This document shows positions 1 to 64,000 of a stretch of 64,000 nucleotides of DNA, one piece after another; the first letter of the stretch is position 1, and each line of letters opens with the position of its first letter. This DNA is from Paucibacter sp. DJ2R-2. GTDB taxonomy: Bacteria > Pseudomonadota > Gammaproteobacteria > Burkholderiales > Burkholderiaceae_C. Made by a program: the position numbers and the translations under genes. The notes under the pieces were generated by a model. The model was not told the origin of the DNA, searched no databases, and saw nothing but the letters and a program-made list of their open reading frames with translations. Location of the stretch: contig NZ_JAJIRT010000005.1 in NCBI RefSeq assembly GCF_025717675.1, forward strand, positions 186,001-250,000, given 5' to 3'.

Positions 1-776
1 AACCGCGCACCACGGTGGGCTGGAAGGGCTTGATCAACGACCCCTACCTCGACGAGAGCTACCGCATCGACGAGGGCCTGCGCATCGCCCGCCAGTTGCT
101 GCTGGAGATCAACCGCCTGGGCGTGCCGGCCGGCTCGGAGTTCCTGGATGTGATCTCGCCCCAGTACATCGGCGATCTGATCTCCTGGGGCGCGATCGGC
201 GCACGCACGACCGAGAGCCAGGTGCACCGCGAGTTGGCCTCAGGTCTGTCCGCTCCGATCGGCTTCAAGAACGGCACGGACGGCAATATCAAGATCGCCA
301 CCGACGCCATCCAGGCGGCGGCCCGCGGCCACCATTTCCTCTCGGTGCACAAGAACGGCCAGGTCGCCATCGTCGAGACCAAGGGCAACAAGGACTGCCA
401 CGTGATCCTGCGCGGCGGCAAGGCGCCCAACTATGACGCCGAGAACGTGGCCGCCGCTTGCAAGGACCTGGCCGCCTCCAAGCTGGACACCACGCTGATG
501 GTGGATTGCTCGCATGCCAACAGCTCCAAGCAGCACCTGCGCCAGCTCGAAGTGGCGCGCGATGTGGCGGCGCAGATTCGCGCTGGCAGCCAGAGCATCT
601 TCGGCGTGATGGTCGAAAGCCATCTGCACGACGGCGCTCAGAAGTTCACGCCAGGCAAGGACGACGCCCGCAAGCTGGACTACGGCAAGAGCATCACCGA
701 TGCCTGCCTGGGCTGGGACGATTCGATCGAGGTGCTGGAAGTGCTCAGCGCGGCGGTCAAGGCGGCGCGCACCTGA
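1..776 (+). CDS. aroG: 3-deoxy-7-phosphoheptulonate (DAHP) synthase, AroG type; 5' end outside window
   Basis: Catalyses condensation of phosphoenolpyruvate and erythrose 4-phosphate to DAHP, the first step of the shikimate pathway, in the cytoplasm. The reading frame enters at base 3 and 257 residues are visible, so roughly the first 90-100 residues of a usual ~350-residue class I enzyme lie upstream. Visible family motifs: TTVGWKGLINDP at the entry, WGAIGARTTESQVHRELASG, GFKNGTDG, HVILRGGKAPNY, DCSHANSSK and GVMVESHLHDG, which carry the PEP, metal and phosphate ligands known from E. coli AroG. The GTG at base 15 is the valine of TTVGW, not a start codon. Which aromatic amino acid inhibits it cannot be read because the N-terminal region is missing. 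aroK and aroB of the same pathway lie far downstream at 52.6-54.4 kb. Confidence 0.95.
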   Translation, partial: PRTTVGWKGLINDPYLDESYRIDEGLRIARQLLLEINRLGVPAGSEFLDVISPQYIGDLISWGAIGARTTESQVHRELASGLSAPIGFKNGTDGNIKIATDAIQAAARGHHFLSVHKNGQVAIVETKGNKDCHVILRGGKAPNYDAENVAAACKDLAASKLDTTLMVDCSHANSSKQHLRQLEVARDVAAQIRAGSQSIFGVMVESHLHDGAQKFTPGKDDARKLDYGKSITDACLGWDDSIEVLEVLSAAVKAART

Positions 777-820
777 GTTCTGAGCCAGAATCAGACCGTC
801 CCAGCCCCGAAAGGCCCGCG

Positions 821-1132
821 ATGCGCAGTGAAGTGAAGGTCGTGTTCAGCCCGCTCCAGCAGTTCGATCTGGTGGTGGATGCCGAGGAAGTCTTGAGCTT
901 CGAGGCCGCCCGCAAGTGGCTGGACGAGCAGTACGTCAAGAACGAGTGCGAGCCCATGCGAGGCTCGGGCAAGGTCTTGCTGGCCGACAAGATCCTGGGT
1001 GTGGCCGCCGCCGTGGGACCAGCCGCTTTCGGTGACCCGGCCTGGGCGCTGGACTACGCGCGTGCCACCAGCGGCGCCCTGAGCAAGGCCTTGCTCAGGG
1101 TCGATGTGGCCAAGCGGACGCTGTCTTACTGA
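821..1132 (+). CDS. hypothetical protein, 103 aa
   Basis: Family not recognised. The ATG at 821 is chosen because it gives a compact soluble protein beginning MRSEVKVVFSP; the open frame runs further upstream but that part lies inside aroG in another frame. There is no signal peptide or membrane segment. The protein is mixed alpha/beta in composition, with FEAARKWLDEQYVKNECEP in the middle and an alanine-rich C-terminal half. It starts 44 bases after the aroG stop on the same strand, so co-transcription is plausible, and its last 7 bases overlap the convergent TRIC-channel gene. Function unknown. Confidence 0.65.
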   Translation: MRSEVKVVFSPLQQFDLVVDAEEVLSFEAARKWLDEQYVKNECEPMRGSGKVLLADKILGVAAAVGPAAFGDPAWALDYARATSGALSKALLRVDVAKRTLSY

Positions 1133-1785
1133 AGCTGGGGCGCCGGCAGCTGCCAGCCGAGCTGCAGCGAAGCCAGGCGCAGCGCCGCCACCACCAGCAT
1201 GCCGCTGAAGAAGGCGATCTGGCGCGGCAGGCCCAGGGCCCGCAGCAGCAGATAGGCCGCAATGCCGCCGATGGCCGCGCTGGCGTAGATGTCCCGGCGC
1301 AGCAGCAGGGGCACTTGGCCGGTCAGCAGATCGCGCAGCACGCCGCCGCCGCTGGCGGTGATGGTGCCCAGCAGCACCACGACCAGACGTGGCTTGCCGG
1401 CCTCTTCGGCAATCTCGGCGCCGCACAAGGCAAACAGGGCCAGGCCCAGGGTGTCGGCCAGCACCAGGGCCACATGGCCGCTGGCCAGGGCCTGGCTCCA
1501 ACGGCTGGCGGCCAGGGCGGTCAGCAGGGCAGTGAGGCCGATCACCTTGATGTAGCGCGTGTCCGTCATCCAGAAGATGGGGTGGCGGCCTAGCAGCAGG
1601 TCGCGCAGCGTGCCGCCGCCAATGGCGGTGATGGCGGCCAGCACCAACACGCCGAACAGATCCAGCCCCGCCTGCATGGCGGCCAGGGCGCCGCTGCTGG
1701 CGAACACGGCCACGCCGGCCAGGTCCATCCAGTAGAGGATGGCTCTGGCTTTCGGGGTCAAGGTTTCAGGGTCGGCTGAGCTCAT
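1126..1785 (-). CDS. trimeric intracellular cation (TRIC) channel family membrane protein (YicG/UPF0126 type)
   Basis: A 219-residue inner-membrane protein built of two homologous halves. Each half carries a glycine-rich motif followed by RDLL: IGGGTLRDLLLGRHPIF near residues 55-71 and SGGGVLRDLLTGQVPLLL near 145-162. This duplication and about seven hydrophobic segments are the hallmark of the bacterial UPF0126/TRIC family, whose structurally studied members form trimeric cation channels. The physiological role in bacteria is poorly defined. The gene is convergent with the small unknown gene (7-base overlap) and divergent from htpG. Start MSSADPETLT. Confidence 0.88.
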   Translation of the reverse strand: MSSADPETLTPKARAILYWMDLAGVAVFASSGALAAMQAGLDLFGVLVLAAITAIGGGTLRDLLLGRHPIFWMTDTRYIKVIGLTALLTALAASRWSQALASGHVALVLADTLGLALFALCGAEIAEEAGKPRLVVVLLGTITASGGGVLRDLLTGQVPLLLRRDIYASAAIGGIAAYLLLRALGLPRQIAFFSGMLVVAALRLASLQLGWQLPAPQLQ

Positions 1786-1855
1786 GGCGGGATTCTCTCA
1801 GCCTGCTTGGCAGTGGCTGGCCAAAGTCGTGCCGGCCAAATCTTGGTTCCCAGCT

Positions 1856-1883
1856 CTTGAAGCGCCCGCAGCTGGCCCCACAT
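1856..1883 (+). promoter_or_regulatory. candidate sigma-32 (heat-shock) promoter of htpG
   Basis: A -35 element CTTGAA (1856-1861) and a -10 element CCCCACAT (1876-1883) are separated by 14 bases. This matches the layout of RpoH promoters such as E. coli dnaK (CTTGAT, 14, CCCCAT). It lies about 75 bases upstream of the htpG ATG, and htpG is a classic member of the heat-shock regulon, which supports the call. No transcript data are available. Confidence 0.7.
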
Positions 1884-1956
1884 CCGGCTCACCCGCGCGC
1901 GGTGAACAACGATCGCCCGCGCCTTGATTCTTGTTTTTCAGGACACGCGCAACGCC

Positions 1957-3840
1957 ATGACACAAAAGCAAACCCATGCCTTCCAGGCCGAGGTCAAGCA
2001 GATCCTGCACCTCGTCACCCATTCGCTGTATTCCAACAAGGAGATCTTCCTGCGCGAGCTGGTGTCCAACGCCTCGGACGCCTGCGACAAGCTGCGTTTC
2101 GAAGCGCTGGACAAGGCCGAGTTGTTCGAGGACACGCCGAACTTGGAAGTTCGGGTCTCCTTCGACGAAGCTGCCCGCACTGTCACCATCAGCGACAACG
2201 GCATCGGCATGAGCGAGGAAGAGGCGATCGCCCACCTCGGCACCATCGCCAAGAGCGGCACGCGCGAGTTCATGGCCAAGCTCGAAGGCGAGCAGAAGAA
2301 GGATGCCAACCTGATCGGCCAGTTCGGCGTGGGCTTCTACTCGGGCTTCATCGTCGCCGACCGCATCACCGTGGAAACCCGCCGCGCCGGTTTGTCGGCT
2401 GAAGCGGGTGTTCGCTGGACTTCGGAAGGTACCGGCGACTACGAAGTTGAGACCATCAGCAAGCCCGGTCGCGGCACCGATGTCGTCCTGCATCTGCGCG
2501 AGGGCGAGGACGAGTTCCTCAAGACCTGGCGCTTGAAGTCCGTCATCAGCAAGTACTCCGACCACATCTCCCTGCCCATCCTGATGAAGAAGGAAGAGTG
2601 GGACGCTGAAGCCTCCAAGCAGGTGCTCAAGGACGAGTGGGAGTCGGTCAACAAGGCTTCGGCCCTGTGGTCGCGCTCCAAGAGCGAAGTCACGCAGGAG
2701 CAGTACGAGGAGTTCTACAAGCAGATCAGCTACGACACCGAAGCGCCGCTGGCCCACACCCACAACCGCGTGGAAGGCCGCAGTGAGTACACGCAGCTGC
2801 TCTACATCCCCAAGAAGGCGCCGTTTGACCTGTGGAACCGCGACAAGCGCGGTGGCGTCAAGCTCTACGTCAAGCGCGTCTTCATCATGGACGATGCCGA
2901 GGCGCTGATGCCGGTCTACCTGCGCTTCGTCAAGGGCGTGATCGACTCGGCCGACCTGCCTCTCAACGTCAGCCGTGAGTTGCTGCAGGAAAGCCGCGAT
3001 GTGAAGGCCATCCGCGAGGGCTCGACCAAGCGCGTGCTGGGCATGCTGGAATCGCTGGCCGACAGCGAGGACGCGGCCGATCGCGCCAAGTACGCCGACT
3101 TCTGGAAGGACTTCGGTCAGGTGCTCAAGGAAGGCATCGGCGAAGACCATCAAAACCAGGAACGTCTGGCCAAGCTCTTGCGCTTCGCCTCCACCCAGGC
3201 CGACGAGGGCGTGTCCTTGGTCGACTACCTGAAGCGCGCCAAGGAAGACCAGGACGCGATCTACTACATCACCGCCGATTCGCTCAGCGCTGCCAAGAAC
3301 AGCCCGCAGCTGGAGATCTTCCGCAAGAAGGGCATCGAGGTGCTGCTGCTGACCGATCGCGTGGACGAGTGGATGCTCTCCCACCTGTTCGAGTTCGAAG
3401 GCAAGCCGCTGCAATCGGTGGCCAAGGGCGCCATCGACCTGGGCAAGCTGCAGGATGAGGACGAGAAGAAGAAGGCCGAGGAAGCGGCTGCAGACCTCAA
3501 GCCCTTGCTGGACCGCCTGAAGGAAGCGTTGAAGGAGCGCGCCAAGGACGTGCGCGTCTCCACCCGCCTGGTCGACTCGCCCGCCTGTATCGTGGTGGAA
3601 GAGGGCGATATGAGCGGCCACCTGGCCCGCTTGCTCAAGCAAGCCGGCCAGGCCGCGCCGAGCTCGCTGCCGACGCTGGAGATCAATGCCGAGCATGCCC
3701 TGATCAAGAAACTGGACGGTGCCGCTCAGTTCGACGATCTGGCCCAGGTGATCTTCGACCAGGCCGTGCTGGCCGAAGGCGGCCATCTGGAAGACCCTGC
3801 GGCCTATGTGCGTCGCGTCAACGCCATGCTGCTGGGCTGA
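1957..3840 (+). CDS. htpG: molecular chaperone HtpG (bacterial Hsp90)
   Basis: ATP-dependent cytoplasmic chaperone of 627 residues, the normal HtpG length. The GHKL ATPase motifs are intact: [10 protein letters not shown] (Asn/Asp contacts to Mg-ATP), [22 protein letters not shown] and [15 protein letters not shown] in the first ~130 residues. The middle domain contains the conserved [11 protein letters not shown] segment that supplies the ATP-contacting arginine, and a C-terminal dimerisation domain follows. The ATG at 1957 ([15 protein letters not shown]) is the start expected from homologues; an upstream in-frame TTG would add 11 unsupported residues. A sigma-32-like promoter lies upstream and a strong hairpin terminator 24 bases downstream, so this is a single-gene transcription unit. 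Confidence 0.98.
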
Positions 3841-3863
3841 TTGTTCAACGGCTCGCAGCAAGA

Positions 3864-3892
3864 AAAAAAGCCCGCCAATTGGCGGGCTTTTT
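3864..3892. terminator. bidirectional intrinsic terminator between htpG and the PEP-CTERM gene
   Basis: Perfect stem with 4-base loop (GCCCGCC AATT GGCGGGC), preceded by an A-run and followed by a T-run, so it can terminate both the rightward htpG transcript and the leftward PEP-CTERM transcript. Confidence 0.9.
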
Positions 3893-3911
3893 CATGGCGA
3901 TGGAGTCGTGC

Positions 3912-4574
3912 TCAAGCCGAGCGGCGACGGCCAGCGCAAACGCCCAGCAAGGCCAGGGCCACCAGCGACAGCGTCGCGGGCTCCGGCACTTGGTTCGACA
4001 CCGGAGCGGCGCCAGTCATGGAAATCGAGTCGACAGCAAAGTCGTTGCCATAGCCCCAGTCGAGCCAGCCGCCGCCTTGGTAGTAGCCCGACAGCTGGTA
4101 CTCGTTCTTCAGTGTGATCTGAGCCGTTGTGGCAGCGCCAGAATTCCAGCTCAAGCTGATCAGGTTCCAGCCGCCTGTGGCAGCTTTGACGATGCCACCG
4201 ACATTGTTGCCGTTGATCTGCGCCTGGATGGGCACGTTGTAGGGCGCATAGCCTGCGTAGTCGTCCTGCACGTAGAACTGGAGCGTGTAGTCGCTGTTGG
4301 CGGCAATGTCGAAGACGGAGCTGATGAAGAAGCGATGGTCGGGGTCCGGACCCGTGGCTGTGCCCAGATTGAAGAACGCGCCGCTCTGCCCCCCGGAGCT
4401 GAGAACGCAATTGCCTTGGCCTTGGCAATTCGACCAGTAGGCATCGCCGCGGGTCCAGCCGTTGAAGCCGTTGTCAAAGCCTTCGCTATAGACAACGCCG
4501 GCTTGTGCGGCAGAGGTGAAGAGGCCACCAACGAAGGCCAGGGTCAGGGCGCTGAAGAGTTTTTTGGTTTGCAT
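3912..4574 (-). CDS. PEP-CTERM sorting domain protein (exported, exosortase substrate)
   Basis: A 220-residue secreted protein. Residues 1-25 (MQTKKLFSAL ... SAAQA) form a signal peptide with likely cleavage after AQA. The mature part is Gly/Ser/Asn/aromatic-rich, with EGFDNGFNGW near the start; it resembles the beta-sandwich, carbohydrate-binding-like folds common in PEP-CTERM proteins. The C-terminus shows the tripartite sorting signal: VPEPAT (196-201), a hydrophobic helix, then GRRRSA. Family knowledge: exosortase (EpsH/XrtA) recognises this signal during export of biofilm or extracellular-matrix proteins. The ATG at 4574 was preferred to the longer frame because it places the signal peptide at the N-terminus. 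No exosortase is in this window. A sigma-54-like promoter lies about 120 bases upstream. Confidence 0.9.
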   Translation of the reverse strand: MQTKKLFSALTLAFVGGLFTSAAQAGVVYSEGFDNGFNGWTRGDAYWSNCQGQGNCVLSSGGQSGAFFNLGTATGPDPDHRFFISSVFDIAANSDYTLQFYVQDDYAGYAPYNVPIQAQINGNNVGGIVKAATGGWNLISLSWNSGAATTAQITLKNEYQLSGYYQGGGWLDWGYGNDFAVDSISMTGAAPVSNQVPEPATLSLVALALLGVCAGRRRSA

Positions 4575-4691
4575 AAATTGCTCATTCAAAGAAGTGTTGA
4601 CCAGAACCCGACAGCACAGCGCCATGTTCGGCGCGGCGGCTTGGCGCTGGCTCGACATGGCCTCCGTTCCATGGGGAGAAGGCAACATCCC

Positions 4692-4710
4692 GTTACAAGT
4701 TCCGTGCCAA
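4692..4710 (-). promoter_or_regulatory. candidate sigma-54 promoter of the PEP-CTERM gene
   Basis: On the minus strand the site reads TTGGCACGGAACTTGTA. It matches the RpoN consensus (TGGCACG, 4 bases, TTGCW) except for T instead of C in the -12 element. The GG/-12 spacing is correct and the orientation points to the PEP-CTERM gene, giving a 5' leader of about 110 bases. PEP-CTERM genes in several betaproteobacteria are known to sit behind sigma-54 promoters activated by the PrsK/PrsR system. Confidence 0.65.
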
Positions 4711-4826
4711 CTTGATACAGCTCAATGAATCAAGGGGTTAGGGCCGTGACCTTGTTGGGCTGCAGAAATCTGTAAAGCTGGCCGACAAATTCGTGATTCC
4801 AGGTGGCCCAAGTGCGGCGCATTTCC

Positions 4827-5900
4827 CTAGCGGAAACCCTCATCGAAGGACACATCGCCCTCGTCGCGGAAGTCATCGACCGGCCGCTCGTCCTTGGGCG
4901 TCATCGCCTCCAGTTGCTCGCCGAGCTTGGCGACCTGGTCGTGCCAGTAGTTTGACGTGCCGAACCAGGGGAAGGCCAGTGGGAAAGCCGGGTCGTTCCA
5001 GCGTTTGGCCAGCCAGGCGCTGTGGTGGATCATGCGCAAGGTGCGCAAGGGCTCGATCAGGCGCAGCTCGCGGCGGTCGAATTCGGCCACCGTCTCATAA
5101 CCCTCCAACACCCAGGACAGCTGCTGGCGCGCCGCCACCTCATCGCCGGACAAGAGCATCCACAGGTCCTGCACGGCCGGGCCGGTGACGGCGTCGTCGA
5201 GGTCCACGAAATGGGGGCCGTGGTCGGGTGTCCAGAGGATGTTGCCGGGGTGGCAATCGCCGTGCAGGCGCAGCAATTCCAGCTCAGGGATGCTGTCAAA
5301 AGTGGTCCGAATGCGGCTCAGGCAGGCTTGCACCACGGCGTCCCAGGCTGGGAAGACCTCGATGGGCACGCAGTCCAGCGCCACGAGCAGATCACGTGCC
5401 ATGCGGCCTGGTTCAGCGCCGGCCCAGCGCAGGCGATGCTCGAATGGGCGCCGGCGGCCCACCGTGTGCAGCCTGGCGAGCAGACGGCCGATCCAGCGCA
5501 GCACCTCGGGGTCTTCCAGCTCGGGTGCGCGCCCGCCCTGGCGCGGTGTGACGGCAAAGCGCTGGTCGCCGAAATGGGCCAAGGTGGGCGGCTCGCCAGC
5601 CAGTTGCAGCTGCGCCTTGACGTCCTGCAGCGCCCAGGGCGCGGCCACCGGCACCTCGGCCTCGGCCAGTTCGCGAGCGAACTGGTGTTCCTCCAGGATT
5701 TGCGCGTCGCTCCAGCGGCCCGGCCGGTAGAACTTGGCCACGGCAATGCGGCCGTCCTCCAGATGCAGTTGCAGCACCCGGTTCTCGTAGGAGTTCAGCT
5801 GCAGCATGCGGCCATCGCCGTACAAGCCGGCGGCATCCAGCGCGTCCAGCATGAATTCGGGGGTCAGGGAGCCGAAGCTGCGATCCAGATCTGGGTTCAT
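4827..5900 (-). CDS. srkA: stress response kinase A (SrkA/RdoA/YihE family Ser/Thr kinase)
   Basis: A 357-residue cytoplasmic protein with the choline/aminoglycoside-kinase fold. Family knowledge: E. coli SrkA is a Ser/Thr protein kinase that protects cells from stress-induced death. Visible motifs are the ATP-binding lysine in VAKFYRPGRW (Lys56), the catalytic loop HGDCHPGN (213-220) and the metal-binding VDLDD (232-236). The start MNPDLDRSFGSLTPE fits homologues, and length is near the family norm of ~330. Its ATG follows closely after the terminator of the DUF2726 gene, so it probably has its own promoter within or just after that spacer. In E. coli srkA is adjacent to dsbA; no dsbA is seen here. 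Confidence 0.9.
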   Translation of the reverse strand: MNPDLDRSFGSLTPEFMLDALDAAGLYGDGRMLQLNSYENRVLQLHLEDGRIAVAKFYRPGRWSDAQILEEHQFARELAEAEVPVAAPWALQDVKAQLQLAGEPPTLAHFGDQRFAVTPRQGGRAPELEDPEVLRWIGRLLARLHTVGRRRPFEHRLRWAGAEPGRMARDLLVALDCVPIEVFPAWDAVVQACLSRIRTTFDSIPELELLRLHGDCHPGNILWTPDHGPHFVDLDDAVTGPAVQDLWMLLSGDEVAARQQLSWVLEGYETVAEFDRRELRLIEPLRTLRMIHHSAWLAKRWNDPAFPLAFPWFGTSNYWHDQVAKLGEQLEAMTPKDERPVDDFRDEGDVSFDEGFR

Positions 5901-5910
5901 GGGAGGGAGA

Positions 5911-5948
5911 AAGAAAAACGGCGCCGGACCTTGTTCGGTCCAGCGCCG
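5911..5948 (-). terminator. intrinsic terminator of the DUF2726 gene
   Basis: A 12-bp stem (5919-5930 with 5937-5948, one mismatch) with a 6-base loop. On the minus strand it is followed by TTTTTCTTTCTC. It lies between the DUF2726 stop and the srkA start and so separates the two transcripts. Confidence 0.75.
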
Positions 5949-5979
5949 CAGTATCGCTTGGGCGGGGGAGGGGCCGGCT

Positions 5980-6822
5980 TCAGCGTGGCAGGCGGCCGCC
6001 GTAGCGCGGCGAGTCGACCACGTGGCCGACGATGTCGTTGGGGGCTTCGTCCGGATACTGCGCGTCTGCGTTCAGGGGCTCGCCGAACGGGACGGAATTC
6101 TGGAATGCGCTTCCGCCGCTGCGGTGGCCTTGCGCGCCGCTGTGGCGCGGCGGGGTGTCCACCATGCCGTTGTTGTCGAAACGGCTGTCTGGGGCAAAGA
6201 AAGAGTCATGGAAAACGGCCGAGTCCTGCCACAAGCCTTTGCGGCTGGGGCGACGCGCCGTGCCGCCCTGCAAGCCGGGGCGCGAGGGCGAGATACTGCC
6301 CGGCATGGGCGCTGCTTGCGGGCCACGCGAGTTGCTGTTGCTGAAGGGCACCAGCAACTGCAACTCTGCCGCGCTGGGCAGATTGTCGATGGCGCAGCGC
6401 AGATAGCGCACGCGGCAAGCGCCCAGCACCGATTGTTTGATCTGCAGGCCTCGGCCGGAGATGCCGCGTTCGCTGTCCAGATCCACGGCAGCGAGCACGC
6501 GGCCGTTCGGGCTGCAAATCGCAAAGGTGACGTTGATGGCGCCCAGCAGGTCGAACCAGTAGCGTACTTCCTGGGCCTCGGTCGGTTGGCAGAAACGCAC
6601 CAGCGGCAACTTGGACAGGATCACATGGTGGGGCAGGGCTTCCTTGAGCAGGCGATAGACGCGCCGCTCATCGCTGCTGAACACCGGGCGCGCGGTCAGT
6701 GACCATTCGGTCGGCAGCGGCTTGGTCGGAGGAGCGGAGCGCCTCAGCACCCACAAAAGCGCTACGGCCAGCAGGCCGAAGCCCGAGGCGATCGCGATGA
6801 TCCACGGAATGGTGCTTTGCAT
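5980..6822 (-). CDS. membrane-anchored DUF2726 domain protein
   Basis: A 280-residue protein of unknown function. The ATG at 6822 is preferred because it is preceded by GAGGG and places a single membrane anchor (IPWIIAIASGFGLLAVALLWV) at residues 5-25. The following segment, VFSSDERRVYRLLKEALPHHVILSKLPL and onward, is the DUF2726 core: a nuclease-like fold near residues 50-165 that ends with a predicted strand containing VLAAVDLDSE. The C-terminal ~110 residues are Gly/Ser/Pro/Asn-rich and probably disordered. Family members are often linked to topoisomerase-like zinc-binding or restriction-type modules, but none of those is visible here. It is followed by its own terminator. Confidence 0.75.
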   Translation of the reverse strand: MQSTIPWIIAIASGFGLLAVALLWVLRRSAPPTKPLPTEWSLTARPVFSSDERRVYRLLKEALPHHVILSKLPLVRFCQPTEAQEVRYWFDLLGAINVTFAICSPNGRVLAAVDLDSERGISGRGLQIKQSVLGACRVRYLRCAIDNLPSAAELQLLVPFSNSNSRGPQAAPMPGSISPSRPGLQGGTARRPSRKGLWQDSAVFHDSFFAPDSRFDNNGMVDTPPRHSGAQGHRSGGSAFQNSVPFGEPLNADAQYPDEAPNDIVGHVVDSPRYGGRLPR

Positions 6823-7035
6823 GGCCCTCGACAGCCCATTTGGGTTTGAATTTGCGCCTGTGTTCAGGTGCTTATTACCCAAATGTAGCGCAAGACCATG
6901 ACATGTAACTGGGTGTATCCCCTGGTTCCGGGGGTTGCTGACGCCAGGGTGGTTGAGACCGAAAGCGCGCCGGGTTTGTGGCTTGCTTTTGCTTCCTGCG
7001 AAGGCTTGGATCTGTGCAGGCCGCTGTGGCCAAGT

Positions 7036-7770
7036 TCAGAGCTTGGCGCTCTTGCCGGCCTCGCCGAGCTTGGACTTGACCTCGGCCACGCCGTCAATGA
7101 TGTCGCCGATGACACGGACATGACGCTTGAACTGGAAGTCGAGTTCTGCCAGATGGCGCTCGATCGCTTCATCCACATGCGAAGACACGGTGTCGGGCGG
7201 CAGACGCAGCCAGGCTTCCGATTCGGAGCCGTCGCGTTCGACCGTGGCGCCGGCATTGCGGGCGATCTTGAGCATGGCCGCGTTCTCGCTCAGGGCGTGG
7301 ATGAACAAGGTGTCGATGCCGCGGTTGCGCGCGTGCAGGGCCGCGCATTCAAACAGGCGGGCGCCGAAGCCGCGCCCGCGCACTTGCCCCAGCACCGAGA
7401 CACCGAACTCGGCCATCGCGGCCTTGCCCGGGCGCTGCGGCCGCGGCGCGTAGGCGAGGTGGGCCATGGCCACCAGCTCCAGCTTGCGGTTGAAGATGCC
7501 CAGCACCTCGTCGCGCTCGAAATCCAGGGACATGGCGTAGCGGCTGATCTGCTCGTCGGCAGCCGGGTAGCCGAAACGCAAATAACGGTCACGCTCTGCC
7601 AGCGTCAGCAGGTGCTGGGCAATGCGGTGGCGATGGCGGCGCGCCAGCGAGCGTATCGGCACCCAGTTGGACATGCGTCGAAAGGCCGCCACCGGATTCC
7701 ACGCCGACGCTTCTTCGGCGGCCGGTGTAGCTTTCAGATCCTTGGCGCTGCTTTCAACATCGGGCTTCAT
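7036..7770 (-). CDS. GNAT family N-acetyltransferase
   Basis: A 244-residue cytoplasmic protein with a GNAT-like fold. The acetyl-CoA-binding region is visible as VLGQVRGRGFGARLFECAALHARNRG around residues 150-170, matching the Q/RxxGxG/A pattern, followed by LFIHALSENAAMLKIARNAGA. The C-terminal ~40 residues form a helical tail not typical of minimal GNAT proteins. The acceptor substrate cannot be predicted. The ATG at 7770 (MKPDVESSAKD) was chosen over a longer frame with no clear initiation signal. It is divergent from the rplM promoter. Confidence 0.85.
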   Translation of the reverse strand: MKPDVESSAKDLKATPAAEEASAWNPVAAFRRMSNWVPIRSLARRHRHRIAQHLLTLAERDRYLRFGYPAADEQISRYAMSLDFERDEVLGIFNRKLELVAMAHLAYAPRPQRPGKAAMAEFGVSVLGQVRGRGFGARLFECAALHARNRGIDTLFIHALSENAAMLKIARNAGATVERDGSESEAWLRLPPDTVSSHVDEAIERHLAELDFQFKRHVRVIGDIIDGVAEVKSKLGEAGKSAKL

Positions 7771-7854
7771 GGCGGGACCCTGGGGTCGTACGTAATAACC
7801 CGGATGGTAACCCGGGATCTGGCGCAACGTTGGGCCTCGATCGGCCAATCTTCC

Positions 7855-7884
7855 TTTTCAAATCAGATGACTTCCTGCTACAAT
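7855..7884 (+). promoter_or_regulatory. candidate sigma-70 promoter for rplM-rpsI
   Basis: The -10 hexamer TACAAT (7879-7884) lies 18 bases after a weak -35 TTTTCA. It is about 190 bases upstream of the rplM ATG, leaving a long leader. The 310-base gap 7771-8080 holds this promoter and the leader described separately. Confidence 0.5.
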
Positions 7885-7891
7885 CGCGGGC

Positions 7892-8080
7892 TTCCCCTGA
7901 TTTGGCTGTGGGGAAGAAACCCATGCGCCTTGTGTGAGAGGTCGCGAGATGGGGTAGCGAGCGGTGCAAACCGATGCGCAGGCCTTGTCCCGATAAGCGG
8001 CACCGAATGCGGCGAGTGTGGGTATGAATCAGCCATCCGACCGCCGGGCAGATGTTCTGCCGGGCATTCGAAAGAAACTC
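7892..8080 (+). other. rplM 5' leader region with small hairpin
   Basis: About 190 bases between the candidate promoter and rplM carry no supported gene. A perfect short hairpin GGCAGA TGT TCTGCC lies at about 8048-8062, just before the rplM start. Ribosomal protein L13 operons are known in other bacteria to be controlled through their leader RNA, so a regulatory role is possible, but this leader does not match a family I can recite. Confidence 0.35.
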
Positions 8081-8509
8081 ATGAAGACCTTCAGCGCCAA
8101 GCCGGCAGAAGTGACGCACGAGTGGTTTGTGATTGACGCCACCGACAAGGTGCTCGGACGTGTTGCCAGCGAAGTGGCACTCCGTTTGCGCGGCAAGCAC
8201 AAGGCCATTTACACGCCTCACGTGGACACCGGCGATTTCATCGTCATCATCAACGCAGAAAAGCTGCGCGTCACTGGCAACAAGGCCAATGACAAGGTGT
8301 ACTACCGTCACTCGGGTTTCCCGGGCGGCATCTACGCCACCAAGTTCAAGGACATGCAAGCCAAGCACCCGGGCCGCGCCCTGGAAAAGGCTGTCAAGGG
8401 CATGCTGCCCAAGGGTCCTCTGGGCTACGCCATGGTGAAGAAGCTGAAGGTCTATGCCGGTGACACCCACCCGCATGCCGCTCAGCAGCCTAAGCCTCTC
8501 GAAATCTAA
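8081..8509 (+). CDS. rplM: 50S ribosomal protein L13
   Basis: A 142-residue ribosomal protein of the large subunit, an early assembly protein. It begins [20 protein letters not shown], and the family core [30 protein letters not shown] and [12 protein letters not shown] is intact. The ATG at 8081 matches homologues; in-frame codons upstream would add an unsupported 21 residues. The stop codon overlaps the Shine-Dalgarno sequence of rpsI, so the pair is translationally linked as in nearly all bacteria. Confidence 0.98.
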
Positions 8510-8518
8510 GGAGCGGTG

Positions 8519-8911
8519 ATGATCGGAAACTGGAACTACGGTACAGGCCGCCGCAAGTCGTCGGTCGCACGTGTCTTCATCAAGAAGGGCACGGGCCAGA
8601 TCGTCGTCAATGGCAAGGCCATCGGCGATTATTTCGGCCGTCAAACCTCGATCATGATCGCCAAGCAGCCTCTGCTGCTGACGAACCATGGCGAGACCTT
8701 CGACATCAAGGTCAACGTCCACGGCGGCGGTGAGTCGGGTCAAGCCGGTGCTCTGCGCCACGGCATCACCCGCGCTCTGATCGACTATGACGCGACTCTG
8801 AAGTCCGAGCTGAGCCGCGCCGGCTTCGTCACGCGTGATGCGCGTGAAGTCGAGCGTAAGAAGGTCGGTCTGCACGGCGCGCGTCGTCGGAAGCAGTTCA
8901 GCAAGCGCTGA
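8519..8911 (+). CDS. rpsI: 30S ribosomal protein S9
   Basis: A 130-residue small-subunit protein. It begins [20 protein letters not shown] and ends in the conserved basic tail [14 protein letters not shown] that reaches towards the P-site tRNA. An AAGGAG ribosome-binding site (8508-8513) overlaps the rplM stop codon and lies 5 bases before ATG 8519. An in-frame GTG sits immediately upstream (8516), but ATG has the better spacing. The gene ends 48 bases before an intrinsic terminator. Confidence 0.98.
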
Positions 8912-8959
8912 TCGATCTTCCTGGTGGGTGGTCTTCACGGGCCGCTCGCCACCACTCAG

Positions 8960-8987
8960 GGCCGCTTTTCAGCGGCCTTGTTTGTTT
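8960..8987 (+). terminator. intrinsic terminator of rplM-rpsI
   Basis: Stem GGCCGCT / AGCGGCC with a 4-base loop, followed by TTGTTTGTTT; it lies 48 bases after the rpsI stop. Confidence 0.85.
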
Positions 8988-9107
8988 GTAGGCCCCGGTT
9001 CGGTTTCGGTATTGCCAGCACCTGGCATGGGGTCTTGCCGCAAGGCAGGTGGTCTTGCCTGCATTTGCATGGACAATGCCGGCATAACGCCAACATCAGG
9101 AATTCAC

Positions 9108-9482
9108 ATGAGCGCAGTGCTTGAAAATCCCGCCATCGGTGCCGACGAGATGCCCGTGCCGCTGGTCTTCACCGACAGCGCGGCCGATAAGGTGCGCGAT
9201 CTGGTGGCCGAAGAAGGCAACCCCGAGTTGAAGCTGCGCGTGTTTGTGCAAGGCGGTGGCTGCTCGGGCTTCCAGTATGGTTTCACTTTCGATGAAGCCG
9301 TCAACGAAGACGACACCCAGATGAACAAGAACGGCGTGACGCTGCTGATCGACGCCATGAGCTTGCAGTACCTGGCTGGCGCCGAGATCGACTACAAGGA
9401 AGATCTGCAAGGTGCGCAGTTCGTGATCAAGAACCCGAACGCGACCACCACCTGCGGCTGCGGCTCGAGCTTCTCGGTCTGA
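9108..9482 (+). CDS. erpA: iron-sulfur cluster insertion protein ErpA (A-type carrier)
   Basis: A 124-residue A-type Fe-S carrier that hands [4Fe-4S] clusters to apoproteins, including isoprenoid-biosynthesis enzymes in E. coli. The three cluster-ligand cysteines are present: Cys52 in [11 protein letters not shown], and Cys116 and Cys118 in [14 protein letters not shown] 9108 is preceded by AGGAATTCAC, giving an acceptable ribosome-binding site, and the protein starts [11 protein letters not shown] as in betaproteobacterial ErpA. It has its own downstream terminator. The erpA / anmK / M23 peptidase / tyrS order is a common Burkholderiales arrangement. Confidence 0.95.
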
Positions 9483-9508
9483 CCGACGCTCACGTGCGCT
9501 GTGTAGAC

Positions 9509-9532
9509 AAGCCGCCCTTGAGGCGGCTTTTT
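9509..9532. terminator. bidirectional terminator between erpA and anmK
   Basis: Stem AAGCCGCC / GGCGGCTT with a 5-base loop, with a T-run on the plus side and A's on the left; it serves the convergent erpA and anmK transcripts. Confidence 0.85.
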
Positions 9533-9551
9533 CATGGGCGCTTGCCTGTCT

Positions 9552-10667
9552 TCAGGCGGGGTGCAGCGCGCCCAGAATACGCGGCCCGGCCGCACCGGTG
9601 ACGGCCGATAGATTGCCAGGTAGGCCGCGCACAAAGCGCATGGCCAGCCATGCGAACGCGGCGGCCTCGACCTGCATGACCGGCAGGCCGGCCGCATCGC
9701 TGCTCGCCACCTCGGACTCGGGCAACAGTGCTTGCAGGCGCCGCATCAGTTGGCTGTTCAGTGCACCGCCGCCGCAGACAAGCAGGCGACTCAATTCTTG
9801 CTTCTGGCTGCGAAGGCTGTCAGCGACAGCTCGCGCACTCAGTTCCAGCAAGGTCGCTTGCACATCCTCAGCTCGAGGGGGGGTCACCAAGCGAGTCAGG
9901 TGATGCTGCAGCCAAGCGCGGTGAAACAGGTCGCGCCCGGTGCTGCGCGGCGGTGGCTTGGCAAAGAATGGCTCGGCCAGCAAAGCCTGTAGCAGCTCTG
10001 GCAAGACCTGACCCTGGGCGGCCCAGGCGCCATCGCCGTCGTAGTCCAGTCCGCGCTGCTCGCTGATCCAGGCATCCATCAGGCAGTTGCCGGGCCCGCA
10101 GTCAAAGCCGAGCGTCCGCTCGTCGGCCAGCAAGAGACTGATATTGCTGATGCCGCCGATATTGAGCACGCCGAGGCTTTCACCCGTGCGGCCGAACACG
10201 GCGCGGTGGAAGGCGGGCACCAGGGGTGCACCTTGGCCGCCGGCCGCCACATCGCGGCTGCGCAGGTCGCAGACCACGGCAATGCCGCTCTGCTCGGCCA
10301 GCAGGGCACCGTTGAGCAGCTGGCTGGTATAGCCGATGCCATCGAACTCGCTGGGGCGGTGACGCACGGTCTGGCCATGCGCGCCGATCGCCTGGATATC
10401 GCTGGGGCGCAGTCCACATTGCTCCAGCAACTGGGCCACCAAGTCGGCGTAGCTGCGGGCGAGGCCATTGGCTGCCAGGGCGGCGCGATGGAGCTCGTCG
10501 GGGCCGCTTTGATTCAGGCTCAGCAGCTCTTCGCGCAAGGCCTTGGCAAAGGGCTGGTGGGCATGGCTCAGCACCTGCATGGCGCCGGCTTCGGTAAAGC
10601 GAGCCAGAACGGCATCGACCCCGTCCAGCGAGGTGCCGGACATCAGGCCAATGAAGAGCTCACTCAT
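9552..10667 (-). CDS. anmK: anhydro-N-acetylmuramic acid kinase
   Basis: Cytoplasmic enzyme that phosphorylates and opens 1,6-anhydro-MurNAc to MurNAc-6-phosphate, a murein-recycling step. The 371 residues match the family length. The N-terminal ATP-binding motif GLMSGTSLDGVDAVL, IGAHGQTVRHRP and FDCGPGNCLMDAWI are all intact, and VCGGGALNSQLMRRL is the second nucleotide-contacting segment. The start MSELFIGLMSGTS is standard. The gene lies 52 bases downstream of the M23 peptidase gene on the same strand, so both may be transcribed together, linking murein hydrolysis with sugar recovery. Confidence 0.96.
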   Translation of the reverse strand: MSELFIGLMSGTSLDGVDAVLARFTEAGAMQVLSHAHQPFAKALREELLSLNQSGPDELHRAALAANGLARSYADLVAQLLEQCGLRPSDIQAIGAHGQTVRHRPSEFDGIGYTSQLLNGALLAEQSGIAVVCDLRSRDVAAGGQGAPLVPAFHRAVFGRTGESLGVLNIGGISNISLLLADERTLGFDCGPGNCLMDAWISEQRGLDYDGDGAWAAQGQVLPELLQALLAEPFFAKPPPRSTGRDLFHRAWLQHHLTRLVTPPRAEDVQATLLELSARAVADSLRSQKQELSRLLVCGGGALNSQLMRRLQALLPESEVASSDAAGLPVMQVEAAAFAWLAMRFVRGLPGNLSAVTGAAGPRILGALHPA

Positions 10668-10719
10668 GGGGTGAGGCGCGCGAGCGACCTGCGGAGAGTG
10701 GCGCGGGCGAAACGTGGGC

Positions 10720-12105
10720 TCAGTCGGCGCCCAGCACGCCGGATTCCATGCTTTGCGCCACGGTCAGCTGAGTCTTCACGCTGGCCACGGTTTGCTGGAA
10801 CTGATTGCGCGCGTAATTGGGCAAGGTCACGGCTTCGGAGGCGCGGGCGATGACACGCGGGTCCTGGTGCGCGCCCTTGACTCGGAACTCAAAGTGCAGA
10901 TGAGGGCCGGTCGCCCAGCCGGTAGCACCGACGGCACCAATGCGCTGGCCTTGCTCGATGCGCTGGCCTTTCTTCACATCGATGCGGCTCAGGTGGGCAT
11001 AGACGGTGGTGCGATCGCCGTTGTGGCGGATGTGGACCACGTTGCCGAAGCCATTCTGCCAACCGGCAAATTCGACATGGCCATCGCCGACCGTGCGCAC
11101 TGGAGTTCCGGTCGGTGCGCCGTAGTCGACGCCGAGGTGACGCCGCCAAGTTTGATGAATCGGGTGGAAGCGCATCGCGAAACCGGAGGTCACGCGCGAG
11201 AACTCCATGGGGCTGGCCAAGAAGGCGCGGCGCTTGCTCTGGCCGTCAAAGGCGTAGAAGTTGCCCTTGCCGGTGGCGCTGTCCTTGAACCAGACCGCGG
11301 TGTGGCTACGGCCGTTGTTGACGAACTCGCCAGCGATCACGCGACCCGCGGCCCCATTCCAAGTGATGGGTTCGCCGTCGGCGGTCAGGCTCTCGTAGAC
11401 GATGGAGAAGCGGTCGCCCTTGCGCAGTTCGCGGTGGAAGTCGATTTCGCCCGAAAACATATCGGCCATCTGGGTGGCGATGGCGTCGGGAATGCGGGCT
11501 TCGTCGGTGGCGGCGAACAGCGAGCTGTTGATGGTGCCGCTGCCGAGGCGGATCTGCGCTTGCAGAGGCGCGGTTTCGATCTTGGCGCTGAAGTGGCCTT
11601 CAGCATTGCGGCTGATGCTCAGGCGGCTGAAATGGGTGCCTTGCTGATCCGCGGATTCGGCCGGGAATCGTGCCACCAGGGTCTGGACCACGCCTGAGGC
11701 GTCGGCGGTCAACTGCACCATCTTGCCGGCACGGCCTTGCAGCAGGCGCTTGGCCACGGGGTCTTTGCGCAGGAATTCAGCGGCGGCCGGGTCGAAGGCG
11801 CCCAGGCGCTTGAACAGGCTTTCGACCGTGTCGCTGCTGCGGGTCAGCTCATTGCGGCTGAGCGCGATCGAGTGGCTGGCCAAGGCGCTGAGTTGGCTTT
11901 CCAGATCGTCGATCTGAATGGCTTCAGTCAGGGTGCGTTGCGGCAGGTCAGCTGCATTGGGCGCCAGCGGGGCGATACCAAAGGCGGTGATTGCAAAACC
12001 GCTGAGCAAGGTGACCACGGCACCGGTCAGGGCTCGCGGATGCCGCGCGGCAAAGGCTTCGGCTCGCGCCAGAGCCAGCTTCACGTCATTTGTCCGGAGT
12101 TTCAC
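10720..12105 (-). CDS. M23 family murein DD-endopeptidase (MepM/LytM type), membrane-anchored
   Basis: A 461-residue periplasmic zinc peptidase. A single hydrophobic segment near residues 25-45 anchors or exports it. A central helical / beta region (about 60-310) precedes the LytM domain at about 320-425. The zinc ligands are recognisable: HLGVD (His323, Asp327) and HLHFE (His402, His404). Since all are present, it is expected to be an active endopeptidase cutting peptide cross-links, like MepM, rather than a catalytically dead activator such as EnvC. It is divergent from tyrS and upstream of anmK. Confidence 0.92.
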
Positions 12106-12339
12106 GCTGTACGGTTCCCAGGGTCTTCTTGTTGGGGTCAGCGCCGCGGATTCACGGTGCTGCCGAAAGAATGTGGTGCCAGGCGCCTGTGGGCCCGTCC
12201 ACTAGAATCAGCCGCTGTGTCGCCCCCTCCTCAAGGGTGTGCCGTCACAAAACCAGGCGCGAGTATAACGAGCCCATCCTTGCGTCAACGCCACGAAAAC
12301 CCGATAAATCAGGGCTTTACCCAGGCCCCACTCGCTCCC

Positions 12340-13593
12340 ATGTCCGATCCGCGAACAAACGCCACGCCTGCAGCAAAAACGCAGTTCCCAGTCACCGATC
12401 GCGTGCGCGAGGCCTTGGCGGTCTCCCAGCGAGGCTGTGATGAGCTGCTGCCTGAGTCCGACTGGGTGCAAAAGTTGGCCCGCTCCGAGGCCACCGGCGT
12501 GCCGCTGCGCATCAAGCTGGGCCTGGATCCGACGGCGCCCGACATCCACATCGGCCACACCGTGGTGCTGAACAAAATGCGTCAGTTGCAGGATCTGGGT
12601 CACCAGGTGATTTTCCTGATCGGCGACTTCACCTCCATGATCGGCGACCCGTCCGGCCGCAACGCCACCCGCCCGCCGCTGACGGCCGAGCAGATCAAGG
12701 CCAATGCCGAAACCTACTACGCCCAGGCCAAGCTGGTGCTGGACGAAAGCAAGACCGAGATCCGCTACAACTCCGAGTGGAGCGACCCGCTGGGCGCGCG
12801 CGGCATGATCCAGCTGGCCGCCAAGTACACCGTGGCCCGCATGATGGAGCGCGACGACTTCACCAAGCGTTTCGCCGCTCAGACGCCGATCTCGGTGCAT
12901 GAGTTCCTCTATCCGCTGATGCAGGGTTACGACTCGGTGGCACTGAAGAGCGACCTGGAACTCGGCGGCACCGACCAGAAGTTCAATCTGCTGATGGGCC
13001 GACACCTGCAGCAGGAGTACGGCCAGGAGCCTCAGTGCATCCTGACCATGCCGCTGCTGGAAGGCCTGGACGGAGTCGAGAAGATGTCCAAGTCCAAGAA
13101 CAACTATGTGGGCATCAGCGAGCCGGCCAACACCATGTTCGCCAAGATCCTGTCCATCAGCGATGAGCAGATGTGGAAGTGGTTCAAGCTGTTGAGCTTC
13201 AAGAGCCTGGTTGAGATTGCCGTCTTGCAGGGCGAGGTCGGGGCAGGCCGCAACCCCAAGGAAGCGAAAGTGCTGCTGGCCAAGGAGCTGACGGCACGCT
13301 TCCACAGCGCGGCGGCGGCCGAAGCAGCCGAGGCCGATTTCAACAACCGCGCCAAAGGCGGCATCCCAGACGAGATCCCCGAGGTCAGCCTCAGCGGCGC
13401 GCCCCTGGGCTTGGCCAATGTGTTGAAGTCGGCTGGCCTGGTGGCTTCGAACAGCGAAGGCATGCGCATGATCGAGCAAGGCGGCGTGCGCATCGACGGC
13501 ACGGTCGTCAGCGACAAGGGCTTGAAGCTGGAGGCCGGCACCGTGGTCGTGCAGGTGGGCAAGCGCAAGTTCGCACGCGTCACATTGACCTGA
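12340..13593 (+). CDS. tyrS: tyrosyl-tRNA synthetase
   Basis: Class I aminoacyl-tRNA synthetase charging tRNA-Tyr, 417 residues. Motifs: HIGH (70-73, in [19 protein letters not shown]), the tyrosine-binding [15 protein letters not shown] segment and KMSKS (248-252). An S4-like RNA-binding domain is at the C-terminus ([14 protein letters not shown]). The [12 protein letters not shown] form and the KMSKSKNN motif place it in the second bacterial TyrRS subfamily (TyrZ-like). The ATG at 12340 ([13 protein letters not shown]) was chosen by comparison with homologues; the open frame extends upstream but without similarity. A strong terminator follows. Confidence 0.96.
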
Positions 13594-13626
13594 GCCTTTG
13601 GGCTCTGCGCCCTAAGTCCCAAGCAA

Positions 13627-13667
13627 AAACGGGAGGCCCGGTGATGAACCGGGCCTCCCGTTTGTCT
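13627..13667. terminator. strong hairpin terminator between tyrS and the tricorn-like protease
   Basis: About 15 bp of perfect stem around ACGGGAGGCCCGGT with a 5-base loop. It is followed by TTTGTCTT on the plus strand and TTTTTGCTT on the minus strand, so it can act in both directions between convergent genes. Confidence 0.88.
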
Positions 13668-13704
13668 TCCAGCGGCACGGCAAGCGTGCCTGCCGCGTCT
13701 TTCC

Positions 13705-16700
13705 CTACTTCAGGCTCACCGGCCGCGGGTAGGCGCCCGGCTTGGGCTCGGCGCGCGGCTTCTCGGCCATGGCCTTGTTGAGCGTGGCAATCGCGGCGTC
13801 CAGCTGGGCATCACCGCCCAGGAAGCTGGCGCGCGGCAGGTTGTCCACCTCCAGATCCGGCTTGACGCCGATGCCTTCCACCAGGAAGCGGCCATCGGGT
13901 GCGATCTGGCCGGTCTCGGCCGCACGCATCATGCCGTTGTCGATCAAGCGGTTCTGGTCCGACAACCATACGCCCGCACCCGAGGTGGTGGTGCCGATCA
14001 GCGGGCCCAGGCCCAGGCGCTTGAAGCCCTCAGCGAAAGTCTCGCCGTCTGAATACGTGCCTTCGTTCTGCAGCACCACGACCTGGCCGCGGAAGGTCTG
14101 CTGCATGTTCGAGCGCACCGGTGCGCCGGCCGGCGATCGCGGTTGCCAGTAGGCCCAGGCGCGGCGCAGCAGCTTCTCCAGCACCCAGCTGTCGATGCTG
14201 CCGCCGCCGTTGAAGCGCACATCGATGATCAGCCCTTCGCGGTCCACATGGGTGTAGAACTCACGTGCGAAATCGGCGATGTCGGCCGGCCCCATGGCAC
14301 GCAGATGCACATAGCCGATGCGGCCGTTGGAGGCCTTGTCGACCGCTTGCGCGCGGCCAAAGCGCCAGTCGGCATAACGCAGCTGTTGCTCGCGCTGGCG
14401 CGCCACCGGCGTGACGATGCGCTGCAGTTCCGGGCCACCGCTGGACGGCTTGATTTGCAGCAACACCTGCTTGCCGGCCTGGCCGCGCAGCAGCTCCACC
14501 TCATGCGCCACTTCATTGGCCTTGCGACCGTTGATGTGGGTGATCAGGTCGCCGTCTTTGAGGCCCAGCTCGGCGCGGGCCAAGGGGCCCAGCTCGCTGG
14601 GCAGCTCGGGGTCGGCGCGGTAGATGCGCTCGATGCGCAGTCCGTCAGAGGTTCGGCTCAGCTGCGCGCCGAGTCCGGCCAGGCCGGGCTCTTCGGGCGC
14701 CTGGCGCTGATCGCCGGCATTGACCTGGCTGTGCAGGGCGCCCAGCTCGCCGACCATCTGCGCCATCAGCTCGGCCAGCTCGGCGCGGTCGCTGACGCGC
14801 TCGACCAGGGGCTCGTACTTGGCGCGCATGGCGGGCCAGTCCACACCATGCATGGCCTTGTCGTAGAAGTAGTCGCGGTGCATGCGCCAGCCGTCGGCAA
14901 ACATCTGGCGCCACTCGGCGCGCGGGTCGGTGGCGATCTGCCAATCGCTCCAACGCACCTGGAACTTGGCGAGCTCCGTCGGCAGCTTGGCACCGGCATC
15001 GCTGAGGATCAGCTCGGGCGCCGCGCCGGGCGCGCCATTGCGCACCACCAGCATCTTCTTGCCATCGGCGCTGAGCTCGACGCTGCGCACATCGCTGGCC
15101 ACGGTTTCGATGTTGCCGCCTTGGTTGTCGATGGCTGCGGTCTTGAGTATCGATTTGCGCTCACCGCCGGTGATTTCGGCGTCGAGGAACCAGAGGCGCT
15201 TGCCGTCGGTGGTCAGGCCGCTGTAGTTGCCGGCGGGCAGGGGCAGTTCGTAGAGCCGCTCACGCAAGCCTGCGAACTGGATGGCGGGCTTGGGCTTGAG
15301 TTCGGGTTTCAACTCTGGCTTCAGCTCGGGCTTGGCGGGATCTGGCTTGCCATCGGCCTTGCTGGCGTCGGCGCGTTGCTCGGGTTTCAGCTCCGGCTTG
15401 ACTTCGGGTTTGGGCTCCGGCGGCTCCAGCTCGTCCTTGGGCGCGAAGGGGAAGCGCAGGCCTGGCTGCAAGGCCAGGGCAAAGAGCTTGCTGCTGCGGT
15501 CGAAGTAGGGGCCCATATTGCGGTCGCCCCAGGGCGAGCCGCGGCCGGTGACGGCGAACTGGCGGTTGGAGACGAAGTACAGCCAGCGGCCGTCCGGCGA
15601 GAAGGCCGGCGACTCGCTGTCATAACGCTCGCTGCTGACGGTGTGGATCTTGTTGTCGGCCAGGTTGAAGAGCTGCAGCTGATCGCGGTTGCCGTCGACC
15701 AGGGCTTGAGTGAAGGCCAGACTGCGGCTGTCTGGCGCCCAAGTCAGGTTGGCGATGCTGGCGCTGCGGGTGTCGCGCGTGATCAGGCGGCTGTTGTTGC
15801 CCTTGAGGTCGCTCAGGTACAGATGGCCTTCCTTGTCGCTGTGGGCCAGATAGCGGCCATCGGGCGACAGGGCCATGTCCTTGCGTTGGGCGCGCGCGTC
15901 GCGGGTGATTTGCTCGGGCTTGCCCAGGCCGTTGGCGGCAAAGCGCCAGACCTCACGTTCACCACTGAAATCGCACAGGGCCAGCACCTGCTTGCTGTCC
16001 GCACTGAACAAGCCCTTCAGGCAGCGCCCATCGGGCGCTTGCGGCAGCTCGGCGCGGCGCAGCTGGCCCAGGCCTTGAGTGGCCAGGCGGCCGCGGCTGG
16101 CCAGCAGCACGCGCTCGCCGCTTGGTGCCAGGGCCACATCGGTGAGAAAGTCTTGCGGCTTTTTGACCCAGCGCTGGCGCTGCGGTTCGAAGTCGCCGCT
16201 GAGCTGGATGGCGATGGGTTTGGCCGCGTTGGAGGCTGTCGCAGCGTTCAGGTCCACGCGGTAGAGATCGGCGCCCAGGGCGTAGACCGCCTGACCGCCG
16301 TCCACCGAGGCGTGGCGGATGTCCCAGCCTTTGTGTGCTGTGTGCTGGCGCAGGTCCTGGCCCTGGGCGTTGACCGACCAGAGATTGACCGTGCCGTCGC
16401 GGTCCGAGAGGAAGGCGATGCGCTCGCCCGCCGCCGTGCGGTAAGGCATGGGCAGGCGGTCATTGGCGCCCTCGGGGAACAACGATCGGGCTTCGGCCGT
16501 GCTGCTCAAGTCCAGGGTCCAGAGTCGGGCCAGGGCGCCGCCGCGGTACTGCCGGGCGTTGTCGCCGCGCAGGCCATTGCGGGTGAAGAAGAGCTGGCGG
16601 CCGTCGCTGCTCACAGCGCCGTCACTGGCCTGGGCCACGGGAAGGGCACGGCGCGCTTGCGTGACCGGATCCACGGCATAAAGCTGGGTCACCGGCTGGC

Positions 16701-17121
16701 CGGTTTGCGAGGGGCCGGAGTAGATCACCTCGCCCAGGGCGCTGAAGCCCCAGACCCGCTGGCCGCCATTGCCTTCCCAGCTCAGGCGCTGCGGCAGGCC
16801 GCCTTGCACCGGCATCAGGTAGACATCACCGGGGCCGTCGTACTGGGCGGTGTAGGCCAGCCAGCGGCCGTCGCGCGAGAGCACGGGTGAGCCTTCCTGG
16901 CCGGGGTGGGTGCTCAGGCGCTCGGCGCGGCCGCCCTGGGCATTGACACGCCAGAGGTCGCCTTCGGCCACAAAGACCAGCGAGTCACCCTGCAAGGCCG
17001 GCTGGCGGAAGAAGCCGGGGTTGGGCGCGCCGGGGCTGGCTGCCCCTGTGCTCAAGGCGGCGCAACTCAGGGCAGCGGCCAGGGTCAGGCGGTGCAGCCG
17101 AAGCGGAAGGCGTGGGTTCAT
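13705..17121 (-). CDS. tricorn-like S41 family peptidase with TolB-type propeller repeats (secreted)
   Basis: A 1138-residue exported protease. A signal peptide occupies about residues 1-28 (LAAALSCAALSTGAA). Two WD40-like/TolB propeller regions (about 35-550 and 615-715, with repeats such as LSPDGRYLAH and FSPDGRWLYFVSNR) precede a helical region, a PDZ domain (about 800-900, including LGLKDGDLITHINGRKANEV) and the S41 catalytic domain. The nucleophile region is NEGTYSDGETF with Ser near 1025, preceded by LIIDVRFNGGGSID. This is the tricorn architecture; bacterial members degrade peptides in the periplasm or outside the cell. A Pro-Lys-Glu low-complexity linker lies between the propellers. 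It stands as a single gene; the 5'-nucleotidase stops 110 bases upstream on the same strand. Confidence 0.92.
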   Translation of the reverse strand: MNPRLPLRLHRLTLAAALSCAALSTGAASPGAPNPGFFRQPALQGDSLVFVAEGDLWRVNAQGGRAERLSTHPGQEGSPVLSRDGRWLAYTAQYDGPGDVYLMPVQGGLPQRLSWEGNGGQRVWGFSALGEVIYSGPSQTGQPVTQLYAVDPVTQARRALPVAQASDGAVSSDGRQLFFTRNGLRGDNARQYRGGALARLWTLDLSSTAEARSLFPEGANDRLPMPYRTAAGERIAFLSDRDGTVNLWSVNAQGQDLRQHTAHKGWDIRHASVDGGQAVYALGADLYRVDLNAATASNAAKPIAIQLSGDFEPQRQRWVKKPQDFLTDVALAPSGERVLLASRGRLATQGLGQLRRAELPQAPDGRCLKGLFSADSKQVLALCDFSGEREVWRFAANGLGKPEQITRDARAQRKDMALSPDGRYLAHSDKEGHLYLSDLKGNNSRLITRDTRSASIANLTWAPDSRSLAFTQALVDGNRDQLQLFNLADNKIHTVSSERYDSESPAFSPDGRWLYFVSNRQFAVTGRGSPWGDRNMGPYFDRSSKLFALALQPGLRFPFAPKDELEPPEPKPEVKPELKPEQRADASKADGKPDPAKPELKPELKPELKPKPAIQFAGLRERLYELPLPAGNYSGLTTDGKRLWFLDAEITGGERKSILKTAAIDNQGGNIETVASDVRSVELSADGKKMLVVRNGAPGAAPELILSDAGAKLPTELAKFQVRWSDWQIATDPRAEWRQMFADGWRMHRDYFYDKAMHGVDWPAMRAKYEPLVERVSDRAELAELMAQMVGELGALHSQVNAGDQRQAPEEPGLAGLGAQLSRTSDGLRIERIYRADPELPSELGPLARAELGLKDGDLITHINGRKANEVAHEVELLRGQAGKQVLLQIKPSSGGPELQRIVTPVARQREQQLRYADWRFGRAQAVDKASNGRIGYVHLRAMGPADIADFAREFYTHVDREGLIIDVRFNGGGSIDSWVLEKLLRRAWAYWQPRSPAGAPVRSNMQQTFRGQVVVLQNEGTYSDGETFAEGFKRLGLGPLIGTTTSGAGVWLSDQNRLIDNGMMRAAETGQIAPDGRFLVEGIGVKPDLEVDNLPRASFLGGDAQLDAAIATLNKAMAEKPRAEPKPGAYPRPVSLK
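15285..15420 (-). repeat. KPEL tandem-repeat linker inside the tricorn-like protease
   Basis: About 45 residues rich in Pro, Lys and Glu, built on a four-residue KPEL unit (KPEVKPELKPEQ, then after a spacer KPELKPELKPELKPKP). The underlying DNA is an imperfect 12-base repeat. It lies at about residues 567-612 between propeller segments and should form a stiff, charged linker. Confidence 0.85.
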
Positions 17122-17231
17122 GCGCGTGGGGCTCGGGTTGCGAGCGCTGAAAGTGAGCGCCGATTATCTTGGCCGCCTGCAAGCCCTTGGCCCCGTAGAA
17201 GCCCCGCTTTGTGCGCAGAGCGCCTTCCCGC

Positions 17232-18128
17232 TCAAAGGTTGGCGATACCGGCGCTGACATGGCCGGCTGGCACATGAGCGGCGGCGCTGGCGATGTGGCC
17301 GGCCTGGTCGTCGAAGAAGAAGTCGGGTTCGAACTCGCGCAGGAATTCGCCCTTGGCCAGGCCGCCCAGGAACATGGCCTCGTCCACCTCGATGCGCCAG
17401 TCCATCAGGGTGCGGATGGCGCGCTCATGGGCCGGCGCGCTGCGTGCCGTCACCAAGGCGGTGCGCACCTTCATGCCGCCTCCGCCTTCCTGCTGCAGCC
17501 GATGCAGGGCCTGGAGCACCGGCTTGAAGGGGCCGGCGGGCAAGGGCGTGTTGGCGTGGGTGATTTCGTGGGTCTGGAAGGCGTCCAGGCCCTCGCGCTG
17601 GTAGACCTGCTCGGCCTCGTCGGAGAACAGCACGGCGTCGCCGTCGAAGGCGATGCGCAGTTCTTTCGGGTGGGCGCTGGAGGCATGGGCCGAGAGCGGC
17701 AGCACGCGCGCCGCAGCCACGCCGGCCTGAAGGGCACTGCGCACATCGGCCTCATTGGCCGAGAGAAAGAGCTGGGCCTTGAGCGGGCGCAGATAGCGCC
17801 AGGGCGATTCGCCGCGCGTGAACACGCCGCGCTGGATGTTGAGGCCGTAATGTGCCGCCGAACGGAACACGCGCATTCCTGAGATCGGGTCATTGCGTGA
17901 GAGCACCACCACCTCAACCTTGGGTGCGCCATCGGCATTGAAGGCCAGCAGCTTGCGAACCAGTGAGAAGGCCACGCCGGGCTTGGCCGGCTGGTCCAGG
18001 CGCGTCTGCTGCAAGGCCATGTAGTCGCGGTCGTTGCCGGCCTCGAAGCGCTGGTTCTCTTCCTCGAAGTCGAACAGCGCACGCGAGGAGATCGCCACCA
18101 CCAGCTGTCCGTCGAGATTGGCCGGCAT
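17232..18128 (-). CDS. cytosolic-type 5'-nucleotidase (PF06189 family)
   Basis: A 298-residue HAD-like 5'-nucleotidase. Recognisable segments are VVAISSRALFDFEEENQRFE near the N-terminus, VEVVVLSRNDPISGMRVFRSAAHYGL, LFLSANEADVRSAL, RIAFDGDAVLFSDEAEQVY and, near the C-terminus, DEAMFLGGLAKGEFL and DFFFDDQAGH. These agree with the bacterial family related to eukaryotic cytosolic IMP/GMP-hydrolysing 5'-nucleotidase I; the natural substrate is unknown. The gene starts only 15 bases after the gspF stop, so it is probably at the tail of the type II secretion transcript, although it has no evident secretion role and no signal peptide. Confidence 0.85.
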   Translation of the reverse strand: MPANLDGQLVVAISSRALFDFEEENQRFEAGNDRDYMALQQTRLDQPAKPGVAFSLVRKLLAFNADGAPKVEVVVLSRNDPISGMRVFRSAAHYGLNIQRGVFTRGESPWRYLRPLKAQLFLSANEADVRSALQAGVAAARVLPLSAHASSAHPKELRIAFDGDAVLFSDEAEQVYQREGLDAFQTHEITHANTPLPAGPFKPVLQALHRLQQEGGGGMKVRTALVTARSAPAHERAIRTLMDWRIEVDEAMFLGGLAKGEFLREFEPDFFFDDQAGHIASAAAHVPAGHVSAGIANL

Positions 18129-18143
18129 GTCTTGTCTACCTAT

Positions 18144-19355
18144 CTACTTCACAAAGCTGTTCATCTGGATGATGGGCAGCAGCACCGCCATCACGATTAC
18201 CAGCACGACCGCACCCATGCCGACGATCAGCAGCGGCTCCAGCAAGGTCGCCAGGGCCAGGGCGCGGCGCTGCACTTCAACGCTGAGCTGCTTGGCGGCT
18301 CGCTCCAGCATCTGCGGCAGCTGGCCGGTCTGTTCGCCCAGGCGGGCGAACATGGCCAGGATGCCGGGGAAGCGCTTCTTGCCGGCCAGGGCCGAGCCGA
18401 CCGGTGCGCCCTCGCGCACCTGCACCAGGGCGTCGAGCGCATCGGCGCGCATGGCGTGGTTGGACAAGGTCTCGGCCGCCGCTTGCAAGGCCTTCAGGAT
18501 GGGCACACCCGAGCCGGCCAGCATGGCCAGGGTGCCGGCAAAGCGTGCCGCGTTGTAGCCGCGGGCCAGCCGGCCCAGCAGCGGCACTTTCAGAAAAGCC
18601 GCATCGAAGCGCAAGCGGAAGGCCGGGCGCTTGAGGGCCCAGGACAGGCTCGTGCCGCCGCCGATGGCCGCCAACACCATCAGCCAACCCCACTCACGCA
18701 CGAAGTCACTGGTGGCCAGCATGGCCACGGTCAGCCAGGGCAGGGCGCGCTTGGAACTGGTGAAGGTGGCGGCGATCTGCGGCACCACATAGGTCACCAG
18801 GAAGATGATGATCATGAAGGCGATCAGCGAGACGATGGTCGGGTAGGCCATGGCGCCAATCAGCTTGGCCTTCAGGTCCTGGCGCTCTTCCAGATCGTCG
18901 GCCAGTTTTTCCAGTACCGGGCCGAGCGCGCCGCTCTGCTCACCGGCTGCCACCACGCCGCGGTAGACCTCGTCGAACTCGCGCGGCGCCGTGCCCAGGG
19001 CGCGGGCAAAGCTGGCGCCGGCATTGACCTCGGCCTTGAGCTGCGAGAGCAGCTCACGCTGGCGCGGGTCCTCGCATTCATCGGCCAGGGCCGTCAGCGC
19101 CCGCTCCAGCGGCAGGCCCGAGCCGACCAGGCCAGCCAGTTGGCGCGTCCAGACGGCCAGCGCGGTGGTGCTGAAGACGCGGCGCGCGAAGCGACTGCCG
19201 CCGTCCTGGCCCTGCTGCTGCACCGGCTCCAGGCTCAGCGGCACCAGGTTCTGGGCGCGCAGCTGGGCACGCGCGGCGCGCGGGTTGTCGGCCTCGATCA
19301 GGCCGCTGCTCGAGCGGCCGGCCGGGTTCAGGGCTTCGTATTTGTAGGCGGGCAT
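18144..19355 (-). CDS. gspF: type II secretion system inner-membrane protein GspF
   Basis: Polytopic inner-membrane platform protein, 403 residues, which connects the GspE ATPase to the pseudopilus. The start MPAYKYEALNPAGRSSSGLIEADNPRAAR is diagnostic. Two repeated cytoplasmic helical domains are visible (FTRQLAGLVGSGLPLERAL-like WTRQLAGLVGSGLPLERALTA near residue 70, and FAGTLAMLAGSGVPILKAL near 275), with three membrane segments, the last at the C-terminus (LLIVGMGAVVLVIVMAVLLPI). It lies 22 bases downstream of gspE. Confidence 0.96.
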   Translation of the reverse strand: MPAYKYEALNPAGRSSSGLIEADNPRAARAQLRAQNLVPLSLEPVQQQGQDGGSRFARRVFSTTALAVWTRQLAGLVGSGLPLERALTALADECEDPRQRELLSQLKAEVNAGASFARALGTAPREFDEVYRGVVAAGEQSGALGPVLEKLADDLEERQDLKAKLIGAMAYPTIVSLIAFMIIIFLVTYVVPQIAATFTSSKRALPWLTVAMLATSDFVREWGWLMVLAAIGGGTSLSWALKRPAFRLRFDAAFLKVPLLGRLARGYNAARFAGTLAMLAGSGVPILKALQAAAETLSNHAMRADALDALVQVREGAPVGSALAGKKRFPGILAMFARLGEQTGQLPQMLERAAKQLSVEVQRRALALATLLEPLLIVGMGAVVLVIVMAVLLPIIQMNSFVK

Positions 19356-19377
19356 GGTGGGCGGCGCGACACCGGGC

Positions 19378-20805
19378 TCAGGATTCGCGTGTCACGCGCA
19401 GCACTTCTTCGACCGAGGTGATGCCGGCATCGATCAGGCGCTGGCCGTCCTCGCGCATGGAGCGCAGGCCGGCTGCATGGGCGGCAGCTTGAAGCTCACT
19501 CTCTGCGGCGCGCTGGTGCATCAGGTGCCGCACTGCTTCGTCGGCCACCATCAACTCATAGACGCCGGTGCGGCCCTTGTAGCCGGTGCGGCTGCAGGCT
19601 TCGCAGCCGACGGGGTGGTAGCGCCCTTCACCATCCTGGCGTTTGCAGACGGGGCAGAGCTTGCGCACGAGGCGCTGGGCCAGCACGCCCAGCAGGCTGG
19701 AGCTGAGCAGGAAGGGCTCGACGCCCATATCGGTCAGTCGAGTGACGGCGCTAGGGGCGTCATTGGTGTGCAAGGTGGCCAGCACCAGGTGGCCGGTCAG
19801 CGAGGCCTGGATGGCAATCTGCGCGGTCTCGTAATCGCGGATTTCACCGATCATGATCACGTCCGGGTCCTGACGCAGGATGGCGCGCAGGGCCTTGGCA
19901 AAGGTCAGGTCGATCTTGGCATTGACTTGGGTCTGGCCCACGCCGGCCAGCTCGTACTCGATCGGGTCTTCCACCGTCAGCACATTGGTGGTGCTGGTGT
20001 CCACGGTCTGCAAGGAGGCGTAGAGGCTGGTCGTCTTGCCCGAACCGGTGGGCCCGGTGACCAGCACGATGCCGTGCGGCTGCTGCACCAGGCGCTTGAA
20101 GGCCTCCAGCACATCGCCGCTCATGCCGAGGCCTTCGAGCGTGAACTTCGATTCGGTCTTGTCCAGCAGACGCAGCACGGCGCGCTCGCCGTGGGCGCTG
20201 GGCAGGGTGGAGACGCGCACATCGATGGCGCGGCCGCCGATGCGCAAGGAAATGCGGCCGTCCTGCGGCAGGCGCTTTTCGGCAATGTCCAGCTCGGCCA
20301 TGATCTTCAGGCGCGAGATCAGGGCCGCGTGCAGGCCGCGGTTGGGCTGCACCACTTCGCGCAGCGTGCCGTCGACGCGGAAACGCACCGAGCTGGCACG
20401 CTCGTAGGGTTCGATGTGGATGTCGCTGGCGCCGTCCTTGGCCGCCTGTGTCAGCAGCGCGTTGAGCATGCGGATGATGGGCGCGTCATTGGCCGCTTCC
20501 AGCAGGTCTTCCACGGCGGGCAGGTCCTGCATCATGCGGCTCAGGTCCACCGCGCTCTCGACCTCGCCGATCACCACGGCCGCGCTCGATTCGCTGCCGG
20601 CATAAGCGGCGTTGATGCGCTCGGCCAGGCTGCTGGCGGCCTCTTGTTCGAAGCGGTCGATCAGGTAGAGGCGCTGCACCTCGGACAGAGTGGCCAGGCT
20701 GACTTCGGCCGGCGCCCAGAGCACGAGGCTGGCGCCGTCGTCCTCCAGCAGCACCGAATTGGCCTTGGCGTAGGCGTAAGGCAGGGGATGGCGCATGGCG
20801 CTCAC
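19378..20805 (-). CDS. gspE: type II secretion ATPase GspE
   Basis: Cytoplasmic hexameric ATPase that powers pseudopilus assembly, 475 residues. Walker A GPTGSGKTT (near 251-259), Asp box EDPIEYE, Walker B-type IMIGEIRDYETAQIA and His box HLVLATLHTNDA are intact. The zinc-binding loop is present with CPVC and CEAC near residues 383-402. The GTG at 20805 overlaps the gspD stop (GTGA) and is preceded by AAGGTGG at good spacing; an in-frame ATG 9 bases later is the alternative. Start context and overlap show translational coupling with gspD. Confidence 0.96.
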   Translation of the reverse strand: MSAMRHPLPYAYAKANSVLLEDDGASLVLWAPAEVSLATLSEVQRLYLIDRFEQEAASSLAERINAAYAGSESSAAVVIGEVESAVDLSRMMQDLPAVEDLLEAANDAPIIRMLNALLTQAAKDGASDIHIEPYERASSVRFRVDGTLREVVQPNRGLHAALISRLKIMAELDIAEKRLPQDGRISLRIGGRAIDVRVSTLPSAHGERAVLRLLDKTESKFTLEGLGMSGDVLEAFKRLVQQPHGIVLVTGPTGSGKTTSLYASLQTVDTSTTNVLTVEDPIEYELAGVGQTQVNAKIDLTFAKALRAILRQDPDVIMIGEIRDYETAQIAIQASLTGHLVLATLHTNDAPSAVTRLTDMGVEPFLLSSSLLGVLAQRLVRKLCPVCKRQDGEGRYHPVGCEACSRTGYKGRTGVYELMVADEAVRHLMHQRAAESELQAAAHAAGLRSMREDGQRLIDAGITSVEEVLRVTRES

Positions 20806-23048
20806 TGGCCCACCTTGTCCGTGGCGCCCGCCGGCGGCTTGGCCACGCCGATGGGTGCGGTGGGATTGGCCGGCAGCAGCGGCGTGCCGGTATCCGGAAG
20901 GGCGAACTTGGACTCGGGCTTGACCGATTCCTGCAGGGTGCGGAAATGGTCGTAGCGGTCGAGCGTGATGCGGTCGGCCGCTTCCTGGCTGCGCATGATG
21001 ACCGGGCGCAGGAACACCATCAGATTGGTCTTGACCCGGCTGCGGCCGGTGTTCTTGAACAGATTGCCGATCAGGGGCAGGCTGCCCAGGCCGGGCACGC
21101 GGCCCTCGCTGTCGGCGAACTCGTCCTTGAGCAGGCCGCCCAGCACCAGGATCTGGCCATCGTCCACCGAGACCGTGGTCTCGATCGAGCTCTTCTCGGT
21201 CGAGGGGCCGCTGCTGTCGGCCTTGGTGGTCGGGTCGACCGAGGAGTTTTCCTGGAACACCGTCATGCGCACTGTGCCGCCCTCGCCGATCTGGCTGCGG
21301 ATGCGCAAGGTGATGCCCACATCCTTGCGGTCATAGGTTTGGAAGGGGTTGACTGCGCCGGTGCCGCTGCCACTGCCGGTGTTGGTGTAGGAGCCCGTCA
21401 CGAAGGGCACCGAGCGGCCGACCACGATCTTGGCTTCTTCGTTGTCCAGGGCGACCAGATTGGGCGTGGACAGCACATTGGCGCCGGCCTCGGTCTCCAA
21501 GAAATTGGCGATCGCGCCCAAGGTGTAGCGCTCGCCGAATTTTTTGAGCAAGCCGATATTGAAGCCGGTCGGCGCATCTTTGATGACGCTGGCAATAGCG
21601 GTGGTGCCGCCGTAGAGCGCGGCCGAACCCTGGATGATGTTGCCCGGGCCGGTGCCGAAATTGGTGCCGGCGCCCGTGATGCTGCTGTCTCCTTTGTTGC
21701 CGAACAGGTTCTGCCACTGCACGCCGAAATTGCCGCTCTTGCTGGCGTCGACTTTGACGATCAGGGTTTCGACATAGATCTGCGCGCGCCGGCCGTCGAG
21801 CTGCTCGACGACCTGGCGGATCTGGCGATACAGCGGTTCGGCGGCCGTGATGATCAAAGCATTGGTCGAGGGGTCGGCCTGCACAAAGCCGCCGGTCGAG
21901 GGGCCGGCCGAGGCGCTGACCGGTGTGGTCGCCGCTGCTGACGCGCCGCTACCGCTGGTGCTGCTGTTGTTGCCTGAGCCAGCGCCGCTTTGCTGCAGTC
22001 CGCTGAAATTGCCCGCACCCAGGCCGCCGGCGCCGCTCTGGCCTGCTCCCGAGTTGCTGCCGGAAGCACCGCCCGCATTGCTGTTGGCCGAGAAGGCGGC
22101 ACGCAGCACCGTGGCCAGCTTGGTGGCGTCGGCGTTCTTCAAGTAGATGACGCGGATATTGCCGGCCGGGCTGTTGTCCAGCGAAGGCTGGTCCAGCTTG
22201 GCGATGATGCTCTTGGTATAGGCCAGGCGCGTCGGGTTGGCGGCGCGCACGATCAGGGCATTGCTGCGTGGGTCGACCACCACATTGACGCTGCCGCTGC
22301 CGCCTTGGCCGGGCACCGCTGCGGCGGCATTGCCGGCTTCGGTCAGGCGCAGCACCAAGGGTGCCAGGTCGGCGGCGACCGCATGCTTGAGCGGCACCAG
22401 CTCGATGTCTGTGGCGCCGGCCGTGTCCATGGCGGCGATGATGCGGCCCAGGCGCTGCAGGTTGTCGGCGTAGTCGGTGATGACCAGGCTGTTGTTGCCC
22501 GGGTTGGCGTTGATGGTGTTGTTGGGGCTGATCAGCGGGCGCAGCACCGCCACCAGGTTGTTGGCGTTCTCGAAGTTGAGGCGGTAGACCTGGGTCAGGA
22601 TCTGGTCACCGCGCTCCTTGCTGCTGTCCACGGCCACCGAGCCGGCCTGCAGCTTTGCGTCGGCCTCGGGAACGACCTTCCACAGCCCGGCGCTCTCCAC
22701 CACGGTGAAACCCAGGCCGCGCAGGGCGGCCAGGTAGTTGAGGTAAGCCTCGCGCGGCGTCACCGGTTGCTCGCTGTAGACCGTGATCTGGCCCTTGACG
22801 CGCGGGTCGATGATGAACTGGCGGTTCATCATCACGCCCATGGCGCGGGTCACGGCCTCGATGTCGGCGTTGACGAAGTTCAGAGTCACCGGCGTCGGTG
22901 CCTTGACGGCCGGGCCGCTGCCGCGCGGCTTGTTGGTGGCGGCCGGGCTCAGGGCAGGCGTGGCCAGCAGGGCCAGGGCCAGCAGGGAGACGCCCGCTTG
23001 CTGTCGCCGAGGCGCGATGGGCGCCCGCTTGTCGTCGTTCATGCTCAT
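20802..23048 (-). CDS. gspD: type II secretion outer-membrane secretin GspD
   Basis: Outer-membrane multimeric channel, 748 residues. After a short cytoplasmic N-region a signal peptide spans VSLLALALLATPALSPAA. N0 (LNFVNADIEAVTRAMGVMMNRQFIIDPRVKG), N1, N2 and N3 domains follow, then the secretin core with VPLIGNLFKNTGRSRVKTNLMVFLRP near the C-terminus. A Gly/Ser/Ala-rich insertion of about 65 residues lies inside N3. The ATG at 23048 overlaps the gspN stop (ATGA); the longer open frame upstream is out of register with gspN and lacks similarity. No pilotin gene (gspS) is seen, so outer-membrane targeting is unexplained here. Confidence 0.95.
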   Translation of the reverse strand: MSMNDDKRAPIAPRRQQAGVSLLALALLATPALSPAATNKPRGSGPAVKAPTPVTLNFVNADIEAVTRAMGVMMNRQFIIDPRVKGQITVYSEQPVTPREAYLNYLAALRGLGFTVVESAGLWKVVPEADAKLQAGSVAVDSSKERGDQILTQVYRLNFENANNLVAVLRPLISPNNTINANPGNNSLVITDYADNLQRLGRIIAAMDTAGATDIELVPLKHAVAADLAPLVLRLTEAGNAAAAVPGQGGSGSVNVVVDPRSNALIVRAANPTRLAYTKSIIAKLDQPSLDNSPAGNIRVIYLKNADATKLATVLRAAFSANSNAGGASGSNSGAGQSGAGGLGAGNFSGLQQSGAGSGNNSSTSGSGASAAATTPVSASAGPSTGGFVQADPSTNALIITAAEPLYRQIRQVVEQLDGRRAQIYVETLIVKVDASKSGNFGVQWQNLFGNKGDSSITGAGTNFGTGPGNIIQGSAALYGGTTAIASVIKDAPTGFNIGLLKKFGERYTLGAIANFLETEAGANVLSTPNLVALDNEEAKIVVGRSVPFVTGSYTNTGSGSGTGAVNPFQTYDRKDVGITLRIRSQIGEGGTVRMTVFQENSSVDPTTKADSSGPSTEKSSIETTVSVDDGQILVLGGLLKDEFADSEGRVPGLGSLPLIGNLFKNTGRSRVKTNLMVFLRPVIMRSQEAADRITLDRYDHFRTLQESVKPESKFALPDTGTPLLPANPTAPIGVAKPPAGATDKVGQ

Positions 23049-23971
23049 CCGATCGAAAAGACGGAACGGGCGCCTTGGCGCCGTCCGATGATGTTCAGGA
23101 GGTTGTTCAAGGCGGCTTCCCGGCCGGGCGCGGCGGACGCTTCCAGCGTGAAGCGCGGCTTGCCGGCCGTCAGCGTGCCCTGGCCATTCAGCATCAGGGC
23201 GCCTTCCAGGGTGCTCAGATTCATCTGGCTGACGTTGCCGACGTCGCCGGTCTGGCCCGGGCTGGCGGGCATCGCCAGCAGGGAAAAACGGTAACTGCCC
23301 AGCGGCGCGAGTGTCGAGACGCGGGAAGACAAATTGAGCAGGTCCAGGTCCAGTTGTCCGAATTGGCGCCACTGCCCGCCCAGCCACTCCAGGCGCAGAT
23401 CGCGTGCGCTCAAGCGTAGCGAGCCGCCCAGCTGCAAAGTGTTCCAAGGCGTGCCCAGGCCCGAGAGCAGGCCCGCCGGCAGACGTGCCAGCCATTCGCC
23501 GCTGTTGGCCACGGCCAGCTCGAAGCGGCCCCAGCCCGGGCGCAGCAAGAGTTGCAGCTGGCCATTCAGGCAACAGTCCTGGCGGGCATTGAGAGCCAGG
23601 CCCAGGCCTTTGAAACCCAGGGTCCAGCTCAGGCGGCCGGGCAGGATGGCGGCGTCACGGCTGCCCGCACCACCGCTGAGCACCAGCACGCCGCTGCCAT
23701 TCCAGATGCTGCCGCGGCTGTCAGTGATCAGCACATGTTCATTGCTGGCCGTGGCAAGGCCGCGTGCCAACCAGCTGGCCGGCGCAAAGGCCACGAGGGC
23801 AATGCCAGCGCCCAGCAGGGCGCCGGCCACGCTCCAGCGCCGTGGCAGGCTCTGGCGGGCACGCTGCCCCAGGTCTTCGGTGGGCAGGTCCTGCCAGTGA
23901 CTCGGCGCACCCAGGCTGGACCCGGTCGCGTCGCCGGGGCGCTTGCTTCGCCCGAAACGAAGCGGATTCAT
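23045..23971 (-). CDS. gspN: type II secretion protein GspN
   Basis: A 308-residue accessory protein of the type II system with one membrane segment (about residues 48-70: VAGALLGAGIALVAFAPASWLA) and a periplasmic beta-rich domain containing ITDSRGSIWNGSGVLVL, the typical GspN signature. The precise role of GspN is not settled and many systems lack it. The start ATG at 23971 (MNPLRFGRSKRPG) overlaps the gspM stop codon (ATGA) and its own stop overlaps gspD, fixing both boundaries. Confidence 0.9.
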   Translation of the reverse strand: MNPLRFGRSKRPGDATGSSLGAPSHWQDLPTEDLGQRARQSLPRRWSVAGALLGAGIALVAFAPASWLARGLATASNEHVLITDSRGSIWNGSGVLVLSGGAGSRDAAILPGRLSWTLGFKGLGLALNARQDCCLNGQLQLLLRPGWGRFELAVANSGEWLARLPAGLLSGLGTPWNTLQLGGSLRLSARDLRLEWLGGQWRQFGQLDLDLLNLSSRVSTLAPLGSYRFSLLAMPASPGQTGDVGNVSQMNLSTLEGALMLNGQGTLTAGKPRFTLEASAAPGREAALNNLLNIIGRRQGARSVFSIG

Positions 23972-24483
23972 GGGGCCGAGCCTCCTTGCAGGCCGAGCAC
24001 GATGCTGCCGCTGAAGCCCTGCGGGCCGCGCTGCAGCTTGGCCTCCAGAGGGCGGGCACGGGCGGCGCTGCGCGCTTCGCCCAGCCAAGCCTGCAAGGCC
24101 TCGCTGCTGACGCCGTTCAGGGTCAGCACGGCGCGGTCGCCGCTGAGCTGCAAGCGGGCCGCCGGGCCCAGGTGTTCGCTGGCTGCCTGCAGGGCTTGGG
24201 CGGCTTGGGCGGCGGGCACGGCCGGGGCGGCGCGCAAGGTTTGCGCTTCCTGCGCCAGGGCCTGCATGTCCTGCAGCTGACGCTCCAGGCTTTCCGCCTG
24301 GGCCGGAGCCTGGCTCAGCGTGCGCCAGGCCGGCTGAATCGCCACGAACCAAAGCAAGGCCAGACCCAGCAGCAGGGCGATCAGCTGCGCGGCCTTGCGT
24401 TCGCGCTCGCCCATCTGCTGCCACTGCGCTTGTGCCTGAGCTTGCAGGCCGGCCCAGGGTGTCGGTTTCTTGTCGATGCTCAT
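23968..24483 (-). CDS. gspM: type II secretion inner-membrane protein GspM
   Basis: A 171-residue bitopic protein: short cytoplasmic N-terminus (MSIDKKPTPWAGLQAQAQAQWQQMGERERKAAQLIA), one transmembrane helix (LLLGLALLWFVAIQPAW, about 36-53), a coiled-coil-prone region (SLERQLQDMQALAQEAQ) and a small periplasmic ferredoxin-like domain. It partners GspL in the assembly platform. ATG 24483 overlaps the gspL stop (ATGA). Confidence 0.93.
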   Translation of the reverse strand: MSIDKKPTPWAGLQAQAQAQWQQMGERERKAAQLIALLLGLALLWFVAIQPAWRTLSQAPAQAESLERQLQDMQALAQEAQTLRAAPAVPAAQAAQALQAASEHLGPAARLQLSGDRAVLTLNGVSSEALQAWLGEARSAARARPLEAKLQRGPQGFSGSIVLGLQGGSAP

Positions 24484-25799
24484 GTCTTGGGCCCGGGCGA
24501 GGCCTGGGCGGAAAGGGCGTTGCGGACCGCCGGCGCATCGGCGGGCAGGCGGCTCAGGGTCAGCTGGCCTTCGCTGCTTTCCAGCTGCCAGCCTTCGCTG
24601 CGCAGCTGGCTGCGGAATTGCTGAATCTGTGCCTCGCTCCAGCCGGCGCTGGACAACTGCAGGCGGCCGGCTTCGAAGCTCAGGCTGTCGGCCGGGCCGC
24701 GGTCCTGGGGCCAGGCGGTGGCAGCCGCAGCCAGCAGGGTTTCCAGGTCCTTGTCACCGCTGCGGCCGGCGCTGGCGCGCAGGCCGTCGATTTCACGCTG
24801 CATCTGCGTCGGCGCGTCCAGCACCGCACGCACATGCGGGAAGGTCTGGGTCAGGGTCTGGGTGATGGCAGCGCGCCGGGCCTTGAGCTGGGCGTTTTGC
24901 TGCCAGGCGGCCAGGTTCATGCCCAGCAGCTGCACGGCCACGAGGCCGGCAAGGCCAATGCGCACCGGGCGCCACTGGCGACGCATCAGGCCGCGCGAGA
25001 GCTGGCGCAGGGCGCGGATGCCGCGGGTGCGCGGCGCCAGTTCGAATTGGCGCAGATTCCAGGGGCAGTCGATCACGCTCAGCGCGCGCTGGGCGCGGCT
25101 CAGCGGCGTGACCGCCGTGCCCAGCCAATGTTCGGCCGCTGCCGCCACCTCGGGTGCGGCATGCCACTGCGAGCTCTGCACCAGGGGCGCCGGGAAGAGC
25201 TGGCGCGTCAGGCTGCCCTCCAGCGGCAGATTGCTGACCCCCTCGGGGTGGCTCCAGCGCAGGGCCACCGGGCTGAATTCCTGGCCGGTGCTGTAGAAAT
25301 AACCGCGCGGCGGGCTGCCGGGCCAGCTCAGGGGGCAGACTCGGTCGACCACGATCTGCGCCGCTTCCAGCGCCGCCAGCTGCGCTTGCAGCCAGGCACG
25401 CGAGCAGACGGCGACCCAAGCGCTATCGCCGCCCTGGGCTTCGGCTTCGATGGCAAAGTGCAGGCTCTCGGCGTCGTCGAGCAAGCTGTCTTCCAGCAGG
25501 CCGGCCAGGGCGCTGCGCATCTGACGGCCGGCGCGCGGTAGGCTGACGCGCTGCCAGGCCACGTCGGACTCGGCCGGAATGGCGATCACCAGGTCGGCGT
25601 GCGGCAGTTGGGTGGCCGGCAGGCTGCCTTGCGCGCTCAGCTCGCGTCCGTCGGCACTCAGCACATAGTCGATGTCGGCTGCGGCCTCGCCGCCACGGCC
25701 GAGACCGGTCGCTCGGCCCAGGCCGTCGACGGTCGGGGCAGGGCGGCCTTGGGCATGCAGGCGGCTGCGCGGGGGCAGGAACAGGAGCAGAGTACTCAT
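24480..25799 (-). CDS. gspL: type II secretion platform protein GspL
   Basis: A 439-residue bitopic protein linking GspE in the cytoplasm to GspM in the periplasm. The N-terminal ~270 residues form the actin-like cytoplasmic domain; a transmembrane segment lies near 275-295 (VRIGLAGLVAVQLLGMNLAAW), followed by a periplasmic ferredoxin-like domain. It is the only gene of the gspG-F series not overlapping its upstream neighbour: 115 bases separate it from gspK, enough for a minor internal promoter (a TAGAAT hexamer lies near its start), although no convincing -35 accompanies it. Confidence 0.93.
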   Translation of the reverse strand: MSTLLLFLPPRSRLHAQGRPAPTVDGLGRATGLGRGGEAAADIDYVLSADGRELSAQGSLPATQLPHADLVIAIPAESDVAWQRVSLPRAGRQMRSALAGLLEDSLLDDAESLHFAIEAEAQGGDSAWVAVCSRAWLQAQLAALEAAQIVVDRVCPLSWPGSPPRGYFYSTGQEFSPVALRWSHPEGVSNLPLEGSLTRQLFPAPLVQSSQWHAAPEVAAAAEHWLGTAVTPLSRAQRALSVIDCPWNLRQFELAPRTRGIRALRQLSRGLMRRQWRPVRIGLAGLVAVQLLGMNLAAWQQNAQLKARRAAITQTLTQTFPHVRAVLDAPTQMQREIDGLRASAGRSGDKDLETLLAAAATAWPQDRGPADSLSFEAGRLQLSSAGWSEAQIQQFRSQLRSEGWQLESSEGQLTLSRLPADAPAVRNALSAQASPGPKT

Positions 25800-25914
25800 G
25801 GAGACGGGGGAAGCGGGCGCATTCTAGGTGGCGTATTTTGCGGGATCATGTGGAATCAATCAGTTAGCGCTTCTCTCTATGAAACGCCGGGCCCGGGCGA
25901 CCTCGCGCGGCGCT

Positions 25915-26910
25915 TCACTTCCGGGTTTCCTGCAGCTGGTTGACGCGTTGGCGCTCGATCACCAGCATTTCCAAATTGCGCCTTTGTACCAGGGCGCGTT
26001 CCTCCATGACCCGTTCGTCCAGGCGCAGCCGGCCCTTGATGATGAAGAAGGCCGACTTCACATCGGCCCGCTCCGCGCTCAGATTGGCGTTGCTCGGGAA
26101 GTAGCTGGCCGCGTCTTGCAGCTTGCGCAAAGGCTGGGTCTGGCGTGCGCGCACCAGGCGCTCGGCCGAGGCCAGGTCCATGCCGTCATAGAGTGCGGCG
26201 ATGACCTCGCGTGGCGCGGTGTTGAGGTTGACCGGCGTGGCCTGGGGCAGCAGGGTCAGCACCGGGCGCAGGCGTTCGATGGTTTCGGGCGTCAGGCCGA
26301 ACCAGGCCAGCTGGTCGAGATTGCGCGGTGGTAGCGGTGGGTTCTTGTTGTCGGCCGCGTTGGCCTGGCTCTTGCTGCCGTCCTTGCTGTCGGCGGACTG
26401 GCGCAGCTTGCGGATCAGGGTCTGTGCACTGCCGGGCGGCGCGCCGACGCTGTCGCACAGACGCTCCAGCACCCTTTGCTCGAGTGCAGGGACCTCGGTG
26501 CCGCCGAGCAGATTGCGAAGGTTGTACTGCGCCTGGGCATCCTGCAGGCTGCCTGATAGAAAAGCCTCGGGCCCGCTGTCTTCTTTGTTGTCGGCATCGG
26601 CGGCCAGAAAGGTGGACAGGCGCGCTTCGGCCAGGGGCACGGCCCAGACCTCGCCGAGGTGGTCGACCGGCTCATTGAGGTTGGCGCGCGCATCCTCGCG
26701 CAAGATCAGGCGTGCCCAGTCGAGCACGCCTTGCAGGATCCAGGCGGACTGCGCCCGGGCCCGCTCGGCCGCCTCGATCTGCACCGCCCGGTATTGGCGC
26801 CAGACCATGGCCGAAGCCAGGCTAGCCACCAGGGTGACGATCAGCATGGCGGTCAGCAGCGCTGCGCCTGCTTGCCCGTGGTGTTGGGACTGGGGCCGGC
26901 GCTCGATCAT
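25915..26910 (-). CDS. gspK: type II secretion minor pseudopilin GspK
   Basis: A 331-residue atypical minor pseudopilin that caps the pseudopilus with GspI and GspJ. The prepilin-like leader is GQAGAALLTAMLIVTLVASLASAMVW, with cleavage expected before AALLTAML. A large globular alpha domain follows, including VNLNTAPREVIAALYDGM (helix-hairpin-helix-like SAM region). A polar, low-complexity insertion (SADSKDGSKSQANAADNKN) sits at about residues 170-190. The ATG at 26910 overlaps the gspJ stop by ATGA. Like other GspK proteins it lacks the usual conserved Glu at position 5 of the mature pilin. Confidence 0.93.
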   Translation of the reverse strand: MIERRPQSQHHGQAGAALLTAMLIVTLVASLASAMVWRQYRAVQIEAAERARAQSAWILQGVLDWARLILREDARANLNEPVDHLGEVWAVPLAEARLSTFLAADADNKEDSGPEAFLSGSLQDAQAQYNLRNLLGGTEVPALEQRVLERLCDSVGAPPGSAQTLIRKLRQSADSKDGSKSQANAADNKNPPLPPRNLDQLAWFGLTPETIERLRPVLTLLPQATPVNLNTAPREVIAALYDGMDLASAERLVRARQTQPLRKLQDAASYFPSNANLSAERADVKSAFFIIKGRLRLDERVMEERALVQRRNLEMLVIERQRVNQLQETRK

Positions 26911-27623
26911 GATTGCGGCCCGAGGATGATCTGGCGCGTCAAGCTGCCGTTGAAACCGCTGTCGGGTGAGAACTGCAGCACCACGCGCACGCCGCTGGGC
27001 AAGATGGCCCGCCTCGGGCCGCTGCCGTCCTTGTCGCCCGATCCCTGGCCCTGCCCATCTGCACCCTTGCCGGGGCCGGCTGCCCCTGGCCCTGGCGGCG
27101 GCGGGATGTTGTCGCTGCCATTGCTGACATCGTCGCTGGACTGGGCATTGCTCCAGCCATTGCCCCGGTAGAAATAGAGCTGCCAGGCACTGATGCCCTC
27201 GAGCGTGCTCAGCTGGCCGCGGTCCTGGATTTGCAGACGCAGGCTGCGCTCATAGGTTTGGCCCAGCTCATTCGCGCCCTGCTGCAGCGGGCCTTCCCAG
27301 CGCAGCAGCCGCCCCTCGCGCAGGCTCCAGACCACCACCTGCAGGCCTTGTGGCTGCTGGCGCGTCAGGCGCAGCGAGGCGCCGTCAAAGGCAATCGCCG
27401 GCACGCTGCCGCTGTCCTGCACGGCGCGCAGGTCGCTGTCCCATTGCGCCATCACGGTCTGCAAGCGGGCGCTGTGGTCCAGATGGGCCTGGGCCACTTC
27501 CCGGCTCTTCAGCAAGCCGTTGATGCCGCTCCAGGCCATCACGGTCATCAGGCTCATGATCAGCAGGGCCACCATGACCTCGATCAGGGTGAAACCGGTC
27601 GGCGTGTGGCGGCCGGCGCGCAT
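26907..27623 (-). CDS. gspJ: type II secretion minor pseudopilin GspJ
   Basis: A 238-residue minor pseudopilin of the tip complex. The prepilin cleavage site is TPTG/FTLIEVMVALLIMSLM. An unusual Gly/Pro/Asp-rich insertion of about 40 residues (from SDNIPPPPGPGAAG to GDKDGSGPRR) interrupts the globular domain near residues 170-205. The ATG at 27623 overlaps the gspI stop by one base (TGATG), fixing the start in preference to a longer upstream frame. Confidence 0.93.
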   Translation of the reverse strand: MRAGRHTPTGFTLIEVMVALLIMSLMTVMAWSGINGLLKSREVAQAHLDHSARLQTVMAQWDSDLRAVQDSGSVPAIAFDGASLRLTRQQPQGLQVVVWSLREGRLLRWEGPLQQGANELGQTYERSLRLQIQDRGQLSTLEGISAWQLYFYRGNGWSNAQSSDDVSNGSDNIPPPPGPGAAGPGKGADGQGQGSGDKDGSGPRRAILPSGVRVVLQFSPDSGFNGSLTRQIILGPQS

Positions 27624-28000
27624 CAGAAGCGCCCCATGATGGTGGAGAGCGTCAGCAAGGTGCGCTCGCCCTCGCCGCTGATCAAGGCGTCGACGCGGCG
27701 GAAGTTCGGGTTGGGCGTGGGCCGGACGACCATGCGGCCGCGGTAGACCTGGCCGAACTGTTCGCAGCTGAAGTCGCTGTCGCCGATGCCGGGGAATTGT
27801 TTGCCCAGGCGCAGCTCGGTCAGCTGGTTCTCGGCGCACCATTGGGCGGCGCTCATTTCGCGCAGGCGACTGGCGTTGTCGGTCAGCGAGCCCGCGGCCT
27901 TGACCCCGGCTGCCAGGGTGATGGCGACGATCACCAAAGCGACCATCACCTCGATCAAGGTGAAGCCGCGCGTCGCTGCCTTCAGGCCTGTGCGCCTCAT
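27623..28000 (-). CDS. gspI: type II secretion minor pseudopilin GspI
   Basis: A 125-residue minor pseudopilin; it organises the tip heterotrimer with GspJ and GspK. The prepilin motif is ATRG/FTLIEVMVALVIVAITLAAG, and the C-terminal domain contains WCAENQLTELRLG, typical of GspI. ATG 28000 overlaps the gspH stop (ATGA). Confidence 0.93.
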   Translation of the reverse strand: MRRTGLKAATRGFTLIEVMVALVIVAITLAAGVKAAGSLTDNASRLREMSAAQWCAENQLTELRLGKQFPGIGDSDFSCEQFGQVYRGRMVVRPTPNPNFRRVDALISGEGERTLLTLSTIMGRF

Positions 28001-28470
28001 GGCGCCGGAACCGGGCTGACGCTGAAGGGGGCCAGGCCGTCGGTGCTCAATTGCAGGCGTTGGTTTCCCAGGCGCAGCTGGACTTGCTGGGCGCCAATCA
28101 TGGGCTCAGGCCCCAGGCGCACGCTGCGCGCATTGCTGATCTCCGCGATCACGCCTTCGGCCAGCCAGCGCCTGGGCAGCTGGATGCGTTCGGGCAAGCC
28201 CTGAAAGCGGAAGTGGTCGCGGGCATTCTGTTGTAGAGGCAGCCATTGCACGTCGAGGCCGGCGCTGCGGCTTTCGGCGCGAGCGGTCTCGAACAAGGCG
28301 ACCAAGCGTTCGGCCTCGCGTTCGAGCTGGGCTTCGGCCGGGTCACGCATGGCCATGCTGACGGCGGCCGAGGCGATCGCCACCATGGCCACCACCACCA
28401 GCAGCTCGATCAGTGTGAAGCCGCGCTGTGCTTGCAAGCGCTTATTGCCAGGAACCGAGGTCGGCGTCAT
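27997..28470 (-). CDS. gspH: type II secretion minor pseudopilin GspH
   Basis: A 157-residue minor pseudopilin with prepilin motif AQRG/FTLIELLVVVAMVAIASAAV, followed by a GspH-like beta-sandwich (EAERLVALFETARAESRSAG). The ATG at 28470 gives a leader of 19 residues and makes the gene overlap the end of gspG by 29 bases; an alternative ATG at 28500 would lengthen both. The family function is to link the main pseudopilus shaft (GspG) to the tip complex. Confidence 0.88.
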   Translation of the reverse strand: MTPTSVPGNKRLQAQRGFTLIELLVVVAMVAIASAAVSMAMRDPAEAQLEREAERLVALFETARAESRSAGLDVQWLPLQQNARDHFRFQGLPERIQLPRRWLAEGVIAEISNARSVRLGPEPMIGAQQVQLRLGNQRLQLSTDGLAPFSVSPVPAP

Positions 28471-28873
28471 TGCCTTCGCCACCTGGGCGGCCGTCGGCAC
28501 CGAAGCTGTAGATGTCGATCTCGTTTTTCACGCCGGGGTTGGCGTACTGGTAGGGGTTCTTCCAGGGATCGAGCGGCAGCTTGTCGATGTAGGGCTTCCA
28601 GTTGGCGGGCGGCGTGCCGGTGGTGGGCTTGCGCACCAGGGCTTCCAGGCCTTGCTCGCCGCTGGGGTAGCGGCCGTTGTCGATCTTGTAGAGCTTGAGT
28701 TGCTGCATCAGATCGTTGATGGTGGCGCGGGCGGCCGTGACCTTGGCTTCATGCAGGCGGTCCATCACATTGGGCACGATCAGGGCCCCCATCAGCCCGA
28801 TGATGAGGAACACGACCATGATCTCGATCAGGGTGAAGCCCCGGGCGAGGCGGCGAGAGTTCGTTGTATTCAT
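28442..28873 (-). CDS. gspG: type II secretion major pseudopilin GspG
   Basis: A 143-residue major pseudopilin. The prepilin motif is LARG/FTLIEIMVVFLIIGLMGALIVPNVM, with the conserved Glu5. The calcium-binding C-terminal loop (DPWKNPYQYANPG and the acidic end) and YPSGEQGLEALV are diagnostic. The ATG at 28873 gives an 11-residue leader; the longer frame upstream lacks similarity. It is the first gene of the leftward gsp operon and is divergent from gspC across a short intergenic region. Confidence 0.96.
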   Translation of the reverse strand: MNTTNSRRLARGFTLIEIMVVFLIIGLMGALIVPNVMDRLHEAKVTAARATINDLMQQLKLYKIDNGRYPSGEQGLEALVRKPTTGTPPANWKPYIDKLPLDPWKNPYQYANPGVKNEIDIYSFGADGRPGGEGNDADLGSWQ

Positions 28874-28961
28874 GTGAGCGTGACGGGCTGCGTGGTGAAG
28901 AAGGGTTAGCACCGGGGCCGGGGGCCGCGGATCAGCAAAGCGCATGAATCATAATCTGCCC

Positions 28962-29555
28962 ATGCTTGCACGAATGATGGCTTTTCTGGTGTGGGGTTTG
29001 CTGGCTTGCAGCGCGGTCTATTGGCTGATCCAGCTGATGGCCCGACCCGTGGCGGCGCCCCTCCATGCTCAAGTGGTGCTCGAGCAGCGCAGCGGCACGG
29101 CCGATCTGACGCGTTTGTTTGGTGCGGCGCCGGTGGCCGCACCCGAAGCCGCCTTGCCTGCGGACAGCCGTTTCAGCCTGCTCGGCGTGGTGGCGCCCAG
29201 GAATCTGCAGGCCAGTCAGGCGGGCGAAGGCGTGGCCTTGATTGCTGTGGACGGTGTGCCGCGCACCGTGCGTATCGGCGCCGTGCTGGACGGTGAGCTG
29301 CGCTTGCTGTCGGTTCAGGGCAATTCCGCGCAGCTGGGGCGCGATGGCGTGGTCAGCATGACGCTCAATCTGGCGCCACCGCTGCCGGCTGCCACCGGTT
29401 CCTTGCCCCCTGCGGCCAATTCGCCGACCGTGCTCGGTGGCCAGCCCATGTTGCAGGGTGATCCGGCCCAAGCGCCGTTCCGCCCAGCGTCGCTTCCGCC
29501 CGGCCAGCCTCCGGCGCCTGGGGGACTGGACTCCAACGGCCTGCCTACGCGCTGA
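28962..29555 (+). CDS. gspC: type II secretion protein GspC (HR domain only)
   Basis: Bitopic protein bridging the inner-membrane platform and the GspD secretin. One transmembrane helix near the N-terminus (MMAFLVWGLLACSAVYWLIQL) is followed by the HR domain (LFGAAP ... FSLLGVVAPRNLQ ... AVDGVPRTVRIGAVLDGELRLLSV) and a Pro-rich tail; no PDZ domain follows. Length is 197 residues from ATG 28962; ATG 28944 would give 203. Neither has a good Shine-Dalgarno sequence. A -10-like CATAAT at 28950-28955 would leave almost no leader for 28962. The gene is divergent from the gspG-F operon, as in other Burkholderiales. Confidence 0.88.
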   Translation: MLARMMAFLVWGLLACSAVYWLIQLMARPVAAPLHAQVVLEQRSGTADLTRLFGAAPVAAPEAALPADSRFSLLGVVAPRNLQASQAGEGVALIAVDGVPRTVRIGAVLDGELRLLSVQGNSAQLGRDGVVSMTLNLAPPLPAATGSLPPAANSPTVLGGQPMLQGDPAQAPFRPASLPPGQPPAPGGLDSNGLPTR

Positions 29556-30645
29556 GGCGCGGCTCACTGCCGCTGTCACGGTAGGCTCCATTGAGCGAAT
29601 CGACGCCGCTGCCCGTGTTCGGGCCGCGCGGCTCGGCGAGGTCGTGCAGATCGGTCAACAAGGCGGCGGCGCTGCGAATCATGGGCCAGGCCAGGGCAGC
29701 GCCGGTGCCGTCGGCGCTGTCCATGCCCAGCTCCAGCAGGGCTGAGGCATGGAAGGTGGCCAAGGCTTCGTCCAGGCCGCGGTGCACATGGCTGCGGCAG
29801 AACACGGCGTAGTCGGTCACCGGTGCGGCAATCTTGGCGGCCAGTTTGAGCGCGGCGCAGGCGGTGATGCCGTCGATGATGATCAGATGGCGTTTGGATG
29901 CGGCCACCAGCATGGCGCCGACCATCACAGCAAGCTCGAAGCCACCGAAGGCGGCCAGCACCTCCATTGGGTCGCTGACTTCGCGGTGGCGCGCTTGCGC
30001 CGCTTGCAGCACGCCGAGGATGTGGGCGAGCTCGTCCTGGCGCATATCGGGGCCGGACAGCACGAAATCGCGCACCGACTGGTCCATCAAGCGCGACAGC
30101 ACCAGGGCGGCGCTCTCCGCCGAGCCCTGGCCCATGCCGGCACAGGCCAGCACATTGCCCGGCAGGTTGTCTGAAATTTCCATGCCCACCCGGACCCCGG
30201 CATGGGCTTGCTCCAGCGTCATGGCCGGGCCGGTGCGGGTGTTGCGGGTGCCGTGGGCGATCTTGCGCGCCATCAGTCGGGCGTGCGGCGCCAAGGATTC
30301 GGCGATGCCGCAATCGACCACGGCCAGTTGCAGGCCTTGCAAGCGGGCAAACACCGAAACCGGCAGACGGTTCTGCAGGGCCAGCTGGGCCTGCTCACGC
30401 GTGCTGCGGCCCCATTGCTGGCCGATGCGGTCCACCACCATGCCATGATCGGCGGCGAACAAGGCCAGCACCGGGTCGCGGAAGCGCGGCGTCAGCGAGT
30501 TTTGCACCAGACCCAGGCGCACCGCCAAAGGCTCCAGCTCGCCCAGGCCGCCGGCAATGGCGGCATGCCGGTCGACGCGGTCGCGCAAGGCCTTTTCCAG
30601 TTCAGGATTGGCGGTCGGCGAGATCAGGGACTGGTGCAGGGACAT
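29545..30645 (-). CDS. CobT-like phosphoribosyltransferase homologue with altered active-site residues
   Basis: A 366-residue member of the nicotinate-nucleotide:dimethylbenzimidazole phosphoribosyltransferase (CobT) family, which normally makes alpha-ribazole phosphate for the cobalamin lower ligand. Family features retained include LFAADHGMVV, NTRTGPAMTLEQA, a GGFELAVMVGAML segment, IDGITACAAL and DGTGAALAWPM. Two residues differ from the usual pattern: the common GEMGIGNTT motif reads AGMGQGSAES (Ala169 where Glu is expected), and the usual GEGTGA reads ADGTGA (Asp312 where the catalytic Glu is expected). No other cobalamin gene lies nearby; neighbours are gspC (convergent, 11-base overlap) and ilvA. 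It may be a divergent CobT, an enzyme for a different base, or inactive. Confidence 0.75.
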   Translation of the reverse strand: MSLHQSLISPTANPELEKALRDRVDRHAAIAGGLGELEPLAVRLGLVQNSLTPRFRDPVLALFAADHGMVVDRIGQQWGRSTREQAQLALQNRLPVSVFARLQGLQLAVVDCGIAESLAPHARLMARKIAHGTRNTRTGPAMTLEQAHAGVRVGMEISDNLPGNVLACAGMGQGSAESAALVLSRLMDQSVRDFVLSGPDMRQDELAHILGVLQAAQARHREVSDPMEVLAAFGGFELAVMVGAMLVAASKRHLIIIDGITACAALKLAAKIAAPVTDYAVFCRSHVHRGLDEALATFHASALLELGMDSADGTGAALAWPMIRSAAALLTDLHDLAEPRGPNTGSGVDSLNGAYRDSGSEPRLSA

Positions 30646-30772
30646 GGGAGGTGGTCAGCTCACCCTGAGCGGGTGCGGGCGGCTGGATTGTCGGGCTTGT
30701 GTGAGCTGGCCGGCATCCGCACTTGCCCTGCGCAGTGCGGCGCGGGTTGGGTGGGGCCGGCTGTGCTGGGTT

Positions 30773-32383
30773 TCAGCGCAGGAAGAGTTGATAGACCGGG
30801 TTGTTGCTTTCGTCTTCGAAAGGGTAGTTCAAGGAGTTCAGGAATTCCCGCAGCGCGGCATTGTCACCGCGCGGCACCTGGATGCCGACCAGGATGCGTC
30901 CGTAGTCGGCGCCTTGGTTGCGGTAATGGAAGAGGCTGATATTCCAGTCCGGGTGCATGCTGGACAGGAAGCGCATCAGCGCGCCCGGCCGCTCAGGGAA
31001 GATGAATCGGTAGAGGCGTTCGTTGCGCGCCAGCTCGGAGCGGCCTCCCACCATATGGCGCAAATGCTGCTTGGCCAACTCGTTGTCGGTCAGGTCCAAG
31101 GCCTGGAAGCCGCCCTTGGCAAAGGCGCGTGCCAGCTTGGCTGCTTCCTCGCGCTTCTGGGTGGCCACGCCGACCAGGATGTGGGCCTGGGCGGAATCGG
31201 AGATGCGGTAATTGAACTCGGTGACGCTGCGCGGTCCCAGCAGTTCGCAGAAACGCTTGAAGCTGCCGCGTTCCTCGGGAATGGTGACGGCAAACAGCGC
31301 CTCGCGGTGCTCGCCGACCTCGGCCCGCTCGGCGACGAAGCGCAGGCGGTCGAAGTTCATATTGGCGCCGCAGGTGATGGCGATGAAGGTCTGGCCCTTG
31401 CAGGCGTGCTCTGCCGCGTACTGCTTGACCGCCGCTACACCCAGTGCGCCAGCGGGCTCAAGAATGCTGCGCGTGTCCTCGAACACGTCCTTGATGGCGG
31501 CGCAGACGGCGTCGGTGTCCACCAGCACGAAGTCATCGACCAGGGCCCGCGTGATGCGGAAGGTCTCTTCGCCGACCAGCTTCACGGCCGTGCCATCGGA
31601 GAACAGGCCGACATCGTTCAGCAGCACCCGCTTGCCGGCCCGCACCGAGCGGACCATGGCGTCCGAATCCTTGGTCTGCACGCCGATCACCTTGATCTCG
31701 GGGCGCACCGCCTTGATGTAGGCGGCCACGCCGGAGATCAGCCCGCCGCCGCCGATGGCCACGAAGATGGCGTCGATCGGGCCGGGATGCTGGCGCAGCA
31801 GTTCCATGGCGATGGTGCCTTGGCCGGCAATCACATCGGGGTCGTCAAAGGGGTGGACAAAGCTCAGGCCCTGGGCTTTTTCCAGTTCCAGCGCGTGGCC
31901 ATAGGCGTCGGTGAAGCTGTCGCCGAACAGCACCACCTCGCCGCCGTGGCTTTGCACTGCGTCGATCTTGACCTTGGGCGTGGTCACCGGCATCACGATC
32001 ACGGCCCGGCAGCCCAGCTTCTTGGCTGACATGGCCACGCCTTGGGCATGGTTGCCGGCCGAGGCGCAAATCACACCCTGGGCCAGCTGTTCGGCGCTCA
32101 GATGGGCCATTTTGTTGTAGGCGCCGCGCAGCTTGAAGCTGAACACCGGCTGCTCATCCTCGCGCTTCAGCAGCACCTTGTTGCCCAGGCGCTTGCTCAG
32201 GCTTTTGGCCGGCGTCAGCGAGGTCTCTTTGGCGATCTCGTAGACGCGGGCGTTGAGAATGCGCTGCAGATAGCTGTTGTCGGAGGGAATCAGGTCGGGC
32301 ATGCCGGCCGCAGCCACGGTCTTGGCGACGGGTTTGCGGGTGTGGCGGGTGCCACTCTTGAGCGTGCGGGCGGGGCCGGCCAT
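30773..32383 (-). CDS. ilvA: threonine ammonia-lyase, biosynthetic (IlvA)
   Basis: PLP enzyme that deaminates threonine to 2-oxobutanoate, first committed step of isoleucine synthesis; 536 residues. The PLP lysine is Lys84 in FSFKLRGAYNKM; the phosphate-binding loop is GGGGLISG and CASAGNHAQGVA supplies a substrate-binding segment. Two C-terminal ACT-like regulatory domains (about residues 355-536) are those through which isoleucine inhibits and valine activates the E. coli enzyme. The ATG at 32383 has GGAG 5 bases upstream. The leader contains an intrinsic terminator and a palindrome, described separately, so transcription may be regulated. Confidence 0.95.
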   Translation of the reverse strand: MAGPARTLKSGTRHTRKPVAKTVAAAGMPDLIPSDNSYLQRILNARVYEIAKETSLTPAKSLSKRLGNKVLLKREDEQPVFSFKLRGAYNKMAHLSAEQLAQGVICASAGNHAQGVAMSAKKLGCRAVIVMPVTTPKVKIDAVQSHGGEVVLFGDSFTDAYGHALELEKAQGLSFVHPFDDPDVIAGQGTIAMELLRQHPGPIDAIFVAIGGGGLISGVAAYIKAVRPEIKVIGVQTKDSDAMVRSVRAGKRVLLNDVGLFSDGTAVKLVGEETFRITRALVDDFVLVDTDAVCAAIKDVFEDTRSILEPAGALGVAAVKQYAAEHACKGQTFIAITCGANMNFDRLRFVAERAEVGEHREALFAVTIPEERGSFKRFCELLGPRSVTEFNYRISDSAQAHILVGVATQKREEAAKLARAFAKGGFQALDLTDNELAKQHLRHMVGGRSELARNERLYRFIFPERPGALMRFLSSMHPDWNISLFHYRNQGADYGRILVGIQVPRGDNAALREFLNSLNYPFEDESNNPVYQLFLR

Positions 32384-32402
32384 GGGGTCTCCGATACAGA
32401 TC

Positions 32403-32417
32403 TGTTGCGGCGCAACA
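32403..32417. repeat. 15-base perfect palindrome upstream of ilvA
   Basis: TGTTGCG G CGCAACA, 20 bases upstream of the ilvA ATG and adjoining a possible -10 hexamer TATCAT on the minus strand (32417-32422). It could be an operator or form a small hairpin in the leader. No regulator can be named. Confidence 0.5.
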
Positions 32418-32473
32418 TGATAAGCCAGGCTTGTCTGGGGCCGATTCCAGCTCGGCTTGGCGCTTGTTTGGCC

Positions 32474-32505
32474 AAAAAAAACCCGAGCTTTTGCAAGCTC
32501 GGGTT
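32474..32505 (-). terminator. intrinsic terminator in the ilvA upstream region (minus strand)
   Basis: Perfect 11-bp stem AACCCGAGCTT / AAGCTCGGGTT with loop GCAA, followed on the minus strand by eight T's. It points towards ilvA, whose ATG is 90 bases further. On the plus strand there is no T-run, so it does not serve OsmC. A second small stem (CCACC / GGTGG, 32510-32527) adjoins it. Confidence 0.85.
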
Positions 32506-32601
32506 GAATCCACCATGGAGGCGGTGGAGGAGACAAACGGTGCGAAGTTGCAGGCTGCTGGGGTTTTGACGCCGGCTGGCTGCGCGCAAGAGCTTCGCTT
32601 G
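32474..32601 (-). ncRNA. candidate ilvA leader / attenuator or independent small RNA
   Basis: A promoter-like pair at 32608-32637 followed by a terminator at 32474-32505 on the same strand predicts a discrete ~128-base transcript. No leader peptide with an Ile, Leu or Val run and no Shine-Dalgarno sequence is visible in it, so classical ribosome-mediated attenuation is not supported. It is either an unusual ilvA leader that can terminate early or a free small RNA. Most of the 336-base gap 32384-32719 is explained by this unit, the palindrome and the promoters. Confidence 0.45.
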
Positions 32602-32607
32602 GCTAGA

Positions 32608-32637
32608 ATTTTAGCTGCTGCAATTGCTGCGGTGCAA
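32608..32637 (-). promoter_or_regulatory. candidate sigma-70 promoter reading towards ilvA
   Basis: Minus-strand -35 TTGCAC (32632-32637), 18-base spacer, -10 TAAAAT (32608-32613). The -35 is embedded in ATTGC-N6-GCAAT dyad symmetry, a possible operator. Predicted start is near 32601. Confidence 0.55.
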
Positions 32638-32719
32638 TATTTTTGGCGCCTTTAATTAGTCCGAGAGCTCTAGTGCAAAGTCCGCTGGGCTCGCCACTTT
32701 CGTTTGGAGCACACACAAG

Positions 32720-33142
32720 ATGGAATGCACGATCAACTGGATGGGCGCCGAGGGCATGGCGTTTGTCGCCCAGACCGGCAGTGGTCATTTGCTGACCATG
32801 GATGGCGCCCCGCAAGGTGGGGGTCACAATTTGGCCCCTCGGCCGATGGAAACCGTCCTGGCTGGCACCGGCGGCTGCACGGCCTACGACGTGGTCTTGA
32901 TTCTCAAACGGGGCCGGCATGATGTGCGAGGCTGCCAGGTCCAGCTCAAGGCCGAACGCGCCGAGACCGATCCCAAAGTCTTCACGTCCATCCATATGCA
33001 TTTCCTGGTCACGGGGCGGGGCCTCAAACAGGATGTGGTGGAGCGGGCGGTCGCGCTGTCACATGAAAAATACTGCTCGGCCAGCATCATGCTGGGCAAG
33101 ACAGCGACCATGACGACCTCGGTCGAGCTGATCGAAGGCTGA
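32720..33142 (+). CDS. OsmC family protein
   Basis: A 140-residue small cytoplasmic protein of the OsmC/Ohr superfamily. Two cysteines occupy the expected positions: GGCTAYDVVLIL and EKYCSASIMLG. In characterised relatives this pair reduces hydroperoxides with lipoyl-type partners, but the YhfA-like branch that this sequence resembles has no proven substrate. The ATG at 32720 follows GGAG at moderate distance. It stands alone, divergent from ilvA and convergent with coq7, whose stop is 25 bases away. Confidence 0.9.
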   Translation: MECTINWMGAEGMAFVAQTGSGHLLTMDGAPQGGGHNLAPRPMETVLAGTGGCTAYDVVLILKRGRHDVRGCQVQLKAERAETDPKVFTSIHMHFLVTGRGLKQDVVERAVALSHEKYCSASIMLGKTATMTTSVELIEG

Positions 33143-33167
33143 GTGTGGCGCATGCGCCGTGCTGGTT

Positions 33168-33824
33168 TCAGATTCGGTGCGCGGTGCTGGTCATCAGCCG
33201 AGCCGCCAAGCGCATGAGCGACTTGACCGGCGCCGGCAAAGCCTGGGCTCCGGCGGCCTCGGCCTCGGCGGCGTGGCGCGCCTCCTCCAATTTCATCTGT
33301 GCCACGATGGCACGCGAGGGCAGGTCGGCGTCCGGCAGGCGTTGCAGGTGCGAAGCCAGATGTTGCTCAACCTGACGCTCGGTCTCCACCACGAAGCCCA
33401 GGCTGACCCGGTCGCCGGTGAGGCCAGCCAAGCTGCCGATGGCGAAGGCGCCGCCGTACCACAGGGGACTCAAATAGCTCTTGTGGCTACCCAGTTCATC
33501 GAGTCGCTGCTGCGTCCAAGCCAGGTGGTCGACTTCTTCCTGGGCGGCGTCCTTGAAATGTTGGCGCAGTTCCGGATCACGGCTGAACAGGGCTTGCGAC
33601 TGGTAAAGCGCCTGAGCGCAAACTTCCCCCACATGGTTCACCCGCATCAAAGCCCCAGACAGTTGAGCCTGCTCGGCACTGAGTTGCACTGGATCGCATT
33701 CACGGGCCGGTGAGGGCCGGGCGGCTGCCGGGGTGGCGAAGACGGTACGCAGACCATGGTCTACGCTGGCCAATACGCGGTCCAAAGGGCTGAGTCGAGA
33801 GGCGGCGATGTCGGGTCGTGTCAT
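33168..33824 (-). CDS. coq7: 2-polyprenyl-3-methyl-6-methoxy-1,4-benzoquinone hydroxylase Coq7
   Basis: Di-iron monooxygenase for the penultimate step of ubiquinone synthesis, membrane-associated. The 218 residues include all di-iron ligands: Glu in [16 protein letters not shown], ExxH in QEEVDHLAW, Glu in [11 protein letters not shown] and ExxH in [10 protein letters not shown]. Start ATG 33824 ([19 protein letters not shown]) agrees with betaproteobacterial Coq7; the longer frame adds unsupported residues. Many betaproteobacteria use Coq7 where E. coli uses UbiF for this hydroxylation. Confidence 0.94.
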
Positions 33825-34186
33825 GGTGGTGCTTGGTGCTTGGTGCCGAAGTTTAGGGTGCTCTCTATGAAGTTCCGCCGTCTGCGCCCGCACGATGCAG
33901 TTGCTAGGGTTTATGAATGGTTTGTGAACTAGCTTTCTCGTTGTGTGTCAACAACGCAAACCCTGAATATGACAAGTGAAGGTGTTCTGCCGTCGCATTC
34001 GTCTTGTGTAATACGGCAACTTCCGCTGCAGGGGGTTGGCGCAGCGGGCTTGTCGGGAATGGTCAGGCAGCGATGCCGGAGTTTCCGGTCCCACGCGGGG
34101 AGGTCGGCTCAGGCCGGTCTGGAGGCGTCTTTTTGGCAGGTTTCAACCCTTGGGTGAAGCCTTACATATTTTTTGTGGAGTATCGA
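33825..34186. other. intergenic region between coq7 and porin 1
   Basis: 362 bases between divergent genes, with no supported gene. Visible are a short tandem GGTGCTT repeat at about 33829-33846 and an AT-rich stretch TTACATATTTTTTGTGGAG directly before porin 1 that supplies the porin ribosome-binding site. A TTTCAA / TACATA pair with 16-base spacing (about 34140-34167) is a weak candidate porin promoter. No convincing coq7 promoter was found. Confidence 0.4.
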
Positions 34187-35194
34187 ATGAAGAAATCTAT
34201 CGTTGCACTGGCAGTTCTGGGTTCGTTCGCGAGCGTTGCTGCTGCCCAATCGTCGGTCACTCTGTTCGGCGTGATCGACGTGGCCGCGCGCTACACCAAG
34301 GCCAACGGCCAAACGCTGAAGAGCCTGGCCACCGATGGCAACACCAGTAGCCGTCTGGGCGTGCGTGGTGAAGAAGCCCTGGGTGGCGGCTTGAAGGCCG
34401 GTTTCTGGCTGGAAGGCGCTGTGAATGCTGACGCTGGTACGGTTGATACCACCAGGTTCTGGGGCCGTCGCGCCACCGTGAGCCTGTCTGGTGAGTTCGG
34501 TGAAGTGCGTCTGGGCCGCAACAAGTCCGTGGCACAGCTGCACATCGAAGCCTTTGACCCGACCTCGACCACCGGTCTGGGCAAGGCCAACCAGCTGTAC
34601 AGCACCCTGGGCAGCGGCGTGAGCGTGGCTCGCTTTGACAATCAAGTGTCGTATTCGCTGCCGGGCAATCTGGGTGGCTTCTACGGCGCTGCTGATGTGG
34701 CTGCTGGCGAAGGCACAAACACCAACAAGGCGTACAGCGGCCGTGCTGGTTACGCTGCCGGCCCGCTGCACGTCAGCGCTGCTTTCCTGCAGGCTGGTGT
34801 GGGCACCAAGTACAAGCTGACCTCGTTCGGCGGTTCCTACGATCTGGGCAGCTTCAAGCCCTCCCTGACTTGGTCGACCAACAAGTTCGGCGCAGCCAAG
34901 CAGACCATCTTTACCGCTGCTGTGACCGTTCCTCTGGGTGCAGGCTCTGTCTGGGCTTCGTGGACCAAGGCTGATGCCAACGTTGCCGCTGAAACCCAGA
35001 AGTCGCCGGTGTTTGATGCGACCCACTTGTCGGCCGGCTATATCCACAATCTGTCCAAGCGTACCGCTCTGTACACCACCGTGTCCAAGATCGAGAACAA
35101 GGGCAAGGGCACCTTTGGCCTGCTGAATACACCCAAGGTCTCCGCTGGCGGTGGCTCGGGTGGCTTCGACGTCGGCGTGCGTCACAGCTTCTGA
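34187..35194 (+). CDS. Gram-negative trimeric porin (Burkholderiales type), porin 1
   Basis: A 335-residue outer-membrane porin. The signal peptide MKKSIVALAVLGSFASVAAA is cleaved before QSSVTLFG, the standard start of mature Burkholderiales porins. Alternating beta strands with conserved RLGVRGEEALGGGLKAGFWLE, GRRATVSLSGEFGEVRLGRN and the terminal signature VGVRHSF (C-terminal Phe needed for BAM recognition) define the family; a 16-stranded barrel is expected. ATG 34187 follows GGAG at good spacing. A UUCG-type terminator follows. Substrate preference cannot be predicted. Confidence 0.95.
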   Translation: MKKSIVALAVLGSFASVAAAQSSVTLFGVIDVAARYTKANGQTLKSLATDGNTSSRLGVRGEEALGGGLKAGFWLEGAVNADAGTVDTTRFWGRRATVSLSGEFGEVRLGRNKSVAQLHIEAFDPTSTTGLGKANQLYSTLGSGVSVARFDNQVSYSLPGNLGGFYGAADVAAGEGTNTNKAYSGRAGYAAGPLHVSAAFLQAGVGTKYKLTSFGGSYDLGSFKPSLTWSTNKFGAAKQTIFTAAVTVPLGAGSVWASWTKADANVAAETQKSPVFDATHLSAGYIHNLSKRTALYTTVSKIENKGKGTFGLLNTPKVSAGGGSGGFDVGVRHSF

Positions 35195-35223
35195 TCTCAG
35201 GCTGCGCAAGCAAGCTTGATCTG

Positions 35224-35249
35224 AAAGCCGCCTTCGGGCGGCTTTTTTG
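35224..35249 (+). terminator. intrinsic terminator of porin 1
   Basis: Stem AAAGCCGCC / GGCGGCTTT with a TTCG tetraloop and a T-run; 30 bases after the porin 1 stop. Confidence 0.9.
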
Positions 35250-35397
35250 TTTTCGGGGTGAGCAAACTTGCGTATGCCTGACGCACGATGGGAGGGTTTG
35301 CGCTTGTAGGAGGGTCGCAACATCGGGCTCGCTTGGTAGGTGTCATTCGCACAGAATGGATTGAACGTCATGCGACATTCACTACAAGGAGACATCG

Positions 35398-36477
35398 ATG
35401 AAGAAGACTGCTGTGGTCCTGGGCCTGCTGGCCACTTTCTCGTCCGCTGGCTGGGCTCAGTCCAGCGTCAGCTTGTATGGCATCTTGGATGTCGGTGTGC
35501 GCTACACCACCAATTCCGGTGGATCCGCGGCGACCAAGGGTGACTCCCTGTCTCAGGTGATACCAGGCGGAATGTCCAACAGCCGTCTCGGCGTCAATGT
35601 CAGTGAGGACATGGGCGGTGGAGTCAAGGCCATCGCCAATTTAGAGCATCGGCTCAATTCCGATACTGGAACGCAAACTGCGGCCGAGTTCTGGCGTCAA
35701 TCGTGGGTGGGTCTGGAGTCCAAGGAATATGGCCGCTTGACCCTGGGGCGTCAGTACAACGTTTTGTTCGATGTGTATACGAGTACCTTCTCGTCTTATA
35801 AGTATTCGCCGTACATCGAGATTTTCCGGCCGGAAACCGCCATGGCCATGGCGGGTCGCCAGAGCAATATGGTCAAGTATTTGGCCGAGTCGGGTCCTTT
35901 CCGCGGTGAGTTGCAGGTCGGCGCCGGTGAAGGTGCCAGCCCAGACAAGACCATGGGTGCCATGTTGCGCTATGCCAAAGACGAGCTGGCCTTTGGCGCC
36001 GGTGTGATGGACGTCAAGGACACGGCCGGGCGCAAGGTTCGTGGCCTGACCGTGGGTGGTGCCTATACAGCCGGACCTTTGTACGTCAACCTGTCCTGGG
36101 GGCAGAACAAGTTTGACCTAGGTACGGATGTGCTTCAGGCTGCATACACCAACAACTACACCATCAGCCCGGCCAGCCGGCTCAACGCAGCCGGGCTGGA
36201 TGTGAAGAAGCGGGACATGCTGGCCCTTGGCTTCACCTACCAGTTCAGCAAGGAGCTGAACCTCGGTTTGCAGGCTTGGTCTGCCAAGCAAACCCACCAT
36301 CGCCGCGCTGGCAGTAGCAAGGCAAGTTTTGCGGCAGCGGTGGCTGACTATGCCTTGTCAAAGCGCACGGATCTGTATGCCGAAGCCGACTACTCCAAGC
36401 TTGGCGGTGCGGTCAGTTTTGACAACACGGCCAAGAACCGGGTCGGCCTGACGACCGGTATTCGTCACCGTTTCTGA
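35398..36477 (+). CDS. Gram-negative trimeric porin, porin 2
   Basis: A 359-residue outer-membrane porin. Signal peptide MKKTAVVLGLLATFSSAGWA, mature start QSSVSLYGILDVGVRY, strands SNSRLGVNVSEDMGGGVKA and SWVGLESKEYGRLTLGRQYN, and C-terminal TTGIRHRF. An AAGGAG ribosome-binding site lies 7 bases before ATG 35398. It shares architecture with porin 1 but is clearly diverged. The segment VYTSTFSSYKYSPYIEIFRPE is in the position of the pore-lining loop 3, so selectivity may differ. It has its own terminator. Confidence 0.95.
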   Translation: MKKTAVVLGLLATFSSAGWAQSSVSLYGILDVGVRYTTNSGGSAATKGDSLSQVIPGGMSNSRLGVNVSEDMGGGVKAIANLEHRLNSDTGTQTAAEFWRQSWVGLESKEYGRLTLGRQYNVLFDVYTSTFSSYKYSPYIEIFRPETAMAMAGRQSNMVKYLAESGPFRGELQVGAGEGASPDKTMGAMLRYAKDELAFGAGVMDVKDTAGRKVRGLTVGGAYTAGPLYVNLSWGQNKFDLGTDVLQAAYTNNYTISPASRLNAAGLDVKKRDMLALGFTYQFSKELNLGLQAWSAKQTHHRRAGSSKASFAAAVADYALSKRTDLYAEADYSKLGGAVSFDNTAKNRVGLTTGIRHRF

Positions 36478-36496
36478 CGCGATTCATGTTTGAATC

Positions 36497-36526
36497 CAGG
36501 CCGCCACGTGCGGCCTGTTTTTATTT
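36497..36526 (+). terminator. intrinsic terminator of porin 2
   Basis: Stem CAGGCCGC / GCGGCCTG, 5-base loop CACGT, followed by TTTTTATTT. Its tail ends just before the start of the DUF3047 gene. Confidence 0.9.
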
Positions 36527-36543
36527 GCGTCCTGGGTTTTTGA

Positions 36544-37296
36544 ATGACCACCTCATTGCATTGCCGATCATGGGCTTCGTCCGCCCTCATGCTCTTGCTC
36601 CTGGCGGCCTGTGCCAGCCCGCCAGCGCCGCAGTCGCCGCCTATGCCTGAGCATTTGTCCGCCTGGTCGGCGCGTTCCCTTCCCGGCAAACGATTGACCG
36701 ACTATTCCTTCGTGCAGCGCGGTGGGCGTGCCTGTGTGCTCGGTCAGGCCAAGCAGTCGGTTAGCCTCTGGCGCCGGCCATTGGACCTTGCTGCCGGGCA
36801 GGTCGAGCAGCTTCGATTTGAAGTCTGGATCGGTGAGCATGCGCAGCAGGCCACGGTGACAGTGGCCGAGACCGATGACGCGCCGGCCCGCATTCTGCTG
36901 GGCTTCGATGGCGACGAGGGGCGCTTGTCCATGGCCAATCGCATGCAGTTTGAATTGGTCCGCACCTTGACTGGGGAAGCGCCTCCATTCGCCACGCTGA
37001 TGTATGTCTGGGATGCAACAGCGCCACCGGAGACCTTGGTGGTCAGTGCGCGTAGCGACCGCATCCGAAAAATCGTTGTGGGCTCCGGTCGCAAGGGGCC
37101 GCCTGCTTGGCATCAGATCCAGCGTGATGTGCGGGCCGACTACCAGCGTGCGTTTGGCGAAGCACCCGCGCGCCTGGTTTCACTGGCTTTGATGACCGAT
37201 GCCGACAACACGGGCAGCCGTGCTGAGGCTTGTTATGGTGAGATTTTGCTGCTCGATGATGAGGCGCGGCCTTTGGATGGCAGCTTGCGCTTTTGA
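36544..37296 (+). CDS. DUF3047 family lipoprotein
   Basis: A 250-residue predicted lipoprotein. Signal peptide with lipobox LAAC (Cys23), followed by a Pro-rich segment. The globular part resembles DUF3047 proteins, including RFEVWIGEHA, LLGFDGD, FATLMYVWD and, near the C-terminus, VSLALMTDADNTGSRAEACYGEI. Function unknown; such proteins are expected in the periplasm. The ATG at 36544 lies only about 18 bases after the porin 2 terminator, without a clear ribosome-binding site, so the start is uncertain. Confidence 0.8.
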   Translation: MTTSLHCRSWASSALMLLLLAACASPPAPQSPPMPEHLSAWSARSLPGKRLTDYSFVQRGGRACVLGQAKQSVSLWRRPLDLAAGQVEQLRFEVWIGEHAQQATVTVAETDDAPARILLGFDGDEGRLSMANRMQFELVRTLTGEAPPFATLMYVWDATAPPETLVVSARSDRIRKIVVGSGRKGPPAWHQIQRDVRADYQRAFGEAPARLVSLALMTDADNTGSRAEACYGEILLLDDEARPLDGSLRF

Positions 37297-37531
37297 GACG
37301 AATGCCGGGCGCGCATCGGGACTTTCCCGTTTGTGGCCGGGCGTGCTCTTCGCCATCATGGCGCGGGCCTCGCAGCTTCCTCGAAGGCGGCCGCCAGGCA
37401 AAGAAATTCAATTACTGAACGAGCCGAGCCCTAGGAGGCCCGGACGCGGCTGATTCGTGCATGGGGGTGAGCCGAGCGCTTGACCGTGTCGGGGTCAGCA
37501 TTCGTAGCGGCAGACTTCCCTCAGATCCGAC

Positions 37532-38509
37532 ATGCTAGTTTTCATTCTTCGCCGCCTGGTCCAGTCATTGATCGTGATGCTCACGGTGGCCTGCGTGTCC
37601 TTCATGCTGTTTCAGTATGTGGGCGACCCGGTCACCAATCTGCTGGGCCAGGATGCCACACAGGAGCAGCGCGAGTCCTTGCGCCGCGATCTGGGCCTGG
37701 ATGCGCCTTTCCCGGTGCAGTTCGCCCGATTCGTCGGCAATGCGGTTCAAGGTGAGTTCGGTTTGAGCTTGCGTCAAGGGCGCAAGGTCTCGGACCTGAT
37801 CGCCGAACGTCTGCCGGCCACGCTGGAGTTGGCTCTGGTTGCGGGTCTGATTGCTCTGGGTGTGGGCATTCCACTCGGCGTCTACGCGGCTTTGCGGCGG
37901 GGCAAGGCGAGCTCGCAGCTCTTGATGATGCTATCTCTGCTGGGTGTGTCCCTGCCGACCTTTCTCATCGGCATCCTGCTGATCCTGGTGTTTGCAGTCT
38001 GGTTGAAATGGCTGCCCAGCTTCGGCCGCGGTGACGTCGTCGCCTTTGGCAGTTGGACCACTGGCTTGCTGACCGTCGATGGCCTGCGCCATGTGCTCTT
38101 GCCGGCCATCACCTTGTCGGTGTTTCAGCTGACCCTGATCATGCGATTGGTGCGTTCCGAAATGCTGGAGGTGCTGCGCACCGACTACATCAAGTTCGCT
38201 CGCGCACGCGGCCTGAGCAACCGGGCGGTGTACTTCGGCCATGCCTTGAAGAACACCTTGGTGCCGGTAATCACCATCACTGGTCTGCAACTGGGCCAGC
38301 TGATTGCTTTTGCCATCATCACTGAGACGGTGTTCCAGTGGCCGGGCATGGGCCTGCTCTTCATCCAGGCGGTGCAGTTCGCCGACATCCCGGTCATGGC
38401 CGCCTATTTGTGCCTGATCTCCTTCATTTTCGTCACCATCAACTTGCTGGTGGATTTGCTGTATTTCGCGGTCGACCCGCGTTTGCGCACGCAGGGCAAG
38501 GCCCATTGA
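37532..38509 (+). CDS. peptide ABC transporter permease, DppB/OppB type
   Basis: A 325-residue inner-membrane permease, first gene of a four-gene peptide transporter. It has six membrane segments, and starts with MLVFILRRLVQSLIVMLTVACVSF as in DppB. The ATPase-coupling (EAA-type) loop is DYIKFARARGLSNRAVYFGHALKN near residue 210. Known family members move di-, oligopeptides or related solutes such as delta-aminolevulinate or nickel-peptide complexes; the substrate here is unknown. The 235 bases upstream hold no recognised gene; no binding protein gene is upstream. Confidence 0.93.
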   Translation: MLVFILRRLVQSLIVMLTVACVSFMLFQYVGDPVTNLLGQDATQEQRESLRRDLGLDAPFPVQFARFVGNAVQGEFGLSLRQGRKVSDLIAERLPATLELALVAGLIALGVGIPLGVYAALRRGKASSQLLMMLSLLGVSLPTFLIGILLILVFAVWLKWLPSFGRGDVVAFGSWTTGLLTVDGLRHVLLPAITLSVFQLTLIMRLVRSEMLEVLRTDYIKFARARGLSNRAVYFGHALKNTLVPVITITGLQLGQLIAFAIITETVFQWPGMGLLFIQAVQFADIPVMAAYLCLISFIFVTINLLVDLLYFAVDPRLRTQGKAH

Positions 38510-38564
38510 ATCGCTTGAATCTGCCAAGCTGCCCCGACCCTGATTCCAGAGAAGCATCGAACCG

Positions 38565-39509
38565 ATGAGCCACCCTTCAAGCCCGCCCGTGCCCGCCGCA
38601 CCGAATGCGCTGCAGCGCTTTTTCGACGGCGACGTATGGCATTCCTTTCGCAGCTCGCCGGTGGCCATGCTGGCCGCCGTGATCGCGCTGATTTGTATCT
38701 TCTGCGCGGTGTTTGCCGAGTTCGTTGCACCCCATAACCCCTTTGATTTGGCCTCGCTGGAGCTGATGGATTCGCGCCTGCCGCCGGCCTGGATGGAGGG
38801 GGGCAGCAGCAAGTACCTGCTCGGTACCGACGATCAAGGGCGGGACATCCTCTCGGCCCTCATGTACGGCGCCCGCATCTCGCTGTTCGTGGGCCTGGCT
38901 TCCGTGTTCTTGAGCATGGTGCTCGGGGTCGGCCTGGGCTTGCTGGCGGGCTTTGTCGGCGGCCGGATTGACGCGCTGATCATGCGCGTCTGCGATGTCA
39001 TGCTGTCCTTCCCGTCCATCCTGATCGCCCTGCTGATCGACGGGGTCGGCCGGGCCATGTTCCCAAACGCACACGACACCCTGGCCTTTTTGGTGCTGAT
39101 CCTGGCGATCTCGCTGACCGGCTGGGTGCAGTACGCCCGCACGGTGCGCGGCACGACCATGGTTGAGCGCAACAAGGAGTATGTGCAGGCGGCGCGCGTC
39201 ATCGGTGTCACGCCGCTGCGCATCATGCGCCGCCATGTGCTGCCCAATGTGCTGGGCCCGGTGCTGGTGCTGGCCACCATCCAGGTGGCCTCGGCCATCA
39301 TCACCGAGGCGACCCTGTCCTTCCTCGGCGTCGGCGTGCCGCCAACCAGCCCCTCGCTGGGCACCTTGATCCGTGTGGGCAACGACTTTCTGTTCTCTGG
39401 CGAATGGTGGATCACCATCTGGCCCGGCGCCATGCTGGTGCTGATTGCCTTGTCGGTGAACCTGCTTGGGGACTGGCTGCGCGATGCGCTCAATCCCCGC
39501 CTGCGTTGA
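38565..39509 (+). CDS. peptide ABC transporter permease, DppC/OppC type
   Basis: A 314-residue partner permease, 55 bases after the first. It carries an N-terminal cytoplasmic segment, a first membrane helix (VAMLAAVIALICIFCAVFAEF), the typical LGTDDQGRDILSALMYGARISL block, and the coupling loop EYVQAARVIGVTPLRIMRRHVLPN. It ends with LGDWLRDALNPRLR, the common DppC terminus. It forms the translocation pore with the DppB-like protein. Confidence 0.93.
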   Translation: MSHPSSPPVPAAPNALQRFFDGDVWHSFRSSPVAMLAAVIALICIFCAVFAEFVAPHNPFDLASLELMDSRLPPAWMEGGSSKYLLGTDDQGRDILSALMYGARISLFVGLASVFLSMVLGVGLGLLAGFVGGRIDALIMRVCDVMLSFPSILIALLIDGVGRAMFPNAHDTLAFLVLILAISLTGWVQYARTVRGTTMVERNKEYVQAARVIGVTPLRIMRRHVLPNVLGPVLVLATIQVASAIITEATLSFLGVGVPPTSPSLGTLIRVGNDFLFSGEWWITIWPGAMLVLIALSVNLLGDWLRDALNPRLR

Positions 39510-39528
39510 ATTGCAAACTTCCCTGCCC

Positions 39529-40524
39529 ATGAGCACACCTTTGCTTGAGGTCCGCCATCTGCGGGTCGAATTCCCCACCCGGCGCGGCACCTTGCTGGCG
39601 CTGGACGACATCAATTTCGACATCGCGCCGGGAGAGATCCTTGGCGTGGTGGGCGAGTCGGGCGCCGGCAAATCGCTGACCGGCGCGGCCATCATCGGCT
39701 TGCTGGATCCACCGGGGCGCATCGCTTCAGGCGAAATCCTGCTGGAGGGCCGGCGCATCGACAACCTGCCTTACGAGCAGATGCGCAAGATCCGTGGTCG
39801 CCAGATTGGCGCGATCTTCCAGGACCCGCTGACCTCGCTGAACCCGCTCTACACCGTCGGGCAGCAGCTGATCGAAACCATCACCACTCATCTGGACCTG
39901 AGCCAGGCGCAGGCGCGCGCCCGCGCCATCGAGTTGCTGGAGCAGACCGGTATCCCGGCTGCAGCGGAGCGCATCGACCAGTACCCGCATCAGTTCTCGG
40001 GCGGCATGCGCCAGCGCGTGGTGATCGCCCTGGCCTTGGCCGCCAGCCCGAAGCTGATCGTCGCCGACGAGCCGACCACGGCGCTTGATGTCTCCATCCA
40101 GGCGCAGATCATTGCCCTGCTCAAACGCATCTGCAAAGAGCAGGGCGCGGCGGTGATGCTGGTCACCCATGACATGGGTGTGATTGCCGAGACCTGCGAC
40201 CGCGTGGCCGTGCTTTACGCTGGACGCGTCGCCGAGATCGGCCCAGTGCACGATGTCATCCACAAGCCGGCCCACCCCTACACCGCCGGCCTGATGGGTT
40301 CCATCCCGGCCATGGACGAGGACCGCGAGCGTCTGCTGCAGATCGATGGTGCCATGCCGCGGCTCAACGCCATCCCGACCGGCTGCGCCTACAACCCACG
40401 CTGCCCTCGAGTCTTCGAGCGCTGCCGCAAGGAGCGGCCCGAGCTGGTCCGTGTCGGCGCGGGGCGTGCTGCGTGCTGGTTGCATGCGGTGGCGTCCGAG
40501 TCCGAACTGGAGGGTGCGCGATGA
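39529..40524 (+). CDS. peptide ABC transporter ATP-binding protein, DppD type
   Basis: A 331-residue ATPase subunit. Walker A GESGAGKS, signature [17 protein letters not shown], Walker [14 protein letters not shown]-loop THDMG. The C-terminal oligopeptide/dipeptide domain contains [15 protein letters not shown] with the conserved cysteines. ATG 39529 ([15 protein letters not shown]) lies 19 bases after the permease stop; a longer open frame overlaps the permease and is not supported. Its stop overlaps the next gene by ATGA. Confidence 0.94.
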
Positions 40525-41516
40525 GCCGGCCCCTGGTGGAGGTCAAGGACCTCGCGAAGATCTTCGATGTGTCGCCGCCCTGGTTGAATCGGGTGGTGGA
40601 GCGCAAGCAGCGCCAGTTCGTCCATGCCGTGGACGGCGTGAGTTTTTCCATTGAACGCGGCAAGACTCTGGCTCTGGTCGGAGAGTCGGGTTGCGGCAAG
40701 AGCACGGTCGCGCGACTGCTGGTGGGTTTGTATGAGCCGACCCGCGGCAGCGTCGAGTTCGACGGGGCGGACACCGCCAAGACCTTGGCGTCCAGCGGCG
40801 CCCTGGCCTTGCGTCGGCGCATGCAGATGATTTTTCAGGACCCCTATGCGTCGCTGAACCCGCGCTGGAAAGTGCAGGACATCATCGCCGAGCCACTGCG
40901 TGAGCATGGCTTGATTGTTGGCCTGGAGGCTCAGCGTGCTCGTGTGGCTGAGTTGTTGCAATCGGTGGGTCTGACGGCGGCCGACCGCGAGAAGTTTCCG
41001 CACCAGTTTTCCGGTGGTCAGCGTCAGCGCATTTCAATTGCCCGAGCCTTGGCCACGCAGCCGGAATTCCTGGTCTGTGACGAGCCGACCTCGGCCCTGG
41101 ATGTATCCGTTCAAGCCCAGGTCCTGAACATCATGAAGGATTTGCAGCGCGCGCGCGGGCTGACCTATCTCTTCATTTCCCACAACCTGGCCGTGGTCCG
41201 TCATGTCTCGGATCAGGTGGGTGTGATGTATCTGGGGCGGCTGGTCGAGTTGGCGGACAAGGCTGACCTGTTTGCGCGACCACGGCACCCGTACACCCGC
41301 ATGCTGCTGGATGCGATTCCCGACATTCACATGAGCGGCCGTTCACGCACCCCCGTGCAGGGCGAGGTGCCCAACCCACTGAACCCGCCCAGTGGCTGCA
41401 GCTTCCATCCGCGCTGCCCTCACGCTGGTCCGCGCTGCAAGGCCGAACGACCGGCCTTGCTGGAGATCAAGGGTGTGCGCGTGGCCTGCCACGCGGTGGA
41501 GGAAGGCCGGATCTGA
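40521..41516 (+). CDS. peptide ABC transporter ATP-binding protein, DppF type
   Basis: A 331-residue second ATPase subunit. Walker [10 protein letters not shown], signature [17 protein letters not shown], Walker [13 protein letters not shown]-loop SHNLA; the C-terminal domain has [16 protein letters not shown]. The DppF-type insertion [21 protein letters not shown] precedes the Walker A. ATG 40521 overlaps the upstream stop (ATGA), so both ATPases are translationally coupled. It is the last gene of the transporter; no substrate-binding protein gene is present before or after. Confidence 0.94.
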
Positions 41517-41553
41517 ATGTCGCCGCGTAGCAGCGCCCTGGATGCTCAGCGCA

Positions 41554-41775
41554 TCAAGGGCGTGCGGCGCTGGCAGCTGGTGCTGCGGCCTTGCCTGCTG
41601 TTGGCTTGGGCTGATGGAGCGGACCTTTTTGGCCGCAGGCGCTGAGCAGGCTGAGGCTGAGGCTGAGGCTGAGGCACAGAGTTAGCGCAGAGCGGCGGCG
41701 GCCCAAAGACCTTGGCGGGTGAGCGGTGCCGGTCTGCGGGCCTACACTGCGGACTTCCTTGTTGTTTGCTTTCAT
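41554..41775 (-). CDS. lptM: small lipoprotein LptM (YifL family)
   Basis: A 73-residue lipoprotein. The lipobox region LLSACGQKGPLHQP (Cys47) carries the invariant CGQKGPLYxP-like sequence of the LptM/YifL family, which in E. coli helps assemble the LptD/LptE lipopolysaccharide translocon. The tail is Ala/Pro/Lys-rich. The signal-peptide core contains a (Leu-Ser)4 repeat from a hexanucleotide tandem repeat. The n-region is unusually long (about 30 residues) if the ATG at 41775 is used; a shorter start cannot be excluded. It is divergent from cyaY, as in many proteobacteria, but the usual downstream lysA is missing here and the convergent transporter operon follows instead. Confidence 0.85.
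   Translation of the reverse strand: MKANNKEVRSVGPQTGTAHPPRSLGRRRSALTLCLSLSLSLSLLSACGQKGPLHQPKPTAGKAAAPAASAARP
41651..41674 (-). repeat. hexanucleotide tandem repeat (4 copies) in the lptM signal peptide
   Basis: CTGAGG repeated four times on the plus strand, coding (Leu-Ser)4 on the minus strand within the hydrophobic core of the lipoprotein signal sequence. Copy change would stay in frame. Confidence 0.9.
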
Positions 41776-41815
41776 GGCCGCAGTTTATCGCCGCGTGTCG
41801 TCAGCTCTTGCCATC

Positions 41816-42199
41816 ATGTCGCAGCCGTCCGCCCCCTCGTCCTCCCTTGTTCCCGCCGCCACACCGCTCAGCGACGCAGACTACCAAGCACGCACCCGCC
41901 GTGTGCTGGACCAGGTCGAGGCAACCGTCGACGCCTGGCTGGATGCCGATCTCATTGACATCGACAGCCACCGCAGCGGCGGCCTCTTGGAGCTCAGCTT
42001 TCCCGGCGGCAGCAAGATCATCTTGAACACCCAGGCGCCGCTTCAGGAGCTATGGCTGGCCGCGCGAGCCGGTGGCTTCCATTTTCGGTACGTGGACGGT
42101 CAATGGCTGGACACGCGCAGCGGCGCGGAGTTCCATCAAATGCTGTCTGAACTGGCCAGCGCCCAGGGCAGCAAGGCGCTGCTGTTCAAGGCGGCCTGA
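41816..42199 (+). CDS. cyaY: iron-sulfur cluster assembly protein CyaY (frataxin)
   Basis: Bacterial frataxin, iron-binding regulator of Fe-S assembly. 127 residues from ATG 41816 (MSQPSAPSS). The frataxin core begins at LSDADYQARTRRVLDQVEATVDAWLDADLIDIDSHRSGG, with the acidic iron-binding helix and the following strand LLELSFPGGSKIILNTQAPLQELWLAARAGGFHF. An ATG at 41774 would add 14 residues and overlap the lptM start. It is divergent from lptM and convergent with mrcA. Confidence 0.92.
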   Translation: MSQPSAPSSSLVPAATPLSDADYQARTRRVLDQVEATVDAWLDADLIDIDSHRSGGLLELSFPGGSKIILNTQAPLQELWLAARAGGFHFRYVDGQWLDTRSGAEFHQMLSELASAQGSKALLFKAA

Positions 42200-42228
42200 C
42201 TGGCCCAGAGGGTGCCGCCAGGCAAAGC

Positions 42229-44622
42229 CTAGCGCTTGAACAGATCGAGGATGCTCTTCTTTTCGTCGTCGCTGGCGGCACTCGGCATCTTGCCCTCTGA
42301 CTGAGTCAGCTCTCGCACGCCGGCGGTGCCGGTGTACTCGTCGTAGTACCACTCGCCGTTGCGGTTGACCACGCCTTCGGGCGCTGTCATTTCGTTGACC
42401 GCTACGCCTTTCAACGTCTGGCTCATGTACTCGATCCAAATCGGCAGTGACAGACCGCCACCGGTTTCCCGATCGCCCAGTTTCTTGGGCTGGTCGTAGC
42501 CCATCCACACCACGGCCACCACCTCCTGCTGGTAGCCGGCGAACCAGGCGTCCATGGAGTCGTTGGTGGTGCCGGTCTTGCCGTAGATGTCAGGCCGCTT
42601 GAGTTGGGCCTGGGCCTTGGCCGCGGTGCCGCTGCGTGTCACTTCTTGCAAGAGGCTGGACATCAGGAAGGCGTTGCGGGCCTCGATCACGCGGCTGTCT
42701 TCACTCAAGTCCAGCTGGGGCGCTTCGTAGAGCAAACGGCCTTTGTTGTCAGTGAGCTTGGCGATCAGCTGCGGCGTGACGCGATGGCCGCCATTGGCGA
42801 ACACAGCATAGCCCTGCGCCATCTGCATCGGTGTCACCGAGCCGGCGCCCAAGGCCATGGTCAGGTAGGCCGGGTGCTTTTCGGCTTCGAAGCCAAAGCG
42901 GGTGATCCAGTCCTGCGCGTAATTCACACCAATGGAATTGAGCACACGGATCGACACCATGTTTTTGGACTTGGCCAGAGCCTTGCGCAAGGGCAGGGGG
43001 CCGTCGAAGGTGCCATCGTAGTTCTTGGGCTCCCAGGGCTGGCTGCCGGTGGTGGCGGCGTCGAAGAACAGTGGTGCGTCATTGACGACGGTGCTGGGTG
43101 TAAAGCCCTTTTCCAGCGCCGCCGAGTAGATGAAGGGCTTGAAGCTGGAGCCAGGTTGGCGCCAGGCCTGGGTCACGTGGTTGAACTTGTTCTTGGCATA
43201 GTCAAAGCCGCCGACCATGGCCCGCACACGGCCGTTACGCGGGTCTAGCGAGACGAAGGCGCCTTCCACCACGGGCAGCTGGGTGATGGTCCATTCTTCC
43301 TGGCTCGGCTTGGCCGCGACCGGAGCCTTCACCACGCGAATGATGGCGCCGCGTCGCACCCGGGTCTTGGGGTTGCCGTTTTCGGCCAGGCCGGAGGTGG
43401 CCGGCTTCAGGCCTTCGCCGGTGATGGTGACAGTTTCGCCACTCTGCAATGCGGCCACCACCTTCTTCGGGCTGGCCTCCAGCACCACGGCAGCCAGCAG
43501 TTCGTCATTGGCGGGGTGGTCGTTCAGGGCCTCGGCGATGCGGCTGTCCAGCTCGGCCGGGTTGGCCGGCAGATCGGCATAGGCTTCGGGGCCTCGGTAG
43601 ACCTGGCGGCGCTCAAAGTTGAGGATGCCTCGACGCAGGGCTCGGTAGGCTACGTTTTGTTCCTCGGCCTTGAGTGTGAGATAAACATTGAGGCCGCGCG
43701 TGTAGGCTTCCTCGCCGTATTGGCTGTAGATCAGCTGGCGCGCCGCTTCGGTCACAAACTCGGCATGGCTGGGCGTCTCATTGGCTGGGCGCAGGCGCAG
43801 CTTCTGTGCCTTGGCGCTGTCGCGTTGTTCTTCGGTGATGTAGCCGTTCTCCAACATGCGCTCGATGATGTATTGCTGGCGTATGGTGGCCCGGCGAGGG
43901 TTGTTGATCGGGTTGTAGGCGGATGGAGCTTTGGGCAGTCCGGCCAGCATGGCCGCCTCGGCAATCGTGAGGTCCTGAATCGGCTTGCTGAAATAGACCT
44001 CGCTGGCGGCGGCGAAACCATAGGCGCGATGCCCCAGAAAGATCTGGTTCATGTAGATCTCGAGGATTTGCTCTTTGCTCAGCGCGTTTTCGATCTTCAG
44101 TGCTAGCAGGATCTCGTAGATCTTTCGGGTCAGCGTCTTCTCGGTCGAGAGGTAGAAATTGCGCGCCACCTGCATGGTGATGGTGGAGGCACCCTGACTG
44201 CGTGACTCGGTGAAATTGGCCAAACCGGCGCGGATCACGCCGAGGTAGTCCACGCCCCCGTGCTGGTAGAAGCGCGCATCTTCGATTGCCAGCACCGCAT
44301 CCTGCATGACCTTTGGAATTTCCTTGATGGGCAGGAAATTGCGTCTTTCGTCGCCAAATTCGGCCAAAAGGGTACCGTCATTGGACAGCACCCGCAGCGG
44401 TAGCTTGGGGCGGTAATCGGTCAGTCCGCTGATGTCGGGCAGATTTGGGTAGGCGGTGGCCAGGGCCATGGCCACCAGCATCAGCACGGCAAAGGTCCCG
44501 GCTGCGGCCAAGCCGAGCAGCCAAGTCAGGGCCTTGAGCAAGACATGTGCGGCAGGCTTGCGCGCGGCGTGCCGGGTCTCAGATGTGGGCTGCTGCGGGG
44601 AGTTCTTCTTGGCGTCGCTCAT
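42229..44622 (-). CDS. mrcA: penicillin-binding protein 1A (bifunctional murein synthase)
   Basis: Class A PBP of 797 residues that polymerises glycan strands and cross-links peptides in the periplasm. It has one N-terminal transmembrane anchor (about 30-55), a GT51 glycosyltransferase domain with the catalytic Glu in EDARFYQHGGVDYLG and QGASTITMQVARN, an OB-like insertion, and a transpeptidase domain with SSFK (in PGSSFKPFIY), SKN (AKSKNM) and KTGTT. The ATG at 44622 is preceded by GGAGG. A perfect -10 TATAAT lies 23 bases upstream, so the leader is very short. It is divergent from pilM, the conserved arrangement in many proteobacteria. Confidence 0.96.
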   Translation of the reverse strand: MSDAKKNSPQQPTSETRHAARKPAAHVLLKALTWLLGLAAAGTFAVLMLVAMALATAYPNLPDISGLTDYRPKLPLRVLSNDGTLLAEFGDERRNFLPIKEIPKVMQDAVLAIEDARFYQHGGVDYLGVIRAGLANFTESRSQGASTITMQVARNFYLSTEKTLTRKIYEILLALKIENALSKEQILEIYMNQIFLGHRAYGFAAASEVYFSKPIQDLTIAEAAMLAGLPKAPSAYNPINNPRRATIRQQYIIERMLENGYITEEQRDSAKAQKLRLRPANETPSHAEFVTEAARQLIYSQYGEEAYTRGLNVYLTLKAEEQNVAYRALRRGILNFERRQVYRGPEAYADLPANPAELDSRIAEALNDHPANDELLAAVVLEASPKKVVAALQSGETVTITGEGLKPATSGLAENGNPKTRVRRGAIIRVVKAPVAAKPSQEEWTITQLPVVEGAFVSLDPRNGRVRAMVGGFDYAKNKFNHVTQAWRQPGSSFKPFIYSAALEKGFTPSTVVNDAPLFFDAATTGSQPWEPKNYDGTFDGPLPLRKALAKSKNMVSIRVLNSIGVNYAQDWITRFGFEAEKHPAYLTMALGAGSVTPMQMAQGYAVFANGGHRVTPQLIAKLTDNKGRLLYEAPQLDLSEDSRVIEARNAFLMSSLLQEVTRSGTAAKAQAQLKRPDIYGKTGTTNDSMDAWFAGYQQEVVAVVWMGYDQPKKLGDRETGGGLSLPIWIEYMSQTLKGVAVNEMTAPEGVVNRNGEWYYDEYTGTAGVRELTQSEGKMPSAASDDEKKSILDLFKR

Positions 44623-44644
44623 GGGCCTCCGGGTGGGTCGGCGC

Positions 44645-44650
44645 ATTATA
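44645..44650 (-). promoter_or_regulatory. -10 element of mrcA
   Basis: Perfect TATAAT on the minus strand 23 bases before the ATG; the GGAGG ribosome-binding site lies between. The corresponding -35 is poor, so activity may depend on other factors. Predicted leader about 15 bases. Confidence 0.5.
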
Positions 44651-44913
44651 GGAAGGGCAGGTCTGAGTCGCGGCCTCAGCTGATTCCAGTTTCTGGGCGG
44701 AAATGAACCGGGGGTTTTGCCTGCTTGTCAGCTCCTGGCCTCAAGCCGTTGGGCGGGAGAATTAGGCATAAGCATTTCAGTGGGGCGCTTGTAGGCAGTC
44801 TAAAAGCCGAGTTTCTTGGTGTTTTTCGGGGCATCCAGACCGGCGGCGCCCGTGTATGTTACGCAACGAGCTGTTACCAGCTGTGACCGCTTTTCATTGG
44901 GCGATCAACACCT

Positions 44914-44942
44914 TTGCTGCTAGCATTCAAGTAACTTATTAA
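44914..44942 (+). promoter_or_regulatory. candidate sigma-70 promoter of pilMNOPQ
   Basis: TTGCTG, 17-base spacer, TATTAA. Predicted start near 44949 leaves about 28 bases of leader with a GGGGGA ribosome-binding site before pilM. Confidence 0.5.
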
Positions 44943-44976
44943 CAGTCCGGCGCACAAACGTTGGGGGATTCGCGTC

Positions 44977-46056
44977 ATGGGCATACTTGACGTTTTACTG
45001 GGTCGAAAGCATCCGCCGATGATTGGCCTCGATATCAGTTCGTCGAGTGTCAAGTTGGTGGAGTTGGGCCAAAGCGCCAGCGGTGAGCTGGTGTTGGAGC
45101 GATTTGCCACGGAGTCTTTCGAGAAAGGCTGGATCACTGACGGCCAGATCGAGAAATTCGACGAGGTGGCCGACGCGGTGCGGCGTGTGGTGGCCCGCAG
45201 TGGCAGCCGCACCCGGGATGCGGTGTTGGCGATGCCGCAATCGGCCGTTATCACCAAGAAGATCATGTTGCCAGCGGGTTTGCGTGACGAAGAGCTGGAA
45301 ATCCAGGTCGAGGCCGAGGCGAATCAGTACATTCCCTTCTCCCTCGACGAAGTGAGTCTGGATTTCTGCGTGATCGGGCCCAGCCCAACTTCGGTGGGTG
45401 ATGTTGAAGTCCTGATCGCCGCTTCGCGCAAGGACCGTGTGCAAGATCGCCAGGGTTTGGCTGAAGCGGCCGGCCTGCGGCCTGTGGTGCTGGACATCGA
45501 GTCGCACGCCTCGCGCATGGCCATGGGTCGCTTGATCGCCAACCTGCCGAATGCAGGCAAGGACGCGCTGGTGGCTTTGTTCGAGATTGGTGCGGACACG
45601 ACCAGTCTCAAGGTGCTGCGCGATGACGAAATGCTCTACGACCGCGATCAGGCCTTTGGCGGCTCTCAGCTGACCCAGCTGATTTCGCGTCAATACGGCT
45701 TCTCCTTCGAGGAGGCGGAGCAGAAGAAACTGTCGAATGACCTGCCCGAAGACTTTGAGGTCGCGGTGCTCAATCCTTTTGTGGACAGTCTGTCCCAGGA
45801 AATCGGCCGAGCTCTGCAGTATTTCTTCACCAGCACGCCGCACCACAAGGTGCACTACGTGATGCTGGCGGGTGGCACGGCCACCTTGCCGGGCCTGAAG
45901 GAGCGCGTGACCGAGTTGACTGGCTTTGCTTGCATGGTTGTGAACCCTTTCGAGAATATGGAGCTGGGTTCTTCGGTGCGTGAGCAGAAGCTGCGCCGTG
46001 AAGCGCCGGCCTATTTGACCGCTTGCGGCCTGGCGATGCGGAGGTTCTACCAGTGA
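44977..46056 (+). CDS. pilM: type IV pilus assembly protein PilM
   Basis: Cytoplasmic actin-like protein, 359 residues, that binds the N-terminal peptide of PilN and starts the alignment complex between inner-membrane motor and secretin. Features: IGLDISSSSVKLVELG (phosphate-binding loop), AVLAMPQSAVITKKI, a long ATPase-like core and LAGGTATLPGLKERVTE (adenosine motif). The ATG at 44977 has a GGGGGA ribosome-binding site. The stop overlaps the GTG start of pilN, opening a tightly coupled pilMNOPQ operon. Confidence 0.96.
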   Translation: MGILDVLLGRKHPPMIGLDISSSSVKLVELGQSASGELVLERFATESFEKGWITDGQIEKFDEVADAVRRVVARSGSRTRDAVLAMPQSAVITKKIMLPAGLRDEELEIQVEAEANQYIPFSLDEVSLDFCVIGPSPTSVGDVEVLIAASRKDRVQDRQGLAEAAGLRPVVLDIESHASRMAMGRLIANLPNAGKDALVALFEIGADTTSLKVLRDDEMLYDRDQAFGGSQLTQLISRQYGFSFEEAEQKKLSNDLPEDFEVAVLNPFVDSLSQEIGRALQYFFTSTPHHKVHYVMLAGGTATLPGLKERVTELTGFACMVVNPFENMELGSSVREQKLRREAPAYLTACGLAMRRFYQ

Positions 46057-46667
46057 TCTTGATCAATCTGCTTCCCCATCGGGAAGAGAAGCGCAAGCGC
46101 CGGAAGAGTGCCTTCTTTGCCGGCTTGGGCTTGTCCGCCCTGGTTGGTGTTGGTCTCTTGATGGCCGGCTATGCTCTTTATCAGCATTTGAGTGCTGAGC
46201 AGCGCAGTCGCAATCAGTACCTAAACGATCAGATCGCCAAACTCGACGACCAAATCAAGGACATTGCCAATCTGAAGTCCGAGCTCGAGTCGCTGAAATC
46301 GCGCCAGCGGGCTGTGGAAGACTTGCAGAGCGATCGCAATACGCCGGTGCAACTGCTCAATGAGCTGGCCCGGCATACGCCCGAGGGTGTGTACCTGACG
46401 GCGATACGGCAATCCGAAAAAGTGGTGACGATCAGCGGCATTGCCCAGACCCAGGAACGCGTGTCGGAGTTCATTCGCAACACCTCACGCAGCTCGGAAT
46501 GGCTGGAGCGGCCTGATTTGGTGGAAATCAAGGCCACCAATTTGAGTACCAGCAGCAGAGATCAAAAGCGCCTGAATGAGTTTTCCATGCGGGTGTCAAT
46601 TAAAGAGCCGGTCCGTGAAGCCGCACCCGGCATCCCGAACAAGCCCGCTGCGGCGCCCAAGTCCTGA
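46053..46667 (+). CDS. pilN: type IV pilus assembly protein PilN
   Basis: A 204-residue bitopic inner-membrane protein. It starts with GTG at 46053, overlapping the pilM stop (GTGA); the resulting N-terminus MILINLLPHREEKRKRRK contains the INLLPHR motif that inserts into PilM. One membrane helix (about 23-45: FAGLGLSALVGVGLLMAGYALY), a coiled coil (DQIAKLDDQIKDIANLKSELESLKSRQ) and a ferredoxin-like periplasmic domain follow. Confidence 0.95.
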   Translation: MILINLLPHREEKRKRRKSAFFAGLGLSALVGVGLLMAGYALYQHLSAEQRSRNQYLNDQIAKLDDQIKDIANLKSELESLKSRQRAVEDLQSDRNTPVQLLNELARHTPEGVYLTAIRQSEKVVTISGIAQTQERVSEFIRNTSRSSEWLERPDLVEIKATNLSTSSRDQKRLNEFSMRVSIKEPVREAAPGIPNKPAAAPKS

Positions 46668-46675
46668 AGGCAAGC

Positions 46676-47374
46676 ATGGCCAGTACGTCTTTGAATCTCA
46701 AATTTGACCCCAATGCCTGGGCAGCTGAGCTTGCGGATCAGTTTCGCGGCCTGAACCCAAATGAGCCGGGGCAGTGGCCTTGGCTGCCCAAACTGGCTGC
46801 CTTTGTTGGTGTCACGGTTCTGGTGTTGGTTCTAGGCTGGGTGTTCGCACTGTCCGACGAGCAGGCGCACCTTGATGCTGAGGTGGCCAAAGAACCAGGT
46901 TTGCGCCAGGACTACACTGCCAAACTGGCCCAGGCTGTCAACCTGCCTGAGTTGCGCAAGCAGAAGAGCCAGGTCGAGGAGTACGTGACCCAGCTGGAGA
47001 AGCAGCTTCCAGGCAAGGCCGAGATGGATGCCTTGTTGTCCGATATCAATCAGGCGGGTGTGGGCCGCGGTTTGCAGTTCGAGTTGTTCCGTCCTGGGCA
47101 GGTGCTGGTCAAGGACTACTACGCTGAACAGCCGATCTCCTTGCGTGTCTCCGGCCGCTACCACGACATCGGTGCGTTCGCGGCCGATGTGTCCAACCTC
47201 TCGCGAATCGTCACCCTGCACAACCTCAATGTGCTCGCGCCGACGGGCAAAGAAGCGGGTAGTGGCACCCTTAGCATGGAGGCCACCGCTCGCACCTACC
47301 GCTACCTGGATACCTTGGAAGTGGCAGAGCAGAAAAAGCTGGCTGCCAAGACCGCAGGTGGAGCGAAGAAATGA
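46676..47374 (+). CDS. pilO: type IV pilus assembly protein PilO
   Basis: A 232-residue bitopic protein and PilN partner. The cytoplasmic N-terminus (MASTSLNLKFDPNAW) precedes one membrane helix (LAAFVGVTVLVLVLGWVFAL, about 40-60), a coiled-coil region (AEVAKEPGLRQDYTAKL ... RKQKSQVEEYVTQLEKQL) and a ferredoxin-like domain (ISLRVSGRYHDIGAFAADVSNLSRIVTL). It is 8 bases after pilN and overlaps pilP (ATGA). Confidence 0.95.
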   Translation: MASTSLNLKFDPNAWAAELADQFRGLNPNEPGQWPWLPKLAAFVGVTVLVLVLGWVFALSDEQAHLDAEVAKEPGLRQDYTAKLAQAVNLPELRKQKSQVEEYVTQLEKQLPGKAEMDALLSDINQAGVGRGLQFELFRPGQVLVKDYYAEQPISLRVSGRYHDIGAFAADVSNLSRIVTLHNLNVLAPTGKEAGSGTLSMEATARTYRYLDTLEVAEQKKLAAKTAGGAKK

Positions 47375-47937
47375 GCGCCCGAATGAAGCAAAGCCAGGCG
47401 GTTGGGCATCAAGCCTTTCGCCTTCTCGGCATCGTCGTGATCGGGCTGGGTCTGGCGGCCTGTTCCGCCGACATGAATGAACTCCAGCAATGGATGGAAC
47501 AGCAACGCAAGGACGCCCGGGCCAATATTGTCCCCTTGGTGCCGCCCAAGAAGTTCCTGCCCCAGCCCTATGAAGCCAGTTTGGGTGTCGAGCCCTTCAG
47601 CCAGCAAAAGCTCAGCGTGGCGGTAAAGCAGGAAGCTTCCCTGCCCAATTCCTTGTTGGCGGCTGAGATGAAACGGCCGCGTCAGCCTTTGGAGGCCTAT
47701 CCGCTGGACAGCATGTCCATGGTGGGCAGCATCACGCGCCAAAGCCAGCGCTACGCCTTGCTGCGTGTGGATAACCTGCTCTACCAGGTCAAAGGTGGCG
47801 ACTACCTGGGTTTGAATTTTGGGCGGGTGATGAAGATCAGCGAAACCGAAATCGGATTGCGAGAAGTCGTCCAGGACGCTGCGGGCGAGTGGATTGAACG
47901 CACCAGTACCCTCCAGCTGCAGGAGAAGGGACGATGA
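47371..47937 (+). CDS. pilP: type IV pilus lipoprotein PilP
   Basis: A 188-residue inner-membrane lipoprotein linking PilN/PilO to the secretin. Lipobox LAAC (Cys31), a flexible region and a small beta-domain (SITRQSQRYALLRVDNLLYQVKGGDYLGLNFGRVMKI) that binds the PilQ N0 domain. ATG 47371 overlaps the pilO stop and the stop overlaps pilQ (ATGA). Confidence 0.95.
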   Translation: MSARMKQSQAVGHQAFRLLGIVVIGLGLAACSADMNELQQWMEQQRKDARANIVPLVPPKKFLPQPYEASLGVEPFSQQKLSVAVKQEASLPNSLLAAEMKRPRQPLEAYPLDSMSMVGSITRQSQRYALLRVDNLLYQVKGGDYLGLNFGRVMKISETEIGLREVVQDAAGEWIERTSTLQLQEKGR

Positions 47938-50126
47938 AAAATTTCCAGGAGACATCGAGGATGAGCCATTGGCGCAAATGGGCTACGGCCTCGGCCTTCG
48001 TTCTGACGGCGCTGGCCATGGTTGCGCCGGCCCAGGCTCAGACGGCCATCCGCTCCATCAATAGCACCCAGCAATCGGGTGTGGAGGTGGTGCGTATCGA
48101 ACTGAGCCAGCCGCTGACGGAAATTCCGCGCGGCTTCACCGTGCAGACGCCGCCGCGTATCGCGATCGACCTTCCCGGCGTGGTCAATGGCGTCGGGCGC
48201 TCGGTGGTGGAAATCAATCAAGGCAATTTGCGCTCGGCCAATATTGCACAGGCTGGCGAGCGTTCGCGGGTGGTGCTGAATCTGCGCACGCCTTCGGGCT
48301 ACCGCGCCGAGTTGCAGGACAACGCCCTGCTGTTGATTCTTGAAACTGCCGCAGCAGCTCCCCAGGCCGCTAATGAGCCCGTGCATTTCTCGCAAAGTCT
48401 CAATGCCGAGGCGCAAGCAATTCGTGACATTGACTTCCGGCGCGGCCAGGACAACTCCGGCCGAGTGATCGTCAATTTGCCGAGCAACCAGGTCGGCGTG
48501 GATATCCAGCAGCAAGGTCAGAACTTGGTGGTGGAATTCCTGCGCTCGACCTTGCCGGAGGGCCTGCGTCGCAAGCTAGATGTGGCCGATTTCGGTAGCC
48601 CGGTGCAGTCGGTGGTAAGTACCCAGAACGGTGACCGGGTCCGTATGGTCATCGAGCCCAAGGGGGCTTGGGAGCACAGTGCGTACCAGAGTGACAACCA
48701 GTTTGTGCTTGAGGTGCGCCACCAGAAACAAGACCCCAACAAGCTGACCACCGGCCCCGGTTACGCCGGCGACAAGTTGTCCTTGAACTTCCAGAACATC
48801 GAGGTTCGAGCACTGCTGCAGGTGATCGCCGATTTCACCAACTTCAATGTGGTGACCAGTGACACCGTGACCGGCAGCGTCACCCTGCGCCTCAAGGATG
48901 TGCCTTGGGATCAAGCCCTGGACATCATCATGCAGGCCAAGGGCCTGGGTTTGCGCAAATCCGGAAATGTGCTGTGGATCGCGCCCAAGGACGAACTTTC
49001 GGCCAAGGAAAAACTCGACCTCGAAGCCAAGGCGCAGATCGCCAACTTGGAGCCGGTGCGTACCCAGTCGATCCAGCTCAATTACACCAAGGCGGAAGAA
49101 GTGGCCAAGGGCTTGAGTGGTCAGAATGCGAGCGGCGGCGGAAGCGGAGGACAGAATCCCGCGCGAATCCTTTCGCCGCGCGGCAGTGTGATCTTCGAGA
49201 CTCGCACCAATCAGTTGTTCGTCACCGACATTCCTTCCAAGCTGGAGGAGATCCTGGCCATGATCGCCAAGATCGACATTCCGGTGCGTCAGGTCTTGAT
49301 TGAAGCTCGCATTGTTGAGGCTGACGACAAGTTCGGCCGTTCCTTGGGTGTCAAGTTGGGCAGCGCCGATCTGCGCGGGCTCAACGGGGGAATTCCGGGT
49401 TATTCAGTCGGCGGCAATAATTACCTGACCTTGGGTGGCAGCTTGAACGGTATCGCCGGACAGACATTGCAACCAGGTGGCAGCGTGGGAGTGGACGGCG
49501 CAGGTCGATTCAATACTCAGTTCGTCAATTTGCCGGCCAATGTTTCCTCCGACAGCTTTGGTGGTGCCAATGTCGCGAACTTTGCCTTGTCGCTGTTCAA
49601 TGCCAGCGCCAACCGTTTCCTGAACCTGGAACTTTCTGCGTTGGAAGCCGACGGCAAGGGCAAGATCGTCTCCAGTCCTCGCGTGATCACTGCCGATCAG
49701 GTCAAGGCCTTGATTGAGCAGGGTGAGGAGTTGCCTTACCAAGTGGCCACTTCCAGCGGCGCAACCTCGATTCAGTTCAAGAAGGCTGTGCTGAAGCTGG
49801 AAGTCACGCCGCAGATCACGCCGGAAGGCAATGTGATCTTGGATGTGGACGTCAACAAGGACAGCCGCGGCACGCTGACGCCGCAGGGCTACGCCATCAA
49901 CAACAAGCATGTGAAGACCATGGTTCTGGTCGAGAACGGTGGCACGGTCGTGATCGGCGGCATCTTCACCCAGGATGAACGCGATAGCGAATCCAAGGTG
50001 CCTGTGCTGGGCGACATCCCTTATCTGGGGAATTTGTTCAAGAGCAAGAGCCGCACCACCAGCAAGACCGAGCTCTTGATCTTCCTGACCCCCAAGGTGG
50101 TCAGTGATCGAGCCACAGTGCGCTGA
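47934..50126 (+). CDS. pilQ: type IV pilus secretin PilQ
   Basis: A 730-residue outer-membrane secretin through which the pilus passes. Signal peptide at about residues 10-35 (WRKWATASAFVLTALAMVAPAQAQ). Two AMIN peptidoglycan-binding domains follow (VVRIELSQPLTEIPRGFTV and RVMVIEPKGAW-like RVRMVIEPKGAWEHSA), then an STN/N0 domain (LSLNFQNIEVRALLQVIADFTNFNVVTSD), N1, and the secretin core ending VPVLGDIPYLGNLFKSKSRT. A Gly/Ser-rich loop (NASGGGSGGQN) lies in N1. ATG 47934 overlaps the pilP stop; an internal ATG 27 bases downstream (MSHWRKW) is an alternative start close to the signal peptide. Confidence 0.96.
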   Translation: MKNFQETSRMSHWRKWATASAFVLTALAMVAPAQAQTAIRSINSTQQSGVEVVRIELSQPLTEIPRGFTVQTPPRIAIDLPGVVNGVGRSVVEINQGNLRSANIAQAGERSRVVLNLRTPSGYRAELQDNALLLILETAAAAPQAANEPVHFSQSLNAEAQAIRDIDFRRGQDNSGRVIVNLPSNQVGVDIQQQGQNLVVEFLRSTLPEGLRRKLDVADFGSPVQSVVSTQNGDRVRMVIEPKGAWEHSAYQSDNQFVLEVRHQKQDPNKLTTGPGYAGDKLSLNFQNIEVRALLQVIADFTNFNVVTSDTVTGSVTLRLKDVPWDQALDIIMQAKGLGLRKSGNVLWIAPKDELSAKEKLDLEAKAQIANLEPVRTQSIQLNYTKAEEVAKGLSGQNASGGGSGGQNPARILSPRGSVIFETRTNQLFVTDIPSKLEEILAMIAKIDIPVRQVLIEARIVEADDKFGRSLGVKLGSADLRGLNGGIPGYSVGGNNYLTLGGSLNGIAGQTLQPGGSVGVDGAGRFNTQFVNLPANVSSDSFGGANVANFALSLFNASANRFLNLELSALEADGKGKIVSSPRVITADQVKALIEQGEELPYQVATSSGATSIQFKKAVLKLEVTPQITPEGNVILDVDVNKDSRGTLTPQGYAINNKHVKTMVLVENGGTVVIGGIFTQDERDSESKVPVLGDIPYLGNLFKSKSRTTSKTELLIFLTPKVVSDRATVR

Positions 50127-50189
50127 GGCGTAAGCGATTTCGGGAGAGGCCGCGCGCACGAACGCGGGGCATTGCAGGAGTTTGCAGAA

Positions 50190-52628
50190 ATGAATACATC
50201 AATGGGTACCGGTCGCCTGTCATGGCGCCGAATGGCGGGCCGCGCTGCCGCTGTGCTGCTGGCTGCGACTTTGTCAGCTTGTGGCGGAGGTGGCGGCGAT
50301 TCCGGAAAGTCCGTGTTCGACCCGGGAGCGGGCACTCCTCCGACCACGCCGACCACGCTGACGGATCTGGCCATCGTCGCTGACAAGACCGCAGTGCCGA
50401 ACTCCGGCTTGGAAAATGTGACTTTCACGATCACCGCGCTGACCACGGGGAATGCAGCGTTGACCGGAGTGGAAACGCCGATCACGGTGGAGGTGGATAC
50501 TGGGGCCATCGTCACCCCATCGGCCAAGGTCACCGGCAAGGACAACGGCAAGATGACTGCCGTGGTTCAAATCACGGACAAGACCAGTCGTACCGTTAAA
50601 CTGACTGTCAGTTCGGGAACGATCAAGAAGACTGCCAGCTTCGATGTGGTGGACAGCCTAACCGGCAGCAAGGTGGCTGATCTGCGTATGGTCCTCGACA
50701 AGGTGACCATCCCCAACGATGGCACCCAGGCGATGAAACTCACGGTGACTTCGGTTGACGCAGCCAACAGCGCCATCGGCGGCTCGCCGGTCAGTTTGGC
50801 TTTGCTGGATTCTTCTGTGGGCGGCTCAGTGGTCAATGCCTTTGGCAAGACTTCAACCGATTCGACCACAGGGCAGCTGACTGCGGATGTCAGCTTGATC
50901 ACCAAGAAGGTCAATCGCTCGATTTCGGTGCAGGCCACCAGTGGCACGGTGGTGCGGACCATCACTTTTGATGTGATCGAGGCCGTATCTGTGATTCCGA
51001 AGGCCAGCGATCTGTCCATCTCTTTGAGCCGCAGCACCGTTGGAAACTCTGGCACTGAACCGGTCGATGTGGTGGTGACGGCAGTCGATAGCTTGCGCAA
51101 CGCGGTCAGCGGCATCAAGGTGACATTCACCGTGGATAGCAACGCTATCTTGGTTCCGGGCAATCTGACCACGGACTCTTCGGGGCAAGCCAAGGCCTCA
51201 GTGCTGGTGGGGGCCGATCATTCGAATCGCACAGTTACGGTGACAGCCACCAGTGATGCTTTGTTGCGTCGCGCTTCGTTCAAGGTGACGGGCGCCAAGT
51301 TGCAGGCGCAACTTCTGCCGGCTACCTTGCGCAATGGTGATACTGGCGCCGTCGAGTACACATTGACCGACGTTACAGGCAATCCGATGCCGGATGTGGC
51401 TGTGACAGTGGACAGCAGCCAAGGGCCTGCAGTTGCTTGTGTCGGTAAGCCTGCCCCCGCCCCCAGCATCACCGATTTGAAGGGTAAGTATTCCTTTTGT
51501 TACAAAGCCACGGGCAGTGGCCCGACTTTGATCAGTGGTTCAGCGGGTGGCGCCTCGGTGAGCAGCACGGTGCAGATCGATGCGACGGTTTCAGATGTGC
51601 CGCCTGCTACGACTATTGGTTCAGCGACTTTCACGGCGTCGCCTGGTGTTGTGGCCGTCAATTCGGTGGGCAGCACAGAGAATCGAGCTGAGTTGCGCCT
51701 GCTTTTCCGTAGCGACAAGAATGAACCTGTTCCTAATGTTCGCGCTCGCATTGGCTTCGGCAGCAACAACTCTGGTACCGATGGCGAGATCAGTTCGGGC
51801 AAGGACAAGATCATCATCTCTGATGCAACTGGCGTTGCCGTGACTAGCTTTGTGGCGGGGCAAAGACCTAGCCCTACCGATCAAGTCAAGATCTATGCGT
51901 GTTTCTCCAAGACCGACACTGTGGAGGCTATCAGTGCCTGCCCTCCAGAGCGCCTTCGGACGGTATCTCTGACGGTGGTCGAACAACCTGTGTCAATTTC
52001 GATCGGTACCAATGCTCAGATCGGTACGGGTTCAAATAAGTTGACTTACTACCTCGAATTCACTGTCTTGGTCGTCGATTCAGCTGGGAATCCTAAGGCT
52101 GACGTGCAGGTAACGCCTTTGATTGATCTCCCGACCTACCTGAAAGGTTTTTGGTGGTACGACGCCGGGCAAAAGAAATGGTTCCAGGTCCTAACTGTGA
52201 CGCCTGATCGCCCAGAATTGGGATGCTTGAACGAAGACTCCTCCGTGGGCAGAGGTTTCCGAAATGGCACTATTGAAACAGGAGAGGATGTCAATGGTAG
52301 CGGGCAGTTGGACCCCAGAAAGTCCGATGTGTCTGTGACCATGATGGGCTCGACAAAAACCAATTCAAGCGGGCTTGCGGTACTTCGAATCGAGTATCCC
52401 CAAAACTATGGCAGTTGGGTTGAGTATGCTTTGCGAGTCAGTGCCTCTGGTGTCGTGAGCCCGCCGGCATTCTTCGGACGAATCGCTTCGGAGGGGGATA
52501 CTGTGGGTACGCTCAAAGGGACAGCCCAGATTACTGGCGTGCCCATTGATGTGGTGAAAAGTGAGGGTGAGCCGCCGTTCAAAGTTAGTCCCTATGGTCG
52601 GGACTCGAGTTGCTCCAGCCCTAATTGA
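50190..52628 (+). CDS. multi-repeat Ig-like (Big-1-type) lipoprotein
   Basis: A 812-residue predicted lipoprotein: signal peptide with lipobox LSAC (Cys31) followed by GGGGGDSG. About six bacterial Ig-like repeats follow, each of about 95-130 residues and starting with patterns such as LAIVADKTAVPNSGLENVT, LRMVLDKVTIPNDGTQA, LSISLSRSTVGNSGTEP; these resemble Big-1/invasin folds. Near the C-terminus ETGEDVNGSGQLDPRKSD looks like a dockerin/EF-hand-type calcium loop. An adhesive or structural surface role is inferred. CAGGAG lies upstream of ATG 50190. It is inserted between pilQ and aroK, genes usually adjacent, and its 3' third is visibly less GC-rich than its neighbours. Confidence 0.85.
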   Translation: MNTSMGTGRLSWRRMAGRAAAVLLAATLSACGGGGGDSGKSVFDPGAGTPPTTPTTLTDLAIVADKTAVPNSGLENVTFTITALTTGNAALTGVETPITVEVDTGAIVTPSAKVTGKDNGKMTAVVQITDKTSRTVKLTVSSGTIKKTASFDVVDSLTGSKVADLRMVLDKVTIPNDGTQAMKLTVTSVDAANSAIGGSPVSLALLDSSVGGSVVNAFGKTSTDSTTGQLTADVSLITKKVNRSISVQATSGTVVRTITFDVIEAVSVIPKASDLSISLSRSTVGNSGTEPVDVVVTAVDSLRNAVSGIKVTFTVDSNAILVPGNLTTDSSGQAKASVLVGADHSNRTVTVTATSDALLRRASFKVTGAKLQAQLLPATLRNGDTGAVEYTLTDVTGNPMPDVAVTVDSSQGPAVACVGKPAPAPSITDLKGKYSFCYKATGSGPTLISGSAGGASVSSTVQIDATVSDVPPATTIGSATFTASPGVVAVNSVGSTENRAELRLLFRSDKNEPVPNVRARIGFGSNNSGTDGEISSGKDKIIISDATGVAVTSFVAGQRPSPTDQVKIYACFSKTDTVEAISACPPERLRTVSLTVVEQPVSISIGTNAQIGTGSNKLTYYLEFTVLVVDSAGNPKADVQVTPLIDLPTYLKGFWWYDAGQKKWFQVLTVTPDRPELGCLNEDSSVGRGFRNGTIETGEDVNGSGQLDPRKSDVSVTMMGSTKTNSSGLAVLRIEYPQNYGSWVEYALRVSASGVVSPPAFFGRIASEGDTVGTLKGTAQITGVPIDVVKSEGEPPFKVSPYGRDSSCSSPN

Positions 52629-52641
52629 CCAAGTCTATTTG

Positions 52642-53214
52642 ATGGACAGATCGCCGGTTGTTGCTCTCGTCGGCATGCCCGGCGGTGGTAAGTCCACCGT
52701 CGGACGCCAGCTGGCCCGCCAGCTGGGCATGCGCTTCGTCGACACGGATGCAGAAATTGAAGCGCGGATCGGGGAGCCGATCCGCGTTTTTTTTGAGCAT
52801 TCGGGCGAGGCTGCGTTTCGCGATATCGAGAGCCAGGTTCTTACCGAGTTGCTGACGCGCAGCGGCGAACTGGTGCTTGCCACTGGTGGCGGCATTGTGC
52901 TGCGGGAAGCCAACCGGCAGCTTTTGCACGACGCTGCCACGGTTTTGTATTTGCGATCGACGCCGGAGGAGCTGTTTCGGCGCCTGCGCCACGACACCCA
53001 ACGGCCTTTGCTGCAGGTGCGCGATCCTTTGCAGAAGTTGCGTGAGCTCTATGTTCAGCGCAACCCGCTCTATCGCAGCTGCGCGCACTATGTGCTCGAG
53101 ACGGGTCGACCTTCGGTTCACGGCCTCGTCAATATGGCTTTGATGCAGCTGGAACTGGCGGGTGTGATTGATCCGTCCCGCGTTGCTGCCACGGTGGGCG
53201 CCGAACCCTGTTGA
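52642..53214 (+). CDS. aroK: shikimate kinase
   Basis: Cytoplasmic enzyme phosphorylating shikimate at the 3-OH with ATP; 190 residues. Walker [10 protein letters not shown] (11-19), the shikimate-binding [13 protein letters not shown] and [27 protein letters not shown] and the lid arginine segment HDTQRPLL are present. The start ATG 52642 gives [17 protein letters not shown], consistent with homologues; the longer frame lies inside the Ig-lipoprotein gene. It starts 13 bases after that gene and 41 bases before aroB. Confidence 0.95.
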
Positions 53215-53255
53215 GCTCAGTCGGCCCTTCGGGTCAGCCACCGTACACTTGGCAG

Positions 53256-54365
53256 ATGACTGTTTCGGCCCCTCTTCATTCCGCTGTCCAGTGCGTTTCG
53301 ATTGCACTTGACCAACGCAGCTACGACATCCATATCGGCCCAGGCTTGCTGAGCTTGGCGGTTTCCTGGCAAGGTCTGCCCAAAGCATCTTGTGCGCTGA
53401 TCGTCAGCAATGAGGTCGTGGCGCCGCTGTATTTGCAGCGCTTGCAAGCCCAGCTCAGTGCCCACTATGCGCGGGTCGAGTTCGTGCAACTGCCCGATGG
53501 CGAGCTGCACAAGGACTGGGCCAGCCTCAATCACATTTTTGATCACTTGCTGGCACGCGCCGCGGACCGCAAGACGGTGTTGTTCGCGCTCGGCGGTGGT
53601 GTGATCGGCGATATGACTGGTTTCGCAGCAGCCATCTATATGCGCGGCGTGCCCTTCGTGCAGGTTCCGACGACTCTGCTGGCTCAGGTGGACTCCTCGG
53701 TGGGTGGCAAGACGGCTATCAATCATCCGCTAGGCAAGAACATGATCGGGGCCTTCTACCAGCCCGAACGGGTGATCGCCGATCTCGATACCTTGGATAC
53801 CTTGCCGCAACGCGAGCTGGCGGCTGGCTTGGCCGAAGTCATCAAGTACGGGCCGATTGCCGATGGTGATTTTCTGTCCTGGATCGAAGCCAATCTGGAT
53901 GCCCTACTGGCGCGCGACAAGTCAGCGTTGGCCTACGCCGTGAAACGCTGCTGTGAGATCAAGGCCTGGGTGGTGGGCCAGGATGAACGCGAGCAAGGTC
54001 TGCGGGCCATTCTCAATTTCGGCCACACCTTCGGCCATGCCATCGAGACCGGCATGGGCTACGGGCAATGGCTGCACGGCGAGGCCGTCGGCTGTGGCAT
54101 GGTCATGGCGGCCGATCTGTCGGTGCGGAAGGGCTTGATGCCCGCAGCTTTTCTGCCCCGCTTGCGCGAGCTGATCGAACGCGCAGGTTTGCCGGTGCGG
54201 GCGCCGCGCTTGGGAGCCGAGCGCTATATGGAGCTGATGCGCGTGGACAAAAAGGCCGAGGCTGGCGAGATTCGCTTTGTGCTGATCGAAGCCTTGGGCC
54301 GCGCCGGCATGCATTGCGCGCCGGATGCGCTGGTGGCTGAAGTGCTCGCTGCCCATTGCGAATGA
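53256..54365 (+). CDS. aroB: 3-dehydroquinate synthase
   Basis: NAD- and metal-dependent enzyme converting DAHP to 3-dehydroquinate, shikimate pathway; 369 residues. Motifs: [68 protein letters not shown], and the metal-ligand segment [11 protein letters not shown] with HGEAVGCGM. The ATG at 53256 was chosen; a TTG at 53211 overlapping the aroK stop would add 15 residues but lacks homology. It acts directly upstream of aroK in the pathway after AroG. Confidence 0.96.
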
Positions 54366-54423
54366 GGCCGCCGCTTCGGTCGAGTCGCTGAACGACATAG
54401 TCAACCTAGGAATTCAGCGCTCA

Positions 54424-55554
54424 ATGCCACTCGCCCCTTACGCCTGCGACCCTTCGAACAGTCGAGGCCGGCGCCATCCGGAGGCGGCAGCGCCGACCCG
54501 CAGTGAGTACCAGCGCGACCGCGATCGCATCATCCACAGCACTGCGTTTCGTCGCTTGGTCTACAAGACTCAGGTCTTCATGAACCATGAGGGCGATCTG
54601 TTCCGTACGCGGCTCACACATTCCCTGGAAGTGGCCCAGTTGGGGCGCTCCATGGGGCGAAGCCTGGGACTCGATGAAGATTTGATCGAGGCGATCGCGC
54701 TGGCGCACGATCTGGGCCACACGCCTTTTGGTCATGCGGGGCAGGACGTGTTGGACGAATGCATGAAGCCCTACGGCGGCTTTGAGCACAATCTGCAATC
54801 GCTGCGCGTGGTGGACAAGCTGGAACTGCGCTACCCCGCTTTCGATGGACTCAATCTCAGTTTCGAGACCCGCGAAGGCATCTTGAAGCATTGCGCACGA
54901 CGCAATGCAGAACTGCTAGAGGCGGCCGAGCCCGACGGCGTCGCCAGAAGATTCCTACACGGTGGGCAGCCGAGCTTGGAAGCGCAGCTCTGCAACTTGG
55001 CCGACGAGGTCGCCTACAACGCCCATGACGTCGATGACGGTGTGCGCTCCGGCCTGCTGACACTTGAACAACTGGAAGAAGTGCCCTTGGTGCACTTCTA
55101 TTTGCGTGAGGCCTTGATGGAGTATCCGAACCTGGACAGCAAGCGCCTGCTGTTCGAAACGATACGGCGCATGCTCTCGGCGCAGGTCTACGACATCATC
55201 GATGCCACTCGGCTGGCCTTGGCGGAAGGCGAGGGCATTGGCAATCTGGCTGCCGTGCGCTCAGCTCCACCGCTGATTCGGTTCAGCCCGGAGATGCGCA
55301 AGGCAAGCACCGAGCTCAAACGCTTCTTGTTTGCCAAGCTCTATCGCCACAGCCAAGTCCAGCAAACCCGGCTGCGGGCTGAGCAGGTCTTGCGCGACTT
55401 ATTTCGTATCTACACCAGCGAATCGGCGCAGCTTCCGCCCGATTTTGCCGGCGCCACCGACGCTCCACGTGCTTGTGCCGACTACATCGCTGGCATGACA
55501 GACCGCTTCGCCTTGCGCGAACACCAACGCTTGACGGGCCAGACTCTGTTCTGA
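54424..55554 (+). CDS. dgt: deoxyguanosinetriphosphate triphosphohydrolase-like protein (HD domain)
   Basis: A 376-residue HD-domain dNTPase-like protein. Motifs: STAFRRLVYKTQVFMNHEGDLFRTRLTHSLEVAQ (His of HD), AHDLGHTPFGHAGQ (HD metal site), GGFEHNLQSLRV, LEAQLCNLADEVAYNAHDVDDG. Family enzymes cleave dNTPs to the nucleoside and triphosphate; the substrate preference of this shorter, non-E. coli type is uncertain. ATG 54424 follows AGGA. In Burkholderiales this gene normally stands between aroB and gltB; here a RAYT element separates it from gltB. Confidence 0.9.
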   Translation: MPLAPYACDPSNSRGRRHPEAAAPTRSEYQRDRDRIIHSTAFRRLVYKTQVFMNHEGDLFRTRLTHSLEVAQLGRSMGRSLGLDEDLIEAIALAHDLGHTPFGHAGQDVLDECMKPYGGFEHNLQSLRVVDKLELRYPAFDGLNLSFETREGILKHCARRNAELLEAAEPDGVARRFLHGGQPSLEAQLCNLADEVAYNAHDVDDGVRSGLLTLEQLEEVPLVHFYLREALMEYPNLDSKRLLFETIRRMLSAQVYDIIDATRLALAEGEGIGNLAAVRSAPPLIRFSPEMRKASTELKRFLFAKLYRHSQVQQTRLRAEQVLRDLFRIYTSESAQLPPDFAGATDAPRACADYIAGMTDRFALREHQRLTGQTLF

Positions 55555-55651
55555 GTTGCCGGCGGCTTGGAGCGGGCTCGGTAAAAGGACGGCAGCACCA
55601 ACTGATGCCATCAATGGATGGTTTCTGTCGCCAGTCCCTAAGAATCCGCTC

Positions 55652-55672
55652 AAAATAGGGTCAGTGTCATTT
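55652..55672 (-). repeat. CTGACCCTA-family repeat, left flank of RAYT (inverted)
   Basis: Read on the minus strand: AAATGACACTGACCCTATTTT. This is the same core as the copy before gltD at 61389-61411 (AAATGACGCTGACCCTAATTT). Confidence 0.8.
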
Positions 55673-55698
55673 AACTCGCCGTTCTTGGAGCAATCACC

Positions 55699-56445
55699 AT
55701 GGCTCGCCTCCCACGCTTGCTGCTGCCCGGTCAGCCTCACCACCTGATGTTGCGCGGCAACAACCGCCAGCCCATCGTTCACGCCGATGCGGACCGGCAG
55801 CAAGTCTTGGAGTTCCTGCGCGACGGCGCACGCCAGTACAAGGTCGCCATCCATGCTTATGCGCTGATGGACAACCATCTGCATCTGGTGGCTACGCCTG
55901 AAGACGAGCAGGGCATCAGCAAGATGATGCAGTCTCTGGGCCGCCGCTATGTTGCATGGTTCAACCACAAGTACGGGCGGACCGGAACCTTGTGGGAAGG
56001 GCGCTTCCGTGCCACGGTCATCGACAGCGAACGCTACTTTCTGGCTTGCATGCGCTATGTCGAACTGAACCCGGTGCGCGCCGGGCTCTGTGCTCTGCCG
56101 GAAGACTTTCCTTGGTCAAGTTGCGCCAGTCACCTTGGACGGCGTAGTGATGCTTTGCTCAGCGACCACCTCCTGTACTGGACCCTTGGCAACACGCCCT
56201 TCGAGAGGGAAATGGCCTATCGCGAACTGTTGATGGAAGGTTGCACGGAAGCCGAGCGCCTCAGCATCACTCAGGCCACGCTGAAGGGCTGGCCATTGGG
56301 TTCCAGTGGCTTCCTCCGTGCTCTGGCGGATCAAACGCAGCGTCGCGTGCAGCCGCAAGCCCGAGGTAGGCCGCGAAAGCTGGACGTTACAAGCGAACCA
56401 TCTGCGCCTTCAATCATCTCGAAAAATTACTCTGACCCTATTTAA
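55699..56445 (+). CDS. REP-associated tyrosine transposase (RAYT, IS200/IS605-like Y1 family)
   Basis: A 248-residue single-domain HUH nuclease. The metal-binding HUH motif is DNHLHLVATP (His60, His62), and the catalytic-tyrosine helix is YFLACMRYVELNPVRAG (Tyr113/Tyr120 region). The N-terminus ARLPRLLLPGQPHHLMLRGNNRQPI is typical of RAYTs. Family members act on short REP-like repeats as single-copy domesticated transposases rather than as multi-copy insertion sequences. GGAG precedes ATG 55699. The last residues, Tyr-Ser-Asp-Pro-Ile, and the stop codon are encoded by the right-flank repeat itself. The gene is inserted between dgt and gltB. Confidence 0.93.
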   Translation: MARLPRLLLPGQPHHLMLRGNNRQPIVHADADRQQVLEFLRDGARQYKVAIHAYALMDNHLHLVATPEDEQGISKMMQSLGRRYVAWFNHKYGRTGTLWEGRFRATVIDSERYFLACMRYVELNPVRAGLCALPEDFPWSSCASHLGRRSDALLSDHLLYWTLGNTPFEREMAYRELLMEGCTEAERLSITQATLKGWPLGSSGFLRALADQTQRRVQPQARGRPRKLDVTSEPSAPSIISKNYSDPI

Positions 56446-56466
56446 TTGCTCTGACCCTATTTAATT
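56424..56466 (+). repeat. two direct CTCTGACCCTATTTAATT repeats at the RAYT right end
   Basis: Copies at 56430-56447 and 56449-56466, identical over 18 bases and one base apart. The first copy contains the RAYT stop codon TAA. Confidence 0.9.
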
Positions 56467-56491
56467 GAGCGGAGATCAGTTGATTAGATGT

Positions 56492-56512
56492 AAAACGACT
56501 CTGACCCTAATT
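56492..56512 (+). repeat. CTGACCCTA-family repeat upstream of gltB
   Basis: AAAACGACTCTGACCCTAATT, 72 bases before the gltB ATG, followed by TCTTTTTGC. Whether it is part of the gltB promoter is unknown. Confidence 0.8.
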
Positions 56513-56583
56513 CTTTTTGCTTGAGGCTTTTGCTGCAGCGCATTAATCTCCGTCTCCGTAACTGAATTACGTCGGAGAGTGCC

Positions 56584-61341
<4,758 letters not shown>

Positions 61342-61388
61342 GCGAGGGTAGCCCCAGTGGCGTGAGGCGAATCGGGGTTGGCAGTCAG

Positions 61389-61411
61389 AAAATGACGCTG
61401 ACCCTAATTTT
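61389..61411 (+). repeat. CTGACCCTA-family repeat between gltB and gltD, first copy
   Basis: AAAATGACGCTGACCCTAATTTT, left-flank type, in direct orientation to the gltB-gltD transcript. Confidence 0.85.
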
Positions 61412-61436
61412 GAAGTTTGAAGCGGCAGAGTTTAAA

Positions 61437-61457
61437 AATTGACTCTGACCCTAATTA
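61437..61457 (+). repeat. CTGACCCTA-family repeat between gltB and gltD, second copy
   Basis: AATTGACTCTGACCCTAATTA, right-flank type, ending 20 bases before the gltD ATG and just upstream of its AGGAG ribosome-binding site. Confidence 0.85.
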
Positions 61458-61477
61458 GTGAAATTCAGGAGCGAAGC

Positions 61478-62944
61478 ATGGGCAAGGTTACGGGCTTCAT
61501 GGAGTTTGAGCGGCTGGAAGAGGGCTACGAGCCGGTCGGTGCGCGGGTCAAGAATTACAAGGAATTCGTGATCGGCCTGAGTGTCGAACAGTCCACGCAG
61601 CAGGCTGCACGCTGCATGGACTGCGGGACACCGTTTTGCAACAACGGCTGTCCGGTCAACAACATCATTCCGGATTTCAACGACTTGGTGTACCAAGGGG
61701 ATTGGGCCAATGCCATCACCATCCTGCACAGCACCAACAACTTCCCCGAGTTCACCGGCCGCATCTGCCCCGCGCCCTGCGAGGCGGCCTGCACGCTGAA
61801 TGTCAACGACGACGCGGTGGGCATCAAGTCCATCGAGCACGCCATCATCGACCGCGCATGGGCCGAAGGCTGGGTGCAGCCGCAGTTGCCCAAGTACAAG
61901 ACCGGCAAGACCGTGGCCATCGTCGGCTCCGGCCCGGCCGGCTTGGCGGCCGCCCAGCAGTTGGCGCGTGCCGGCCATAGCGTGACCGTGTTCGAGAAGA
62001 ACGACCGTGTTGGCGGCCTGCTGCGCTATGGCATCCCCGACTTCAAGATGGAGAAGTCCCACATCGACCGCCGCGTTGCGCAGATGGAGGCCGAAGGCGT
62101 GGTCTTCCGCACCAGCGTGCTGGTCGCCTGCATGCCGGAAGGCTCCAAGGTCACCAACTGGGCCAAGGACAGCATCAGCCCGGACGAGCTCAAATCGCAG
62201 TTCGACGCCGTCTTGCTCAGTGGCGGCTCTGAAGCCAGCCGCGATCTGCCGGCTCCCGGTCGTGAGCTGAGCGGTATTCATTTCGCGATGGAATTCCTGC
62301 CGCAGCAGAACAAGGTCAATGCGGGTGACAAGCTCAAGGGTCAGATCCGAGCCGACGGCAAACATGTGGTCGTGATCGGCGGCGGCGACACCGGCAGCGA
62401 TTGCGTCGGCACCAGCAACCGCCACGGTGCCAAGAGCGTCACCCAGTTCGAGCTCATGCCCCAGCCACCCGAGGTGGAAGACCGCCCCCTGACCTGGCCT
62501 TACTGGCCGCTCAAGCTGCGCACCTCCAGCAGCCACGAGGAGGGCTGCGAGCGCGAGTTCGCCATTTCGACCAAGGAGTTTGTCGGTGAAAAAGGCAAGC
62601 TGACCGGCGTCAAGACCGTGCGCGTCGAATGGCAGGGCGGCAAGATGGTCGAAGTGCCGGGCTCTGAGCAGATCATCAAGGCCGATCTGGTGTTCCTGGC
62701 CATGGGCTTTGTTGCTCCGGTCGCCACCGTGCTCGATGCCTTTGGCGTTAGCAAAGACGCACGCGGCAACGCCAAGGCCAGCACCGATTTCAGCGGTGGC
62801 TACAAGACCAATGTAGACAAGGTCTTCGCCGCTGGAGATATGCGTCGGGGCCAGTCCCTGGTCGTGTGGGCGATCCGGGAAGGCCGTCAAGCGGCGCGGG
62901 CAGTCGATGAGTTCTTGATGGGGCGTAGCGACCTACCGCGCTGA
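61478..62944 (+). CDS. gltD: glutamate synthase (NADPH) small subunit
   Basis: GOGAT beta subunit, 488 residues, which passes electrons from NADPH via FAD and Fe-S clusters to GltB. N-terminal 4Fe-4S cysteines: [17 protein letters not shown] and [15 protein letters not shown]-binding [21 protein letters not shown] and NADPH-binding [21 protein letters not shown] are intact, and the C-terminal [21 protein letters not shown] closes the FAD site. AGGAG lies 8 bases before ATG 61478; the longer frame from 61439 reads through the repeat and is not supported. Its 3' end overlaps the convergent TonB-like gene by 12 bases. Confidence 0.96.
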
Positions 62945-63751
62945 ACCTTCGGATTCACAGCCCGGGCCGCTTGGCCCACTCGTGTTCATCAATGCCCCCG
63001 CCGTGACGAGATCCCAGCGGGGGCGTTCTTTTTCCTGGAAGCGAACGTCCACGCAGAGCCGGGCTGCGACTTCTTGCCCGTCGAGCCTGCCGGGCCTGAA
63101 GGTCTGGCCCAGAAAGGCCTGCTGAACGGCTTTGACGAAGCGCTGGGGCAAGCGGCCAGCCGGCACCCGTACCTCGTCCACCTGACCGCTCTGGCTGATC
63201 AAGAGCGCCACAGATACTTGGGCACGGCCCTCAGGCAGGGTTTCATCGGGATGGATGATGGAGAGGCTCGCGCCGTCCAGCGGCCTCGGTGGCTCAGTCA
63301 ATGTCTCGGCTGGGCGGTAGTTGGGCTGCGCGGCTTCGTCCTCATCATCCTCGTCGGCCGTCGGTGCGCGAAGGGCCGACGGCGGGTCGGCGGCTTGCGT
63401 CAGCTTCCGCGGCGCTTGGGTGGTCTGCATGTGCTCAGCACCTGGCCGCTCACCCGTTTGAGAGAGAGCGCGCGCGCCGCCTGCCGCCTCGCCCAAGTCC
63501 TTTGTTTGTGAGGCTTGCTCGCTGCGCCTCGAGGCGCTCAGCAAGCGAACCGTGATGGTGCTGTCAGGTGCTGGCCCCGCATCCGCCCCCTCGGTACGTG
63601 GCCAGCCGAAGGCCCCGATCAACAGGTGCAGAGTCAGAGCGCCGACCAGACTCCAGAGCAGGCGTCGGTCGAGCGTGGAGTTCCAGCCGGGCGGGTGCGC
63701 CACCCGGTGAGCGCCAGCAACGAAGCTGCTGGCGGCATTCAAGTACACCAC
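62933..63751 (-). CDS. TonB-like protein (energy transducer TonB C-terminal domain)
   Basis: A 272-residue protein with a TonB layout. A basic N-terminus precedes one hydrophobic helix (about 32-49: [19 protein letters not shown]) that contains a His, reminiscent of the TonB proton-motive-force signal anchor. A long flexible periplasmic region carries an acidic patch ([11 protein letters not shown]). The C-terminal domain (about 165-240) fits the TonB fold: [22 protein letters not shown] and [21 protein letters not shown]. The start is uncertain: GTG 63751 has a weak context and a TTG at 63742 lies 8 bases after GAGG. It is 21 bases downstream of the pilY1-type gene and probably co-transcribed with it; exbB and exbD are not nearby. 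Confidence 0.75.
62994..63033 (+). terminator. candidate terminator of gltB-gltD, inside the antisense TonB-like gene
   Basis: Perfect 8-bp stem GCCCCCGC / GCGGGGGC with a 15-base loop, followed by GTTCTTTTT on the plus strand. It lies 50 bases after the gltD stop and within the 3' part of the convergent TonB-like gene. The loop is long, so strength is uncertain. Confidence 0.6.
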
Positions 63752-63772
63752 CTCGCCGAGGCGCTCATACGC

Positions 63773-64000
63773 TCAATCCGTCAACTCGCGCCAGGACAGG
63801 CGGCGGGTGTTGCTGTTGCTCAGACCTTGCGGGCGAACCGGCGTGACGGTGGTGTTATTCGAAAGACGCACCAAATCGATCACTTTGTTGTTCGGCAACT
63901 TCACCGTCGAGGGCCGAGTGGCAATGGCAGTGCCCAGCGAAATGCTGACGATGTTCTGGGCGCTGTCGACGGCGCCGCCGGTGCGGTAGTCGAAGTAATT
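63773..64000 (-). CDS. pilY1: PilY1-type type IV pilus adhesin/biogenesis protein, C-terminal fragment (gene continues beyond window)
   Basis: Only the last 75 codons lie in the window; the frame is open to base 64000. The visible sequence includes FDYRTGGAVDSAQ, VSISLGTAIATRPSTVKLPNNKVIDLVRLSNNTTV and the end RRLSWRELTD, which match the C-terminus of Burkholderiales PilY1 proteins. Those are large pilus-associated, calcium-binding beta-propeller proteins in the minor-pilin locus. This is the second type IV pilus locus touched by this window (the first is pilMNOPQ). The call rests on a short fragment and should be read as probable. Confidence 0.65.
   Translation of the reverse strand, partial: NYFDYRTGGAVDSAQNIVSISLGTAIATRPSTVKLPNNKVIDLVRLSNNTTVTPVRPQGLSNSNTRRLSWRELTD

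Follow-up and report, generated by a model that had tools for sequence, protein, structure and literature searches.

CobT, the nicotinate-nucleotide–dimethylbenzimidazole phosphoribosyltransferase, acts late in the synthesis of vitamin B12. The canonical form, represented by the Salmonella enzyme (PDB codes 1d0s and 1l4e) and by the NCBI equivalog family TIGR03160, carries Glu174, which binds the ribose, a catalytic Lys213, and Glu317 as the general base. ArsA and ArsB (PDB code 4hdk and others) are phenol-activating homologues with the same fold; they are encoded in tandem (PMC6461909), and both retain the GEMG and GEG(I/T)GA motifs in our alignments. The CobT of M. jannaschii (PDB codes 6pu6 and 6pt8) is a precedent for a CobT without Glu317; it retains the ribose-binding Glu150 and employs another acid, Asp52 (PMC9561151). 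No description of a CobT paralogue of the kind reported below was found in searches of open-access papers.

The window analyzed here, a stretch of 64,000 nucleotides from contig C34 of Paucibacter sp. DJ2R-2, encodes a protein of a subfamily that we term D (Table 1). The gene is full length, as the original prediction had it. Immediately upstream of it, in the same orientation, is an ilvA open reading frame (ORF) that probably contains the real ilvA start, and a gspC-like gene is convergent with D and overlaps its 3′ end by 11 bases. The predicted lack of cob or cbi genes nearby was borne out for the families tested, and the genome search that had been proposed located a second, canonical cobT on contig C1 (C1:307147) together with cobS (C1:310750) and cobU (C1:297461). 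D, flanked by ilvA and gspC, is not adjacent to this canonical cobT. No cobalamin riboswitch was found over the Rfam threshold in 20 kb around D or in 19 kb of the cob cluster. A match to the Rfam family RF02278 (‘Betaproteobacteria toxic small RNA’) is located just upstream of ilvA at 32473–32535 (−), and the same family was found in all eight other D loci searched; the function of this small RNA is given as unknown in a Burkholderia paper (PMC4603805), and it is listed in a Herbaspirillum paper (PMC7011215).

Table 1. Positions in the window of the D gene, its key codons and the adjoining genes.
Feature	Position	Strand	Remarks
CobT paralogue (D subfamily), 366 aa	29545..30645	−	Complete ORF, ATG start
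Asp312 codon (position of the general base Glu317)	29710..29712	−	From alignment
Arg284 codon	29794..29796	−	Invariant in D
Ile209 codon (Lys213 position)	30019..30021	−	From alignment
Glu177 codon	30115..30117	−	Near-invariant in D
Gly170 codon (Salmonella Glu174 position)	30136..30138	−	From alignment
ilvA (threonine dehydratase) ORF	30773..32536	−	Named from sequence reading, without family scan
gspC-like gene	28944..29555	+	Named from reading of the gsp cluster, without family scan

The D protein belongs to the CobT family in the broad sense, scoring 265.8 bits against PF02277 (DBI_PRT; curated cut-off 22.6), compared with 415 bits for the canonical CobT of the same genome. Against TIGR03160, however, D reaches 233.3 bits, below the cut-off of 319.3, and all nine other D proteins scanned also fall short (212–247 bits), whereas the canonical CobT of the genome passes with 435 bits; the original description of the protein as a non-canonical CobT is thus upheld. 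An AlphaFold model (pLDDT 83, pTM 0.85) matched 36 PDB entries at E ≤ 0.001, every one of them CobT or ArsAB, with CobT 1wx1 as the best (TM-scores 0.78/0.87), and the closest PDB match by sequence is ArsA. D is predicted to have the CobT fold. It also shares with CobT its full length, the ADHG motif (Asp66 and His67 in D) and several glycines.

Residues were compared in a reference alignment that combines E. coli CobT with 30 canonical relatives, with Salmonella numbering converted from that of E. coli. D was counted over 119 rows, which represent 109 distinct sequences because some genes were fetched twice via two collections. Both active-site glutamates had been predicted to be missing, and both are. 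Asp312, in the motif ADGTGA, aligns with Salmonella Glu317 (E. coli Glu318), as proposed. The other site had been assigned to Ala169 of the motif AGMGQG, but the alignment pairs Ala169 with Gly173, the residue before Glu174, and places Gly170 at the Glu174 position (E. coli Glu175). Residue 170 is Gly in 100 rows, Ser in 13, Ala in 6 and Glu in none; residue 312 is Asp in 119/119, so a carboxylate is retained there.

The changes in D go further than the two glutamates originally noted. The Lys213 position, occupied by Lys in 30/30 canonical proteins, is Leu in 111 of the 119 D rows (residue 209) and never Lys. Glu177 is found in 117/119 rows, where 29 of the 30 canonical proteins have Ser or Thr, and Arg284 in 119/119, where all 30 have His. 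At 33 positions a single residue is present in at least 93% of the 30 canonical proteins and in at most 5% of D. Within the base pocket, canonical CobT (n = 30) is constant at positions 84, 88 and 175 and has Tyr or Phe at 80, while in D each of these four positions is more variable than about 80–90% of sites. Positions 80, 88 and 175 are jointly mutated in the p-cresol-bound PDB entry 4kqj and presumably contact the base; position 84 was added to the set by us. Of the phosphate loop, D retains two glycines (Gly172 and Gly174). It varies at positions 265–266 and at position 180, which was matched by offset to M. jannaschii Thr156, a phosphate-binding residue (PMC9561151, section 4). Invariant or nearly so in D are Arg127, His131, Arg134, Arg137, Arg152, Glu156, Glu177, Ser250, Lys251, Asp278, Tyr279, Arg284, Ser285, Asp292 and Asp312. 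Most of this set differs from canonical CobT (Arg127, Arg134, Arg152, Glu177, Lys251, Asp278, Arg284, Ser285 and Asp292 among others), and Asp312, Arg284, Ser285 and Glu177 are located within or next to what were the active-site motifs.

D is present in 118 of 397 family genomes and in 38 of 115 genera; this draw was limited to genomes of at least 95% completeness with at most five candidates scored in each, so that the D count is a lower bound. Another sample of 99 genomes contains D in 24, including the Paucibacter genome itself, and the other 23 were read as loci. Sampling 399 genomes from the whole order gave just two matches at E ≤ 1e-90, one in the Paucibacter genome and one in a genome of the same family. 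The genera named in the contig titles of the best 80 of 178 relatives are Roseateles, Paucibacter, Pelomonas, Mitsuaria, Rubrivivax, Piscinibacter, Aquabacterium and Ideonella.

The interpretation that we favor, at a probability of roughly 0.7, is that D goes back to an old duplication of CobT, is usually located downstream of ilvA, and has been reshaped for some role other than cobamide synthesis. The more specific proposition, that D is a new, B12-independent enzyme or nucleotide sensor derived from an ilvA-linked cobT, and the first protein of the CobT fold known to work outside cobamide synthesis, seems to us evenly balanced.

The genomic position of D is highly regular, with ilvA upstream in 148 of the 152 loci read. 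Among 118 loci, 117 have a same-strand ilvA preceding D with a spacing of −1 to 209 bases, and the remaining one (L109) has just 275 bases upstream. Another 34 loci comprise 31 with ilvA upstream and three in which the upstream bases read contain none (3.4 kb in G748, 3.4 kb in G488 and 1.6 kb in G569). The neighbourhood of coq7, osmC, ilvA and gsp genes is conserved as a whole. The slot behind ilvA was also inspected in a set of 20 D-free genomes, which includes four from other families. In seven family genomes (L195–L201) it holds cobS, which is followed by a phosphatase-like gene in at least two, as judged by sequence reading. Five others (G013, G017, G048, G049 and G053) have gspC after ilvA, and no cobS or CobT-like gene was found between the two; in the remaining genomes the slot contains other genes or the contig ends there.

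A related protein, which we term T, follows ilvA in all seven genomes of genus g83 that were examined (L250–L255 and L219), with about 2.5 kb of other sequence between T and gspC in four of them (L251, L252, L253 and L255). Its motifs include GDVG, GSIG and GQGTGA; the residue at position 174 is Asp in three, Ser in three and Asn in one, and that at 317 is Gln in four and Glu in three. In trees without a deep outgroup, D forms a branch with support of 100/100, and D and T together form one of 100/96 that is separate from canonical CobT; this split may have come before or within the CobT of the family. T resembles D in its place behind ilvA, in this joint branch and in an RKI..G(T/S)RN loop, but is the less altered sister, retaining His289 in 6/7 proteins and Glu at 317 in three. 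Canonical CobT is also present in 6/7 T genomes. In G769 (99% complete), T is the sole PF02277 match and lacks both Glu174 and Glu317, and CobS and CobU are present; this altered protein may still serve cobamide synthesis.

Other altered CobT relatives were observed. Three genomes of genus g253 (L256–L258) carry a further strongly altered paralogue with GETGMGN and SESCNA motifs, and no ilvA was found near it in the 8 kb read. The second CobT of G029 (L057:7189-8271) has GDTG and GDGSGA motifs, with Asp at both glutamate positions; it groups with canonical CobT, and its match contains one stop.

The simplest history would be a former cob gene cluster behind ilvA, the cobT of which was remodelled in two lineages. 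Since cobS or T can occupy the same slot, the link between D and ilvA may be historical. This bears on an alternative in which D is a pseudoenzyme that binds and regulates its operon neighbour IlvA and handles no small ligand, an idea consistent with the loss of catalytic residues and with the near-constant upstream ilvA. The history of the slot (cobS in seven genomes, T in seven), the conservation of the whole region and the lack of ilvA from the upstream bases read at three D loci weaken that idea, and the (nearly) invariant Asp312, Arg284, Ser285 and Glu177 at former active-site motifs also argue against it; we consider it unlikely. A functional link of D to ilvA was also considered, including a route in which enamines produced by IlvA would contribute to phosphoribosylamine formation via TrpD; no test supported it.

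Whether D depends on cobamide genes could be read from genomes that carry it alone. Within the 397-genome draw, D occurs in 79/290 genomes with canonical CobT and in 39/107 without (counts obtained by subtraction; Fisher p 0.08 with kinship ignored) and is no commoner in the former; 39 of the 118 carriers have no canonical CobT, CobS or CobU. We selected 44 genomes in which no PF02277 match scores as high as canonical CobT. When every candidate was scored against a D profile, 40 of them proved to contain D as a single match, the gene being cut by a contig end in one (G639). Neither CobS nor CobU exceeds its cut-off in any of the 40, although a single CobU match of lower score occurs in G620. 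The four genomes dropped from the set are G769, with its T protein, CobS and CobU; G780, with a partial PF02277 match, CobU and a CobS fragment; G461, where D is a fragment at the end of a contig and neither CobS nor CobU is present; and G351, in which the D profile gives no match. The D-only genomes were read residue by residue, 30 and then ten more; among the latter, Asp312 is present in all nine proteins that reach it and Glu at 170 in none, and the D protein of G488 lacks Glu177. As a control, among the 56 genomes of the 99-genome sample in which a CobT scores as canonical, just two have neither CobS nor CobU, their lone CobT genes lying at G058:C5:238333-239328 and G079:C321:27416-28420, which means that a lone CobT is in itself no proof of a new role.

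The result for the 40 D-only genomes excludes cobamide assembly by D in them, in contrast to the Paucibacter genome, which has both cobS and cobU. It also bears on the suggestion, made in the original prediction, that D might attach ribose phosphate to another base. In this alternative D would be a base-activating phosphoribosyltransferase of altered specificity, with Asp312 in place of Glu317, transferring ribose phosphate from NaMN to dimethylbenzimidazole, a purine or some other base. The CobT fold and family, the carboxylate at the 317 position in 119/119 rows, the E317A crystal with products (PDB code 4kqi, by its title) and the M. jannaschii enzyme with its different acid are all compatible with it. 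D has nevertheless lost Glu174 and Lys213, its base-pocket positions vary, and a base-activating enzyme without CobS is hard to explain. D further departs from M. jannaschii CobT in lacking a Glu at the Glu150 site and in having no conserved acid around the position of Asp52; a candidate use of the archaeal Asp52 was rejected, as Asp is found in 4/119 rows at the neighbouring position 49. Base activation by D is accordingly disfavored and appears improbable to us.

Two other explanations are very improbable. D could form the second part of a two-subunit base activator, in the role that ArsB has beside ArsA, and the closest PDB match of D by sequence is ArsA, but ArsA and ArsB are encoded in tandem, whereas D lies on a different contig from the canonical cobT of its own genome and is found in 40 genomes without any second CobT. 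Equally, D could be a decaying relic of an ilvA-linked cobT, in keeping with the cobamide-pathway genes in the same slot of relatives and with the absence of any CobT-like gene from the ilvA–gspC gap of G013 and G017, but dN/dS is 0.03–0.24 in 17 pairs, dozens of residues are invariant, and no D protein is shorter than 320 residues in the 118 loci whose ORFs were re-derived from start to stop. The dN/dS values confirm the originally proposed selection on the gene, which is strong and purifying, speak against the inactivity through decay raised there, and indicate that the altered residues reflect changed selection. A sequencing or frame error was ruled out by the intact gene in 118 loci; given the re-derived ORFs, the stops flagged in 6/85 matches in a first tblastn pass are taken as matches overrunning the stop codon.

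If D is a remodelled CobT, it would have given up a specific aromatic base and would now be constrained by a new ligand or partner. D may still bind a phosphorylated, ribotide-like ligand in the better-conserved half of the site, and it is the better retention of this half that tentatively favors a ligand of the ribotide type; the variability of positions 180 and 265–266 makes this step weak, and that of position 180 counts even against a retained phosphate site. D might then act on its ligand without transfer to an aromatic base, by hydrolysis or with a small acceptor and with Asp312 as the base, or it might sense the ligand instead. Several observations run counter to a role outside cobamide synthesis. 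The title of PDB entry 4kqi describes CobT E317A ‘complexed with its reaction products’, from which it follows that loss of Glu317 need not abolish turnover and that Asp312 could stand in. The T protein of G769, the lone CobT of G058 and G079, and the joint lack of D, cobT, cobS and cobU in G013, G016 and G017, all from the genus of the window, point in the same direction.

D is thus a real and widespread paralogue that resembles CobT and yet fails the tests by which CobT itself is recognized. Genome surveys count CobT annotations, and the presence of D in genomes without the partner genes can mislead predictions of which organisms make vitamin B12. D also represents a well-bounded case of an enzyme fold switching its job, with a less altered sister, T, persisting behind ilvA elsewhere.
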